From positions 1 through 60,409 of the forward strand of contig JAGVXA010000002.1 of NCBI GenBank assembly GCA_018304025.1: 60,409 nt of DNA, in the 5' to 3' direction. Under the pieces are notes generated by a model, which was given only the letters and a program-made list of their open reading frames with translations, was not told the DNA's origin and made no database searches. Below, one piece after another: positions 1 through 60,409 of this stretch. Made by a program: the position numbers and the translations under genes. This DNA comes from Candidatus Pacearchaeota archaeon (GTDB lineage Archaea > Nanobdellota > Nanobdellia > Pacearchaeales > GW2011-AR1). How positions within the stretch are numbered: position 1 is the first letter of the stretch; each line of letters starts with the position of its first letter.

Positions 1-611
1 GAACATGCGCTGGAACAAAGAGCTGTACAACGCCTTGTGTTTCAAATTGCACTTGTGCATCTAATACTTGCGCAGGTTCAACTTGCTCGAATGGATGCGC
101 GGGAACATGCGCTGGAACAAAGAGCTGTACAACTACTCCTACACCTGTAGAAACTCCAAAAGAAACTTCGGTCGAAGTTCCTGACAAAACTCCAGACGAA
201 ACTCCAGATGAAGTTCCGGTCGAAGTTCCTGACAATATCTCTCCATGCACGTCCGAGTCAGACGAAGAATTATGCAGAGGATACGACGATGGGAGCGGAT
301 ATAATTATCAAGTTTGCGGATTAAGCATTAATGCAGAAGACAGATGCGGAAATACTCATGAAATTTCTTGCGGAAAAAATGTTTGCGAATCTAACGAAAT
401 ATGCAAGAATGAAGTTTGTCAAGTTCAATGCGGCGGCAATAATCAGCCCGTTTGTTTAAGGCGTTACGATTCTGAAACTAAGAAAAGTATTGGATTCAAT
501 TGCGATAATAACTACTATAAATCTTGCACCAAAATTAAACTATATATCGGTTCTACTTATGATTGCAAATGCTACCGCAAACCATTTTGGTGCTTATGGT
601 GCCGAAGGTAA
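1..611 (+). CDS. Cys-rich, Thr/Pro/Glu-linker secreted protein (5' truncated by window edge)
   Basis: Open frame from nt 3 to TAA at 609-611: ..TCAGTKSCTTPCVSNCTCASNTCAGSTCSNGCAGTCAGTKSCTTTPTPVETPKETSVEVPDKTPDETPDEVPVEV..; internal direct repeat of ggaacatgcgctggaacaaagagctgtacaac. Confidence 0.7.
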   Translation, partial: TCAGTKSCTTPCVSNCTCASNTCAGSTCSNGCAGTCAGTKSCTTTPTPVETPKETSVEVPDKTPDETPDEVPVEVPDNISPCTSESDEELCRGYDDGSGYNYQVCGLSINAEDRCGNTHEISCGKNVCESNEICKNEVCQVQCGGNNQPVCLRRYDSETKKSIGFNCDNNYYKSCTKIKLYIGSTYDCKCYRKPFWCLWCRR

Positions 612-668
612 GTAAATATTTTCTACTCTAGAAATATTTATATACTAAATTCTTTTTGATTATAGACG

Positions 669-2252
669 ATGAAAGCGGTGATGATTTTTGTTTTGGGGAT
701 TTTATTAGCGGCGAGTGTGATTGCTGCTGATACTTATGTTTCTGACGAGGGCTTCAAGACCAGCGCGGAATGCGACGCTGTTGGTTATGAAAAGATTTTT
801 TCTTTGAAGGGCGCTAATGGAGAAGATTATTCTTATTGCGTGAAGAAAGAAGCTTTTGATTCTTCCAAATCTTTTCTTATTGATTCGTATCTTGCGTTTG
901 GAGTAGAGATTTGCGATTCAGGAAGAGGATATGACCAAGAGGCAGTGCTCCCATTCAGTGTTTATAAAAATTTAGAAGATTACAACAGAAAAAGAGGCAG
1001 CACAAGCGCGAAATTGTGCATGAAAAAACAATCACGAACTGCAGAAACGATTTCGAAAATTGATTACCAGCTTTTTGGTTTGAGCGCCTGCGCCAGCGAG
1101 AATAATTTAATTGAGAGTTTTGTCGACGGCGCTGGAAAGCCAATTTATCACTGCGCTTCAATTTTGAATGGCTGTGCAGCATGGGGAGCTGCTTCGGTTT
1201 TGACAGAACATCCTGATTGTAAATATCTTATTTCAGGAAGCGAAACAATCGGCACAATTAGAATTAGAACTGCTGTTTCTTCAGGCGAAGGAGCTGATTG
1301 CCCTGAAGCGTCTTGCACTTGCACTGCAGACAAGAAGAAAGGAGCGGGAACTGGATGGGATTGTTCTAGTAAATCAAAAGGGTGCGGGGCGTGGGGAAAT
1401 TTTCAAAATTACAATGACTCTCCTAATTGCAAATATGCTATAGACGATGGTGATTTTGGCGCTGTAAAAGATTCGAGATTTTTTGAAGGAGCTAATTCAT
1501 CTGGCTGTCCTGCTCCGCCATCTTGCGCTTGCACTGGTGATTCTTCGAAAGGCGCTGGGAGTGGATGGGATTGTATAAACGGCTGCGGAGCTTTAATTGG
1601 CAGTTCTGTTTTAACAGAATATCCTAATTGCAAATACCTTGTTGCTGGTGGCAAAGCTCTTGGCGCGAAGGAAGATGCTGTGTTTAAAGAAGGAACAGGA
1701 TGCCCCGATGTTTCATGCAAATGCATTGCTGATTCTTCGAAATCATCTGGAGGAAAATGGGATTGTTCTGTTGATTCTTCTGCTTCCTGCAAAACCTGGG
1801 AAAACGCCCAAATTTTAGAAAATTATCACGGTTGCAATTATACTATTTCAAGTGTCAAGGAAATTGGCAGTGTTAAGAATGCTGTGCTCAAAGCTGGGAG
1901 CGGCTGCCCTGCGGCAACTTGCAAATGCACTGCTGATTCTTCGAAAGGCGCTGGGACTGGATGGGATTGCAGCAGGATTCCAGTAAAGTTGGATTGCAAG
2001 AAAGTAACGCTTTCCGTCGGCAAACTCTTAGGAGCTAGAGAAAGCCCAAATGACATTTGCAAGGGATTATATGGAGAAGAATATGGCTGCAGTAGTGAAG
2101 AGCTGCCTGCTTGCGAGAGAGGATTTGGTCTTAAGTCGTGGCTGAACAGAGGAAGATGCAAAAAACCTTCGTGCGATGCAAAGTATTCGGGAGTTAAGAT
2201 GAAGATTAATTGCTGTAATTCTACTGTAACTGCAAGAATAAATGTATATTAA
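669..2252 (+). CDS. Secreted Cys-rich repeat protein
   Basis: 527-aa ORF with signal-peptide-like N-terminus and repeated units (CxCTADSSKGAGTGWDCS ... CGAWG...YPNCKYxI...GxxxGA). Confidence 0.8.
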   Translation: MKAVMIFVLGILLAASVIAADTYVSDEGFKTSAECDAVGYEKIFSLKGANGEDYSYCVKKEAFDSSKSFLIDSYLAFGVEICDSGRGYDQEAVLPFSVYKNLEDYNRKRGSTSAKLCMKKQSRTAETISKIDYQLFGLSACASENNLIESFVDGAGKPIYHCASILNGCAAWGAASVLTEHPDCKYLISGSETIGTIRIRTAVSSGEGADCPEASCTCTADKKKGAGTGWDCSSKSKGCGAWGNFQNYNDSPNCKYAIDDGDFGAVKDSRFFEGANSSGCPAPPSCACTGDSSKGAGSGWDCINGCGALIGSSVLTEYPNCKYLVAGGKALGAKEDAVFKEGTGCPDVSCKCIADSSKSSGGKWDCSVDSSASCKTWENAQILENYHGCNYTISSVKEIGSVKNAVLKAGSGCPAATCKCTADSSKGAGTGWDCSRIPVKLDCKKVTLSVGKLLGARESPNDICKGLYGEEYGCSSEELPACERGFGLKSWLNRGRCKKPSCDAKYSGVKMKINCCNSTVTARINVY

Positions 2253-2392
2253 GTTGTAATTTTCTAGTAAATCTCTATATAAACTTTGTGAAGGTTTTAT
2301 TTTGTAACTCTAAAGTACATTCTTATATAAATTCTATTGGCTTGAAATATCGGCTTTTGAGTTGGTAGTATGTATATAAATGAAAGTATATA

Positions 2393-2626
2393 TTGCAGGA
2401 TATGACAGAGCAAATGTTCATGCTTCCGGCGCAATGCAAGAAATGCGGGGCTATATTTGACCTGCGTTACGATCTTGAGGATTACGACGGAGATTTGCAG
2501 ATATTTTCTAAAGACGTGATGGAGAGAGAATCTCTTTGCTGGCATTGCAGGAAAAATGAATTAACTGAAGAGAGCGAGGAGAATGAGAGTGATGAGATTG
2601 GGGAGTTTTTGCTGGAGTTTGAATAA
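2393..2626 (+). CDS. Small zinc-ribbon-like protein
   Basis: 77 aa with CKKC...CWHC pairs. Confidence 0.55.
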   Translation: MQDMTEQMFMLPAQCKKCGAIFDLRYDLEDYDGDLQIFSKDVMERESLCWHCRKNELTEESEENESDEIGEFLLEFE

Positions 2627-2648
2627 TAACTATTAAAAAATATTTGTG

Positions 2649-2922
2649 TTCGGCACGCATTGGACTCACTAAATTAATCTTTTCGGTGCGCAAATTGGAC
2701 TTGCCCGTTCTTGCGGCTGGCAAGTCTTATTGTTAATAGCTCACTTCGTTCGCTGATGCGCACCGAATAATTGCTTCGCTGACAATCGCGAGTCTTATCT
2801 GTAAAATTCGCTGTTGATGCGTCGCAATTGGACGCACAATTGCGTTCGGCTGTGCGTCTTATCTGTAAAATTCGCTCCGCGAATTTGGCGACGCATCAAC
2901 TCCGCGAATTTGGCGTGCCGAA
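2649..2922. repeat. Nested multi-hairpin intergenic element (outer TTCGGCACGC/GCGTGCCGAA, two further elements inserted)
   Basis: Outer inverted repeat 2649-2658/2913-2922; nested TTTTCGGTGCGC..GCGCACCGAA (2680-2767) and GTTGATGCGTCGC..GCGACGCATCAAC (2813-2900). Confidence 0.85.
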
Positions 2923-3058
2923 AGAGAGAATAATTTTAGAGAAAAGATTTAGTCGGGATTAATTAGTTTGGTAAAATCCTGAAGGGATGTGAGATAATTT
3001 ATTTGCGTATTGGAAGATTTAACGAATAATTTATTAACTAATTCTTTCAGCAGAATAG

Positions 3059-3871
3059 ATGAACGAATTGATTTCAGCGCTGATTATCGCGGTTGTGCAG
3101 GGCTTGACAGAGTGGATGCCGATTAGTTCTTCGGGGCATTTGATTTTGTTTGAGAAATTACTTGATTATTCGGGGGGACTGATGTTTGACGTCGCGCTGC
3201 ATTTTGGAACTTTAATGGCTGTGTTTGTTTATTTTGGCGGAGATATTGTTGATATTGTGAAGGATTTTACTTCTTTAAACTGGAGCTCTGAGAATGGGCG
3301 CTTGGGCTTGCTGATTTTGATAGCGACTTTACCGGCTGTTATCGTGGGTTTTTTATTTAAGAATATTTTTTTGAATGCGTTTGATTCTTTGGGAATTGTT
3401 GCATTGGGTTTTGGGATTACCGGCTTGATTCTTTTGATTGCTTCTTTTCAGCGGCGGATTAAAAGAAAGAAATTAGACGGCAGGACGCTTGAAGTTGGGG
3501 AAAAGAGATTTGGCTATTTTGATGGATTTCTCGTCGGGTGCGCGCAGATTTTGTCTTTGTTTCCAGGGATTTCGCGTTCGGGTGCGACGCTTTCTTCCGG
3601 GCTTTTGCTTGGGCTGGATGAAAAATCAGCTATGAAATTTTCTTTTTTGATGTCTATTCCAATTACATTTGGGGCGAATATTTTGGTTATTGGAAATAAT
3701 ACTCTGCCTTCTAATCTAATTTGGGCTACGCTTGTCAGTTTTGGCGTTGGCTTGCTTGCTATTCATCTGCTGTTCAAACATATTTTGACTTCCCGGCGCA
3801 ATTTGAAGTGGTTTGCGATTTACGCGCTTTTATTGGCAGGGATTTTGGGGATTTGGGTTGGGATGAGTTAG
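3059..3871 (+). CDS. uppP: Undecaprenyl-diphosphatase-like (BacA/UppP family)
   Basis: QGLTEWMPISSSGHLIL and FPGISRSGATLSSGLLLGL motifs; polytopic membrane protein. Confidence 0.93.
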   Translation: MNELISALIIAVVQGLTEWMPISSSGHLILFEKLLDYSGGLMFDVALHFGTLMAVFVYFGGDIVDIVKDFTSLNWSSENGRLGLLILIATLPAVIVGFLFKNIFLNAFDSLGIVALGFGITGLILLIASFQRRIKRKKLDGRTLEVGEKRFGYFDGFLVGCAQILSLFPGISRSGATLSSGLLLGLDEKSAMKFSFLMSIPITFGANILVIGNNTLPSNLIWATLVSFGVGLLAIHLLFKHILTSRRNLKWFAIYALLLAGILGIWVGMS

Positions 3872-3986
3872 AGGGGTTTTGGGCAGTGGAGGATTGGTTG
3901 GTTTTGGAGGGATGAATTAGTAGAGAATAATTTGATTCAATGTTTAGTTAAGTTATATTTAAATAGAATATGCAGTTTAATTAATA

Positions 3987-6900
3987 ATGAAAAAGATGCG
4001 GGTGAATCAGAAGAGATTTTTTATTATCTTGATATTTACTGCTGCAATAATTGCGGCAATTTTATTATTAATTTATTCTAAACAAAATGTTCCGTTTTCT
4101 CCTGCTGATTCTTACAGAGTTTTTGCAACAAACCAAACATTCGACGGAAAATTGGGGGGAGTTGAAGGGGCGGATGCAAAATGTCAAGAATCTGCGAATA
4201 CTGCCGGGCTTATTGGAAGTTGGAAAGCGTATATTGGAAAAACAGGAGCTGTTCCAGAATCAAGAATTTTTCAATCTTCTTTGCCTTACAAAAGATTAGA
4301 CGGAGCGTTAATAGCCAATAATTGGAATGATTTAACAGATGGAGGCATAGCAGTACAGATTGATATCGATGAATATGGACAGAAGGTAACTGCAGAACAA
4401 TATTCAACATTTCTTTTTGCTTGGACAGGAGATACTGACTCGGATGGAAAAATAAGCGCCTGCAGGGATTGGACAGCAAATAATCTTGTGTATTCCAATG
4501 GAAAATGGATTTTGCCGGCGCTGTGGAAAGAGTATGGGGGTGCGGGAATAATAAATTGGAAAGACACTAATCGAAATAATGCCCAATGGTATCATGGAGC
4601 TAGTTCTGGATGCCATGTTAAAAATAGATTGTATTGTGTTGAGCAGCCCATGTGCGGAGATGGGATGTGCGATGTTGGGGCTGGAGAGGATTGTTCAAGT
4701 TGTGAGAGTGATTGCGGGGCTTGTGCGCCTGTTTGTGGAGACGAAATATGCAGTGGAAATTTAGATGAAGATTGCGACGGTTTAATTGATTGTGCAGATA
4801 CTGATTGTTCAGAAGAATCTATTTGTATTGCTCCTTCTTTTCCAGAAGATTATGTTTCTTATTGGAGATTTCAAACTGAGACAGATGGAATAACTCCTGA
4901 TGAAACGGGAGCAAATCCTGGGACTTTTCATGGAAACGCAGCAATAATTTATGATGCAGAAAAAGGAAAGGTCCTTAGTTTAGATGGAGATGATGATTAT
5001 GTTGATTTCGGAGATCCTAATATTGGAACAGGAGGAACTGAACTTTCAGTTTGTGCATGGATAAAAGTTCCCACAAATGAAATATCAAGTATACAAACTA
5101 TAATAGGACAATCTGGCGATGGCAATGATCCTTTTTCTTTTTTTATAGACGCTAACGAAGATATTGCATTTAATGTTAATAATAATGCTCATTTAGATTT
5201 TGTTGGGAAATTTCAGGATGGCATATTAAATAAAGCAAGTATTTGGCGTTTTGTTTGCGGGGTTCTTGATGGAACGAACGTAATGGTTTATTTAAATGCT
5301 AGGAAGAGTGCAACTGTTGTGCCTTGGGGAGGGGGAGTAATTGATGATAGCAGTCAACCATATGTTCACTTAGCTATTGGATCTGTTACTGATGATGCAA
5401 ATCCTCCTTCAACTGAGTTCAGCGGAGCAATTGACGACGTAATTATTTATAACAGAGCTTTGAGCGTAGAAGAAATTCAAGCAATCTACAACACTCAAAA
5501 TCCAGGAATTCTTCTAGATTGTTCAGAGCAAGAGGGAGTTATTTGTTCAGTGCTAGAATCCTGTCCTGGAAACCATTTACTTGCTTCTGATACGACTGAA
5601 TGCTGCGATAGTGCTTGTGTCGAGATTCCAGATACATGCAATGAGTGCGGGGTTGACCCGCTTAATCCGTGTGATATAGAAGAATGCCAGTCAATAGCAG
5701 GATGCCACTATACCTTGTTTAATGGATGCAAATCATGCAAAGGCACAACTTGTATAGCCTCCTATGGCATTGATGAAGCAGCATGCGATGCAAATGTTTG
5801 TGGTATTGCGGGGGGATGCAGTTGGCAGATTGACTCAGGCAGCTGCATCATGGGCTCTCCTGAACCTGAATGTTTTACTGACGACGACTGCAATTCTGGT
5901 AGTTGGTGCGGCGGCGGAAAATGTTTGACAGACTATTGTGAATCTGAACATGGCTGTGTTTATTATGTTGATAATGACGGGGGAGACGGATTGCAGAGCG
6001 GATGCAGCGATAGCAATGATGGACGGACATTAAACACGCCATTTTGCACAATTCAAAAAGCCGCTGATATGACGGGGCCCGGAGATACTGTAATGGTAAG
6101 AGGCGGGACTTATATAGTCGAATGTCCTAAAAAGTTATGTGAGATCCTTCACATCATTAGACCTGGAACTTCAGAGAAGCCAATAACTTACACAAATTAT
6201 AATTATCCAAATGAGAAAGTAATTTTGCAAGGACATGGGTTTGAGGATAGAGACTTGAATGGAGACGGTAAAGCTGACGGTATAGCTCTTACATTGCCTG
6301 ATCAAGAGAAACTGATTTGGATACAGGCAAATCATATTCATATAAAGGGATTTGAACTAAAAGAATCCAGCGCGGGAGGAATAGTAATTTCCGGCAGTTT
6401 TAATCTTATTGAAGAATGCATTGTTCATGACAATTGGCTAACTGCGGTGGGAATTGGATATTCTACTTCGGAGACGACAATTGTTGAAAGTAACATAGTA
6501 AGGAATACAGAAACTTATGGAAATCGCCACGGTTATGGAATCACTATAGGAAGAAACTCTCCGGGCAGCAAGGATTCTTATTTGAACTACGTAAGAAATA
6601 ATAAAATAGAAAACTGTCTAAGTTATAATAATGGTTATGAATCGGGGGGATTTAATAATGTTTTGCCTATAGGAGGAGATGGGGACGGAGGAGGAAATAG
6701 CGACGGCATGGGAGCATCTAAGCTGTGCAGTTATTATCATACTCTTAATGGCGTAACATGGGATGATTTTAATTGGTGTCCTAATAATTCAATAATAAGC
6801 AATATTATTTTTGGCAATGCAGATGATGGTATGGATGTCTCCTTTTCAGATTCCCTTTTAAGCCGAAACATAATGTTTAGCAACGGACCTGACGGAGGAG

Positions 6901-7505
6901 TAGGAATTAAGGTGTTCGCTCCCGCTGAAAATTTGTTCTTTGATTCAAATGTAGCTTTTGATAATCATATCGGATATGAATTCAGGCAAGATTTAGGAAG
7001 AACTCCATTTACATTATACCACAATCTGGACTTGCGGAATGTTAAACCAACGCTAATTATCCCGCCAAATAGTGCAAACATAAACAATAAATGGGGCGGC
7101 GGTGAAGGTCTTGTCAATCCTTCTTTTGCTTTTGAAGGAGACTTTTATGTGAGCAGATTACTAAGAAATCAGGATAGCTGCTTTTGCCGCGCAGGGATTC
7201 TATTTGTACCTTGTACTTGTCCGGATTCTTATAGTTTGAACTTCCCAGAATTATATACGGTGGAGATGAAGATTGCATATATGATGGATAAATTTAGGGC
7301 CGCGTTCAGCCCTGCTTCTGACAGTTTATTAATTGATGAAGGAATGTTTGTTCAAGGACACCATTGTTCAGCTGCAGGAGAGCGCTCTGAAGAAGACTGC
7401 AGAGAATGGTATGGTTCTTATCCAGATACGGGGGCGTTTGAATTTAGCACCCCTATTAGTTCTCCTCTTAGTTTATGGCAAATAATTTTGGAGTGGTTTA
7501 AATAG
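3987..7505 (+). CDS. Large secreted protein with LamG-like and right-handed beta-helix regions
   Basis: 1172 aa, N-terminal TM/signal; YWRFQTETDGITPDETGANPGTFHG...LDGDDDYVDFGDP (LamG-like); IQKAADMTGPGDTVMVRGGTY...IHIKGFELKESSAGGIVISG (beta-helix). Confidence 0.85.
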   Translation: MKKMRVNQKRFFIILIFTAAIIAAILLLIYSKQNVPFSPADSYRVFATNQTFDGKLGGVEGADAKCQESANTAGLIGSWKAYIGKTGAVPESRIFQSSLPYKRLDGALIANNWNDLTDGGIAVQIDIDEYGQKVTAEQYSTFLFAWTGDTDSDGKISACRDWTANNLVYSNGKWILPALWKEYGGAGIINWKDTNRNNAQWYHGASSGCHVKNRLYCVEQPMCGDGMCDVGAGEDCSSCESDCGACAPVCGDEICSGNLDEDCDGLIDCADTDCSEESICIAPSFPEDYVSYWRFQTETDGITPDETGANPGTFHGNAAIIYDAEKGKVLSLDGDDDYVDFGDPNIGTGGTELSVCAWIKVPTNEISSIQTIIGQSGDGNDPFSFFIDANEDIAFNVNNNAHLDFVGKFQDGILNKASIWRFVCGVLDGTNVMVYLNARKSATVVPWGGGVIDDSSQPYVHLAIGSVTDDANPPSTEFSGAIDDVIIYNRALSVEEIQAIYNTQNPGILLDCSEQEGVICSVLESCPGNHLLASDTTECCDSACVEIPDTCNECGVDPLNPCDIEECQSIAGCHYTLFNGCKSCKGTTCIASYGIDEAACDANVCGIAGGCSWQIDSGSCIMGSPEPECFTDDDCNSGSWCGGGKCLTDYCESEHGCVYYVDNDGGDGLQSGCSDSNDGRTLNTPFCTIQKAADMTGPGDTVMVRGGTYIVECPKKLCEILHIIRPGTSEKPITYTNYNYPNEKVILQGHGFEDRDLNGDGKADGIALTLPDQEKLIWIQANHIHIKGFELKESSAGGIVISGSFNLIEECIVHDNWLTAVGIGYSTSETTIVESNIVRNTETYGNRHGYGITIGRNSPGSKDSYLNYVRNNKIENCLSYNNGYESGGFNNVLPIGGDGDGGGNSDGMGASKLCSYYHTLNGVTWDDFNWCPNNSIISNIIFGNADDGMDVSFSDSLLSRNIMFSNGPDGGVGIKVFAPAENLFFDSNVAFDNHIGYEFRQDLGRTPFTLYHNLDLRNVKPTLIIPPNSANINNKWGGGEGLVNPSFAFEGDFYVSRLLRNQDSCFCRAGILFVPCTCPDSYSLNFPELYTVEMKIAYMMDKFRAAFSPASDSLLIDEGMFVQGHHCSAAGERSEEDCREWYGSYPDTGAFEFSTPISSPLSLWQIILEWFK

Positions 7506-7540
7506 AATTTATTAATGCAAATACGGCAGGATATCAAAAT

Positions 7541-8953
7541 CTAAATCTTCTTAAACAAAATTTCTGATTTTTTAATTGGTTTTATTGTTAATGGCTTGTT
7601 TAATTCAGAGAGAGATAATTTGAAATTAAATGTCTTTGCGATTTTTTCTGAAGTTTCTGGGAGAAAGGGGCTTAGCAAAATTGTGAAATCTTTGATTGCT
7701 TTTACTAAATCATAGAGAACTTTTTTATCATAAGTTACCCAGGGCTTTTTGTTTTGGATGTATTCATTTGTTTTATCGACGAATGCGAAGATTTCACTTA
7801 ATGCTTTGTCTGTTTCGTAATTCTCGAAGAAGGATTCTAATTTCTTTAGCGTTGGTTTTATGTCGAGAGATTTATCTTCTGATTTTTCCAAGCCATATTT
7901 TTCTGCCAATGTTGAAACTCTTGAAATGAGATTTCCTAATTTGTTTGCCAGTTCGTTGTTGTGTCTTTCTATCAAGATTTCTTCGCTGTAATCAGAATCA
8001 TCGAAGACAGAGCATTTTAACAGCGAGTATCTTACTGAATCTATTCCGTATTTTTCTGCAAGTTCGACGGGATTGATTGTGTTGCCAAGTGATTTGGATA
8101 TTTTCTGTCCTTTGAGATTGAGATAGCCGTGGACTAATAATTTTTTTGGGAGTTTTTGTTTTGTCGAGATTAGCATTGCAGGCCAGATTACTGAATGAAA
8201 CCAGTTAATTCCTTTTCCGATTACATGAACGTCTGCAGGCCAGTTTCCCTTGGCTCCGGAAATATAATTTATTAACGCGTCGAACCAGACGTAGATTTTG
8301 AATTTTTCGTCTATTGGTGAATCTATTCCCCAGTCGAGATTTGTTCTTGAGACGCATAAATCTTTCAGTTCTTCGTCTTTTAATCTGGAGAGAATTTCGT
8401 TTTTTCTTTTATTTGGAATTATGTAATCTTGATTGAATTTGATTATTTGCGATTTGTATTTGCTTAATCTAAAGAAGTACGCTTCTTCTGAAATCCATTT
8501 TGGAGCTGTGTTGTGCTCGGGGCATTTGCCGTCGACTAAATCTCTTTCTGTTTTGTAAGCTTCGCAGCCCTCGCAGTATAATCCTTCGTATTTTCCTTTG
8601 TAGATGTCTTTGTTTTTGTAAGCTTCGAGGAAAAGTTCTTTTGATTTGTTGACGTGTTCTTTTGAAGTTGTTCTTATGAAGAAATCGTTTGAGATGGAAA
8701 GTTTTTTGCATAGTTCTTCAAATATTTTCGAGTTTTTGTCGACGAATTTTTGCGTCGGGATTCCTGCTGTTTTCGCGGCTTGCGCGTTTTTTTGGGCGTT
8801 TTCGTCTGTGCCTGTTAGGAAGAAAACTTTTTCGTTTTGGAGGCGATGCCATCTTGCGAGAGCGTCGGCTAAAACTTTCTCGAACGCGTGCCCGATGTGG
8901 GGGGATGCGTTTACGTAGTCAATTGCTGTTGTTATGTAAAATGTTTTTTTCAT
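7541..8953 (-). CDS. metG: Methionyl-tRNA synthetase
   Basis: TTAIDYVNASPHIGHAFEKVLADALARWHR, HVIGKGINWFHSVIWPAML, KISKSLGNTI. Confidence 0.95.
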   Translation of the reverse strand: MKKTFYITTAIDYVNASPHIGHAFEKVLADALARWHRLQNEKVFFLTGTDENAQKNAQAAKTAGIPTQKFVDKNSKIFEELCKKLSISNDFFIRTTSKEHVNKSKELFLEAYKNKDIYKGKYEGLYCEGCEAYKTERDLVDGKCPEHNTAPKWISEEAYFFRLSKYKSQIIKFNQDYIIPNKRKNEILSRLKDEELKDLCVSRTNLDWGIDSPIDEKFKIYVWFDALINYISGAKGNWPADVHVIGKGINWFHSVIWPAMLISTKQKLPKKLLVHGYLNLKGQKISKSLGNTINPVELAEKYGIDSVRYSLLKCSVFDDSDYSEEILIERHNNELANKLGNLISRVSTLAEKYGLEKSEDKSLDIKPTLKKLESFFENYETDKALSEIFAFVDKTNEYIQNKKPWVTYDKKVLYDLVKAIKDFTILLSPFLPETSEKIAKTFNFKLSLSELNKPLTIKPIKKSEILFKKI

Positions 8954-8991
8954 AAGGATTAGAAAGGCGGGAGGTATAAAAAACTAACTGC

Positions 8992-9158
8992 CTCGGCACG
9001 CAATTGCTGTTTGACAATTTTGTGCGGCTGTCAAACAGTTATTTATTTACAAAATTCCTTCGTTTTCGGCGCGAATTGTCGTGACAATTCGCTATCGGTT
9101 TGAAAATTTGCTTCGCAAATTTTCTGCGCGCCGAAAATAATTTTGTTGGCGTGCCGAA
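8992..9158. repeat. Multi-hairpin element (92 nt host) with a 75-nt related element nested at 9063-9137
   Basis: Host halves 8992-9062 and 9138-9158 match the uninterrupted copy 57842-57933. Confidence 0.88.
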
Positions 9159-9162
9159 TTAA

Positions 9163-9531
9163 CTAAGAAAGATTTTCTGGATTGGAGAAATAAGAATCAA
9201 CGTAATTTGTTAATCCTTCTGGAGACTGCCTTTCTGTGAGATTTGGGTCTCGGGTTATTTTTCCCCGGTAAACATTTAATAAATTTGTCCTTAGAGGGTT
9301 TGGAGTGTAAGAATCAAATGAAAAAAGAGTGTATTTTATTTTTGTTCCCTTTACTGCGCCCGAAGTGCGAATTCTTACTTCGTCTACTGGGGCAAAAATT
9401 TCCTGTACTTTCTGCTCGATTTTGTCAGATTGCCTGGTTTCGTTGATGATAACAAAATTCATATGATGCACTATCGGGTCTGATTCTGAACGGAATTCGT
9501 ATCTTATTTGCCTTTGGATTTTTTTTGCCAT
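9163..9531 (-). CDS. Conserved-looking hypothetical protein
   Basis: 122-aa ORF, good codon structure, upstream of metG on the same strand. Confidence 0.6.
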   Translation of the reverse strand: MAKKIQRQIRYEFRSESDPIVHHMNFVIINETRQSDKIEQKVQEIFAPVDEVRIRTSGAVKGTKIKYTLFSFDSYTPNPLRTNLLNVYRGKITRDPNLTERQSPEGLTNYVDSYFSNPENLS

Positions 9532-9644
9532 CGGATTTTTATTTTATTCAGATATATAAATTATATTGTTTTTGCCCGCCAATTGTCGTGACAGTTCGTT
9601 ATCTTTTTGAAAAGATTTAAAAACCGAATTTTGTAAGAGTTAAG

Positions 9645-10220
9645 ATGGTTAACGGACTAAATTATTATCTAAGACAGGCGTGGAAAAAGCCGGACAAGGA
9701 AACTTTGAGAAACAGAATGGTTGAATGGAGAGCTGACGACGCTATTGTCAAAGTTGAGAAACCTTTGAGATTAGACAGGGCTCGCGCTTTGGGATATAAG
9801 GCGAAAAAAGGATTTGTTGTTTTGAGAGTCCGCCTGAACAGAGGAGGACGCAAGAGAGTCAGATTTGGCGTTAAAGGACGAAAGTCAAAAAATCAGACTA
9901 TTAGAAAAACATTAAAGATGAGCTATCAGTGGGTTGCTGAAATTCGGGCTGCGCGGAAATACAAAAATCTGGAAGTTTTGAATTCTTACCCAATTGGAAA
10001 AGACGGGAATCATTATTTCTTTGAAGTTATTATGGTTGATTCTTCGAAGCCAGAGATTCGAAATGACAGGACTTTGAAATGGCTTTCTGTCGGAACGAAT
10101 AAAAAAAGAGCTGAACGAGGATTGACCTCTGCTGGGAAAAAATCGCGAGGATTGAGAAGCAAATCGCCGAGGATGAAAGTTCGTCCTTCATTAAGAAGTT
10201 GGGACAGAAAAGGAAAATAA
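9645..10220 (+). CDS. rpl15e: Ribosomal protein L15e
   Basis: MVNGLNYYLRQAWKKPD..., RVRLNRGGRKR, typical archaeal/eukaryotic L15e. Confidence 0.95.
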   Translation: MVNGLNYYLRQAWKKPDKETLRNRMVEWRADDAIVKVEKPLRLDRARALGYKAKKGFVVLRVRLNRGGRKRVRFGVKGRKSKNQTIRKTLKMSYQWVAEIRAARKYKNLEVLNSYPIGKDGNHYFFEVIMVDSSKPEIRNDRTLKWLSVGTNKKRAERGLTSAGKKSRGLRSKSPRMKVRPSLRSWDRKGK

Positions 10221-10221
10221 A

Positions 10222-10422
10222 ATGAATGTTATAACTGTTCCTTTTTTTCGAGATAGAAATTTGAGGATTGAAAGTTATAATTCTGCTTATGTTTTGCAGA
10301 GCGCTGTTGATATATTTTACTCAGAAGGCAATCAAAAGGGAGATGAGGATGTTAAACCTGTTGAGAGAAAAGTTGAGATGATTGCTGAGATTAGCGACGA
10401 TAAATTAGATTTGACTGGTTGA
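10222..10422 (+). CDS. Small hypothetical protein downstream of L15e
   Basis: 66-aa ORF starting 1 nt after the L15e stop. Confidence 0.5.
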   Translation: MNVITVPFFRDRNLRIESYNSAYVLQSAVDIFYSEGNQKGDEDVKPVERKVEMIAEISDDKLDLTG

Positions 10423-10437
10423 TAAAAGGAATTCTAG

Positions 10438-10716
10438 TTAATTCTTTTTCTTTTTGGAACTTTTTCCGTATTTAATTATTAGATACAATACAGAAGATGC
10501 CAATACAAGATTTATAGAATTAATTAAAATCATCGGACCATTGACTAATACAATGCCATAAATTAACCAAAGCAAAACGCCAGTTATATAAATAATATAT
10601 CTAGAAAGAGATAAATCTTTAGCTGACTTTGTTCTCCAACTTTTAAGGATTTGTGGAATGATTGAAATTAAAATTAAGAATCCTGCTGCATAACCTATCA
10701 AGTCTATTAATGGCAT
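10438..10716 (-). CDS. SemiSWEET/PQ-loop family membrane protein
   Basis: GYAAGFLILISIIPQILKSWRTKSAKDLSLSRYIIYITGVLLWLIYGI (PQ motif, three TM). Confidence 0.88.
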   Translation of the reverse strand: MPLIDLIGYAAGFLILISIIPQILKSWRTKSAKDLSLSRYIIYITGVLLWLIYGIVLVNGPMILINSINLVLASSVLYLIIKYGKSSKKKKN

Positions 10717-10762
10717 AATTATCTGGAGAGTTGATGGATATAAAATACTTTGGATTTGATTT

Positions 10763-13069
10763 TTATTTAATTTCTTCGTCGGTGTTTTGTTGAGTATCTG
10801 GAGATTTGTTTCCCCATTTTGCTTTCTTCGCTTCCCATTCTTCCCGATTTTTTTTCACAATTTCGCAGTCTTTGTTGAAGCAAAATTCCCAGGGGCGCTT
10901 GCCTTTTCTTATTGCCAGCAATTTGGGCCAGCCGCAGGATTCGCAGATTTTTTCTGATTTTTTTATCAAGGCGTTTGGCGGGAGATAGTATGTGTTTTTG
11001 CATTCAGGATAACTTGAACAGCCGATGAAAGAACGCCTGATTTTTGGAGAATACATTATCCTCAGATTTCCTTTTTTGCAGACAGGACACTGGTTGAGCG
11101 TGTTATTTTCTCTTTCTATTTCTCTTTGGGATTCAATTCCTTTCATGATGTCTTTTCCGATTTGGATTTCTTTTGCCTTGAATTCTTTTGAAATATCTGT
11201 GATTAATCTTTCTGCTTTTTGGATGACTTGTGTTTCCTGCTTCAAGAAATCTGATTTTGAAGTTTGGATTTTCTCCATTTCTTCTTCCAACTGCCTTGTC
11301 AAGTTTTCGTCTATAATTATAGGAGAGTATTTTTCCAAAGATTCGATTAACTGCATCCCTAAATGTGTTGCCTGAATTGATTTGCCGTCGAGGTATCCCC
11401 TGTCAAATAAAGTGTCAACGATTGATGAGCGGGTTGCTTTTGTTCCGAGATTTTTCTTTTCAAGAATTGTTATCAAGGATGTTGGAGTAAATCTTTTTGG
11501 CGGCTGAGTTTCTTTTTCGATTATTTTTATTTCGTCTATGTTCACATCGCCGTTTAATGTCGGACAGTCTTTTTCTTCTAATGCCGCGGGATAAACTTGA
11601 GTCCATCCTTTATCTATTACCTTTAATCCAGATGATGTGAATGTTATTTTTGGATTTTCTTTTGCAGTTATTTTTACCCTTTTATTTTGTGTGACTGCAT
11701 CCGGAGAAAAAACCGAGATGAATCTTCTTGCTATGATGTTATAGATTTTTTCTTCCTGTTCTTTTAATTCTTTTTGAGGGAGCTCTCCAGTTGGGTAAAT
11801 TGAAGGATGCGCTGGGTCTGACTTTTGACCTTCAATTGGATTTTTTCTTGTTGCTAATTTTATCAAACCGGGGAATTGTTTTTCCAAAGACTTGAGAATT
11901 TCTTTTGGAGCAATTGCCTCTGGAATTTTTTGAGAAGATGTTCTCGGATAAGAGATTAATCCGTCTAAGTATAGTTTTTGGGCTGTGGCTAATGTTTGAG
12001 AAGGGGAGATTCTGTGGAGCCGGTATGCTTCTCTCTGGAGGGAAGTAAGATCAAACGGAACAGGAGGAGAAATATTTTCTTTTGTTTCTTTTGTAACTGC
12101 TGTGCCTTTTTTGATGTTCTTGAATTTTTCTAATTCTTCTTTTTTGAAAATATCTTCGGGATGCTTGAACTCGTGTCCGTTGGCTAACGCAAAAACCTGC
12201 CAAAACGGCTCTGGCTTGAAGATTGCAATTTCGTGCTCTCTATCGACGATTATTTTAAGCGCGGGGCCCTGAACTCTTCCAATTGACAAAATTTTGAAAG
12301 AGCCGGTTGTTTTTATTGCTGACATTAGCGCTCTTGAAAGATTTATTCCATAAAGCCAATCTAGAATGTGCCTTGTTTCTCCGGCGTACGCCTGCCCCCA
12401 ATCCGGCTCTGGCATGAGATTTTCGTAGGCACTTACTAATTCTTTTTTTGTCAGCGTGGAATATTTCATTCGTTTTGCTGTTTGTTTTCCGCAGATAAAT
12501 CTTAAAACATTCCAGCCGATGACTTCTCCTTCTATATCGTAGTCTGTTGCTATGACAAATTGCTCTGATTTTCTCGCGAGTTTTTTTAACACGTCAAGAT
12601 ATTTTTTTGTGAATGTTGCTGATTTTTTGTTGTAGGATGGTTCCCATTCTATTTTGAAAATTGGCCATCCTTTCTGCCCTTTTGAATATGTCAGATTGAA
12701 AAGATGCCCTACTGCTGACGCGACTATTATTTTTTTCCCGTCGTGAACTAATTCAAAATAAGAAACTCTGTCTGGCGAGGTGATTTTTTTTGAAGAGCCG
12801 AGTGCTTCGGCAATTTTTTGGGCTGCCTGCGGTTTTTCAGTTATTATCAGAATTGAGTCTTTGATGGGTTTTGAAATTTTTATTGGCTCAATTGTTGCTT
12901 TTTTTGATTTTCTCGGACGTTTTTTTTCTGCTGGAGATTCAAGATTTATTGGGACTGGCCTGCCCGGAGATTCAATTGTTGTTAATTCCTGGGTTGTTGG
13001 TTTTGGCCTTACTAGTTTTTCAACTGTTTGTTTTGATTCTGATATGGGGATGAAATTCTCAACTGCCAT
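10763..13069 (-). CDS. topA: DNA topoisomerase I (type IA, archaeal)
   Basis: SILIITEKPQAAQKIAEALG, TDYDIEGEVIGWN, SIGRVQGPALKIIVDRE, ISYPRTSSQ, C-terminal zinc ribbons. Confidence 0.95.
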   Translation of the reverse strand: MAVENFIPISESKQTVEKLVRPKPTTQELTTIESPGRPVPINLESPAEKKRPRKSKKATIEPIKISKPIKDSILIITEKPQAAQKIAEALGSSKKITSPDRVSYFELVHDGKKIIVASAVGHLFNLTYSKGQKGWPIFKIEWEPSYNKKSATFTKKYLDVLKKLARKSEQFVIATDYDIEGEVIGWNVLRFICGKQTAKRMKYSTLTKKELVSAYENLMPEPDWGQAYAGETRHILDWLYGINLSRALMSAIKTTGSFKILSIGRVQGPALKIIVDREHEIAIFKPEPFWQVFALANGHEFKHPEDIFKKEELEKFKNIKKGTAVTKETKENISPPVPFDLTSLQREAYRLHRISPSQTLATAQKLYLDGLISYPRTSSQKIPEAIAPKEILKSLEKQFPGLIKLATRKNPIEGQKSDPAHPSIYPTGELPQKELKEQEEKIYNIIARRFISVFSPDAVTQNKRVKITAKENPKITFTSSGLKVIDKGWTQVYPAALEEKDCPTLNGDVNIDEIKIIEKETQPPKRFTPTSLITILEKKNLGTKATRSSIVDTLFDRGYLDGKSIQATHLGMQLIESLEKYSPIIIDENLTRQLEEEMEKIQTSKSDFLKQETQVIQKAERLITDISKEFKAKEIQIGKDIMKGIESQREIERENNTLNQCPVCKKGNLRIMYSPKIRRSFIGCSSYPECKNTYYLPPNALIKKSEKICESCGWPKLLAIRKGKRPWEFCFNKDCEIVKKNREEWEAKKAKWGNKSPDTQQNTDEEIK

Positions 13070-13137
13070 TTTATCGATAGAAATGGGAGGTTTTTAAAGG
13101 TTATAGATTTTTGGGGTTTAGCGCAAGAACAAGCAAT

Positions 13138-13392
13138 TTACTTTTTGATGTGCTGTTTGAAATCATTAGCTAAACTTTTGAACTGATTAGATAAATGATT
13201 ATGTGAAGAAATTAATCTTGCCAAAGACAGCCCGATGGTAAAAACGCAGCCGAGATTAAAAATTAAAAGCGAAATAATAATGTCTTCTGTAGTCCATGAA
13301 CCGCCGAGTATTCTTTTTATTATTTGGTAGACGATGAAAAATCCGAAGAGAATTAATATTGTTATTAGGATATTTTCAACTGTCTTTTTCAT
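13138..13392 (-). CDS. Small two-TM hypothetical membrane protein
   Basis: 84-aa ORF with two hydrophobic segments. Confidence 0.55.
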   Translation of the reverse strand: MKKTVENILITILILFGFFIVYQIIKRILGGSWTTEDIIISLLIFNLGCVFTIGLSLARLISSHNHLSNQFKSLANDFKQHIKK

Positions 13393-13512
13393 TGTTATTT
13401 AACTAAGAGCCAAACTATAAGCGCGATTATAACCAAGGCAATTATCCAGAGAAGATATTTGAGATTGTTTTTCATTTATTAAATAGGAGAAGATTGTATA
13501 AAAGCTTTTCTT

Positions 13513-13679
13513 TTCGGCACGCGATTGCTGTTTGACAATTTTGTGCGGCTGTCAAACAGTTATTTATTTACAAAATTACTTCGTTTTCGGCGCGAATTGT
13601 CGTGACAATTCGTTATCGGTTTGAAAATTTGCTTCGCAAATTTTCTGCGCGCCGAAAATAATTTTGTTGGCGTGCCTAA
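13513..13679. repeat. Multi-hairpin element (92 nt host) with a 75-nt element nested at 13584-13658
   Basis: Host halves 13513-13583 and 13659-13679 rejoin to match 57842-57933. Confidence 0.88.
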
Positions 13680-13680
13680 T

Positions 13681-14289
13681 TCAGATTTCAATAATTTTTC
13701 CTTTTCTGCCGACGTTAATCACTTTTGTTTCGTTGATTTTTTCTTCAATGCCTTCGCCTTCGTGGATGTGCCCGTGGATTAGAATTTCCGGCTTGAATTT
13801 TTTAATTGCTTTTCTGACTGATTCTGAACCTGGAATTCCTGAGAATTCTGAATAGCTTTCTGCTGGATGCTGGTGCGTTACCATAATTTTTTTTTCTATT
13901 CCCTTTAATCCGTCGTGCGCTTTTTTTAATGTTTCAAATAATTCTTTTTCTGTTATCCTTCCGGGGCCGGGGCCTTCTGCTCCGCCTGCTCCGAAAAATC
14001 CGACGTTTTCATAAATTGCGGAATAGCCGTGTATGTTTTTCACACCGTATAAATTTGCGAGAAAGTCGGTTGTTGCGAACGAGTCCCAGTTTCCGGGGAT
14101 TATCAAAACTCTTTTTTTCTTGTCTTTGAACGGCTTGATTATATTTTTTGTTTCTGTCCAGCCGGTGTTGTCGCCGCATAAAACTACTAAATCGACGTTT
14201 TCTTTTTCTGCTTTTTCTGCGAGTTTCTTGACTGTTTTTGAGTCGCCGTGCGTGTCTGATGCTGCGAGAATTTTCAGTTTCTTTGCCAT
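13681..14289 (-). CDS. Calcineurin-like metallophosphoesterase
   Basis: ILAASDTHGD, VVLCGDNTGW, IIPGNWDS, VTHQHP, LIHGHIHEG. Confidence 0.9.
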   Translation of the reverse strand: MAKKLKILAASDTHGDSKTVKKLAEKAEKENVDLVVLCGDNTGWTETKNIIKPFKDKKKRVLIIPGNWDSFATTDFLANLYGVKNIHGYSAIYENVGFFGAGGAEGPGPGRITEKELFETLKKAHDGLKGIEKKIMVTHQHPAESYSEFSGIPGSESVRKAIKKFKPEILIHGHIHEGEGIEEKINETKVINVGRKGKIIEI

Positions 14290-14339
14290 GTTCTTTACTA
14301 GAGAATCAGATTTATAAGTGTTGGTTTTTTAATTAGAGA

Positions 14340-14921
14340 ATGAAAAAGAGAGGGATGTCAGCTTTTGGCGTTGTTTTAATTATTTTGATTTTTGTTCTTG
14401 CTGGATTAATTGTTATGGGGATAGTTTTATATTCTTCTTCTAAGGAAAAAGATTATACTGAGATTTATTCTGAAAGAAATGCTTCGGGAAATTTTGTTAA
14501 TCCTGCGGCGAGTTTGACGAATGAAGAAGCGATTGCAGCGTTTGACGAGAGTTTTGTTTATTACCTTCTTGTGAATATTAAAGCTTATAATTTGCATGAA
14601 CCTTTGGCAAGTTCGGACACGCCGAAAATTGAACTTTACATTGGAGAAGATATTTTTAATGCAGAAGTGAAAGACGGAGAAATTGATGTTAATGGCGGTG
14701 AAATTGAAGGAGAGGATATAATTATTCGAACTTCGAAGGAAGAAGCTGTTGAGATGACGAGAGAAAAAAATTATATCAAGAGTTCTTTTGAGAACGGCAA
14801 GTCCAGCATAGAACTTGTTTCTGGGAAGACCGAGCTCTTTTCAAAAGGTTATTTGAAACTTTATACTGAATTGACCGGAAAGAGTTTTACCGGGAGCGCT
14901 ATTAAAAGATTTTTTTCTTAG
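14340..14921 (+). CDS. Membrane-anchored/secreted hypothetical protein
   Basis: 193 aa with N-terminal TM. Confidence 0.65.
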   Translation: MKKRGMSAFGVVLIILIFVLAGLIVMGIVLYSSSKEKDYTEIYSERNASGNFVNPAASLTNEEAIAAFDESFVYYLLVNIKAYNLHEPLASSDTPKIELYIGEDIFNAEVKDGEIDVNGGEIEGEDIIIRTSKEEAVEMTREKNYIKSSFENGKSSIELVSGKTELFSKGYLKLYTELTGKSFTGSAIKRFFS

Positions 14922-14927
14922 TTAGGC

Positions 14928-15117
14928 TTTGTTGAAAATTTTTTGTTTGGAGTTATCTTGCCCCCACCCACTCGCGATCACGTTCGTCATTTGCTTTTTT
15001 TTACTCGAACGTGATGCGCTCGCCCCGCCCTGCTTGTCCAAATATTCTTCGTTGTCGCTCAGAATATTTGGCAATTTAGTGCAAGATAACTTATTCGTTT
15101 TTAACTTTTTCAACAAA
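14928..15117. repeat. Large structured palindromic element (two outer stems plus two internal hairpins)
   Basis: TTTGTTGAAAA/TTTTTCAACAAA; GTTATCTTGC/GCAAGATAAC; ATCACGTTCG/CGAACGTGAT; CCAAATATTCT/AGAATATTTGG. Confidence 0.8.
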
Positions 15118-15235
15118 AATTCTTAGTTGTCTCTTTGAAAGAGAGGCGGGCTTTTGCTACTTTTTTGGATGACAGGAGTGGAGAAAGATTTAAAAGTCAT
15201 GCATGAAGTGTAATATATAGGTTGGAAAATATAAC

Positions 15236-15520
15236 ATGATAGGAGAAAAAACAAAAGAAAATTTTGACATCTTTTTCAGAAGAAAGCCGGCGCTGATGCT
15301 GGTTGCTTTGAAGAAGATTGCACGCGCCCGTTATGGCTCGATTTTAGCAAAGGAAGTTGACTGCACTTATTCTCATGCTGTTAAGATTTTGCAGAGCTTG
15401 GAAAGACTGGGGCTGGTTGTTTTTGAGAAGAAAGGGAGAATTAAGCTGATTAAATTGACTAAGAAAGGACAGGAAATTGCAGAGAATATTGAGAATATTA
15501 AGAAGTTGATTGCTAGTTAA
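15236..15520 (+). CDS. Winged-helix transcriptional regulator
   Basis: ILAKEVDCTYSHAVKILQSLERLGLVVFEKKGRIKLIKLTKKGQEIAENI. Confidence 0.85.
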   Translation: MIGEKTKENFDIFFRRKPALMLVALKKIARARYGSILAKEVDCTYSHAVKILQSLERLGLVVFEKKGRIKLIKLTKKGQEIAENIENIKKLIAS

Positions 15521-15560
15521 TTCTTTTTTTGAATAATTTTTCGTATATAAAATATATTTG

Positions 15561-15646
15561 TTTTCTGGCCGAATTGGACGCCAATTGCGGAGGCTGGCGT
15601 CTTATTTGTTTGAAAATTCACTTCGTGAATTTTCCGCGCGCCGAAT
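15561..15646. repeat. Multi-hairpin element, hybrid outer arms
   Basis: GACGCCA..TGGCGTC, TTATTTG, GAAAATTCACTTCGTGAATTTTC, CGCGCGCCGAA. Confidence 0.75.
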
Positions 15647-15693
15647 TAACTTGTTAAAAAATCTCATTGACTCACTCTTGTTGCGACGAGCAA

Positions 15694-15764
15694 TGATCCC
15701 GCTAATCGAATTCTTTCTGAATTCTCAAACAAACGCTGCAATAACATCGTTCGAGGGATTTGAA
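15694..15764 (-). other. Broken tRNA-Ile 3' piece: TTCAAATCCC + 51 nt + AGCGGGATCA
   Basis: On the minus strand TTCAAATCCC (15764-15755), 51-nt insert (15754-15704), AGCGGGATCA (15703-15694); contiguous TTCAAATCCCAGCGGGATCA in the intact tRNA. Confidence 0.8.
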
Positions 15765-15797
15765 GCTCACTGCGGTGCTCCTCGCTACGGCAGGCGA

Positions 15798-15892
15798 TGA
15801 TCCCGCTGGGATTTGAACCCAGGACCTCTGCCTTTCTGATAATTTTTATGTAATATCAGAGCAGCGCTCTAACCAGGCTGAGCTACGGAATC
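15798..15892 (-). tRNA. tRNA-Ile(GAT) with a ~20-nt intron at 37/38
   Basis: GATTCCG/CGGGATC acceptor, D-arm GCTC..GAGC, anticodon arm CTGCT-CTGATA[intron 15853..15834]A-GGCAG, T-loop TTCAAAT; CTGA/TCAG pairing across the exon-intron junction. Confidence 0.88.
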
Positions 15893-15968
15893 TTGAGACT
15901 CTAAGCGAAGCGTGGTTTTGAGTCCTTTCTTTCTTGGACGATTAACCAGGCTGAGCTACGGAATCTTA
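15893..15968 (-). other. Duplicated tRNA-Ile 5' half followed by shared tag
   Basis: Minus strand: AAGATTCCGTAGCTCAGCCTGGTTAATCGTCCAAGAAAGAAAGGACTCAAAACCACGCTTCGCTTAGAGTCTC. Confidence 0.85.
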
Positions 15969-16040
15969 GAGTTCTAACAAAATCTGCTTTTATAAAATTA
16001 TCCCAAACAATTATTAATCTTAAAATTTAACAAATAACGG

Positions 16041-16112
16041 GCGTCGTTAGTCTAGTGGTTAAGATACGAGCTTCCCAAGCTTGTGACGCGAGTTCAATTC
16101 TCGCACGGCGCA
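16041..16112 (+). tRNA. tRNA-Gly(CCC)
   Basis: GCGTCGT/ACGGCGC acceptor, anticodon loop TTCCCAA, T-arm GCGAG-TTCAATT-CTCGC. Confidence 0.93.
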
Positions 16113-16177
16113 TTTTCTTTCACCGCAGAAAATTTTCATACAGAAAAACTTTATAACCCTTTTCGCTTAATAATGTC

Positions 16178-16624
16178 ATGGAAAAAAGAGCTCTAAGTCA
16201 AGTCATCGCAACTCTCCTTCTGGTATCTGTGTCTCTTACCCTCGCTGTGATAATTATCGCTTGGGCAAGAAGTGATATTTTTTCATTAAGTCCGCAAATC
16301 GACGCGGAATGCAGCGAAATTTATTTTGAATCGGAAATCCTTAAAATAGACGGAACAGATTATCTTTTTGCCGTTAACCTCGGCAACGTCAATATAATCG
16401 GCTTCCAAATCAATGTGATAGAAACAGATATGATTGAAAATAAAGAGAGTGTAGAAACAGAACTTCCTCCCGGAAAATCTCGCGAAATAAAGCTAAATTC
16501 AGTTTATTTAGAAGACAAGGAATTTTTGGTAGTGCCAATTATCGCAGCAAAAAAAATTGACAAAGAAATTCCTCTGACTTGTCCTGAAACTTACGGCCAA
16601 ACAATTGAGACGCCACATTCCTAA
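16178..16624 (+). CDS. Archaeal type IV pilin-like protein
   Basis: MEKRALSQVIATLLLVSVSLTLAVIIIAWARSD (class III signal peptide-like). Confidence 0.8.
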   Translation: MEKRALSQVIATLLLVSVSLTLAVIIIAWARSDIFSLSPQIDAECSEIYFESEILKIDGTDYLFAVNLGNVNIIGFQINVIETDMIENKESVETELPPGKSREIKLNSVYLEDKEFLVVPIIAAKKIDKEIPLTCPETYGQTIETPHS

Positions 16625-16655
16625 TCTTTAAAAATGCATTTTTCCTAAAACTAAG

Positions 16656-17222
16656 ATGGACTCGCTAAAAAAATTTTGGAAATTTTTGAATGAAGACAGC
16701 TGGCAATCCTGGCTGGTTTCTTTGGTGTTAATAGTCGTAATAATAAAATTTATCTTTTTTCCGGCGCTTTCTTTCATAACGCAAACGCCGCTGCCTCTTG
16801 TCGTCGTGGAATCCTGCTCAATGTACCACGAATCAAATTTTGAAGATTGGTGGGAAAAAAATTCCGGCTGGTACGAATCTAAAGAAATTGCTTACGAAGA
16901 ATTTAAAGAATTTCCTTTTAGGTCTGGGCTGAACAAGGGAGATATAATTTTTGTCTGGGGCAGAAGCGAATATAATTTAGGAGATATAATAATTTTTGAT
17001 GCAGGGGGAGAATATGCCAAGCCGATAATTCACAGATTAATAAGCACGAATCCTTATTCAACAAAAGGAGACCACAATCCTTCTCAGGCGTCTTTTGAGA
17101 CAAATATTCCTGATGAGAATTTACTTGGAAAGTCTTTATTTAAAATTCCTTTGGCTGGATGGGTAAAACTAATTTTCTTTGAACCGTTTCAGCCGCCGCA
17201 AAATAGAGGTCTTTGCAATTAG
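16656..17222 (+). CDS. Signal peptidase I (S26 family)
   Basis: VVVESCSMYHE.., LNKGDIIFVWG, GDIIIFDAG...PIIHRLIS, GDHNP. Confidence 0.88.
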   Translation: MDSLKKFWKFLNEDSWQSWLVSLVLIVVIIKFIFFPALSFITQTPLPLVVVESCSMYHESNFEDWWEKNSGWYESKEIAYEEFKEFPFRSGLNKGDIIFVWGRSEYNLGDIIIFDAGGEYAKPIIHRLISTNPYSTKGDHNPSQASFETNIPDENLLGKSLFKIPLAGWVKLIFFEPFQPPQNRGLCN

Positions 17223-17370
17223 TCGCTAATTCATATCGCTCGATATTTTTCGAAAGAGGACGCCAGCAATTTTCTGCGCAATGAGCAATTGCCTTAACAA
17301 ACAGTTACTATTAAAAAGTGTTACAAGAATATAAATAATCTTGTTTCCATTAAGCCCTAAATAATTTAAA

Positions 17371-17679
17371 ATGGAATTTTGTGAGCGATGCGGTGGAATG
17401 ATTCTGGTAAAAAATGATAAGGCGACTTGTGTTAGTTGCGGTCATAAACAAAAAAAGAAACCGCATATTAAAGCGGCGGAAAAAATAACGCAGCAGGAAA
17501 CAGTGGCTGTTATTAAAGAAGAGCAAGGCAATACAAACCCGATAGTTGAAATGAAATGCCCTAAATGCGGGCACAAAAAAGCATATTTCTGGACGATGCA
17601 AACTCGGTCGAGCGACGAGTCGGAAACTAAGTTCTATAAGTGCACGGCGTGCAAGCATACTTGGAGAAAATACAGGTAA
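17371..17679 (+). CDS. tfs: Transcription factor S (TFIIS/RPB9-like)
   Basis: N-terminal CERC..CVSC zinc ribbon; C-terminal CPKCGHKKAYFWTMQTRSSDESETKFYKCTACKHTWRKY. Confidence 0.95.
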   Translation: MEFCERCGGMILVKNDKATCVSCGHKQKKKPHIKAAEKITQQETVAVIKEEQGNTNPIVEMKCPKCGHKKAYFWTMQTRSSDESETKFYKCTACKHTWRKYR

Positions 17680-17957
17680 TGAAAAGAAAGACTAAAGTTA
17701 AAGCGAAGAGATTTCTTATCAACTGGAAAGGAAAATTAATTATATTAATTTATTCTGTCTTATTTTTTGCAGGCATAATTAATTATATTCTTCTTAATCA
17801 GCCTTATTTTCCAGCAGATACACTAATAGGACTTTTGTTATTGGTTCTTCTTTTTGCTTCATTAATTTTTTGCATAATCGCGATAATCTGGCTTTGTTTA
17901 AGAAAGGGTTCTGAAAGAGCCCCAAGGTATTTTTCAGGGACAAGTGTTCCATCATAA
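17679..17957 (+). CDS. Small two-TM membrane protein
   Basis: ATG at 17679 overlaps the TFS stop (taATG); ORF-track start at 17640 lies inside TFS. Confidence 0.6.
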   Translation: MKRKTKVKAKRFLINWKGKLIILIYSVLFFAGIINYILLNQPYFPADTLIGLLLLVLLFASLIFCIIAIIWLCLRKGSERAPRYFSGTSVPS

Positions 17958-18009
17958 TTTTGATTTACCAATCTTTAAAAACCATTTCAATCTTCTTTAC
18001 TTGTCGAAT

Positions 18010-18085
18010 GGCCTCGTAGCTCAGTCTGGTAATCGTCCAGGAAGGAAAGGACTCAAACCAGTCTTCGCTATTGTGCCGTCAACAT
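18010..18085 (+). other. Duplicated tRNA-Lys 5' half followed by shared tag
   Basis: GGCCTCGTAGCTCAGTCTGGTAATCGTCCAGGAAGGAAAGGACTCAAACCAGTCTTCGC..; tag matches the tRNA-Ile locus. Confidence 0.85.
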
Positions 18086-18159
18086 GGCCTCGTAGCTCAG
18101 TCTGGTAGAGCACTGGACTCTTAATCCAGGTGTCGTGGGTTCAAATCCCATCGGGGTCA
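18086..18159 (+). tRNA. tRNA-Lys(CTT)
   Basis: GGCCTCG/CGGGGTC acceptor, anticodon arm CTGGA-CTCTTAA-TCCAG, T-arm GTGGG-TTCAAAT-CCCAT. Confidence 0.92.
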
Positions 18160-18186
18160 TATGATATTGAGTGAAACGAAATATTA

Positions 18187-18276
18187 TTAATCCAAAAATG
18201 ATTTGTTCAAATCCCTCACTCGACCACACTTGGGCGAGTGAATGAGAATTCTGAAGGAATTCACTTATCGGGGTCA
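18187..18276 (+). other. Degenerate tRNA-Lys 3' half with 51-nt T-arm insertion
   Basis: TTAATCCA(11 divergent nt)TTCAAATCCC then 51 nt (18216-18266) then ATCGGGGTCA. Confidence 0.8.
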
Positions 18277-18390
18277 CTGAACCAATGTCGCCCAAGCGTG
18301 GTCAGTCTGGTGGTCGACATATGGGTCACTCACTTAAAGAACATTCTGACAAAGAGAAAAGTTTAAAATGCCTTTGCAAGTAAAATTTAT

Positions 18391-18765
18391 ATGGGAGAAC
18401 CACCAAAAATAGATTGGCTCTTGGTTTTAACGAGAGTATTCATTTTTATAATAATAGCTCCACTTATTTATTTGTCTTTCGATACAATATTAGGTAAATT
18501 TTTTCTTATGCTATATATAATTTCTCTGATTTTCTTTGTTATCTTTTTAGTTTCTTCGAGATATCGAGATTGGGGGGAGAGGAATAAAAGTTCTAACTAC
18601 TTTGTTGTATACTTTGTAATAATCTCGGTAATTGCAGGAGTTATTTCATATTCCGGAAAAAATTTTAATTTTTTTAGTGTATTAGAATTTATTTTTTTTG
18701 TTCTTGTTTTTATTTTACTCCACTTTCTTTTCATTTTATTATTAAAAAACCAAATAAAAAATTAA
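18391..18765 (+). CDS. Hypothetical membrane protein
   Basis: 124 aa, several hydrophobic segments. Confidence 0.6.
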   Translation: MGEPPKIDWLLVLTRVFIFIIIAPLIYLSFDTILGKFFLMLYIISLIFFVIFLVSSRYRDWGERNKSSNYFVVYFVIISVIAGVISYSGKNFNFFSVLEFIFFVLVFILLHFLFILLLKNQIKN

Positions 18766-18823
18766 ATGTTCCGAAAAGATAATGGTGGCTTTTTATTACT
18801 TATCTGAGGGGTACTTTGTTGTA

Positions 18824-19504
18824 TTAGAATCCCTGCTGGAAACCAGAATTGAATTCGACGAATAATTTATTGTCTAAGACAGAATACTTTGTGATTGGGA
18901 GATTTACGGGGATTGAATTTACGTAAACTTTCTTGCTGCCAAGGGCTTTGACTTCGTAGCCTGATTCCAGCTTTGAAATAAATATATCGTCGACGGATTG
19001 GACGCCGGGGGTGTTGAGTTCATAAACAACTTTGTCGCCTAATCTTTTTACATTTGTTCTTGCCTCTGCTTTAGGCAAGGAAGATATTTTTTCTATTTGT
19101 TCTGGTGTTATTGGTTTTCTTGGCTGGACTTTCTTTTTTTGTTTTGCCTGAATTATTCTAGGGCCTGCAATTTTTATCCTGATTCCATTTGGAAATGTTT
19201 TTATTTCCGCATCTTGAAATTCTTTTTCCATTTCTTTGAATTGGTTTTGGAATTGCTTGTCGAGGTTTTTTATCAAGCTATTGAAGACAGAGCTGATTAA
19301 TCTGTCTGTTATGCCGAAACCCTGCGCTGGGGGTTCTTGAAAATTTGAATTGATTGAATCATTTCTTCCTAAGAGTCCAAAGTCTGCTTCTTCTTTTCTT
19401 GGGTCTAGGAAAGAGCTTCCGCAAGAGGGACAGAAATTAGAATTGGGATTAGATTTGTGACCGCAATTTTCGCATTTCTTTTTGTCTTTTTTATTGAAGA
19501 ACAT
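18824..19504 (-). CDS. Zinc-ribbon protein with Hsp20/CS-like C-terminal domain
   Basis: CENCGHKSNPNSNFCPSCGSSF at N-terminus; KVVYELNTPGVQSVDDIFISKLESGYEVKALGSKKVYVNSIPV. Confidence 0.65.
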   Translation of the reverse strand: MFFNKKDKKKCENCGHKSNPNSNFCPSCGSSFLDPRKEEADFGLLGRNDSINSNFQEPPAQGFGITDRLISSVFNSLIKNLDKQFQNQFKEMEKEFQDAEIKTFPNGIRIKIAGPRIIQAKQKKKVQPRKPITPEQIEKISSLPKAEARTNVKRLGDKVVYELNTPGVQSVDDIFISKLESGYEVKALGSKKVYVNSIPVNLPITKYSVLDNKLFVEFNSGFQQGF

Positions 19505-19541
19505 TGTTATTTTAGTTTTAGGGAGGTTTTAAATCTTATTA

Positions 19542-20051
19542 TTATGGCGCGCTACCGTCGCCTACTTTGCAATTAATGGTTTCGGTTATTACAGCGCGCT
19601 CGCATAAGATTATTTTTTGTTTTGAAATTAAAGCTGGCTGGATTTCTACGGTGTAGTCTGCATCTTTTGTAACGATTGAGACGTCTTCTTCTTCATTTTT
19701 TACAGTTCTTACGCCGCCTTCCCATCTTTTTGTTCCTCCGGGAGGAATTTGCGGCAAAAGAATTTCGTCACCTTTATTTATCTGCGTTCTGGTTGTTCTG
19801 GCAGAATCTGCCATTCTTATGTAAAGCGCTGAAATGTTGAACAGCCCTTGGTTTTTTAGTTCTAAGATTAAATAGCTGTTTTTACAAGTTGCGCTTTGAA
19901 TTATCATGCTGACTTCTTCCGGGCAAGTCTGTCTTTCTGACGGGAGGTAGAGTTTTAATGCTGAGTAGACAAGAATGCTGATACCGACGGCAATTACTAT
20001 TAATATCGAGTATGAGATTATTTCTGACACCGCTTTTTTATTCATTGTCAA
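19542..20051 (-). CDS. Archaeal type IV pilin-like/secreted protein
   Basis: MNKKAVSEIISYSILIVIAVGISILVYSALKLYLP. Confidence 0.75.
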   Translation of the reverse strand: MTMNKKAVSEIISYSILIVIAVGISILVYSALKLYLPSERQTCPEEVSMIIQSATCKNSYLILELKNQGLFNISALYIRMADSARTTRTQINKGDEILLPQIPPGGTKRWEGGVRTVKNEEEDVSIVTKDADYTVEIQPALISKQKIILCERAVITETINCKVGDGSAP

Positions 20052-20137
20052 TTATAGAAATGGAGATACTTAAATTTAACTCCTAAAAATAAATGATTAA
20101 CAAGAAAGTTTAATAATCTCTTTGGATATTGAATTAG

Positions 20138-22162
20138 ATGAAAGAGAAGGTGTTAATTATTTTTGGAATTTTTATTTTGTTAGTTGGGGGAGTTTTTGCT
20201 GCAGAGTGCAACGATGGAATTGACAACGACGGCGACGGGCTTGTGGATTCAGCAGATAGAGGCTGCAGAAGTATCGGCGATATAAATGAGGGCGATGATG
20301 TGATGATTGGAACAAATTTGAATTGGGTTAATGATTGGTCCACTGAATGGGTCTTTGTTGATGTTATGAAAACTGCGCGAATGTGGTTTACCCAGAATTT
20401 TAATTCGACAAATCCTTTTTCTACGGGTTTAATTGATAAAATTCCTTTGAGGGAGGATGGTTATCCTATAAAAATACCTGCGGAAGTCCCAGGTGTTCCT
20501 ACTCCGCAGGTTGTTGGAACATTATTACTGCGCGATAACGGAGGGCATCATCCGGACGGAAATTATACTGTTCTTTATGAGGGTGATGGAGAGTTAAGAT
20601 TCGATTATAATGCGATAGTTGTCAAGCAAGAACCCCATAAAATTATTATTTATGTTTCTAATAAATCTAGCTCAGGTATTTTTCTCAGGATAATGAGATC
20701 AAATGAGTCAGATCCTGTCAGAAATATTAGGGTAATAATGCCGGGATTTGAAGACAACTATAGTGAGCAGATTTTTCATCCTCTATTTCTTGAGAGATAC
20801 AAGCCATATAAAATCTTTAGATTTATGCAGTGGATGAATATTAATGATGGCAATGATATTTCCTCTTGGGATGAAAGAAATAAGCCGACGGATTTTTCAC
20901 AAGCGAGAGTTCATATTAAAAACGGGAATATTTCTTCAATAGTTAATACATCTATTATTCAGTATCATAGTTGTTCGTGGAATCCCTTATATAGCGTATT
21001 GGTGACAACTTCGGAACCACACGGTTTATTTACAGGACAAGAGATTACCCTTAACGTAACAAATGATACATATTTTTATAGAGATTCAAGCGGTGTAGAA
21101 AGAAGCGCTTCAATTAATGGAAGAAGATTTGTGTATGTGGCTGATGAAACTCATTTTTATATAGGATTTGGTGACTGGCGCAATTCAAATCTCACTAGTT
21201 TTCCTACGGGCAGTTTTGGGACTTGGAAAAATGTTGTTGCTCCAGGGGTATCAGTTGAATACATGGTTGAATTATCCAATAGATTAGATGTAGATCCTTG
21301 GTTTAATGTCCCTTATGCTGCTAGAGACGAATATATAAGAAATTTTGCACAATATGTTAAGGATAATTTAGATAAGAATAAAACGATTTATGTTGAGTAT
21401 GCAAATGAGGTTTGGAATTCAGCAGCACCATATTACCCGCAGTTTTCATATTCTTGCGGTTATGCAGGCATTAAGAATATTGCTCAGCCAGCTTCAACTG
21501 CAGATCTTGCAAAATTCTCGTGGGATATTTGGAGAGATGTTTTTGGAAATGAAAGTTATAGGATAAAACGAGTAGTTGCTGGACAGAGGGTGAATTCATG
21601 GGTTGTATCAACTATGACTAATAGATTAAATCAAACTAGTTCTGATGGCGGTTTTGACGTAATTTCTGTCGCCCCGTATTTCTATCCCGATAATTTATCG
21701 GCGCTTAATGAAAATTCCAGTACTGAAGATGTAAAAAATGAGACTATCGCGTATTTAAAAAAAGTTACAATGCCTAAAATCGAAGAACATCTTGCGTTGC
21801 GAGATAAATGGGAAAAAGAGCTTGGACGCGAAATTGACTTTGTAGGCTATGAAGGAGGATCTGCTTTTGTGCCTGAATTAAATACCCCTTATTATAATGC
21901 ATATCTGGAGATACAAAATAGTTCGGCTATGTATGACTTGTACAAAATTGTTTTACGTTGGGCGCGTAATAAAAGTATTGAGGGCATAGTGTTTTATAAT
22001 TCAGGAGGTCTTTGGTCCTGGGGGCATTTACATTATCAAGACCAACCAATTGAAGAAGCACCAAAATTTAGAGCATTGATGGATGGTGCATCTGGAAAGA
22101 TTTATTTGGATGAATCTTTTGGGAACTGCACGATAAAGAAAGCGTATTGGCGAATAGCATAA
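20138..22162 (+). CDS. Secreted glycoside-hydrolase-like (TIM-barrel-like) protein
   Basis: Signal peptide, CNDGIDNDGDGLVDSADRGC motif, YVEYANEVWNSAAPYY; ends CTIKKAYWRIA. Confidence 0.65.
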   Translation: MKEKVLIIFGIFILLVGGVFAAECNDGIDNDGDGLVDSADRGCRSIGDINEGDDVMIGTNLNWVNDWSTEWVFVDVMKTARMWFTQNFNSTNPFSTGLIDKIPLREDGYPIKIPAEVPGVPTPQVVGTLLLRDNGGHHPDGNYTVLYEGDGELRFDYNAIVVKQEPHKIIIYVSNKSSSGIFLRIMRSNESDPVRNIRVIMPGFEDNYSEQIFHPLFLERYKPYKIFRFMQWMNINDGNDISSWDERNKPTDFSQARVHIKNGNISSIVNTSIIQYHSCSWNPLYSVLVTTSEPHGLFTGQEITLNVTNDTYFYRDSSGVERSASINGRRFVYVADETHFYIGFGDWRNSNLTSFPTGSFGTWKNVVAPGVSVEYMVELSNRLDVDPWFNVPYAARDEYIRNFAQYVKDNLDKNKTIYVEYANEVWNSAAPYYPQFSYSCGYAGIKNIAQPASTADLAKFSWDIWRDVFGNESYRIKRVVAGQRVNSWVVSTMTNRLNQTSSDGGFDVISVAPYFYPDNLSALNENSSTEDVKNETIAYLKKVTMPKIEEHLALRDKWEKELGREIDFVGYEGGSAFVPELNTPYYNAYLEIQNSSAMYDLYKIVLRWARNKSIEGIVFYNSGGLWSWGHLHYQDQPIEEAPKFRALMDGASGKIYLDESFGNCTIKKAYWRIA

Positions 22163-22172
22163 AGATAATTTG

Positions 22173-22217
22173 TTTCTGGCCGCAATTGCTGTTTGACAAT
22201 TTGTGTGGCTGTCAAAC
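22173..22217. repeat. Truncated copy of the multi-hairpin element
   Basis: TTTCTGGCCGCAATTGCTGTTTGACAATTTGTGTGGCTGTCAAAC, directly abutting the stop codon of the minus-strand MFS gene. Confidence 0.7.
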
Positions 22218-23606
22218 TTAACCAAGAAGCGTTTTTAACAAATTAATTTCAGAATGAACTGATTTTATGGGATGAAGCAAACTGACTTTCAAATCAGGAA
22301 GGGGGCGGACTTTTCTTTTGTCTTTTAAGCGGGGGAGGAAGATTATTCCGACGAGAAGCCTTGCGGCTGCCGCGAGCGCGAAGACAAATAAAAATTTGTT
22401 TGTGAACGCCAAATATTTTAGAAGTATTCCGCCGATAATTGAGCCGATGAAAACTCCTATTCCGGTGAATAGATTATTATAGGCGACGCAGATTCCCCGA
22501 CGCTGCTGGGAGACTGAAGCGTATGTAAAATTAGTTGATGAAATTAAAAGAGCTGCATTGCCGATGCCTGGAATTATCTGGGCGAAGACTAATGCAATAG
22601 GATTTTTTATGAAGAGCCACGGAATCGGGGAGAGAAAGAAAAATAAATTCGCGATGTAAAAAAGCCTGACGTTGCCGTATTTGTCTGAGAATTTTCCGGC
22701 GAGCGGAGCGAAAATAAGATAGAAGACTGTTCCGCTTATTGACACTATGATGAAAGTTGTATAGGAGAATTCTAATTCCTGAAGCATGTAGACTGCGAAG
22801 AACGGGCTTGCTATCATGACAGCTATGTTGAAAAATAAATTGTAGGTTGCGAACTTGCCGTAGTTGTCAAATGTTTTTATGAAATTCCAGAGCGTGAAGT
22901 AGGATTTTTTGTTTACTTTGAATTTTGGAGAATATTCTTTTTTGAATATCTTGTAAGAAACGAATCTAAATGTGAACGCAAGAGCGAATAGGATTGCGAA
23001 TCCCAAGAAAACGAATCCTTTTGTTTTGAATGTGTCGAGGAGAAATGCGCCGAAAAGCATTGCTGCGAGGCCTAAAAGAGTTATTATTCTGTCTCTTATT
23101 CCGAGATATTTTCCCCTGTCTTTTTCAGGTATCAAGTCGCCGAGCCAGGAAAACCAGGCAGGGTATGCGCAGCTGCCGAGCGCGAGAAGAATTGTGTAGA
23201 GAATTATCAGGATGTAAGGGGCGAAATTTTGAAAATAGCCTTTCCAAAATAAAATTCCGAGGAGCGCGATTGGAAACCAGACCAACGCTTCTAAAAGAAC
23301 AAATTCCACGACTATTCTTTTTCTTGATTCGTGAGACATGAGCTTGCTGCCGAAGAGCTGGGAAATTGGAGAAGCGAGCCCGGATAATGAACTGAGAATT
23401 CCGATTTGGAAAGGAGTTGATTTCAGAGCGAGAGCAAAGGGAGTTATAAATTGGGAGCCTAAGTTAGTGGAGATGCTTGAAGCTATCCCTTCATTGATAC
23501 TTTGCTTGAGGGCTTTTTGCTTTGAACGGATGATTCTATCTGTCGGGCCGTCAACATCTTTCTGCACTCTTTTTATATTTGTGAGTTTATTGTAAGTTAA
23601 TTCCAC
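22218..23606 (-). CDS. MFS transporter
   Basis: 462 aa, ~12 TM, LGDLIPEKDRGKYLGIRDR, GKFSDKYGNVRLFY. Confidence 0.88.
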   Translation of the reverse strand: MELTYNKLTNIKRVQKDVDGPTDRIIRSKQKALKQSINEGIASSISTNLGSQFITPFALALKSTPFQIGILSSLSGLASPISQLFGSKLMSHESRKRIVVEFVLLEALVWFPIALLGILFWKGYFQNFAPYILIILYTILLALGSCAYPAWFSWLGDLIPEKDRGKYLGIRDRIITLLGLAAMLFGAFLLDTFKTKGFVFLGFAILFALAFTFRFVSYKIFKKEYSPKFKVNKKSYFTLWNFIKTFDNYGKFATYNLFFNIAVMIASPFFAVYMLQELEFSYTTFIIVSISGTVFYLIFAPLAGKFSDKYGNVRLFYIANLFFFLSPIPWLFIKNPIALVFAQIIPGIGNAALLISSTNFTYASVSQQRRGICVAYNNLFTGIGVFIGSIIGGILLKYLAFTNKFLFVFALAAAARLLVGIIFLPRLKDKRKVRPLPDLKVSLLHPIKSVHSEINLLKTLLG

Positions 23607-23649
23607 ATGATAAGAAATTAATTTTGATTAATAAATGTTTTCGTGGGGT

Positions 23650-24549
23650 TTAAGCAGGACGAAATGAATTTTTGCAACCTTTCCAAATTTTTCCCATTAT
23701 TTTTAGCGCTTGTTCTTCTGCTTTTCCTATTACCTTATACGTTCTTCCTTCTTCTTGGGCTGCCAGCGAGAGAGAAACTGAAATCGCTGTTTGTTTATCG
23801 TCGTGGCTGTAGCTTCTAAATCTCGCTGTGAGTTTTCCGCATTTTTCGATTATTTCTTCCTGCTGGTAAAGTTGTTCTCTGAATTCCGGGGAGATTAGCG
23901 CGTTGTCAATTGCAAATTTTTCATTGGGCGCGTATTTTTTGAGAAGGAGCTCGAATGTTCTTGATTGATAAACTGATTCGCCCTGCGCTGAGTAGATAGC
24001 TACCGGAGCTTTTTTTGTTTTTCTTGAAGTTTGAGAATAAAGAGTTATGACGTCTGCAAACGCGTTTGCCTGCAGCTCTAAAACTTTTGCTTCGAGTCTT
24101 GAAATATCCTGCTGCATTTCTTCCAGATTAGCTGCGTGAAATTTTTTTTCTTCTTTAAGCGAGCGGCATTCTTTTATAATATTTTTTGCTGCTTCAAATT
24201 CATTAAATTTAGAAAACTCTTCCAAGTCAAATAATCTAGTGGATTGCTTGGAAGCAACAAGAGCAGCCATAACTCTTCTACTCGCGAGCTCGTTTGCTTC
24301 TTGGATATTTTGCATCGCTCTTTCAAGAATTTCTTTTTTTTCTTTTTGTGTTTTTAGAATTTGCTGTTCGTATGCTTGCATTTGTCCCTGGCTAATTTGT
24401 TTTTCTTGGTTGCGGGAGGTTTTTTCTGATTCCAGAATTTGTTCCATCTGGCTTTTTTGCAGACGCAGCTCTTCGTTTTCGGTTTGGACTTTTTTATAAC
24501 TCGAACTGCGAGAGGCGAGATAATTTAAGATTCTTTTTAGCATTTCCAC
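23650..24549 (-). CDS. Coiled-coil protein with C-terminal globular (possibly PAS-like) domain
   Basis: Long Gln/Glu-rich coiled coil then APVAIYSAQGESVYQSRTFELLLKKY... Confidence 0.6.
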   Translation of the reverse strand: MEMLKRILNYLASRSSSYKKVQTENEELRLQKSQMEQILESEKTSRNQEKQISQGQMQAYEQQILKTQKEKKEILERAMQNIQEANELASRRVMAALVASKQSTRLFDLEEFSKFNEFEAAKNIIKECRSLKEEKKFHAANLEEMQQDISRLEAKVLELQANAFADVITLYSQTSRKTKKAPVAIYSAQGESVYQSRTFELLLKKYAPNEKFAIDNALISPEFREQLYQQEEIIEKCGKLTARFRSYSHDDKQTAISVSLSLAAQEEGRTYKVIGKAEEQALKIMGKIWKGCKNSFRPA

Positions 24550-24583
24550 GTATATATTTCAGAAGAGAAAAATTTAAATAGAT

Positions 24584-24605
24584 GTGTATACGTATTGTGT
24601 ATACG
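24584..24605. promoter_or_regulatory. Candidate operator: direct repeat GTGTATACG-TATT-GTGTATACG
   Basis: Repeats 24584-24592 and 24597-24605, downstream of TATA-like TTTAAATA, 14 nt before the AbrB-like gene. Confidence 0.5.
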
Positions 24606-24618
24606 ATGAGGAGATACA

Positions 24619-24987
24619 ATGGACATATTTGATGCTGCGATTATTTGCAAGGAATGCAATAAAGAAATGAAACCGATAGTTGTTGAAAAATTAGGATTTC
24701 ATCTTCGGGCTGTTAAATGCGAGAAATGCGGCGAGAAAATAATTCATCCTGCTGATTTGGAAAGATTTAAACATTACGATAATATGAGGGGAAAGACTTA
24801 TAATGTCAAGCTTCGAGTTGTCGGGAACAGCCATGCGGTAAGTATCCCGAAAGAAATTTTTGATTTTATGAACGAGATGCACGGAAAAATGAATAAAGAC
24901 ATGAATGACATGGTCAGATTATGCTTTGAAGATTTTGGAAAGCTCAGCATGAATTTTATGGGGGAGAATGAATATGGCAAAGAATAA
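24619..24987 (+). CDS. Zinc-ribbon/SpoVT-AbrB-like regulator
   Basis: [16 protein letters not shown] then [24 protein letters not shown]. Confidence 0.75.
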
Positions 24988-27900
24988 CGAATTAAAATTA
25001 AAAGTTGTTGAATCGCTGCAGGATGATTTGTATAAAGGAATTGCCAGAATTGATCCTGGACTGATGAGAAATCTTGGCTTGCTCAGAGGAGATATTATTC
25101 TGATTAAAGGAGGCAAGGAAACTTTTGCAATTGTTGACAGGGCTTATCCAGCAGATGTCGGGGAAAATATAATTAGAATTGACGGCTTGATTAGAAAGAA
25201 TGCAAGAACAGGCGTCGGAGAACACATTGTCGTCGGAAAAGCAAATATCAGGCCTGCTACTAGAATTACAATCGCGCCGGTTCAGCAGGGGATAACTGTT
25301 CACGGCGATCCAGAAGGATTGAAAAACGGATTGCTTGGAAGACCGGTTGTCAAGGGAGATATTATTTCTTTAGGCGGAGTGCACAGAAGAAGAGACATGA
25401 TGGGCGAGGGAATGCCGGATATTTTTGGAGATTTGCAGGATTTATTTGGCGGCGGGGGTTTCGCTGGTTTTCAGCAAATAAGATTTATGATTGTTTCTAC
25501 TTCGCCTGCACAGGGCGGTTTTATCAACGAGAGCACTGAAATTGTTTTGAGCCCAAAATCTGTTGATATTTCTGAAGAGGCGCTGCCGGAAGTTGCTTAC
25601 GAAGATATTGGGGGATTGAAAGAAGAGATTAAAAAAATAAGAGAGATGGTTGAACTGCCGTTGAAGCATCCGGAAATTTTTGAGAAATTGGGGATTGACC
25701 CGCCGAAGGGAGTCTTGCTTCATGGAACTCCTGGAACAGGAAAAACTTTGCTGGCGAAAGCTGTCGCGAACGAAACAGAAGCGAATTTTATTTTATTGAA
25801 TGGCCCTGAAGTAATGTCTAAATTTTATGGAGAATCAGAGAAAAAAATCCGGGATATTTTTGAAGACGCTGAGAAAAACGCGCCGACAATTATTTTCTTC
25901 GACGAGATTGACGCGATTGCTCCAAAGAGGGAAGAAGTTCAGGGAGAAGTTGAGAGAAGAGTTGTTTCGCAGTTATTGACGATGATGGACGGCTTGAAAT
26001 CAAGAGGGAAAGTTATTGTTATCGGCGCTACAAATAGAATTAATTCTGTTGATCCTGCTCTTAGAAGACCTGGAAGATTTGACAGGGAGATTGAACTCAG
26101 TGTTCCTGGAAAGGAAGCGAGACTGGATATTTTGAAAATTCATACGAGAAATATGCCCTTGAGCAAGAATGTTGATTTGCTTGAATTAGCCGGGAAGACG
26201 CACGGTTTTGTCGGTGCTGATTTGTCTGCCTTGGCGAAGGAAGCTGCGATGAGTGTTCTTCGGAAAATGTTGCCTGCTTTGAAAATGGAAGAGGACGAGC
26301 CGATTCCTCCGGAAGTTTTGGACAAGGCGATTATTAAGATGAGTGACTTTGAAGATTCCTTGAAAGTTGTCCGTCCGTCGGCAATGCGGGAAGTTTTTAT
26401 CGAGACGCCGAATATCGGGTGGAAAGATATTGGGGGCTTGGAAAAAACAAAACAAGAATTGAAGGAAGCTGTTGAGTGGCCGATTAGCAATCCTGAAGCG
26501 TTTACGCGGCTGGGAATAAAAGCTCCGAAGGGAATTTTATTGTACGGGCCTCCGGGAACAGGAAAAACTTTGCTGGCGAAAGCTGTCGCGAAAGAATCAG
26601 AGGCGAATTTTATTCAGGTTAAGGGGCCGTCGCTGCTGAGCATGTGGGTCGGAAAATCATTGCCTTATGATGAAGAATTGATTGTGAAAGACAAAGGAAT
26701 TGTTAAGAGAATGAAAATTGGGGAGATTGTTGAGAAGAGAGAAAATGTCAAGGTTCTCGCATTCGATAAAGACAAAAGAATTAGATTTACAAAAATCGGG
26801 GATTATATAAAACATAAGCTTGATACTAAATTAATGGAAGTTACAACAAGAACAGGCAGAAAAATAAAAGTAACAGATTATCATTCTTTGTTTTCTTTTG
26901 TGAATGGCGAGTTTGTAGATGTTCCGACTAATCATCTTATTCCGAACGAAAGCTATATTGCAATTCCAAAGAATCTAAATCTTCCTAGGGAGGAAATGGA
27001 ACAAATTAATCTTTATGAATATTTTAAAGAAGACGAGGAAATATTTGCTGGAAATGTCAAGCCTTATCTGGAGAGAGCAAAGAAAATTTTGGGCTTAGAA
27101 AAGACTGCTGAAATTTTAAAGATTTCTAAAAAATATCTTGCTGATATAATTTTAAAAAATCTTCCGGTTAGTATTTCAAGATTTGACGAAATAATAAAGG
27201 AAGCAAAGTTAAGCATTGACTTTAACGAAATTAATCTTAAGTTCAAAGGCAGCAAGCATAATTATCCTGCTGTGTTAAAAATTAATGCTAATCTTTGGAG
27301 ATTAATTGGGCTGTGGATTGCAGAAGGAGATTTCAACAGTGATACGGTAAGAATTCATAATCAGAATCCTGAAATCAGAGAAGATATAAGAAAAATCTGC
27401 CGGGAATATGGATTTAAACTTTCTGAAATGGAAAGCTGTGCGACAATAAATAGTTATTTTCTGCAGAAAGTGTTTAAAGAAGTGTTTGGGCTTGAGGGAG
27501 GAGCTGACAAAAAAAGACTGCCCGCATTATTGTTTGGTTTAGACAAGGAAAGCAAAGCTAATCTGCTTAAAGGATATTTCAGCGGAGATGGTTCTATATA
27601 CGCTCATGAAAGAGGAAAGTTCGTGATAGAGGCTTCAACAATCAGCAAGGAACTGGCGAATGATCTTCTTTATTTATTTTTAGATTTTGGAATTGTAGCA
27701 ACATGCTATGCAAAGAAAAATGAATTTGGCGATGTTTACAGAATAAGCATCCTGGGAGTTAAAAACTTTGAGAGGTTTAAAGAAATTGGATTTATTGACG
27801 AGATTAGGAATGGACGGATAATCAATTATATAGAATCGAGAAAATGGGCGAGATCTGATTTAATTCCTTTGTCTGGAGAATTATATGAATTAGCATCAAA

Positions 27901-28741
27901 CTCGAATAAAGTTTATAGTACAAATAATTCAATTGGAAAAGAAGCGCTCAAGAGCATGCTTGTCTTGATTGATAAGGATAAATCAAAATATAAAGAATAC
28001 TGGGATTTGGTTGAAGGAGATATATATCTTGATTTAGTTAAAGAAATTAAAGTTATAGAAAGCGAGGAATATGTATATGATATTTCTGTTCCCGGAGAGC
28101 AGAATTTTATTGGAGGATTTGGAGGAGTAATTGCGCATAACAGCGAAGAAGGAGTCAGGAAAGTTTTTGAGAGAGCAAGGCAAGTTGCTCCTTGTGTTAT
28201 TTTCTTCGACGAGGTTGACGCTTTGGCTGGGAAGAGGGGAATTGAAACAGGCACGAAAGTTACAGAAAGAGTTTTGAATCAGCTATTGGCTGAGATGGAC
28301 GGCTTGGAGGATTTGAATGACGTTACTGTTATTGCCGCGACTAACCGTCCTGACATGATTGATCCTGCTTTACTTCGTCCGGGGAGATTTGACAGAATTA
28401 TTTTAGTTGACGTGCCTGACGAGGAATCCCGGAAAAATATTTTTGAAGTGCACACGCGAAATGTTCCTTTAACTAAAGATTTTAATTTGACTCATTTGGT
28501 TAAAATGACAGAAGGTTTTGTCGGCGCTGATATTGAGTCTGTTGTGAGAGAAGCTGCTTTGAATGCTTTACGGAAAGATATGAATGTTCAAGAAGTTGGG
28601 ATGGAAGATTTTGAAGAGGTTGTGAAAAGAATGACTCCTTCTGTTTCTAAAGATTCTGCGGATAGGTATAAGAAAATTGAAGAATATTATTTGAAGAAAG
28701 CGAAGGCGGGCTTGGAGACGGGGCCTGTTTATGCGGGATAG
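24968..28741 (+). CDS. cdc48: CDC48/VCP-like AAA+ ATPase, intein-containing precursor
   Basis: CDC48 N-domain, two Walker A motifs ([16 protein letters not shown]), [18 protein letters not shown]; intein within the second AAA domain. Confidence 0.96.
26657..28141 (+). other. Intein (495 aa) with LAGLIDADG homing endonuclease
   Basis: Junctions [14 protein letters not shown]...[21 protein letters not shown]; Ser1, His-Asn end, +1 Ser; [13 protein letters not shown] and [11 protein letters not shown] motifs. Confidence 0.94.
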
Positions 28742-28770
28742 AAAATAACAATAAGATTTAATAATGTCTT

Positions 28771-31002
28771 TTGATATTGGATTGGATGAAGAAAAAGGGG
28801 ATAGTTCTTTTTGCGATTTTTATTTTATTTAGTTTGAACTTTGTTTTTGCTGCGCCAATTATTATTGACCATAATGCTGTCGACGATTTTGAAAATATTC
28901 CTGATGAATATATTATTCAAGCAAAAAAAATGTGGCTGAATTTTCCAGGAGAGTCGCATTCGAGCGGCTATAGGATTGGAGTGCAGCTGCTTGCGCAGCA
29001 AAACCCAGAATATGCTGCTGTGATTTCGACGAGTTCGCCTACTCCGTATCGGGAAGATGCGCTGCGTGTCAGCGGATTAGTTAGAACGCAGTATAGTTCG
29101 TGGGGCAGCGGGGCTGGCGAGGCGATATGGTATGCTAATGGAAGCTTGAGAAGCCGTATAAAAAATCATATTGATTACTGCAACAACAACAACTTAATTA
29201 TTTCTGCGATAGGATTCGGCTGGTGCTGGGATATGACTTGGCAGAATGCTCCTGGCGGCGGGTTGGATACAATTTTTGATGTTCATTGGGCTGGTTCGTC
29301 TGACGGAGGACCTCAAGGCAATCTGCGCTGGGGACTTGATGCAGAGGATACAGCGCTTACGGGAAATACAGTAAACATGGACACGTATCTTGGCGCAACA
29401 GAAGAATATTCTAACCACGCAGAATCGCAAGGATATGGAACGAAAGTAATGTTTACAACTGGGCCTGTCGACGGTTATACTGGCGAGAATGGATACCAGA
29501 GGGAGATAAAGCACGAGTACATCAGAAATTTTGTCGAAAATTCCGAAGACAGAATTCTTTTTGATTATGCAGATATTCTTTCGTATAATGATTCTGGAAA
29601 TGAAAATAGATTGGTTTGGAATGGAAATAATTATCAGCAGATACATCCAGATAACATGAAAGATTTGAATGGCGGATATGTTGAAGATGGAGACCATATT
29701 GGACAGATTGGGGCTGTTCGGCTGGCGAAAGCAGAATGGTATTTGGCGGCGCGGTTGGCGGGGTGGGATGGAGGGATTGCTGCAGAGGAAAATTGCTCGG
29801 ACGGGATTCAAAACGGGGATGAAGTGGGGGTTGATTGCGGGGGGAGCTGTCTGGATGCATGCTTTTCTAATATATCTAATAATATCTTGCTCAGTGTTTG
29901 GTGGCAAAGTGCAGATACAGAAACAATTATAAAATGGAAAAATAGGGGAGTAGACTATTATGTCGGACCGCCTTCAATAAATGGCGTATGGAATATATCG
30001 AGATTCACATCTAATTTGAATGCTCAAGGAATGAGGACATTTACTCATGCATCTGATTTTAGTGCTGCATGGACTGCAGAAGGGAATGATGTTTACAAAA
30101 CAAAAAGGCCTGATTATCCCGGATATCCTACAGCAAAAGATGATCCTGACTATGAAGGTTTTTCAGGATGGTTAGTAGAACCAGATGAACCGGATCTTGA
30201 TACGCACATGATTGGTTATACAGACAGTGCTCATCCTGAAACAATTGATGAAAAAGCGACAGTAGATGAATATGTAAGAAGAGTTGAATATCTGGAAAAT
30301 TTGAGTCATGCTACATTAAAAGTAGGCGGATTTGCAGGGAATGACCTTAGTTACTGTTATAATAATGGTTCTAAGAACAGAAGGACATTCACAAACTTAA
30401 GTTGGAACGACTTTGAGAACATGGCTGCACAATTAGATGTTGTTTATTCTGATTATTACCCAGTTAACATTGGCCAGAATCTTGATAGTTTGATTTCAAG
30501 AATTGTTGCTACTTCTGCAGTTGCCAATGGAAAACCATTTGTAATTGCCATTGAAACTAGCGACCAGCATATTAATATTAATGGCAGAGCGCCAACTCCT
30601 GGAGAGGTTCGGGCTGAGACCTGGTTAGCTTTGATTTATGGAGCTAAAGCAATTTTGTATTTTCCTCAAGCGCCTGGAGGGCAGAGATTGCCGATTGAAA
30701 TAATCAGAGATGATAATACACCCGCTGATGTTTCTGCTGAGTTAGCCATACAAAATGAGTTAATCAAAGAACATGAATTAGATTTATCCCTGTCGGGAAT
30801 AGTTGAAAATTATGGGAAATTCCATTGCAGGAAAATTCCTCTTTTAGATGGAACTGGAGATGTAAAAAAAATTTGCCTTAATCTAGATAATTCAACTAAT
30901 ATTTTAGATGGAAAATCTTATGACGCTTATGAAGTGAAAATTTTTATGGAAAGTCCGACGATGCCTTGTGTGATAACGAAAGCGTATTGGAGAGTGTTGT
31001 AA
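28771..31002 (+). CDS. Large secreted protein, possible glycoside-hydrolase-like
   Basis: Signal peptide; two-part architecture separated by CSDGIQNGDEVGVDCGGSC; ends CVITKAYWRVL. Confidence 0.7.
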   Translation: MILDWMKKKGIVLFAIFILFSLNFVFAAPIIIDHNAVDDFENIPDEYIIQAKKMWLNFPGESHSSGYRIGVQLLAQQNPEYAAVISTSSPTPYREDALRVSGLVRTQYSSWGSGAGEAIWYANGSLRSRIKNHIDYCNNNNLIISAIGFGWCWDMTWQNAPGGGLDTIFDVHWAGSSDGGPQGNLRWGLDAEDTALTGNTVNMDTYLGATEEYSNHAESQGYGTKVMFTTGPVDGYTGENGYQREIKHEYIRNFVENSEDRILFDYADILSYNDSGNENRLVWNGNNYQQIHPDNMKDLNGGYVEDGDHIGQIGAVRLAKAEWYLAARLAGWDGGIAAEENCSDGIQNGDEVGVDCGGSCLDACFSNISNNILLSVWWQSADTETIIKWKNRGVDYYVGPPSINGVWNISRFTSNLNAQGMRTFTHASDFSAAWTAEGNDVYKTKRPDYPGYPTAKDDPDYEGFSGWLVEPDEPDLDTHMIGYTDSAHPETIDEKATVDEYVRRVEYLENLSHATLKVGGFAGNDLSYCYNNGSKNRRTFTNLSWNDFENMAAQLDVVYSDYYPVNIGQNLDSLISRIVATSAVANGKPFVIAIETSDQHININGRAPTPGEVRAETWLALIYGAKAILYFPQAPGGQRLPIEIIRDDNTPADVSAELAIQNELIKEHELDLSLSGIVENYGKFHCRKIPLLDGTGDVKKICLNLDNSTNILDGKSYDAYEVKIFMESPTMPCVITKAYWRVL

Positions 31003-31010
31003 ATATCGGA

Positions 31011-31613
31011 TTAGGGGGAGTTATATTTAGGATAAGACGGCTGGAAATTCTGCTTATCTCTTTTTATTTTTATTGCCAAGAAAATAATTGCTGTTAACAA
31101 CAAGAAGGATGCGATTCCCGCTGTAATCAAGACGGTGATTGTTGTTTTAGATAATTTTCCTTTTGTTGGCATTCTTTCTAGGGCTTTTCTTTCAGGAGGG
31201 CTTTCGATTATTTTTAGCGGGAAAGAAACAGTCATCGCGGGGGAGAATTGAACCATTCCTTCTTCTGCCGCGAGCTGCTTGAATTTCACGCTTATAGTCT
31301 GCTCGCTGGTTTTCGCGTTTTTTGGAATTTGTATTTTGACTGGAATTTTGACTGATTTTTCTCCCTGCGGAATTGTAAACTCTGTTTTTCCGACGATTTC
31401 GGCGAGATTTTCTGGGTTGTCGGTTATACTTGCTGTTATTATTGTATCAGATTCTTTTGCAGGCGCCTGGACTGTGAAGTTTATTATTTGGTTTTCATTT
31501 GGCCTGAGAACTAAAGGATTGTCTTTGTAGTAGGGGAATGAGACGCCTATTGCCGTCGCTATCGGAGTTATTAATAAGAAGATTAGAGAGAGGAGAAGAA
31601 TATTCTTTTTCAT
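31011..31613 (-). CDS. Secreted, C-terminally membrane-anchored surface protein
   Basis: MKKNILLLSLIFLLITPIATAIG signal; C-terminal TM plus KIKRDK. The ORF-track start (31736) lies inside a repeat element; the internal Met at 31613 is more plausible. Confidence 0.75.
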   Translation of the reverse strand: MKKNILLLSLIFLLITPIATAIGVSFPYYKDNPLVLRPNENQIINFTVQAPAKESDTIITASITDNPENLAEIVGKTEFTIPQGEKSVKIPVKIQIPKNAKTSEQTISVKFKQLAAEEGMVQFSPAMTVSFPLKIIESPPERKALERMPTKGKLSKTTITVLITAGIASFLLLTAIIFLAIKIKRDKQNFQPSYPKYNSP

Positions 31614-31651
31614 TATTCTTAATAATTCTTTTAGTATATAAATTATATTAC

Positions 31652-31814
31652 TTTTCTGGCCGCAATTGGATTTTGCTTCGCAAATTCTTATCGGTAAAAA
31701 TTGCTTTTGATGCGTCGCAATTGGACTCGCTGACAATCGCGAGTCTTATCGGTAAAATTCGCTCCGCGAATTTGGCGACGCATCAACTCCTCTCCGTGAA
31801 TTTAGCGTGCCGAA
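31652..31814. repeat. Multi-hairpin element with an 80-nt TTGATGCGTCGC..GCGACGCATCAA element nested at 31707-31786
   Basis: Outer TTTTCTGGCC... and GCGTGCCGAA; nested copy nearly identical to 42733-42812. Confidence 0.8.
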
Positions 31815-31915
31815 TTAATTTTATACTTGGCGGTTTGTTAGTTTAGATTCGCAGGTAAATATTAATTGGATAGGTTGTTGTTTACAAGTTAGCAGGGTTT
31901 GTTCAGACAAAAGAA

Positions 31916-32518
31916 TTATCTCTTTTTATTTTGGGCTGGCTGTTGTTTCTTGCTTTTTATGACGAGCCAGAGGATTATTATTATTACTGCTATTATTGCT
32001 AAGGACAAGATAACTGCTATTGCTGAGATTCCTGGCTTGGTTTTTTCTGTCTCTTCTGGCTGGGCTTTTACAACATTTAGATTAATCTCTCTCCTGTAAC
32101 TAAACGCAAAAGCTACACTAGTTCCTCCGGATTCAACCTCGTTTCCGCCGACGTTTCCAGAGACAACTTTAAACAATATTTTTACAGGATAACTATCTCC
32201 TACTTTTGCGTTTGTAGGAATTTTAATTTGAATAGGAACAGCAGCATTACTGTTTGCAGAGACGTCAAATCGGTTTCCTTCTGGGAAAGTTACATATTCT
32301 CCTCCTTCTTCAAGAGTTGCTTCGACAGTTATATCAGTACAACCGCTTCCATAATTTTGCAAGGAAAACGCACTATCATAAACTTCTCCTGGGAGTAACT
32401 GCAAATTATCGCTTTGAAACCCAACAGCGAATGCACTAACTGCCGCGCTCAAAAAAATAAATACTATTCCGCTTAGTAAAAATTGCAAGTTGTTGATTTT
32501 TATTGTTTTAAATTTCAT
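31916..32518 (-). CDS. Membrane-anchored surface protein, paralogue of 31011-31613
   Basis: Signal peptide; VPIQIKIPTNAKVGDSYPVKILFKVV (compare IPVKIQIPKNAKTSEQTISVKFK); C-terminal TM plus KSKKQ. Confidence 0.75.
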   Translation of the reverse strand: MKFKTIKINNLQFLLSGIVFIFLSAAVSAFAVGFQSDNLQLLPGEVYDSAFSLQNYGSGCTDITVEATLEEGGEYVTFPEGNRFDVSANSNAAVPIQIKIPTNAKVGDSYPVKILFKVVSGNVGGNEVESGGTSVAFAFSYRREINLNVVKAQPEETEKTKPGISAIAVILSLAIIAVIIIILWLVIKSKKQQPAQNKKR

Positions 32519-32519
32519 T

Positions 32520-33914
32520 TTAACCTATTGTTAACTCCCATTGTTCACCGTCAGCATCGCAAGTTGCACCGCACGCGTTATTCGCGCTGTACGCAGAGTC
32601 AGTTGTGCCTCCGCTTAAGCAAGGTCCAGCTGCGCAACCAGTTAATGAATCTAAACGCTGCCAAATGCAGAAGTATAATTCGTCTTGATTAGTTCCTGAA
32701 ACATAAGTGTTATCAGCATTAAAGTTTATTGTGAAACCTAAAGCATCGACGTCAGTTACAGTATTTCCAGCTAGTGTAGCAGCAAAAGGCGCGCTTCCTC
32801 CACCAGCAGCTGCATTGCAAGCTCCTGTGTTTCCAAGTCCAACAACATCGTCAGCGCTCATTGATTCTACTTCTAAATTTGCTGCTGAAAGTACGTCACC
32901 TGTTAAATCTTGCGGCTTAAGACTAAATTGTGTTAATGCTTGATTTCCTCTATTTCTAAAACTTAAACCTGTATCTGTTTCAGTAAGATCATTATCGTTA
33001 CCAGGTGTATCGGTTGCTGTGACAGATACTCCAGTCCATACAAGTCTTTCAGAGGGTCTAATATCTATTCCTTGCACAGTCAAATAATCCATAAAATATG
33101 CTTCGTCAGCTGCATCCCAAGGTGCTGTAACAAAACTCGCACTAGTTCTAGATGCAGAATTTCCAGTACTATCTTCTATATATAGACTGAAACTCCAAAA
33201 ATCACCTTGAAGTGTTTTTGTTCCTGCGGATGGCTCGTCATAAAATTGCATTTGCACATAGCATCTGTATTTTCTTTGTCTTTCAGAAATTAATCCTCCG
33301 TAAGGAGAAACTCCAGCACCATTATTGCATCCTGCAACAACAGGTCCGGCTGCTCCGCCACAGTCGATTGCATAACAAGCTGCAGTAGCTCCTGTTGGCA
33401 TAGTGCCTGTAACAGCATCTCTTGTTCTGCAAGTGCTAGCACACCTAACACCATTTGCAGGTGAAGTGGATCTAACGGCAATTTGAAAGTTAGATGCGGT
33501 TGGGCTTCCAAAAGGAATAATAGCAGGACAACTGCTTGCAGCACCACAAGTGCCTGGCAAGCCAGGTAATTCGTTTGGTGTACCAGGACTTAGATTAGGG
33601 TCTTCTACTATAAATTCAATAACAGAATAAACAAGACCGGCAGCGCCGTCAGCAGCAGAAAGAGGCTGAACGTCACGCACAGGGCTCGATACTATCGGAG
33701 CGTTTGATGGATCAACGTCAGTTACTTCAAGCAGACCGACAATAGTCGGCGGAGTGTTTGCCAATTGAACGCTGGCATCGAAAGGACTCAAGTCAGGCTC
33801 TTCTCCTGTAACTGCGCTTTTGATTTTATCAACAATTCCCGCAGATGCAAATGAAACTGACAATAGAAATAAAACTGCAAGAATTGACGCCGCAAAAATA
33901 AATCGTGTTTTCAT
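32520..33914 (-). CDS. Secreted surface-layer-like protein
   Basis: MKTRFIFAASILAVLFLLSVSFASA signal; C-terminal domain (..LYFCIWQ..WELTIG) resembles the domain preceding the HTH tail of the 2613-aa protein. Confidence 0.7.
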   Translation of the reverse strand: MKTRFIFAASILAVLFLLSVSFASAGIVDKIKSAVTGEEPDLSPFDASVQLANTPPTIVGLLEVTDVDPSNAPIVSSPVRDVQPLSAADGAAGLVYSVIEFIVEDPNLSPGTPNELPGLPGTCGAASSCPAIIPFGSPTASNFQIAVRSTSPANGVRCASTCRTRDAVTGTMPTGATAACYAIDCGGAAGPVVAGCNNGAGVSPYGGLISERQRKYRCYVQMQFYDEPSAGTKTLQGDFWSFSLYIEDSTGNSASRTSASFVTAPWDAADEAYFMDYLTVQGIDIRPSERLVWTGVSVTATDTPGNDNDLTETDTGLSFRNRGNQALTQFSLKPQDLTGDVLSAANLEVESMSADDVVGLGNTGACNAAAGGGSAPFAATLAGNTVTDVDALGFTINFNADNTYVSGTNQDELYFCIWQRLDSLTGCAAGPCLSGGTTDSAYSANNACGATCDADGEQWELTIG

Positions 33915-33952
33915 TTTCCCCTTTTGATTTTAATAAGTAAATGTTTAACTAT

Positions 33953-36900
33953 TTAAATATTTCTTTTTTGGAGTGCTCTCTTGAAAATTGTATAAATGTT
34001 TCTTGAGTCTTTGTTCAAGAGATTTGCGACTGCTGAATTTGTCATGCCGGAGTTTCTTAAATTAGCGACGAGAGATTCTGAAATACTGAGATTTCTATTT
34101 GAGAAGATTTTTATTGAAATGAATATTGCTTTTGCGGATATTTGGAATTTGGATTGTTTTTTGATGGAAGCGTTTCTGTAATTTATCCAAATTGTTCTTT
34201 GGTTTCTGTTCAGCAGTTGGGCGATTTGGCTATATGAAAGGTTTTGGTTTTCTTTCAAATATTTTGTCAGGGCTTCTGCAGGACTTATTCCTTGCGCGAA
34301 AATTTCTGCAGGTATTTTGATTTCTTCTCTTGCTGCCTGGTATTCTTCTTTTAATCTTTCTTCGACTAATTCAAGAATTTCTTCTTTTTGCTTCTTCAAT
34401 TTTTCTTCGACTAATTCAAGAATTTCTTTCTTTGATTTTTTCTTTTTACGCCGCGGAATTACGACAAGCGCGAGCGCGAAGTAAATGTCGATTTCCCACG
34501 CAGTGCCTCCAACTGACGGCGAGGTGGAGAAACTTTCAGCTGGAAGTCCGGATGGAACTTGGTTCAAGCAAAAATAAATATCCTTTTCTGTTATCGTTGG
34601 GGATGGGGGGCCTGTTGGAAGCAATTGGAATGATTGTACTGATTGCACACTACTGTGTGCTAATACTGTGTCGTCTTCTACATCGCATGCTGTTGTTTCT
34701 GATTTGGCTGAAAAACTATCTGCCGGAATATTTTCTGATTGAGCTAAGTCGTAGCGAAGATTAAATGCTTCTATCGATAAACTGTTCAGTTCTATGTTTC
34801 CGGTATTTCTTACTTGAAGAGGAGATTCAGAAGGAACTGGCGTTGTTTGCCCGGAAACTACGTTTTGCCAGTTTAATGATTGCGGAGGAAGAATTTCAAA
34901 ACTATAGAAAGGAAGCACTTCGAATTGTTCAAAGTATTCATCGCTTACGGAATTTTCTGAGAGCATAAGATGTACATTCCAGTCTATTGCAGGCTCGTCC
35001 CAGTATTTCATAAATACTGTGCAGGTGTATACTAAGTAATCTGTCATATCAGTTTCAAAATTGCATGAACCTGCTCTTACGGTTTGTTCTGTTCTATCCA
35101 GTGTGAAGCCGGCGAAAAGAACTGCTGAGGGGGAAGCAACGACGTCAACTTGGAAATTTACTTCAACGTCTTCTTCGGCAATATTTTTTTCTGCAAAATC
35201 CACTGGGTTGAGATTTCTGACGCGAAGTATGAACGGGTCGGTTTCTTTTCCTATTTTATATACAGAGTATCCTGGAGATGCAGGTATAGTGAAATTTATA
35301 TTTTCTGTAGTTTCGTTAAAAGTTTCTGGCTGGATGTTTGTGCAGTCTGTGCAGTTCCTTCCGTTTCTTAAGATTTGAAAAGGAGATGTTAGATTTACAG
35401 CAGGATAATTGTAGAGAGAAATTCTTGCTGATTTGCCTAAGCCGGAGTTGGCTTCTGCGTCGATTGAAATTCTGTTGTGCCTAATATTAACTTCTCTGCT
35501 TAGTTCGTTTCCTTCTCCAGAGATTCCTTCTAAGAATCGGATTTTTCCTTCGTTTGTATCTTCAAATATAACTTTGTTTCCTGCGAAACTGTATTTTTTC
35601 AGAATCATGTCGATTAATGTTGTGTTTTCAAGGGCTGATGACGAGGACAAAACAATATCTTTAGAGAAAGCGCCCGTTACACTAATGTTTTTGAATACAT
35701 TCTTGCTTGAGTCATCTTCAGTTGAACTTCCACTCATATAAATTGCATTTAGTGAAGAACTTTCGATTCTTCCCTGCGAGAAAAGATTGTTTGCACTATG
35801 GTCAACATTTATTCCATCGTAATTATTATTTGCTGTGATATTTGTGAACGTGTTATTTGGACTAAAATAAATATACATTCCGAAAAGGGAGTTGTCATTT
35901 GCCGTGATGTCTGCGAGGAAATTATTAGAACTGCCGACAAAATAAATTCCATCGTAATTATTATTTGCTGTGATATTTGAAAGAGTATTGTTCGAGCTAG
36001 AATGAAAGTACAGACCGAAAAAATAATTATCGTTCGCTGTGACGTCTATAAGCGTGTTGTTGCTAGAACTGCTTGAAAGGTAAATTCCGTCGAGATTATT
36101 AGAAACATTGACAGATTGTATGGCGGAATTGTTCACGCTTTCAAAATAAATTCCTGCGCTATTGTAGATGCTTCCAAAATCAGATATTGTTGTGTTTAGG
36201 ATAATTATATTTACGCGTCCTGTTGCATATATTCCGTAATCTGTTCCGGAACTATCGCCTTTAATTGCGTATTTGTTTCCGTTTAATGTAATATTGTCTG
36301 CTTCAATAGTCAAACATGTTCCTGTTGTTTGAATGTCATTGGCTAAGTAATAGCATCTGTTTGGCAGAGTTATTTGTGATGCGCCTTGGTCGCATTGAGT
36401 TATTGGGATGCAAGGAGGTAAAATTGTTACTGTTCTTTGTTCTGTTGAATTTAGATTTCCTATTGCGTCAACTGCGTATGCTTTGAATGTGTGCGCTCTC
36501 TCTGGTAATTCTGTGAATTCATTATAATATTGGTATTTTGTCGCGTTGTAGAGAGATTGGATTTCTGGTCCTGAGAGAGAACGATTGAATACCATTAATT
36601 CATCAAGGATGCCGTTGAATTCATGCTGATGATCGCTTCCTCCGCATCTGCCTATTAAAAAGCCATAACCTTCAGTGATTAGATTATTTGAAGTTCCATC
36701 TTCTATACCGTCTAGATATAATGTTTGTCTGGAATTTTCATAAGTAAAAGTAGCGTGGTACCATACTCCGGGCTGCAGAGTTGTGGCGCCAGCAAGGTAA
36801 TTACCGCTCATCTGAGCAACTAATCTTCGGTTCAAAACATAAAACTGTCTGCCGCCGCTATTAAAAATTTGGTCTTCGGTTGTGTCGTCAACTGCTCTTT

Positions 36901-39900
36901 TTATCCACGCAGAATATGTAAATTGCGGAGAACTAGTCAGGCTTTGTTTAGGATTCCCAATTCGAATAACATTATTCATTCCTAAAAATTCAAAACCACC
37001 TCCGAATTTTCCTTCTTTTACAGGTCCGATTTTAGAAGAATCTACGATAACAACTGTTCCGTTATTTTCATTTCCGCTCCAGTCATATACAAATGTGTCA
37101 TTTTCTTTGACAGAAGAATCGTTGTCGAGTCTCCACCAGCCGACTAATGACTTATCAAAATCATTCAAGACGTAATGCTCTCCGTTGTTGTCTGCTGAAG
37201 AAACATTTATGATAATGGAGTTTGTGTTTCGCGCTGAAGCGTTTGCAGGAGTATCTCCGACGAAAGAGATATTTGGAGCAGTTACATCGGGTGTTGTTAC
37301 TGTTCTTTGTTCTGTTGAATTTAGATTTCCTGCCAAATCAACAGCATAAGACTTGAATGTGTGCGCTCCCTCTGGCAAGTTTGTGAAGGTATTGTAATAC
37401 TGGTGTGCCGAAGCGCTATATAATGTTGCAATCTCATCTGCTGATAATATTCTGTTGAAAATTAGGACTTCGTCAATTGAGCCATTGAAGTAATATCTAC
37501 TTCCGTCGTCTTCGCTTCCTATTGAATTGCTTGTTGATGTTGTTGCAGGTGTTCTTTGCTGACCGAACTCTACAATGCTACTTCCGATTATTTGACCGTC
37601 TAAGTATATGCTTATGTTTCCTGTAGCATAATTTATTGTTCCGACGATGTGTTGCCATTTGTTTTCAACTGCGCCGTTTGTTTGAAAGCTAAGCAGGCCG
37701 CCACCATCTATTGCTCGTGCGGCAACTTTTATATCATCTGTATTTCCTACTTCTATTGATGCTCTTGTGGATTTTGTCGGTAAAACAGAATTAATCGAAA
37801 TTGCTACAATGACATTACCCTCTGTTGAATGGATTTTTTTAGGATATACCCATGCAGATAATGTTGCACTACTGACATTAGATAGTATGTCGAGTCCTGT
37901 TCCAAGCCCGACATAGTCTCCATTTCCGTAGAATTCAAATGCTTTGCCGAACTTTCCGTTAGGAGTTTGCGCAGAGTTGCCCATTGCTGTTCCATTGTTG
38001 CTCTTGTTGCTTAGGTCTATTATTTTGGTTCCATCAATGTCATCCATTCTCCACCAGCCGACTAATGATTTATCAAAATCATTCAAGACATAATGCTCTC
38101 CGTTGTCGTCGGCTGAAGAAACATTTACGACGAAAGAATTTGTTGATAATAAGGAGTTGTTTGCAGGAGTATCTCCGACGAAAGAGATATTTGGAGCTAT
38201 AGGGTCTTCTCCGATGCTATAATTGCTCCAGCTCGTTACATTGAATATAACTGTATCTGCGTTTAATGGCGTGAAAGCGTAACAGTCTGTGCAGGGCATT
38301 CCATCTCTTAATATTGTCGGTCCTTTGAAATTTGCTCCGGGAGAATTGTAGAGAGTTATGTTTGCTGTTCTGTTTAAGCCAGGCGTAATTAAAGATTCAA
38401 CTGTGACTGAATTATTTTCGATTCTTATATCGTTGCTTAAATTTGAATTACTGCCTGTTACGTCCTGATAAAAATAAACTTCTCCATATTCAGATTTCTT
38501 GACACTTATAGTGCCTGTTAAATAATATCCTGCTATTGAACTGTCTATTACATTCGTTCCATTTACATAACTCCAAATACCGCCAGGGCTAATTCCAGTG
38601 ACATTTTTTAGAGTGATGTTGTTTGAATATATGTAAATACGATTATTTGTTATAGTATTTTCTATTAAATTATTTGGAGAACCAGAAAGCCAAAATGCTC
38701 CGTACGCATCATTCATAATAATATTGCCGGAAAAATTATTATTTTGCGAGTTGTCTGTCCAGATTGCTTTGTGTACGTTGCTGTACATGCGATTGTTTTT
38801 TACAACAGTATAATCTACACCGTTAAAATACATGCCAGTGTACTGCCTGCTAATTGAATTATTAAATATAAAAGAATAGTCAGCTCCTTGGAGATAAATT
38901 CCTCTGCCGCTGGATGCGATGCCCATAGTAATGTTGCAATTCTTTACTGTAGTATTCGGCTGGTTTGAATAAACTCCTGCAACCGGGTTCGTGCTTTTGA
39001 TTGAATATCCTTTGCAATCCAATGTAATATTTTGCGCGGAAATAGTAATACAAGGAGCGGTTAAACCGTTGTTTATAATATTCGCATTCATCTCGTATGT
39101 GGTGTTTGATTCAGAGAGCGTGTCGCATTCGAATACAGATGATTTGTTTATTGTGACAAATCTCTGCTCTGTTGAATTTAGATTTCCTGCTGTGTCAACG
39201 GCGTATGCTTTGAATGTATGGTTTCTTCCTTGTAAACTTGTAAATTCATTGTAATACTTATTTGTAGACGCTTCATACAACGCCGAGATTTCACTGACAG
39301 ATAATGTTCTATTAAATAACGAAACATCGTCAATTATGCCGTTGAAGTATGCTGTGGACCAAGAGGAATCGTAAATGCCTGCTTCACCAATATAAAAGTT
39401 TCCTGTTTCTGTTGCTCCGCAAGAAGCAACCATATCAAATAGAGGTTCTGTTTTATCAAATACTCCATTTATATAAAGCGACATAGCTTCAGAACTAGGT
39501 ACGTAAACAAAAGTAATAAGTGTCCATTCGTTTAGAGGAATATTTTGGGTGCTTGTAATTCTGCTTGTGCCATCATACTGAGGTTCGCCGAGTCCGCTAA
39601 GAAAATTCAGTTTATTGTTGCCGTCTAAGTAAATTGAATGCATTCCGCAATCGTAGCTGTCTAATTCTGAATAATAATTAATTATTCCGCCCTCACTTTC
39701 AGGATAAATCCACATTGCCCATGTAAAAGCAGAAATACTAAACGGATAAGGCGCATTTTCTGTTGTTATATAATCTCCACTGCCATCAAAACTAAATCCT
39801 TTTCCGAACTTACCTTCGTTAGTCTGCGCAGCATCACCGCCTTTAGTTCCGTTATTGCTCCAGATACTTAGGTCAACAATGTCCCCAAAACTATTGAGGT

Positions 39901-41794
39901 CGTCCATTCTCCACCACCCCGCTAATGATTTATCAAAATCATTCAAGACGTAATGCTCTCCGTTGTCATCTGCAGAGGAAACATTAACTATAATTGAACC
40001 TGTTCTTTGTGTTGAATTATTAACTGGCGTATCTCCTACGAAAGAAATATTTGGAGAAGTTGTATCAGAAGTATTAACAGGGTCCACAATATAATCGATT
40101 TGAATTTCTCCGTCGAGGATTTTCAAATCAAATGTGTCCTGCTGGTTTTGAAGAGAGGTTAGCAGGACTTTGTTGTATTCGTCGCTGTTTATCGAGGCAA
40201 ATTCAGCGATTAGTTCATTGCTGTTTATTTCATAGATTTCGATTCTTGGGCTGCCGGAAATTATTCTTGGGAAAATTGTTATATCTTTTGTGCTGTCTAA
40301 TTTTTGCTCGAATGTGACTCTGACGTAGTGAGCTGAAGGGATGGCGCTTGTCCAGTTGTTGTCCTGTGATTTTACCTGCTCGTAAATGTCCTCGATAAAA
40401 GTCCGGTTAGAATCAAGATGCTCTGCTTTTGTTATGAAGATTATTTCGTAGATTTGCTCGCTTAGATATGGGACTGTCCACTCTATGTAATCTATGAATT
40501 TGTCTTCGTCTAAATCGTAGGCGGTAAATTGGACTTGCTCTCTTCCTTCTGTTGTTCTGTAAAGCCGCATTTTATTTTGCTGAGTTACTGGAATGATGTT
40601 TGGCAGTTCTGTGTACGCTAAAACATCCTGATAATGAATTTCATCAGGGCCTGTAATTGTAATTTTTTTTCCGTTCGGAATTTCCTGCTCAACTGCCTGC
40701 GGAGCTTCGGTTGTGTATTCAACTGCAATTTCTTTTTCTCCGGACTCTACTAGATTTTTCAAATCTATTACTTTCTCGGTTTCTGTTTGGATTGTATTAT
40801 TTTGGATTTCGTCTTCGTAAATAGCTGAGCCGGTTACCGAAGATTTTGTGAAGACACTAAAGATTTTTGCTAAGATGAGTAGAATTTTTTTCAAGAAGGA
40901 TTGTTTTTCTGCTTGGGGAGAAAACTGGATTTGCGGTTCGAGAAATTCTTTTCTGTCTGCTTGAGTTATTGATTTTTCGTATTGCTCTTTTTGGGCGAAG
41001 GCTTGATTGACTTCTTCGCCTGTTTTTATTGAGATGTCCTGAGATTGCAGAGGAATTTCTACTGTTAGATTTTGGGAAGGGTCTTTCACGTCGATAGTTT
41101 TTATCCATTTTACCGGGCGGTTGATTACTGCCTTGTATTGGATTGCTGTTGTGTTTGGCTGGATTTTTTGTTCTGGGATTGATTCGGGGAGGGAAATATT
41201 TTCTTCTGGCTGTTTTTCGGTTGTTTGATTTGGAATTGCTTCTGGGATTGTGATGTTTATTTCAGTAATGTTTTTTTCTGGAATTGTGATATTTTCTTCT
41301 AGAGAGGGTTCTGGGGCAGTGGCATTTTCTTCTACTGTTGGTTCTGGAACTGTGATGTTTTCTTCTAGACTTGGAATTTGTTCTTCAATTGTTTGATTTG
41401 GAATTGTCTCATTTTCTTCTGGGCTGAAAAATAATTTTGTTTGAGGAGAACTAAGAAATATTGCGGATAGGATAATGACGGCGAGAATAGGAAGGAATAT
41501 CAGCGCGATTTTTTTGACTGCTCGTTTTTTTGACTGCTCGTTCAATTTTTCAAGGAGAGTTTGACTTTGCTGAATATATTTGTCGTAATAATTAACCCAT
41601 TGTTCAGGAGTTTTTGTTTGAAATACTTTTTTTATTTCTTCGTTGTATTGACTGTAGGAAAGTTCGCCGATTTGATATTTGACGACGAGCTTTTGAACTA
41701 TGCTTTCTGTTTTTTTCTTGTTTTGTTCTGCTGTCTGAATTCTTCTTAGAAGCTCTTCTTTTTTCGCCTTTGATTCGTTTATTTTTTTTACCAT
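33953..41794 (-). CDS. Giant (2613 aa) membrane/surface protein: N-terminal coil, TM, three LamG-like units, beta-helix, C-terminal HTH-like segments
   Basis: KKIALIFLPILAVIILSAIFL TM; repeated SPNISFVGDTPxNNS..GEHYVLNDFDKSLxGWWRMDD units; FALALVVIPRRKKKK then NLSYSQIAQLLNRNQRTIWINYRNA and GMTNSAVANLLNKDSRNIYTIFKRAL. Confidence 0.85.
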   Translation of the reverse strand: MVKKINESKAKKEELLRRIQTAEQNKKKTESIVQKLVVKYQIGELSYSQYNEEIKKVFQTKTPEQWVNYYDKYIQQSQTLLEKLNEQSKKRAVKKIALIFLPILAVIILSAIFLSSPQTKLFFSPEENETIPNQTIEEQIPSLEENITVPEPTVEENATAPEPSLEENITIPEKNITEINITIPEAIPNQTTEKQPEENISLPESIPEQKIQPNTTAIQYKAVINRPVKWIKTIDVKDPSQNLTVEIPLQSQDISIKTGEEVNQAFAQKEQYEKSITQADRKEFLEPQIQFSPQAEKQSFLKKILLILAKIFSVFTKSSVTGSAIYEDEIQNNTIQTETEKVIDLKNLVESGEKEIAVEYTTEAPQAVEQEIPNGKKITITGPDEIHYQDVLAYTELPNIIPVTQQNKMRLYRTTEGREQVQFTAYDLDEDKFIDYIEWTVPYLSEQIYEIIFITKAEHLDSNRTFIEDIYEQVKSQDNNWTSAIPSAHYVRVTFEQKLDSTKDITIFPRIISGSPRIEIYEINSNELIAEFASINSDEYNKVLLTSLQNQQDTFDLKILDGEIQIDYIVDPVNTSDTTSPNISFVGDTPVNNSTQRTGSIIVNVSSADDNGEHYVLNDFDKSLAGWWRMDDLNSFGDIVDLSIWSNNGTKGGDAAQTNEGKFGKGFSFDGSGDYITTENAPYPFSISAFTWAMWIYPESEGGIINYYSELDSYDCGMHSIYLDGNNKLNFLSGLGEPQYDGTSRITSTQNIPLNEWTLITFVYVPSSEAMSLYINGVFDKTEPLFDMVASCGATETGNFYIGEAGIYDSSWSTAYFNGIIDDVSLFNRTLSVSEISALYEASTNKYYNEFTSLQGRNHTFKAYAVDTAGNLNSTEQRFVTINKSSVFECDTLSESNTTYEMNANIINNGLTAPCITISAQNITLDCKGYSIKSTNPVAGVYSNQPNTTVKNCNITMGIASSGRGIYLQGADYSFIFNNSISRQYTGMYFNGVDYTVVKNNRMYSNVHKAIWTDNSQNNNFSGNIIMNDAYGAFWLSGSPNNLIENTITNNRIYIYSNNITLKNVTGISPGGIWSYVNGTNVIDSSIAGYYLTGTISVKKSEYGEVYFYQDVTGSNSNLSNDIRIENNSVTVESLITPGLNRTANITLYNSPGANFKGPTILRDGMPCTDCYAFTPLNADTVIFNVTSWSNYSIGEDPIAPNISFVGDTPANNSLLSTNSFVVNVSSADDNGEHYVLNDFDKSLVGWWRMDDIDGTKIIDLSNKSNNGTAMGNSAQTPNGKFGKAFEFYGNGDYVGLGTGLDILSNVSSATLSAWVYPKKIHSTEGNVIVAISINSVLPTKSTRASIEVGNTDDIKVAARAIDGGGLLSFQTNGAVENKWQHIVGTINYATGNISIYLDGQIIGSSIVEFGQQRTPATTSTSNSIGSEDDGSRYYFNGSIDEVLIFNRILSADEIATLYSASAHQYYNTFTNLPEGAHTFKSYAVDLAGNLNSTEQRTVTTPDVTAPNISFVGDTPANASARNTNSIIINVSSADNNGEHYVLNDFDKSLVGWWRLDNDSSVKENDTFVYDWSGNENNGTVVIVDSSKIGPVKEGKFGGGFEFLGMNNVIRIGNPKQSLTSSPQFTYSAWIKRAVDDTTEDQIFNSGGRQFYVLNRRLVAQMSGNYLAGATTLQPGVWYHATFTYENSRQTLYLDGIEDGTSNNLITEGYGFLIGRCGGSDHQHEFNGILDELMVFNRSLSGPEIQSLYNATKYQYYNEFTELPERAHTFKAYAVDAIGNLNSTEQRTVTILPPCIPITQCDQGASQITLPNRCYYLANDIQTTGTCLTIEADNITLNGNKYAIKGDSSGTDYGIYATGRVNIIILNTTISDFGSIYNSAGIYFESVNNSAIQSVNVSNNLDGIYLSSSSSNNTLIDVTANDNYFFGLYFHSSSNNTLSNITANNNYDGIYFVGSSNNFLADITANDNSLFGMYIYFSPNNTFTNITANNNYDGINVDHSANNLFSQGRIESSSLNAIYMSGSSTEDDSSKNVFKNISVTGAFSKDIVLSSSSALENTTLIDMILKKYSFAGNKVIFEDTNEGKIRFLEGISGEGNELSREVNIRHNRISIDAEANSGLGKSARISLYNYPAVNLTSPFQILRNGRNCTDCTNIQPETFNETTENINFTIPASPGYSVYKIGKETDPFILRVRNLNPVDFAEKNIAEEDVEVNFQVDVVASPSAVLFAGFTLDRTEQTVRAGSCNFETDMTDYLVYTCTVFMKYWDEPAIDWNVHLMLSENSVSDEYFEQFEVLPFYSFEILPPQSLNWQNVVSGQTTPVPSESPLQVRNTGNIELNSLSIEAFNLRYDLAQSENIPADSFSAKSETTACDVEDDTVLAHSSVQSVQSFQLLPTGPPSPTITEKDIYFCLNQVPSGLPAESFSTSPSVGGTAWEIDIYFALALVVIPRRKKKKSKKEILELVEEKLKKQKEEILELVEERLKEEYQAAREEIKIPAEIFAQGISPAEALTKYLKENQNLSYSQIAQLLNRNQRTIWINYRNASIKKQSKFQISAKAIFISIKIFSNRNLSISESLVANLRNSGMTNSAVANLLNKDSRNIYTIFKRALQKRNI

Positions 41795-41943
41795 TTCATT
41801 TCATAAAATAAAGAAAAGGGTTGTCTCGGGAGAAAGATTCTCCAGGGTGTGTTGAGACAACCCTTTTCTTTGAAAATTAATTGCGAGAATGATACATGCG
41901 GAGCTATGGAGATGACTACTAACAGAAGAATTATTTCGTTCAT
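41788..41943 (-). CDS. Candidate 51-aa leader ORF overlapping the start of the giant gene
   Basis: GGGAGAAAGAAA-ATG; MNEIILLLVVISIAPHVSFSQLIFKEKGCLNTPWRIFLPRQPFSLFYEMKW*; its TAA overlaps ATGGTAA of the giant gene. Below the ORF-track cutoff. Confidence 0.45.
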   Translation of the reverse strand: MNEIILLLVVISIAPHVSFSQLIFKEKGCLNTPWRIFLPRQPFSLFYEMKW

Positions 41944-41971
41944 TTTCTTTCTCCCTTACACACCCTGTAAG
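41810..41971 (-). promoter_or_regulatory. Structured 5' leader (perfect 18-bp hairpin plus loop complementarities)
   Basis: AAAGAAAAGGGTTGTCTC (41810-41827)/GAGACAACCCTTTTCTTT (41854-41871); loop AGGGTGTGT and GGGAGAAAG complement 41958-41966 and 41947-41955. Confidence 0.65.
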
Positions 41972-42086
41972 TTACTTAATATGTGTGAGATATTGTTTAT
42001 AAATGTTGGTATTTTTAGTATTTTTAATACTTAATATGTATGATTGGTTTAAACGCGATTGGACTAGAAAATTTTATTAATTCGGT

Positions 42087-42497
42087 TTGTTTCAGGAAAA
42101 GATGGATGACTGGACAATTGTCGGAATAATCTTGATTGTTTTGGTTGTGACAGCTGGCGGACTGATGATTCTTAGATGGGATGAAGATGGTTGGATTCAG
42201 GATTCGCGAGGAGTTTGGATTAAACACGGACAGCCTTCTAAAATTCCAGAATATGTTTTGGAGCAACGGGAATTAATTGATTCTGCTTTGCGATTGTATT
42301 CGGATTTGATACTGGCTGGAACTGAAATTAACAGCCAATGCCTCGGAGTTATTGGAGATTACGCTGTTGATATTGTGCATGTTCCGCGTTCAGAGGGAGA
42401 TGATTTAGTTGAGAACCAGTGTTCTGCTTTTAGAAATGGAGAGGTTTCGCATTTTATTGAGATGGATAAAAAAGGGAATATTGTCAGGGTTGTTTAA
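42087..42497 (+). CDS. Hypothetical protein with N-terminal TM
   Basis: 136 aa, VGIILIVLVVTAGGLMIL. Confidence 0.6.
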   Translation: MFQEKMDDWTIVGIILIVLVVTAGGLMILRWDEDGWIQDSRGVWIKHGQPSKIPEYVLEQRELIDSALRLYSDLILAGTEINSQCLGVIGDYAVDIVHVPRSEGDDLVENQCSAFRNGEVSHFIEMDKKGNIVRVV

Positions 42498-42509
42498 AAT
42501 TTGATTTTT

Positions 42510-42875
42510 ATGCGTCGCAATTGGACTCGCTAAATTAATCTTCTCGGTGCGCAAATTGGACTTGCCTGTTCTTGCGGCTGGCAAGTCTTATCGTTAACAG
42601 CTCACTCCGTTCGCTGGTGCGCACCGAGTAATTGCTTCGCTGACAATTGCGAGTCTTATCTGTAAAATTTGCTCTTGATGCGTCGCAATTGGACTCGCTG
42701 ACAATTGCGAGTCTTATCTGTAAAATTTGCTCTTGATGCGTCGCAATTGGACTCGCTGACAATTGCGAGTCTTATCTGTAAAATTCGCTCCGCGAATTTA
42801 GCGACGCATCAATTTAGCGACGCATCAATTTAGCGACGCACAGAATCTATTTCGCAAATTTTCCGCGTCGTTGAA
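42510..42875. repeat. Deeply nested multi-hairpin element array
   Basis: Three ATGCGTCGCAATTGGACTCGC left arms (two of them TTG-preceded) and three balanced (TTTA)GCGACGCA(TCAA) right arms, plus CTCGGTGCGC..GCGCACCGAG (42543-42628) inserted in the first hairpin. Confidence 0.88.
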
Positions 42876-42876
42876 C

Positions 42877-44469
42877 TTAACGAATATACTTCTTAAACCT
42901 TTTAGATTTTTTTATCCTTTTGGCGATTAAGATAATTATGGCTAGGATTATTACAAACAAGATTATCTTGATTATGCTGTATTCCTTGTCTTCTTCGTCG
43001 AAGACATCCATGCCGGTCAGTATTGAATTCAAGGATTCTTCATCTTCTGGATTTACTTTTGATACGTTTAAGCCGAAGGAATTTAGAAAAGCGGTGGTGT
43101 CTTCTCCCGACGAGAGAGTAAGAACATAATTCATTTGGTTGTTTAATATCTCGTGGTTTGAACTCATCGTTATATTTTCTTCTTTGATTTTTTCGTATGT
43201 TTTCTTGAATATATCCTCGCTGTATTTTTTCGATAAGGAATCTACAATGTTATAGCTTTGCGCGTATCCTATTGAAATAGGGCTCATGTTTTTTCCGCTG
43301 CAATCAATTTCTTTAAACTCTTCTTCGGAAAGAAAAATATTTGGGCTCCAGCCAGACATAAATGAAAAATCTGTATTTTTACATTCGTTTAAGACAGAGA
43401 ATGTTTCTGTTTTTAGTTCCGAGGAATCATATTCCAAAGATTCCAGGACTTTGTAGGAGAGATACTGGGCTGTGCCTTCTTCCCACCAGAAGTTAGGAAC
43501 ATTATCTTTGAAATAAACTGAATTGAATCCGTGAACTGTTTCGTGAAGCAAAATATACAATATTTCTTTTTCTGTTTTTTGAAGATTTGTCGACTTGATT
43601 TTTATTTTTCCCTCGCCTAAATAAATTCCGTTTGTCTGCTCTTCAAAGCCAATGTCGTCTTGCGTTACGAGCTCTATTTTCCATTTTTTTGGGGACTTGA
43701 ATCCGTAGATTTGTTCGATAACAGAAATTCCTTGGTCTGCTTTAGAAAGAATTTTTGAAAATTCTTCTGCGTATCTTTGAGGGATTTCGGCTGTGTAATA
43801 GTTCGAATTAACCTCGGTTAAGTCCGGCGAGAGCAGAATGTTTTTTTCAGACAGGACAAAATCTATTTCAATGTTTACTGTTTCTGATTCTTTTAAATCG
43901 TAATTTAGAATTATTGGATTTTGATATTCATTTGACGCCGGTTTTTTTGGCAAGGAAGTTATACTTGCGTCTTTTGGGAGGCGTATTGAAATATTAAAAG
44001 AAGTGTCGGGCGGATTTTTTGTGAATGTTCTCCTGTAATAATAGTTCGGCTCGATTACCAGAGGATTTTTTTCTACGACGTAAGAAATGTTAAAAAAATA
44101 ATCGGTTATGTAATAAATATTTTTTGTGTTCTTAAAAGTTAAGAGAGAATATTTGTCGTTGATTTCCCGGATTTCAAATTCTACATTTCCCTCTGAATCA
44201 CGCACTTTAATTTCCCTGCTTTCTTTTGGAATGTAAATGCCCCAGTTTTCTTTGGCGAGATAGTCAGAGAATTTTGACAGTTTTATTTTCCAGAAAATAA
44301 ATTCGCTGGATGTTCCGTCTTGATTTATAACTACTCTTATTTCTTTTTCCTGGATTATTTTATCTGTTTGCTCGGGGCTGAGAAAGGGTTTATTTGAGAA
44401 AAGAAAATAAGACAGTGCTAATATAACTATTAGGACGAGGGCAATTAATATCCAGTACCTCTTTTTCAT
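42877..44469 (-). CDS. Membrane-anchored gluzincin-like metalloprotease
   Basis: N-terminal TM; ILLHETVHGFNSVYFKDNVPNFWWEEGTAQYLSYK (HExxH...E); C-terminal TM. Confidence 0.8.
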   Translation of the reverse strand: MKKRYWILIALVLIVILALSYFLFSNKPFLSPEQTDKIIQEKEIRVVINQDGTSSEFIFWKIKLSKFSDYLAKENWGIYIPKESREIKVRDSEGNVEFEIREINDKYSLLTFKNTKNIYYITDYFFNISYVVEKNPLVIEPNYYYRRTFTKNPPDTSFNISIRLPKDASITSLPKKPASNEYQNPIILNYDLKESETVNIEIDFVLSEKNILLSPDLTEVNSNYYTAEIPQRYAEEFSKILSKADQGISVIEQIYGFKSPKKWKIELVTQDDIGFEEQTNGIYLGEGKIKIKSTNLQKTEKEILYILLHETVHGFNSVYFKDNVPNFWWEEGTAQYLSYKVLESLEYDSSELKTETFSVLNECKNTDFSFMSGWSPNIFLSEEEFKEIDCSGKNMSPISIGYAQSYNIVDSLSKKYSEDIFKKTYEKIKEENITMSSNHEILNNQMNYVLTLSSGEDTTAFLNSFGLNVSKVNPEDEESLNSILTGMDVFDEEDKEYSIIKIILFVIILAIIILIAKRIKKSKRFKKYIR

Positions 44470-44556
44470 AAAAAGATTTATGCTTGGAATTATATAAATT
44501 TATGTTCGCTGTCTTTTGTATAAAGATTTAAATATATTAAAATATTAGACTCTTGC

Positions 44557-46587
44557 ATGAGAAAAGAGGATAAGAAAAGTTCTAAGGGATTATATTTAAT
44601 TTTGATTTTAGTGGGAATACTAATTATTGGGCTGTTTTTCGTCGGTATTTCTATAAATGGGAATGTTATAAATGGTTTTGGAAGCAAGATAGTTGGTTTT
44701 ACATTGTTTGATTTAATTCGAGATTTTATATTCGGGGGCAAGGTGATGCTGGGGCCTACGACAGGAGATACTGTTGAGCTTGTTGTTGAGGGAATTAACT
44801 GCACTGGAAAAATTGTTTCATTTGAATATTATGAAGTTGATTCTGACGGGAATGATTTGATTACTGGATTGTATGGTTTGCCGACGAGCGGGACTGTTCT
44901 TGGAAGCAACGTGACTGCGACTTGGCTTGTCCAGTGGTTTGATGATGCAGATGGCGACGATGGAGATAATAATCCTGAAATTATTTTTGTTGCTAGTTGC
45001 GACGGAAGCAGTGCTACTTCTGATATTTTAGAACTTTCTCCTGCCCCAATTCAAATTACAGCGGGAAATAATATCAACCTCGTTGTCGAGGGAATTAACT
45101 GCACTGGAAAAACTATTTCATTTGAATATTATGAATTAGATGACAATGGAAATGATACTATCACCGGATTGTATGGTTTGCCGACGAGCGGGACTGTTCT
45201 TGGAAGCAATGTGACTGCGACTTGGCTTGTTCAGTGGTTTGCTGACGACGAGATTGACAACGGAAACGATGATCCTGAAATTGTTTTTGTAGCTAGCTGC
45301 GACGGAAGCAGTGCTGTTTCTGATATTCTGGAAATTTTACCTGCTTCAGTTTTAACATGCGCTTTGAATTCCGAGTGCAATGATTTCAATCTTTGCACAA
45401 CTGATAGTTGCAATCCTTCTAATCCTTTGGCTAATGGATTTGGCTGTGTTTTTGCAAATAATGCTTTGTCTTGTGATGACGGCGTATTTTGCAATGGTGC
45501 TGATATTTGCAATAGCGGAGTGTGCGGGCATGCCGGAGATCCGTGCGTTGCTGGAGAAACGTGCTTCGAACCTAATATTTGCGCGCCTTTAACATGCAAG
45601 GATATCGACGGAGATGGAATTCCTGATTACAATGCTACTTATTGTCCTCCTTCTTCTGGCGGCGGCGGTGGAGGCGGCGGAAGGGATTATTGTGCATGGA
45701 CTAACAAGAGTTATTTAATTGGAAATAATACGGCGATAAATAGTTACCTTCCAGATACAAACGCGGGCGGATTGAATATTTCGCAAATTGACAGCTCTAA
45801 TTTGGTCGAGCATTCGAATTTCATGATTGAGAAAGCAAATCTTGCGCGAATCAGGTTTAGAGAAAATTTGATGCTGGTGAGAGTGAATGAAACAGGATGC
45901 TTTGAGAAGATTAATTTCTCTGAGAAGCTGATAAAAATAGAAGACAAGAAAGTGTTTGTGAATTCAAGTTATTTTGTTGAAATGAAAAAGCCAGCTGTGA
46001 TTGAGTTTTACGGCGTTAATTTTGTTACTCCGAAGGTTTTGAAAGACGGTTCTGACTGCGGAGTTGATTGCTCCTTGAATTCTTATATTTCTGGAGTAAG
46101 TTATTCTGTGAATGTAAGCGGGTTCTCGACGTATGAAGTTGTTGAAGGTTACGTTGCTCCTGGCACGACTCCTTCTGGAGGCAGTGGCGGGGGTGGAGGC
46201 GGAGGCGGCGGAGGTGGAACAACTCCAAAGTTGTGCACTCAATCAATAAAATGCGACGCGTGGAGCAGCGAGTGCGTTGATGGAAGCCAGAAAAGATATT
46301 GCTACGATGCAAATGCCTGCAACAAGACGAAGAGTTATTACGAATATAAAGATTGCAGAGCAAGTGTTGAAGGAACTGAAACTGGCGAGGGAGGAATTTT
46401 AGGAGGAATAACAAATCCAACAACTAGAGCAATTTGGAAGATAGTTATTTTTGTTTTTGTTGGGGTTATGATTGCGGGATTAGTTGTCTTCATTGTGCTA
46501 TATCTTGCTAGGAGAGCGAAATCTGGCAACAAGGAAGTTAAAATGGGAAAGGTTTTGGAAGATTCGAAGAAGTTTTTAGGAAAGTAA
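44557..46587 (+). CDS. Surface protein with two tandem ~95-aa domains, Gly-rich linkers and C-terminal TM
   Basis: VEGINCTGK(I/T)(V/I)SFEYYE..GLYGLPTSGTVLGSNVTATWLVQWF..ASCDGSSA(T/V)SDILE twice; GGGGGGG tracts. Confidence 0.8.
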   Translation: MRKEDKKSSKGLYLILILVGILIIGLFFVGISINGNVINGFGSKIVGFTLFDLIRDFIFGGKVMLGPTTGDTVELVVEGINCTGKIVSFEYYEVDSDGNDLITGLYGLPTSGTVLGSNVTATWLVQWFDDADGDDGDNNPEIIFVASCDGSSATSDILELSPAPIQITAGNNINLVVEGINCTGKTISFEYYELDDNGNDTITGLYGLPTSGTVLGSNVTATWLVQWFADDEIDNGNDDPEIVFVASCDGSSAVSDILEILPASVLTCALNSECNDFNLCTTDSCNPSNPLANGFGCVFANNALSCDDGVFCNGADICNSGVCGHAGDPCVAGETCFEPNICAPLTCKDIDGDGIPDYNATYCPPSSGGGGGGGGRDYCAWTNKSYLIGNNTAINSYLPDTNAGGLNISQIDSSNLVEHSNFMIEKANLARIRFRENLMLVRVNETGCFEKINFSEKLIKIEDKKVFVNSSYFVEMKKPAVIEFYGVNFVTPKVLKDGSDCGVDCSLNSYISGVSYSVNVSGFSTYEVVEGYVAPGTTPSGGSGGGGGGGGGGGTTPKLCTQSIKCDAWSSECVDGSQKRYCYDANACNKTKSYYEYKDCRASVEGTETGEGGILGGITNPTTRAIWKIVIFVFVGVMIAGLVVFIVLYLARRAKSGNKEVKMGKVLEDSKKFLGK

Positions 46588-46593
46588 ATTAAA

Positions 46594-47484
46594 TTAAGTT
46601 GTAATAATTTTTTCTTTTTTTGTAATAAGGATTGTATCTTCGGCTTGCGCGACTTTTCCTGAATTTTTTTCTATCAACTGCGGATACTGGTGAATTATGC
46701 TGGCTTCTTCAATGCGCTTTAATGCTATCAGCGCTCTTGTGCCGAATTTTTTTACCAACCATCTTGAACAGAACGGAAGAGTTTGATATTCTTTTTTTAT
46801 GAACTGGAGGACTTCTCTTGCGAAGTGGTCTCTTACCTGGTTTTCGTTTTCTAATTTGTAAATTCCTGACGGTTTTCCGTCCCTGACTGCGCCGTGCCCT
46901 GATGTTGCAAATGGCTCTATTGCGTATGCTCCTTCTTCTATTTCTATTTCCTGACTGTTGTTGTAATTTGGAATCGTTACACCTGCGTGAAGATTGTATT
47001 CGTCTAAAAGGTGCCCTGACAAGTTTCTGATTGGCTCTGCGTTTTTTTCAGTAATTGCTTTTTCTATTTCTTCTCCTACTTCGCTTATTGAAGTTTTTAG
47101 AGAGATTTTTTCCAAGGCTTTTTTTAATGCTGTTTCTGCTGCTTCGATTAGATTTTTGTTTTCTTCTGAGTTTTCCAAGTCTAGTGAGAAAGCTGTGTCT
47201 GCAATGTATCCGTCTATCTGCACTCCGATGTCGACTTTTAGGAGCCCTTGCGCTTCTTCGTCGTCATTGTAGGCTGGAGTTACGTGGGCTGCCTGCTCGT
47301 TGATTGAGAGATTTGTCGGGAATGCCGGCTTTCCTCCGAGTTCTGCGATTTTATTTTCTATTTTTTCCGCGATTTCTAATAAAGGCATTTGAGGTTTTAT
47401 TATTGTTCTTGCATAGGACTTTACTTGCTTGGCTATTTCTCCGGCTTGCTTGTATTTTTCTATTTGTTCTGATTCCATTTGCAT
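46594..47484 (-). CDS. map: Methionine aminopeptidase, type 2-like
   Basis: LLKVDIGVQIDGYIADTAFSL, NLSGHLLDEYNLHAGVTIPNY, YAIEPFATSG. Confidence 0.94.
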   Translation of the reverse strand: MQMESEQIEKYKQAGEIAKQVKSYARTIIKPQMPLLEIAEKIENKIAELGGKPAFPTNLSINEQAAHVTPAYNDDEEAQGLLKVDIGVQIDGYIADTAFSLDLENSEENKNLIEAAETALKKALEKISLKTSISEVGEEIEKAITEKNAEPIRNLSGHLLDEYNLHAGVTIPNYNNSQEIEIEEGAYAIEPFATSGHGAVRDGKPSGIYKLENENQVRDHFAREVLQFIKKEYQTLPFCSRWLVKKFGTRALIALKRIEEASIIHQYPQLIEKNSGKVAQAEDTILITKKEKIITT

Positions 47485-47574
47485 TCGAGAAAATTAGAGT
47501 TATTAAAGTTTTGTTATCTTTGCGGAGAGAGTTAGTTTTAGGAGATAGAAAATTTGGTAAGAGGAGAGAGTTAG

Positions 47575-47836
47575 TGTGATAATATCGAGAAATTAGGAGA
47601 GAGATAATTATCCGAGTAGGATTTTGGGAAAGAGATAGTTAGTGCGATAGAATCGAGAAATTAGCCTTCGGCTAATTTCCGAGAATTTTGTGATAACAAG
47701 AGAGATTTTTATAGGAGAATAATTAGTGTGATAATATCGAGAAATTAGCCTTCGGCTAATTTCCGAGAATTTTGAATATTTAATTGAATTGATTAAATTA
47801 TACCATATCATTATACATAGAAATTTCCGAGAATTC
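47575..47836. repeat. Second palindromic repeat family (GATAATATCGAGAAATTAGCCTTCGGCTAATTTCCGAGAATTTTGTGATAA)
   Basis: Full palindromes around 47653-47680 and 47738-47770; orphan left arm ~47580 and orphan right arm ~47822. Confidence 0.75.
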
Positions 47837-47899
47837 AGATTTTCCTTTAACAAAGTTTAAAAACGAATTTTTTCTAGATAGATTCTTCTTGGTGAAATT

Positions 47900-48166
47900 A
47901 TGGCGGAGGAATATAGTCTTGATAAATGCTGGAAAATTGACGGGCATCGCTTAGTGGAACGACTGATTTCTGTGGACATGAAAAAAGCAAGATTTCCAGA
48001 GATTTGTGAAACTGGGCTCGCGTATTCTCATGTTCTTGGATGCGAGGATTGTTTTGACAGGTTTGCAGACGCTTATGAAGAATACGGATGTGGAAACACT
48101 TCTTTTAGCTATAGAGATTTTCATGCGAATTTAACCTTGCTAGAAGTTCTTCTCAAGAAATTTTAG
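47900..48166 (+). CDS. Hypothetical protein
   Basis: 88-aa ORF with CEDCFD motif. Confidence 0.55.
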   Translation: MAEEYSLDKCWKIDGHRLVERLISVDMKKARFPEICETGLAYSHVLGCEDCFDRFADAYEEYGCGNTSFSYRDFHANLTLLEVLLKKF

Positions 48167-48614
48167 TTTTTAACTTTCTTTCTTTCGGGACGTAATTGAA
48201 TATTTTTTCTGTGTTTGATTTGCCTATTCCTACGAAGTCTTCTTGGTGTTTTAGGATTATGATTCCGCGCGGCGCCCTAATTTCTAGATCATATCCTCTC
48301 AGCCAAAGCTGCAACTGCTGGTTATTTATTTCAATAATATTTTTTGTTATTTTCTCTTTGAATAATTGGATTGCGTCGAATGAGATTCTCGCTTCTTCGT
48401 CTTTTTTGTTTATCAAATAAGCGCCGATTATTTCGACGTTTGTTAATCTTGTCAGCTGGACGATTTCTTCCTTGCTTAGGTGTCCTGAGAATCCTCTTAT
48501 TTTTTGTTTTCCGGTTTCTAGAAGAAGGTAAGGAAGTTCTGTGATTCCGTAGATTTTTTCTAGTTCTTCTATTAGATTTCGTTTTTCTTTGGATTTTAGG
48601 AAATGGAGTTTCAT
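48153..48614 (-). CDS. PUA-domain protein
   Basis: QLQLWLRGYDLEIRAPRGIIILKHQEDFVGIGKSNTEKIFNYVPKERKLK; overlaps the 3' end of the RNA methyltransferase context. Confidence 0.65.
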   Translation of the reverse strand: MKLHFLKSKEKRNLIEELEKIYGITELPYLLLETGKQKIRGFSGHLSKEEIVQLTRLTNVEIIGAYLINKKDEEARISFDAIQLFKEKITKNIIEINNQQLQLWLRGYDLEIRAPRGIIILKHQEDFVGIGKSNTEKIFNYVPKERKLKTKIS

Positions 48615-49636
48615 TTCACTTCCTCCAATAAAGTCATTTTTGCGACGAAGAAACCTTCGGAATTGTTGTCTTGGGGATAGATTCTGCAGGAATGTTTAAC
48701 ATCATTGTGATAACTTTTATTGTTCCAAGATGTTATCCCCTGTCTTGTTTTAAGAGGAAGGGAGATTTTTTCGATTTTAACTGGGAAATTTTTTAATGCA
48801 AAATCAACGACTTCTTCGTTTTCTTCGGGGGCGTGGGTGCAGGTGCTGTAGACTAATGTTCCGCCTTTTTTTAGGCATTTTAATGCGAAAGCCACGAAAG
48901 TTTTTTGCTGTCTTGAGAATTTTTTTATTAGTTTTGGATTCCACATCAAAAAAGTTTTTGGAGATGAGCGGAGAGTTCCTTCGCCAGAACAGGGGGCGTC
49001 GACGAGAATTTTGTCGAATTTTGGAAATGTTGATTTTGACAGAGATGCGCAGAGCCCGATTGCGTCTTTTCTTGTTATTATTGCATTTGTAACACCGCAT
49101 TTTTCCAGATTTGTTGAAAGAATTTTTATTCTTCCGATGTTCAAGTCGTTGGCTATAATTGTTCCCTGATTTTGCATGTACATTGCTATTTGCGATGTTT
49201 TGCTTCCGGGAGAGGCGCACAAGTCTAGGATTAACTCATTTGGTTTTGGATCGAGAGCTAGCGGCGGGAGCATTGAAGAAATTTCCTGAATGTAATAATA
49301 GCCGAGAGTGTGCTCTAAGGAGTTGCCTAATTCTCCAGGTTCGAGGTTTTGATTTACGAGCATTATTTCCGGATAATTTGAGAATGGCTGGACGACATTC
49401 CATTTCTTTTTTAATTTCGAAAGGAGTTTTTCTATGGGAATTTTTATGGTGTTGCATCTTATGAAACTTTCCGGGCCGATGTGAATTATTTTATTGTATT
49501 TTTCAAAGTCTTCTTTATCCGGCAGAAGGGTTTCCATTCGCTGTTTGAAGAGGGGTTTCATTTCGTATCTCATGGGATTATTTGGGAAGAAGAGGTTAAA
49601 AGAGTTGCGGAGTAATGAAAAATAAAGAGTATTCAA
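48611..49636 (-). CDS. RNA m5C methyltransferase (NOL1/NOP2/Sun family)
   Basis: LILDLCASPGSKTSQIAMYMQNQGTIIANDL, ILVDAPCSGEGTLRSSPKT, LVYSTCTHAPEENEEVVDFAL. Confidence 0.94.
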   Translation of the reverse strand: MNTLYFSLLRNSFNLFFPNNPMRYEMKPLFKQRMETLLPDKEDFEKYNKIIHIGPESFIRCNTIKIPIEKLLSKLKKKWNVVQPFSNYPEIMLVNQNLEPGELGNSLEHTLGYYYIQEISSMLPPLALDPKPNELILDLCASPGSKTSQIAMYMQNQGTIIANDLNIGRIKILSTNLEKCGVTNAIITRKDAIGLCASLSKSTFPKFDKILVDAPCSGEGTLRSSPKTFLMWNPKLIKKFSRQQKTFVAFALKCLKKGGTLVYSTCTHAPEENEEVVDFALKNFPVKIEKISLPLKTRQGITSWNNKSYHNDVKHSCRIYPQDNNSEGFFVAKMTLLEEVK

Positions 49637-49707
49637 AATTTTTTTAAAGACATATTAAATCACGACTAATTGATAACGATAATCCTTAAATAACTACGTC
49701 TTAATTT

Positions 49708-50679
49708 TTGGAAGATAATAAAATGGAAACAAAGATAGTACTATTGTTCTTGCTTACAGCAGTTTTATTTTTAGTAATTGTTGATGCTGACAATTCAATA
49801 ACGACCCAGGAAGCGGTAATTAAATTTGATTCTAACACTAATGATTTAGTAGTTTTCGGGATAAATGAAAATATCCAAGTTAGTTATACTGAAGAATGCG
49901 CGGGGAGAACTAAAGAATGTTTGAGAAAAACAAGAACATATACTTTAACTGAAGATGTAAATACTTTAGTTTTAAAATTAGACTATCGGAAGTCTGCAAA
50001 TAAAATTTCTGTGAAAATCTTAGGATTGAAATATAATGATAAACCTGAAATTAAACCTCAAGATAATCAATTCGCCATAAAGATTTTCGAAAAGTCTGGA
50101 AACTTAAATCAAAATCTTTATGTAAAAAAACAGTTTAATGTAGATGCTAGTTATAACAAAAAGAAAGATGAGACGAAAATTTTGATTACGGAAAATAGAA
50201 AGAGAAATAAGTATGCAGAAGAAGGATTGGTTTTTGTTAAGATGATGACAGATAATGGGATCTTGAAATATGGAATTGATGAAAAACTTTCTAACAAAAT
50301 TAATGAAAAACCAGACAATAAAATTGATGAAATTCCGTCTACAGAATCTGAAATTTCTTATCTTCTTTCTGTAAAAAAATCTGATTCTGAAACTCAAGAA
50401 AAGTCTGAGATAACAGTTAATGAAAACAAAGTTACTATTGATTATATTTTTGAAAAGCCTACTCCCTGTACGTCTCTAAATTACACTATTCTCAAAAATG
50501 GCAATACAATAAAGATAATTCCTAAAGTTATTTATGGAAAGGGCATTTGTATAGAGGTAATTGCCTACGATGAGGCAATAATAGAATTTACATTAGATGA
50601 GGGAACATATACAATTAATATTTATTCTGTATGGGACAAAAGCAATCCTCTTTTGTCTAAAGAGATTATAATAAAATAG
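49708..50679 (+). CDS. Secreted hypothetical protein
   Basis: Signal peptide TKIVLLFLLTAVLFLVIVDA; 323 aa. Confidence 0.65.
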   Translation: MEDNKMETKIVLLFLLTAVLFLVIVDADNSITTQEAVIKFDSNTNDLVVFGINENIQVSYTEECAGRTKECLRKTRTYTLTEDVNTLVLKLDYRKSANKISVKILGLKYNDKPEIKPQDNQFAIKIFEKSGNLNQNLYVKKQFNVDASYNKKKDETKILITENRKRNKYAEEGLVFVKMMTDNGILKYGIDEKLSNKINEKPDNKIDEIPSTESEISYLLSVKKSDSETQEKSEITVNENKVTIDYIFEKPTPCTSLNYTILKNGNTIKIIPKVIYGKGICIEVIAYDEAIIEFTLDEGTYTINIYSVWDKSNPLLSKEIIIK

Positions 50680-50683
50680 TTGA

Positions 50684-51682
50684 TTAGAATTCCATTTCAA
50701 TTCTTAGCTCCATGAGGCAGAAAATGAATTTGCTGATTTGCATCAAATGGCGGCTGATGCTTTGCCCGTCTTTATTCGAGGATTCTTTCCATTTGAAGTG
50801 GTCGTTGTATATCCTGAAATCGTTTTCTCCGAATTCTATTGCTGTTTTTCTGTCGAATTTGTAAAACAAACGGTAATACATTTCAAAATGTTCTTTTACA
50901 CGTTCTGCGAATGGAAGGATTTCATTTACATTTTTCTTTGATTTTGCCAGATGCGCTCCGATGTATTTGAATTCGTCTCCAAGGAGTTCAAGAAGAAAAA
51001 GAGTTGCGAACATTGAGGGCTTATTTTTCTGGAATGTTGAATCGTTTATTCTGTTGTTTATCCTGCAGCAATAGTCGATAAATCTATCAACGTTTATATC
51101 CATTTGGTGAATTGTTTTGCAAATCTTTATGTCTCCGACTTCGTTGTTTTTTATTAATCCATTTATTTTTTCAAATAGCTCAAGAAGTAGGAGAAAAATT
51201 CTTCTTAGTGAATTATCGAATTCTTTGCTGGAAACTTCACCCATTTCCCTTACGATGCAATAGTTTTCTTTGCTGTCGATAATTTCTATTCCAATAAATC
51301 TGTTCACGAGCTCCTGGAACATTTCGAGCGCTGCTCTTTTCGGGGGTTTTTCTCCCATTCTTCTGTATTCAAACTGAGAAGTGTAATATGCATAAACTCC
51401 CTCGTAATCTTTTTGGTTTTTATCGTATACTAATTTTATTTCATCATATCCTTCCCTGTATGCTGACTGAAAAAAACGCCAAATCATCGGCACGCTGAAT
51501 CCTGTGATGTCAATTACTGCTGATTTGTGCTCTCCATTTTGTTTTCCGTTTATTATCAAAGAGCCCTGATTTTCAACAACGTCTACTTCGTCGCCCTGCT
51601 TAAGATTTAGTTTCTGAACCCATTCGCTTGGGAGAGTCATTGTAAGGGTTTTATGCCCCTGCTTGATTATTCTTCGTTTCAT
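50684..51682 (-). CDS. AbrB + PhoU-domain regulator
   Basis: MKRRIIKQGHKTLTMTLPSEWVQKLNLKQGDEVDV then PhoU-like helical domain. Confidence 0.85.
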   Translation of the reverse strand: MKRRIIKQGHKTLTMTLPSEWVQKLNLKQGDEVDVVENQGSLIINGKQNGEHKSAVIDITGFSVPMIWRFFQSAYREGYDEIKLVYDKNQKDYEGVYAYYTSQFEYRRMGEKPPKRAALEMFQELVNRFIGIEIIDSKENYCIVREMGEVSSKEFDNSLRRIFLLLLELFEKINGLIKNNEVGDIKICKTIHQMDINVDRFIDYCCRINNRINDSTFQKNKPSMFATLFLLELLGDEFKYIGAHLAKSKKNVNEILPFAERVKEHFEMYYRLFYKFDRKTAIEFGENDFRIYNDHFKWKESSNKDGQSISRHLMQISKFIFCLMELRIEMEF

Positions 51683-51894
51683 ATATTCTTTATTGGAATT
51701 ATATATTTAAATCCTTTTAGTATATCTAGAATATATTCTATACTGATAAATATATTCCTAAGTGAAGTATATAGGTTCATGCCAGAAATTGAAAGAATGA
51801 GAAGGTATATTTTAATTTATGACGGCGAGAAATATATTGACAAGATGTAAATTCTTTCTGCTTTTTTTCCATATAACTAAATTTTGGAGACAAA

Positions 51895-52092
51895 ATGGAA
51901 ACAAGAAAAACCAATCGATTGAGAAAGTCTTTAGTTGGCTTGCTTCTTGCTGGAACAATTGGCGCTGCTTACTGCAATCCCGGATGTTCTATTCTTCCTT
52001 ACTCTGCTCCCTCTGCAAGTTCTGCTGAAGGAAGAGAAATGGATTTGGAAAGAAGCTATTCTGACAGCAAAACTCTGGAGTCAAAAGCATAA
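51895..52092 (+). CDS. Small Cys-containing peptide, candidate radical-SAM substrate
   Basis: METRKTNRLRKSLVGLLLAGTIGAAYCNPGCSILPYSAPSASSAEGREMDLERSYSDSKTLESKA; GGAG upstream; stop overlaps the next ATG (TAATG). Confidence 0.6.
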   Translation: METRKTNRLRKSLVGLLLAGTIGAAYCNPGCSILPYSAPSASSAEGREMDLERSYSDSKTLESKA

Positions 52093-53279
52093 TGATTCAA
52101 GTTTTGCCGGGCGGAGATGTTTCGAATGAAACGAAATTTGTTGATTTTTTAACGAGAGGTTCTCCGCCTGAAGATTATGAGGCGCAGCTTTTGAGAGAGC
52201 ATTCTTCCAGAGTGAAGGCGATTTTTGAAGGAAAGATTGTTCCTCCCTACGAATTGGAAATTCAGCCGACGGCAAAATGCAATTTAAAATGCAGACATTG
52301 TTTTGGGAGAGATTATTGCAAGTTGGGAGATAAAATTGGATTGGAGGAGATGAAAGTTATTGCTGAAAGAGTTGATGAATTCAGGGAGAATGGATTTTCG
52401 ATTGACGTTGTCAAGTTTTGCGGCGCGACAGGAGAGCCTTTGTTAAATCCAGTGACTGCGGTTTCTGTGCCGATGTTTAAGGAAATGGGGAAGAAAGTTA
52501 TTGTTTTTTCAAATGGTGTGAATTTGGATAGAAGAGATGATGTGGGGAGGAGTTATTATGAAGATGTTGCTTTAGCTGACAAGTTTAATTTAAGTCTTGA
52601 CGCTGGCTCGAGAAAAACTTTTTTTAAACTGAAGGGAAGAGATGAGTTTAAGAGAATTATTTCTAACTTGGAAAAACTTGTCGGCGCGCGAGGAAAAAAC
52701 GGAGACGCGGTGAATGTTGTTGTAAGTTATGTTATTGGGCGGGAAAATTATGGAGAAACAGCTGGAACTGCAAAACTGGTTAAGGAAATCGGCGCTGATG
52801 AAATAAGATACAGAGTTGATTTTACCGACGCTGATGGAATTGCGGCGATTGCTCCTGAAATAATTGAACAACTTGGGAAGGCTGATGGATTGAAGGATGA
52901 AAAATTTAGAGTTGTTTCTGTTTATTCTGATGGGGAAATTAGCGAGGGGAAAGGAGTTTTTGAATCAGACGGGAGAAAATGTTTTAATCATCATTTTTGG
53001 GCGAGCATAGGACCTGACTGCGAGCTTTACGCCTGCGGGCACAGGACTCACGGAGGAGTAAAATCTTACGGAAATGTTTTGGAAAAACCCTTGAAAGAGT
53101 TGTGGGCGTCTGAAGAAAGAATTAATTCAGTTAAATGCCTGCCGGACAAGCACTGCGAACATTGCTCTCCTTCTTCCACGAGGAGAAATGAGTTCATGAC
53201 ATTTCTTGAGGGTTTAGGCAGGGAAAATACATACGAGCTTCTGGAAAAATATGGGCGGCGAGATTATTGCAAGAGATAG
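52092..53279 (+). CDS. Radical SAM/SPASM protein
   Basis: IQPTAKCNLKCRHCFG (CxxxCxxC), GATGEPLLNP, C-terminal CELYACGHR...CLPDKHCEHC Cys cluster. Confidence 0.9.
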   Translation: MIQVLPGGDVSNETKFVDFLTRGSPPEDYEAQLLREHSSRVKAIFEGKIVPPYELEIQPTAKCNLKCRHCFGRDYCKLGDKIGLEEMKVIAERVDEFRENGFSIDVVKFCGATGEPLLNPVTAVSVPMFKEMGKKVIVFSNGVNLDRRDDVGRSYYEDVALADKFNLSLDAGSRKTFFKLKGRDEFKRIISNLEKLVGARGKNGDAVNVVVSYVIGRENYGETAGTAKLVKEIGADEIRYRVDFTDADGIAAIAPEIIEQLGKADGLKDEKFRVVSVYSDGEISEGKGVFESDGRKCFNHHFWASIGPDCELYACGHRTHGGVKSYGNVLEKPLKELWASEERINSVKCLPDKHCEHCSPSSTRRNEFMTFLEGLGRENTYELLEKYGRRDYCKR

Positions 53280-53353
53280 ATTCAATATTGAAATCAGTGA
53301 GATATATATTCCCAATTGGCAAATAATATAATTGATTAATTCTTTTTTAGATA

Positions 53354-53623
53354 ATGCCTGAGTTAGAATCAATTGAAGAAACTGAACGAAATTGCCCGCG
53401 TTGTTTAGGCGGAAAATTGCTTGCGGTTGTTGAAAGCTGGCAGGACGATGATTCTAGAATTGAGATAACTGAATCTGACTGGTGCAGGGAATGCGGGTAT
53501 GATTTTGTCAAGAGGGATGACGGCAATCGCGGGGATGTGCCATATGAAAGAGTTGTTCTTGAAAGAAGCTACAGAAATTTGCCTGAGGTGTTGAGAGCAA
53601 AGAATTGCATTGTGCTGGTTTAG
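53354..53623 (+). CDS. Zinc-ribbon small protein
   Basis: CPRC...CREC, 89 aa. Confidence 0.6.
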   Translation: MPELESIEETERNCPRCLGGKLLAVVESWQDDDSRIEITESDWCRECGYDFVKRDDGNRGDVPYERVVLERSYRNLPEVLRAKNCIVLV

Positions 53624-55944
53624 AATAATTTCGTCTGCTTGGAAGTTTGTATTATCTCGTCGAAATCTTTGTCGAATAACAAGAGAATTTGATTTGCAAT
53701 CGGCTTGATTTGTTTTTCTATGTAATGCTCGTAGTCAATTTTGTTTTTTTGGAGCTGAATTGGCTGGGGGCCCTTTACAGTAACTACATATTCAATTATG
53801 CTGGATTCTAAATTCGGAAGAAGTCTTGCGGCTTTGACGTGCGGCGGAGTTGTTTTTGTATACTGCTCCAGCGATTTTCTTATTGACTTCCTGTAAACTA
53901 ATTTGTCGTCGAGCTTTCCTTCTTTTATTCTTGTTACGTAGGATTTAATATATGGTTCAATCGGCTGGTCGTGGAAAATTTTGTTCAGCAATTCTTTTTG
54001 AAATTCCTGCGCTGCGTCTGTCCAGTCTCCCCTGATTGCTTCCAAGCCGACTATTTCCAATTCTTCTTTTCCGTTTACCTCTTTCAAGCCAGCGTATCTT
54101 TTTTTTGCAGCTGCTGTTTCTTTTCCGCGCAGTTTTGGAATCATTAATGCTAGGTATTGCTTTTCAAATTCTAGTTCCAGATAAGAATGACGAGCATAAT
54201 TTTTCTTGACGTAATTTTGGTAGAATTGATTTATGTATTCCTGAATTTCTTTTCCGAGGAAATTTGCTTTTGTTTTTTCCAGAGAGGTGTTGACAAATAC
54301 AGAGTCTGTGTCGGAGTAAATTACTTTTGTCTTGAATTTTTTTTCAATTTCTTCGGCGGTCAGCTTGATGATTTGCTGGCCGAAATGTGTTATCGCGTTT
54401 GCAATGTCCAAGTTGAAATAACGACAATTTGGACTCGCCAGAACACCGAAGAAAGAGTTCATTATTATTTTAATCGCGTAGCTTGATAGCTCTCTTTTTT
54501 CTTTTTTGGCTTTTTCTCGGGCTTGATGCAATGTGTGAATTATTTCCGGGAGGATTCCTTCGCGGTTTTTGAAGCAGGCATTGTTTGGAGCTTTGACTGA
54601 ATCTTTTTCGCAGTGCTCTTGAAATGACGCTGGATCGATGTTGAATGTTTTTATTATCGACGGATACAGAGATTTGAAATCTAATATTAATACATTTTTG
54701 TAAATGCCGGGCTTTAGAGAAGAGACATATCCTCCCTTTATTCTCTCTTCTTTTTTTTGGTAGACTAATGTCGGCGAGGCGAATCCTTTTTTGTGGGCTT
54801 CGCGAATGTACAAAGAGTCAAATGCCGAGATTGAGCCGCTGATTCTGTCTAAAGGCAGGCCTGTTAATTGCGAGCGTTCTATCGCCAAGTCGATTATTTT
54901 ATTTTTTTCCAGAATTTCGTAGGGGAGTTCGCAGTCTAATAAATTATAATCTGCCAGCTTTTGCTGATTTGTTTTGTAGAGATTTTCTATTTCTTTGTGT
55001 CTCCCGGGGCCTTTGAGAATTTTTCCTCTTTTCAGAATTGCCTGGGCGACGTCTTCGAGAGTGTAAGTTTCAAACTTTATGTTTTTCATCTGCGGAGAAT
55101 TTGCCACGAAGGGATCTCTTATGAGATTTAGCGCGTCGAGAACTTGTCTTCCCGGAACGCTTACGGATGAAGAACGGAAGAAGCTGGATTCTAATCTTAA
55201 TCTTGGCTCTTGGTTTGTTCTGCCGATGTCGAACGATAGATTGTTTTTTTCGAAGAGAGATTTTAGATATGCGAAGTCAAAATCGATTACGTTCCAGCCG
55301 GTGATTATGTCGGGGTCTAATTTTATTATTTGGGCTTTGAATTTTTCTAGGGCTTCTGCTTCGGTTTTGCAGGGGATGACGTCTTTTAGATTTTGATTTG
55401 TAGTTACCATAAATGTTTTGTTGAAGTTATCTGAATGAATTCCAATGCAAAATAAAGTATTGAGAGTTTTGTCTGATTCTATGTCTATCGACGCTATTTT
55501 TAGATTTGGCTTGTAATCTGCCGGCGTTAATTTTGGGTTGCTGTAAACTCTGTCGATTTTTTCTGCTGTTTCGTATTCTCCCTCAATATCGACTGTTCCG
55601 AGGATATTTTTTTCTATCAGGAATTGCTGGTGCGGTTTTAGGTCTGCTTCAAAAGTTGGGAGAGTTTTTCTTATTGCCTTGTAGAGCTTGTTTAATTCTG
55701 TTGAATTTTCTGCGGAGATTTTTAGCAGGGGTTCGTCTTGGAATGTTTTTAATTTTGTTTCTTCGACGGTGTAATTTTTCAGGTATTTATTTATGATTTT
55801 TTTATCTTTGGTTTTTATGAAAAAATATGGGGAGAATTTATTTAAGGATACGAATGACTGGTTGTTTTCGAGCCGTCCGAATAGTTGGATGTAGGTTTGG
55901 TTTTCGATTGTTGTGTGGGTTGGATAAACGATGTATGCTTTCAT
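53620..55944 (-). CDS. polB: Family B DNA polymerase
   Basis: ASIDIESD, NVIDFDFAYLK, LDFKSLYPSIIKTFNI, KIIMNSFFGVL, VIYSDTDSVFV. Confidence 0.96.
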   Translation of the reverse strand: MKAYIVYPTHTTIENQTYIQLFGRLENNQSFVSLNKFSPYFFIKTKDKKIINKYLKNYTVEETKLKTFQDEPLLKISAENSTELNKLYKAIRKTLPTFEADLKPHQQFLIEKNILGTVDIEGEYETAEKIDRVYSNPKLTPADYKPNLKIASIDIESDKTLNTLFCIGIHSDNFNKTFMVTTNQNLKDVIPCKTEAEALEKFKAQIIKLDPDIITGWNVIDFDFAYLKSLFEKNNLSFDIGRTNQEPRLRLESSFFRSSSVSVPGRQVLDALNLIRDPFVANSPQMKNIKFETYTLEDVAQAILKRGKILKGPGRHKEIENLYKTNQQKLADYNLLDCELPYEILEKNKIIDLAIERSQLTGLPLDRISGSISAFDSLYIREAHKKGFASPTLVYQKKEERIKGGYVSSLKPGIYKNVLILDFKSLYPSIIKTFNIDPASFQEHCEKDSVKAPNNACFKNREGILPEIIHTLHQAREKAKKEKRELSSYAIKIIMNSFFGVLASPNCRYFNLDIANAITHFGQQIIKLTAEEIEKKFKTKVIYSDTDSVFVNTSLEKTKANFLGKEIQEYINQFYQNYVKKNYARHSYLELEFEKQYLALMIPKLRGKETAAAKKRYAGLKEVNGKEELEIVGLEAIRGDWTDAAQEFQKELLNKIFHDQPIEPYIKSYVTRIKEGKLDDKLVYRKSIRKSLEQYTKTTPPHVKAARLLPNLESSIIEYVVTVKGPQPIQLQKNKIDYEHYIEKQIKPIANQILLLFDKDFDEIIQTSKQTKLF

Positions 55945-56044
55945 GATTATTTGAGGAGTTGGAGGATTATAAGTTTGGCGGTTTGTTAATTGATTTAATT
56001 TTTAGACGGGCAAGATAATTAGTGTGATAGAATTTTTAGGTGGG

Positions 56045-56290
56045 AGATAATTAATGTGATAATATCGAGAAATTAGCCTTCGGCTAATTTCCGAATATTT
56101 ATTGATAACGAGAGAGATTTGGGGGAATAATTATCTGGATAGAATTGAGAAATTAGCCTTTTTCGGCGCGCATTTGGACGCACAATTGCGTTCGGCTGTG
56201 CGTCTTATCATTAACCAAATTCACTTCGTGAATTTGGAGAGCGCGCCGAGCAATTTCCGAGAATTTTGTGATAATGAGAGAGATTTTGAG
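56045..56290. repeat. Second palindromic repeat family, one copy interrupted by a multi-hairpin element (56161-56250)
   Basis: Intact AGAAATTAGCCTTCGGCTAATTTCC at 56068-56092; interrupted AGAAATTAGCCTT[...]GCAATTTCCGAGAATTTTGTGATAA. Confidence 0.8.
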
Positions 56291-56351
56291 TGTTATCTTC
56301 GGAAGTAGTGATAATGGGAAAGTTTAAATATCTGAGATTTGGGAGAGATTT

Positions 56352-56771
56352 ATGGCTACTAAAAGAAAGTCACTCAAGAAAGCGAAAAAACAATTGTATT
56401 TTGTTAGGCTTCCTAATGATAACTTGGGTGTTGCTGGTTATAACGGGGCGGGAAGAGAAGGCGTGACAGAAGCTTCAAATGAGATTGACGCTGTTGGGCA
56501 TGTTGTTGCAAGATTCACTAGGGGCGGGCGAGTAGGGCTTGTTTCGTATGCTTTGGATAAAGCTAGCAAAAATGGCAGAGCTGAATACGCCTGCATGATT
56601 CCTGAAGTTGATGATAGAGATTCTGAGGGAATTAGATTTCATCCTGCGGATTTGAGGATGTTGAGGGAAATGGCATTTGCAGAGTCGCTTGCTACGCTTG
56701 CTGGAAATGGAGAGCATCCGATTAATTATGTTAAGGAAGCAAGAAGGATTTTTAGTGACTTTGGGATTTGA
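56352..56771 (+). CDS. Hypothetical protein
   Basis: 139-aa ORF, Lys-rich N-terminus. Confidence 0.65.
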   Translation: MATKRKSLKKAKKQLYFVRLPNDNLGVAGYNGAGREGVTEASNEIDAVGHVVARFTRGGRVGLVSYALDKASKNGRAEYACMIPEVDDRDSEGIRFHPADLRMLREMAFAESLATLAGNGEHPINYVKEARRIFSDFGI

Positions 56772-56805
56772 TTAGATTTATTAATTTGATATTCTTAGAA
56801 AATTC

Positions 56806-57816
56806 ATGGGATTGCAGATAGGAGAGATTGTTCCGAGGAAGGCGATTTCGTTTTCGGAGTTGAAGGGGAAGATTGTAGCTGTGGACGCATACAACGCGAT
56901 TTATCAGTTTCTTAGTTCAGTGAGACAGCCGGACGGGATGCCTTTAATGGACGACAAGAAAAGAGTGACGTCGCATTTAAGCGGATTATTTTACAGGAAT
57001 ATTTCTTTGATGGCGGAGGGAATAAAATTAGTCTATGTTTTTGACGGCGAGTATCATGAGTTGAAGGGGAGGACGCATTCTATTCGGGGAGAGGCGAAAG
57101 AACTCGCGCGGGAAAAATACGAGAAGGCGCGCGATGAAGAAGATATCGAGGGGATGGGGAAATATGCGCGGGGAAATATTCGGCTGACAAAAGAAATGGC
57201 TGAAGAGTCAAAGGAATTATTAGAGGCGATGGGAATTGGAATTGTGCAGGCGCCGGGCGAGGGAGAAATGCAGTGCGCTCAGTTGGTTAAAGACGGCGCT
57301 GCTTTTGCAGTCGGCTCGCAGGATTACGATGCTCTTGTTGTCGGCGGGACTCGATTGATTCAAAATTTAACTTTAGCGCGAAAGAGGAAATTAGCGACGG
57401 GTTATGTTTATATTTCTCCGGAAATTCTTGAATATTCGCGCGTACTTGGCGATTTGGGGATTGACCCTGACCAGTTTATCAGCTTGGCTATTTTAGTAGG
57501 GACTGATTTTAATCCTGGTGGGGTTCATGGAATTGGGCCGAAAAAAGCATTGGCTTTAGTCAAGCAAAAGAAATATCCTGTTGAGATTTTTAGAGAAGTT
57601 GAACATTTATTGGAATTTAATTGGCAGGAAGTTTTTGAAATTTTTAAGAAGCCGAATGTTCATGCTGGTTTGAAGGTTAGTTTTCCTAAACGAGATAGTT
57701 TGAGGATTAAGAAGATTCTTGTTGACGAGCATGATTTTAACTTGGAGAGAGTTGAGAGGCAATTGGAGAAACTTGAAGAGGGGAAAAGAAAATCTTCCCA
57801 GCAAACTTTATTCTAA
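56806..57816 (+). CDS. fen: Flap endonuclease 1
   Basis: VAVDAYNAIYQFLSSVRQPDG, VYVFDG, QAPGEGEMQCA, VGSQDYDALV, LVGTDFNPGGVHGIGPKKAL, C-terminal PIP-box QQTLF. Confidence 0.96.
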   Translation: MGLQIGEIVPRKAISFSELKGKIVAVDAYNAIYQFLSSVRQPDGMPLMDDKKRVTSHLSGLFYRNISLMAEGIKLVYVFDGEYHELKGRTHSIRGEAKELAREKYEKARDEEDIEGMGKYARGNIRLTKEMAEESKELLEAMGIGIVQAPGEGEMQCAQLVKDGAAFAVGSQDYDALVVGGTRLIQNLTLARKRKLATGYVYISPEILEYSRVLGDLGIDPDQFISLAILVGTDFNPGGVHGIGPKKALALVKQKKYPVEIFREVEHLLEFNWQEVFEIFKKPNVHAGLKVSFPKRDSLRIKKILVDEHDFNLERVERQLEKLEEGKRKSSQQTLF

Positions 57817-57841
57817 TCTAGACATATAAAATAAGGCTTGT

Positions 57842-57933
57842 TTCGGCACGCATTTGCTGTTTGACAATTTTGTGCGGCTGTCAAACAGTTATTTATTTAC
57901 AAAATTACTTCGTAATTTTGTTGGCGTGCCGAA
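57842..57933. repeat. Uninterrupted multi-hairpin element (92 nt, reference empty site)
   Basis: TTCGGCACGC-CTGTTTGACA..TGTCAAACAG-TTATTTATTT-ACAAAATTACTTCGTAATTTTGT-TGGCGTGCCGAA. Confidence 0.9.
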
Positions 57934-57970
57934 TTAATTTTCTGCGTCGCTGAAAAATAAAAAGAAGAAA

Positions 57971-57994
57971 GCGAGCCAGCAGACGCTGTTTTAA
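57971..57994 (+). repeat. Direct repeat 1 encoding fen-like C-terminus (ASQQTLF*)
   Basis: gcgagccagcagacgctgttttaa; in frame SASLKNKKKKASQQTLF*. Confidence 0.85.
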
Positions 57995-58034
57995 TTATAG
58001 AAAAGGATTTATAGTTTGATTTATTTGAAGAAGA

Positions 58035-58604
58035 ATGGAAAGAAAAATCAGCGATAGGACTATAATAGATAAATTTGCAGAGGACTTTTGCGAGGTTGTA
58101 GAGAAGCATGTCAAATATATTGTAGTCTCGGGTTATGTTGCTATTGCGCATGGAATTGGACGAGGAACAATTGATATTGATATGATTATTGAAAGAATGC
58201 CTGTTGAAAATTTTAGGAAAATGCATGAGGAATTAGTTAGCAACAGGTTCGAGTGCCTGCAATCTTCAAAAGCCGAGGATGTTTACGAGTATTTAGATTC
58301 TGGAGTTAGTGTAAGATATATAAGAATTGGCGAAGATTTGCCTGAAATGGAAATTAAATTTGCTAAAGATGAAATTGATGATATGCAATTATCAACACGA
58401 CAAAAGTTTCCATTTACTGGTTTAGACATCTGGTTTTCTTCGATTGAAATAAATATCGCGTTTAAGGAAGAATTTTTAAAAACACCTAAAGACATGGAGG
58501 ATGCCAGACATTTGAGAATAATTTATAGAGATACAATTAATGAGACTTTTATTAATGATGTTAAGAAAATGATAAGAAAATTGAGGATGAAAAATGAGAG
58601 ATAA
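58035..58604 (+). CDS. Nucleotidyltransferase-like protein (DUF6036/AbiEii-like fold suspected)
   Basis: VKYIVVSGYVAIAHGIGRGTIDIDMIIERMPVENFRKM resembles NTase GxxA..R.T.DID core. Confidence 0.7.
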   Translation: MERKISDRTIIDKFAEDFCEVVEKHVKYIVVSGYVAIAHGIGRGTIDIDMIIERMPVENFRKMHEELVSNRFECLQSSKAEDVYEYLDSGVSVRYIRIGEDLPEMEIKFAKDEIDDMQLSTRQKFPFTGLDIWFSSIEINIAFKEEFLKTPKDMEDARHLRIIYRDTINETFINDVKKMIRKLRMKNER

Positions 58605-58797
58605 AAGTCATATGGAGCAAGTTGAGAGATGGGCAGAGTATGTAAGAATTGTTCCTCGGGAGGAATGGAAGGCAAAACTGAAAGAGTTTATTGACGCGCA
58701 GATAATTATTGGATTAAGATTTAGGGAACGGCTGTCTGGGACTGAAGAGGGGCGGGAAATTTTGAAGAGATTGAGAGAGGAGAGAATTAAGAGATAG
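58594..58797 (+). CDS. Small partner protein overlapping the nucleotidyltransferase gene
   Basis: 67 aa, overlaps the upstream gene by 11 nt; charged alpha-helical composition. Confidence 0.6.
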   Translation: MRDKSHMEQVERWAEYVRIVPREEWKAKLKEFIDAQIIIGLRFRERLSGTEEGREILKRLREERIKR

Positions 58798-58804
58798 GTT
58801 GAAG

Positions 58805-58828
58805 GCGAGTCAGCAGACGCTGTTTTAA
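58805..58828 (+). repeat. Direct repeat 2 encoding fen-like C-terminus (ASQQTLF*)
   Basis: gcgagtcagcagacgctgttttaa, 23/24 identical to 57971-57994; in frame LKASQQTLF*. Confidence 0.85.
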
Positions 58829-59505
58829 ATTCCTGCCCCCCGTTCATAAGATTCTAATTCTTTTTGCGAGACTTTTCCATGAGTTTGAATTATTTTTTGG
58901 GAGCGCGCGGTTTTTTCTTTTTCGCTTTCTTCTTTTTGTTTTTGTATTTTTTTCTTTAGTTTCATGCCGAGTCGTTCTATAACTAATCCAAGAATAATTG
59001 TAATTACTAATGCAAGCACTGCTATCCATTTATTTTGAAGGACAAAGGAAAGCATGTCTGTTGCTTTTCTAATTAATCCAGAGGTGCCGCAGATAGAAGC
59101 GATTATAAAAGCAACTATTACTGCTAATGGCGTGCTGTTAAAAATTGCTTTTGCTGGATGAATTAGAAATAAGAAGAGAGTGAGCCAAATAGCTAATGCA
59201 AAGAAGAAAGCCCAAGAGATTACGTCAACTCCTAAAATTACTTTGAAAACAGGACTTAGTATGTCGAATATTTTGAAGAAAACTTTTCCGATTGTGTTTT
59301 TTTCGAGGAGCGCGCGCCATTCTTTTTGGAGGTATTCGCTTCGATTTTCATCTGTGAATTGCTGGTATTTTTCCTGCCCTTCGACGATTTCATTAACGAG
59401 CGGGGCTTCGTCCATTCCAGGGACGTCTGAATTTTGCGCTGAGATTATTGCGAGATTTAGAATAGATAGAAACAGCAAGAGGATAATTAATGTCTCTTTT
59501 TTCAT
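58825..59505 (-). CDS. Multi-TM membrane protein
   Basis: 226 aa with signal peptide and several TM; stop codon lies within direct repeat 2. Confidence 0.7.
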   Translation of the reverse strand: MKKETLIILLLFLSILNLAIISAQNSDVPGMDEAPLVNEIVEGQEKYQQFTDENRSEYLQKEWRALLEKNTIGKVFFKIFDILSPVFKVILGVDVISWAFFFALAIWLTLFLFLIHPAKAIFNSTPLAVIVAFIIASICGTSGLIRKATDMLSFVLQNKWIAVLALVITIILGLVIERLGMKLKKKIQKQKEESEKEKTARSQKIIQTHGKVSQKELESYERGAGI

Positions 59506-59546
59506 GGAATATAAAGGATTATCTGTTTTTTAAAATTAGTGTTTAA

Positions 59547-60266
59547 CTATCCATAGCCTTTTTGTAATTCTTCAGACTGCAGCCTGTGTAATAAATTTGC
59601 TTTATCTGCAGTTTTAATTCCTTTTTCTTCTATGTCTTTTAATTTTCCTTTAAACCAAAATCTTCGTATGTCTTTAAGAGTAATTATAATTATAATTCCT
59701 CCGAGAATAGATATTCCGTAAGGTATGTATTCAAACCATTTTGCGGCTGCTGCTTGGAGTGTTCCTATTTTATACGCAAATATTCCAAGGTAATAAAGTA
59801 CATAAAATACCCAAATAAGCCGCGCTATAAGCAAACTGTTAGTTACAGCGATGGAAAAATAAAGAAGAATTATAAATGGAATTGTCACGAGAATCGCTGC
59901 GCCCATCGCGCCATATTGGAGGACAATTGCTTCGACAAATCCTTGCGGGAGAGAAATAAAAGTAAGGATTACTACAATTACTGAAACTGCAAAGGCAAAG
60001 AGAGTTCCTGTTTTTGTTGTGCTCTTAAATAATTGCACGACGATAGAATAAACTATAATCCAGAGAAGGATTCCAAGCAATATAACAGACATATTTGTAG
60101 GATTTAATCTTAGCTGTTCCATAAATGCAGATAAACCACGAGCAGCTTCTCTGCCAAAATCTTCTGCTAGTGTCTGCGCTGAAACCAAATGAACAGAAAA
60201 AAGGAATAGACTAGTTACTAATCCAGCAAAAATAACTGATTGCGCCAACCCTTTTTTCATTTTCAA
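59547..60266 (-). CDS. Multi-TM membrane protein
   Basis: 239 aa with signal peptide and several TM. Confidence 0.7.
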   Translation of the reverse strand: MKMKKGLAQSVIFAGLVTSLFLFSVHLVSAQTLAEDFGREAARGLSAFMEQLRLNPTNMSVILLGILLWIIVYSIVVQLFKSTTKTGTLFAFAVSVIVVILTFISLPQGFVEAIVLQYGAMGAAILVTIPFIILLYFSIAVTNSLLIARLIWVFYVLYYLGIFAYKIGTLQAAAAKWFEYIPYGISILGGIIIIITLKDIRRFWFKGKLKDIEEKGIKTADKANLLHRLQSEELQKGYG

Positions 60267-60375
60267 TTAAACATAAAACAGTTTATAAATATTTCTATGA
60301 ATTGGCTCTATTGTCTTATCCAGAAATAATGTCCTCTCGGTAAATAAGATAAGACCTGCTGTAAAGCAGGTTCTT

Positions 60376-60409
60376 ATGAAAAAACTAAACACCAAGAAAA
60401 TAAAATGGA
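60376..60409 (+). CDS. Possible start of a gene truncated by the window edge
   Basis: ATGAAAAAACTAAACACC.. open to window end, preceded by CCTGCTGTAAAGCAGG hairpin. Confidence 0.25.
   Translation, partial: MKKLNTKKIKW

Follow-up and report, generated by a model that had tools for sequence, protein, structure and literature searches.

The DNA analysed here, referred to as the window, is a stretch of 60,409 nucleotides that forms one contig (C6) of a 992-kb genome bin of a Candidatus Pacearchaeota archaeon (G000; 29 contigs, 88% complete), and the genes of this genome include those for ribosomal protein L15e and an XPG/fen1-type nuclease. At positions 13513-13679 lies a composite of two structured repeats, one inside a hairpin of the other. 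Host and insert belong to the same family, termed E, of which we curated 58 copies on 11 contigs, at about 52 loci. The features of the window that bear on this composite are as follows.

13513 to 13583, forward strand: left part of the host E, with outer stem, hairpin 1, linker, and the 5' arm and loop of hairpin 2; two mismatches to 57842-57912
13584 to 13658, forward strand: inserted short-type E of 75 nt with the ends TTTTCGGCGCG/CGCGCCGAAAA, found alone on contigs C7, C13 and C21; score 100.6 with covariance model R1
13659 to 13679, forward strand: right part of the host E, with the 3' arm of hairpin 2 and the outer stem; one mismatch to 57913-57933
57842 to 57933, forward strand: empty host element of 92 nt, an unsplit copy of the focal host
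8993 to 9158, forward strand: another filled copy of this composite, in which the insert occupies 9063-9137; 98% identity over 166 nt, flanks unrelated to those of 13513-13679
22173 to 22239, forward strand: decayed relic of the focal host type; 92% identity to the host over 38 nt, weak model match
15562 to 15646, forward strand: standalone E with a TATATAAA-like motif upstream

A split element and its unsplit counterpart

The earlier note on this DNA described the locus as a host that is split by 75 nt at 13584-13658, occurs unsplit at 57842-57933, and whose halves rejoin exactly. The split and its unsplit counterpart are borne out, whereas the rejoining is not exact: in the alignment that the note had proposed as a check, the two host parts (71 + 21 nt) agree with 57842-57933 at 89 of 92 positions, two of the three mismatches being close to the 5' end and the third close to the 3' end. 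The junction itself is flanked by 59 identical nucleotides on the left and 18 on the right, that is 77 consecutive positions. It is ambiguous by 1 nt (two placements, CTTCG|T) and is located at the 3' boundary between the CTTCG loop and the stem of hairpin 2 (CAAAATTA-CTTCG^TAATTTTG), so that insertion into a hairpin loop stands only with the qualification that the site is not mid-loop. Beyond this ambiguity the focal insert has no flanking repeat, in agreement with the observation in the note that no target duplication is obvious.

Chance as the source of the split is ruled out by independent copies, namely the second filled copy and the insert that is present on its own on three other contigs. 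A second empty host of the focal type was found at C15:9525, and when the joined flanks of all 58 E copies were scanned against all the DNA available, 57891-57934 was recovered as a 44-nt empty-site match for both filled copies, with one mismatch each. On comparison of these sequences, the best reading of the focal site, and a supported one, is that one element was inserted into the hairpin loop of another. It is most likely that both filled copies derive from one nesting event, the 167-nt product of which later moved as a unit, rather than from two insertions.

The reverse order of events, in which the split form came first and 57842-57933 arose by exact loss of the insert, is not excluded by strain data, for want of an available conspecific genome that carries the element. 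This reading fits poorly because the two empty copies keep intact stems that differ from each other and are even compensated (TTA-CTTCG-TAA and TTG-CTTCG-CAA), while the filled copy at 8993-9158 has lost one stem pair. In addition, hairpin 2 is normally unsplit in the E family, the insert is dispersed separately, and a hairpin family unrelated to E provides another clean filled/empty pair (see below); on these grounds the claim of the note that the locus records an insertion rather than a deletion is supported, and we consider a deletion very improbable. It could also be argued that the nested repeats are assembly errors, since the source bin is fragmented and repeat-rich. Against this, two filled copies with different flanks reside inside one 60-kb contig, many distinct nestings are found on many contigs, and compensatory changes are not made by assembly errors, which leaves this explanation hardly credible.

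Architecture of the E family and nesting in hairpin loops

The E elements are units of about 70-95 nt in which an outer stem of about 10-11 bp (consensus TTTCGGCRCGC/GCGYGCCGAAA) encloses two hairpins in the order hairpin 1, a linker that is often TTATC, and hairpin 2, whose loop is usually CTTCG or CTCCG. They start with TTTCGG, TCTCGG or TTGATGCG, and the stems of hairpin 1 can be read by eye (GACGCAC/GTGCGTC, GACTTGCC/GGCAAGTC and CTGTTTGAC/GTCAAACAG). The 58 copies were curated from the matches of two covariance models to the genome, R1 with 74 matches (E-value up to 1) and R2 with 64 (E-value up to 0.1), counts that include second-strand and partial echoes. In the alignment of 53 copies, 92.8% of the cells are paired and two-sided changes occur at 24 of the 26 pairs; none of 500 shuffles reached as high a pairing, and sliding the partners destroys it. 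These figures lean upward, because the copies share ancestry and their alignment was fitted to the model. A search against the Rfam curated covariance models gave no non-tRNA match at the gathering threshold, with the focal and D regions (D being a second hairpin family, introduced below) free of matches at E-values up to 1 and one sub-threshold match elsewhere; E as an RNA family already known to Rfam is thus ruled out. One short-type E (L100:3996-4065, which is C13:43996-44065 of the bin) is located within an open frame of 123 codons that reads through the element. Palindromic elements within genes also occur in Rickettsia, with which this case may be compared.

The focal composite is one of at least seven combinations of host, insert and site, with nesting up to three deep and all in loops, although structure-based detection favours insertions in loops over those in stems. 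The further composites of the window, together with an empty D hairpin, are listed here.

2649 to 2923, forward strand: double composite (sequence and model matches) in which one host E carries an E in the loop of hairpin 1 (2681-2768) and another in the loop of hairpin 2 (2815-2898)
31655 to 31818, forward strand: degenerate host E with a GATGCG-type E (31708-31785) in the loop of hairpin 2
42510 to 42840, forward strand: composite three deep in hairpin 2 loops (sequence and model matches), inner copy at 42734-42811; one hairpin 1 loop holds an additional E (42542-42629)
47655 to 47683, forward strand: empty D hairpin from a pattern search; further empty ones at 47739-47767 and 56067-56095
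56161 to 56251, forward strand: E in the loop of a D-family hairpin whose left and right arms are of different subtypes

Besides the focal case, in which a short-type E occupies hairpin 2 of its host, the combinations comprise GATGCG-type E in the hairpin 2 loops of many hosts (e.g., 2815, 31708 and 42734, and on C1, C4, C7, C13 and C21), E of the TTTCGGCACGC type within hairpin 2 of a GATGC-type host (C21:6544), E of the CTCGGTGCG type within hairpin 1 loops (2681, 42542, C15 and C20), and E in D-family hairpins (56161, C13 and C21). Hairpin 2 loops also carry a different hairpin (TCGTTCGATATTCTTCGAACGA; C3, C15 and C25), and hairpin 1 loops another repeat (CTTACCAACTTTCCCCTTGCGATAC; C1, C13 and C21). 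For most nested copies the joined-flank scan recovers long empty matches that span the junction, the best of 40-44 nt with one to three mismatches; the joined flanks of the insert at 2815, for instance, match an empty site over 41 nt with one mismatch. Controls with swapped flanks gave shorter or worse matches, and flank pairing lies about 3.7 SD above the swapped-flank control. The word "targeted", which the earlier note had applied to the insertion, remains an inference from this repeated pattern of loop nestings, without direct demonstration. In a separate observation, a structured repeat (CTTACCAACTTTCCCCTTGCGATACTGCTCATGGCTG) without an Rfam family above threshold is found in hairpin 1 loops of E at L098:14396-14523, L102:16203-16347 and L089:18512-18640.

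The second clean pair involves D, a hairpin family unrelated to E (GAGAAATTARYCTTCGRYTAATTTCCGAG) that has a conserved 5' arm and is found on E-bearing and E-free contigs alike. Its host GAGAAATTGCTCTT|CGAGCAATTTCCGAG is empty at C13:70375-70418 and filled by E at C21:56034 and C13:26126, and the joined flanks of C21:56034 give a 44-nt match, with a single mismatch, to the empty site at C13:70375. A pattern search located the empty D hairpin GAGAAATTGCTCTTCGAGCAATTTCCGAG at C2:22135, C13:3541, C13:70216 and C13:70383. Not every host is so simple. At 56161 and C21:36203 the two arms of the D host belong to different subtypes, the right arm being common to both loci, which as far as the sequences can tell indicates that recombination or template switching took place at the loop, and some of the nested copies look like recombinants.

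These chimeric hosts provide the opening for the main rival to transposition, in which template switching or gene conversion between related hairpins would produce the nests without any transposase: on stalling at a loop, the polymerase would move over to another copy, replicate the insert nested there, and return. The two chimeric D hosts, whose left arms are of one subtype and whose right arm is common to both, are what such jumps would leave, and the same insert types do recur in hosts that share arm sequence. Template switching alone, however, does not account for how an element first came to enter a hairpin unrelated to it, as E did with D, nor for the spread to about 52 loci with unrelated flanks, and we regard this rival as unlikely.

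Strand, flanks and distribution of the elements

All E copies of a given contig are on one strand, and it is the strand that is G-rich at four-fold degenerate sites (all 58 copies, at about 52 loci on 11 contigs). GC skew was measured separately in genes of the plus strand, in genes of the minus strand, and in non-ORF DNA with the elements masked. The D hairpins are located on the same G-rich strand in all of 31 matches with asymmetric arms, contigs without E included, and in four of four further ones (35/35 altogether). If each contig is counted as a single event, 17 agree, which is expected by chance at about 8e-6 (2^-17). Genes run in the direction of the G-rich strand by 205 to 126. Gene direction was considered as the cause of E orientation and rejected, as neighbouring genes run both ways and the skew is seen separately in plus and minus genes. 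By the usual convention, the G-rich strand is the leading strand; this is assumed here, the origin being unmapped and the direction of replication taken from the skew. Archaeal skews can be complex (PMC12999951). In the IS200/IS605 family, transposition proceeds via single strands and orientation follows replication (PMC5371812, PMC6006769), and double-strand transposases that contact the sliding clamp are likewise known to insert with a bias in orientation relative to replication (PMC5371812). Strand-coherent copying would be expected of fork events under template switching as well.

The flanks offer no equally simple rule. GATGCG-type inserts in CTCCG or CTTCG loops often have CT, CTC or CTT on both sides, and since these are not uniform and none is present at the focal insert, no target-site duplication of fixed length is claimed. 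Inspection by eye of the flanks of all 58 E copies revealed no consistent pair of AG or ACT direct repeats, a trait of GC clusters. Just upstream of 18 E copies, e.g., before 15562 and 57842, there is a TATATAAA-like motif, which in 17 of the 18 starts 13-16 nt before the element, a nearly fixed spacing that is independent of the direction of the neighbouring gene; at C13:14307 an E is located between such a motif and another E. It is possible that this TATA-like motif belongs to the mobile unit, that it is favoured as a target, or that it serves as a promoter, and the three have not been separated.

The outer stem of about 10-11 bp meets the terminal inverted repeat criterion of MITEs as short non-coding units, and an alternative is that E copies are MITEs of the ordinary kind, mobilised by a double-strand (DDE) transposase with a preference for palindromes, like IS1397 and ISKpn1 at REP loops, and oriented via the replication clamp. 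Such a route would suit the inverted-repeat ends, the occasional flanking repeats of 2-3 nt at GATGCG-type inserts and the reported clamp-linked orientation (PMC5371812), and REP-targeting insertion sequences exist in five families (PMC1525189). Yet there is no consistent target duplication, no parental insertion sequence was noticed (DDE families were outside the search), and the orientation is perfect although ends and targets are symmetric. We judge this route quite unlikely.

Within the bin, E is located on C1, C3, C4, C6, C7, C13, C15, C19, C20, C21 and C25, which amount to about 384 kb. It is nearly absent from C2, C5, C8-C12, C14, C16-C18, C22-C24 and C26-C29, more than half of the bin, where it was found, as far as searched, only as relics or weak matches (C10 and C22); D is present on several of these contigs. 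Whether this reflects regional confinement or a mixed bin is unexplained. A mixed bin is disfavoured but not excluded, for D keeps the strand rule there and an E relic is present on C10. Among relatives, no match was detected with the covariance model in 38 other genomes, nine of them of the same genus, and a DNA search over 55 relatives gave only one weak match of 37 nt. At the fen1 site of a same-genus relative (G008) E is missing, and the neighbouring gene follows after about 36 nt as against 218 nt here. Pattern searches for E in GTDB genomes and IMG/VR found nothing, although the records of the window's own genome may be excluded there. As E was not detected in the sequenced sisters, it either spread in this lineage after the split from them or was lost in them.

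Routes of spread and known systems

The architecture with its covariation, the filled/empty pairs, the nesting to three deep and the one-strand rule are shown, within the limits of what sequence comparison can establish. On this basis we propose, with a probability of roughly 0.6, that E elements are non-autonomous, non-coding mobile elements whose targets are hairpin loops and whose insertion probably proceeds through single-stranded DNA during replication, by an enzyme that is unknown. E would spread into the hairpin loops of other structured repeats, E itself included, and composites would subsequently be copied as units. The single-strand route is inferred because the ends of the element and its targets are near-palindromic, yet the orientation of the insert is fixed relative to both host and chromosome. 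Insertion would take place, most simply, on the folded template strand at the replication fork, where hairpin loops would remain single-stranded and the element would fold on the same strand. Points against the single-strand model are the mismatched left and right arms of some nested copies and the near-absence of E from more than half of the bin, for which the model offers no explanation.

No Y1 transposase (PF01797) was matched in the bin, itself 88% complete, while controls were positive in five genomes; the search covered only the Y1_Tnp, RVT_1 and TnpB zinc domains, and other transposase, HuH and recombinase families were outside its scope. The catalyst is therefore unknown and template switching remains a serious rival, the more so as the only reverse transcriptase found resembles the enzyme of a diversity-generating retroelement. 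This gene, on C11, and that of the adjoining protein occupy L153:1477-2358 and 2559-3368, and the C-terminus of the protein resembles a peptide encoded next to the reverse transcriptase (variable-repeat-like), so that the locus looks, by sequence, like a diversity-generating retroelement; the reverse transcriptase was for this reason set aside as the mobiliser of E. A TnpB-type match was weak and below the cut-off, and its ORF looks like a primase small subunit. If insertion through single strands is correct, the catalyst might belong to an enzyme family that was not searched for, be a host repair or replication nuclease, or be encoded in the missing ~12% of the genome. A bolder possibility, which we consider doubtful, is that hairpins free of any transposase copy from loop to loop on the folded fork template, with multi-level nests and a strand rule common to unrelated families.

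For bacteria and mitochondria it has long been asked by what means palindromic repeats that encode nothing are able to spread. The genome studied here records the order of events, that is, which hairpin was present first, what was inserted later and at which nucleotide, along with a strand rule without exception, and therefore a single-stranded, replication-coupled route becomes directly testable. It also follows that larger structured modules can arise by hairpins accreting inside hairpins.

Among known systems, the closest in kind to E are mitochondrial GC clusters and REP-targeting insertion sequences (PMC4478555, PMC1525189), and in the parts of the sources consulted neither is shown to combine mutual loop nesting of non-coding elements with a strict strand rule. 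The GC clusters of yeast mitochondrial DNA and the hairpin repeats of fungal and sponge mitochondria are likewise short, non-coding, mobile, palindromic, mostly intergenic and constrained in their stems; GC clusters also fuse and are reshuffled into bigger composites, and at a given site one strain may carry the stand-alone form and another the merged one (PMC4478555, PMC2800124). They differ in residing in an organelle rather than an archaeon and in their AG or ACT flanking repeats, and no replication-strand rule was encountered in the parts consulted (PMC4478555, PMC2800124). E in turn has a two-hairpin architecture and loop insertion positions defined to about 1 nt. IS1397, ISKpn1, IS621 and other REP-targeting elements are specific to palindromic repeats and leave an interrupted REP that can be perfectly reconstructed, but they are protein-coding, whereas E is non-coding and its target and insert are the same kind of element (PMC1525189). 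IS200/IS605, its derivatives and the REP/RAYT systems share with our reading of E the use of folded single strands and an orientation set by replication; they depend on a Y1 HuH transposase, none of which was found here, and have subterminal hairpins instead of a closed outer stem (PMC6006769, PMC5371812). REPs themselves (a hairpin of 20-65 nt with a 5' GT[AG]G foot) are shorter than the 70-95 nt of E, which starts without such a tag, and the REP criterion is not met. Prokaryotic MITEs such as ERIC/RU-1, Correia/NEMIS, RUP and the Sulfolobus MITEs are similarly short, non-coding, mostly intergenic and present in many copies with inverted-repeat ends, but typically have TA termini and target duplications, and neither loop-in-loop nesting nor a strict strand rule was encountered in the parts of the sources consulted (PMC2229807, PMC10969869). 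A literature search on archaeal or nested palindromic repeats found nothing closer than these four groups.

Apart from E, tRNA matches of 95-150 nt in length were noticed at 15798-15892 of the window and at L102:5896-6039 and 9120-9269, and their length suggests introns or insertions in the tRNA genes.
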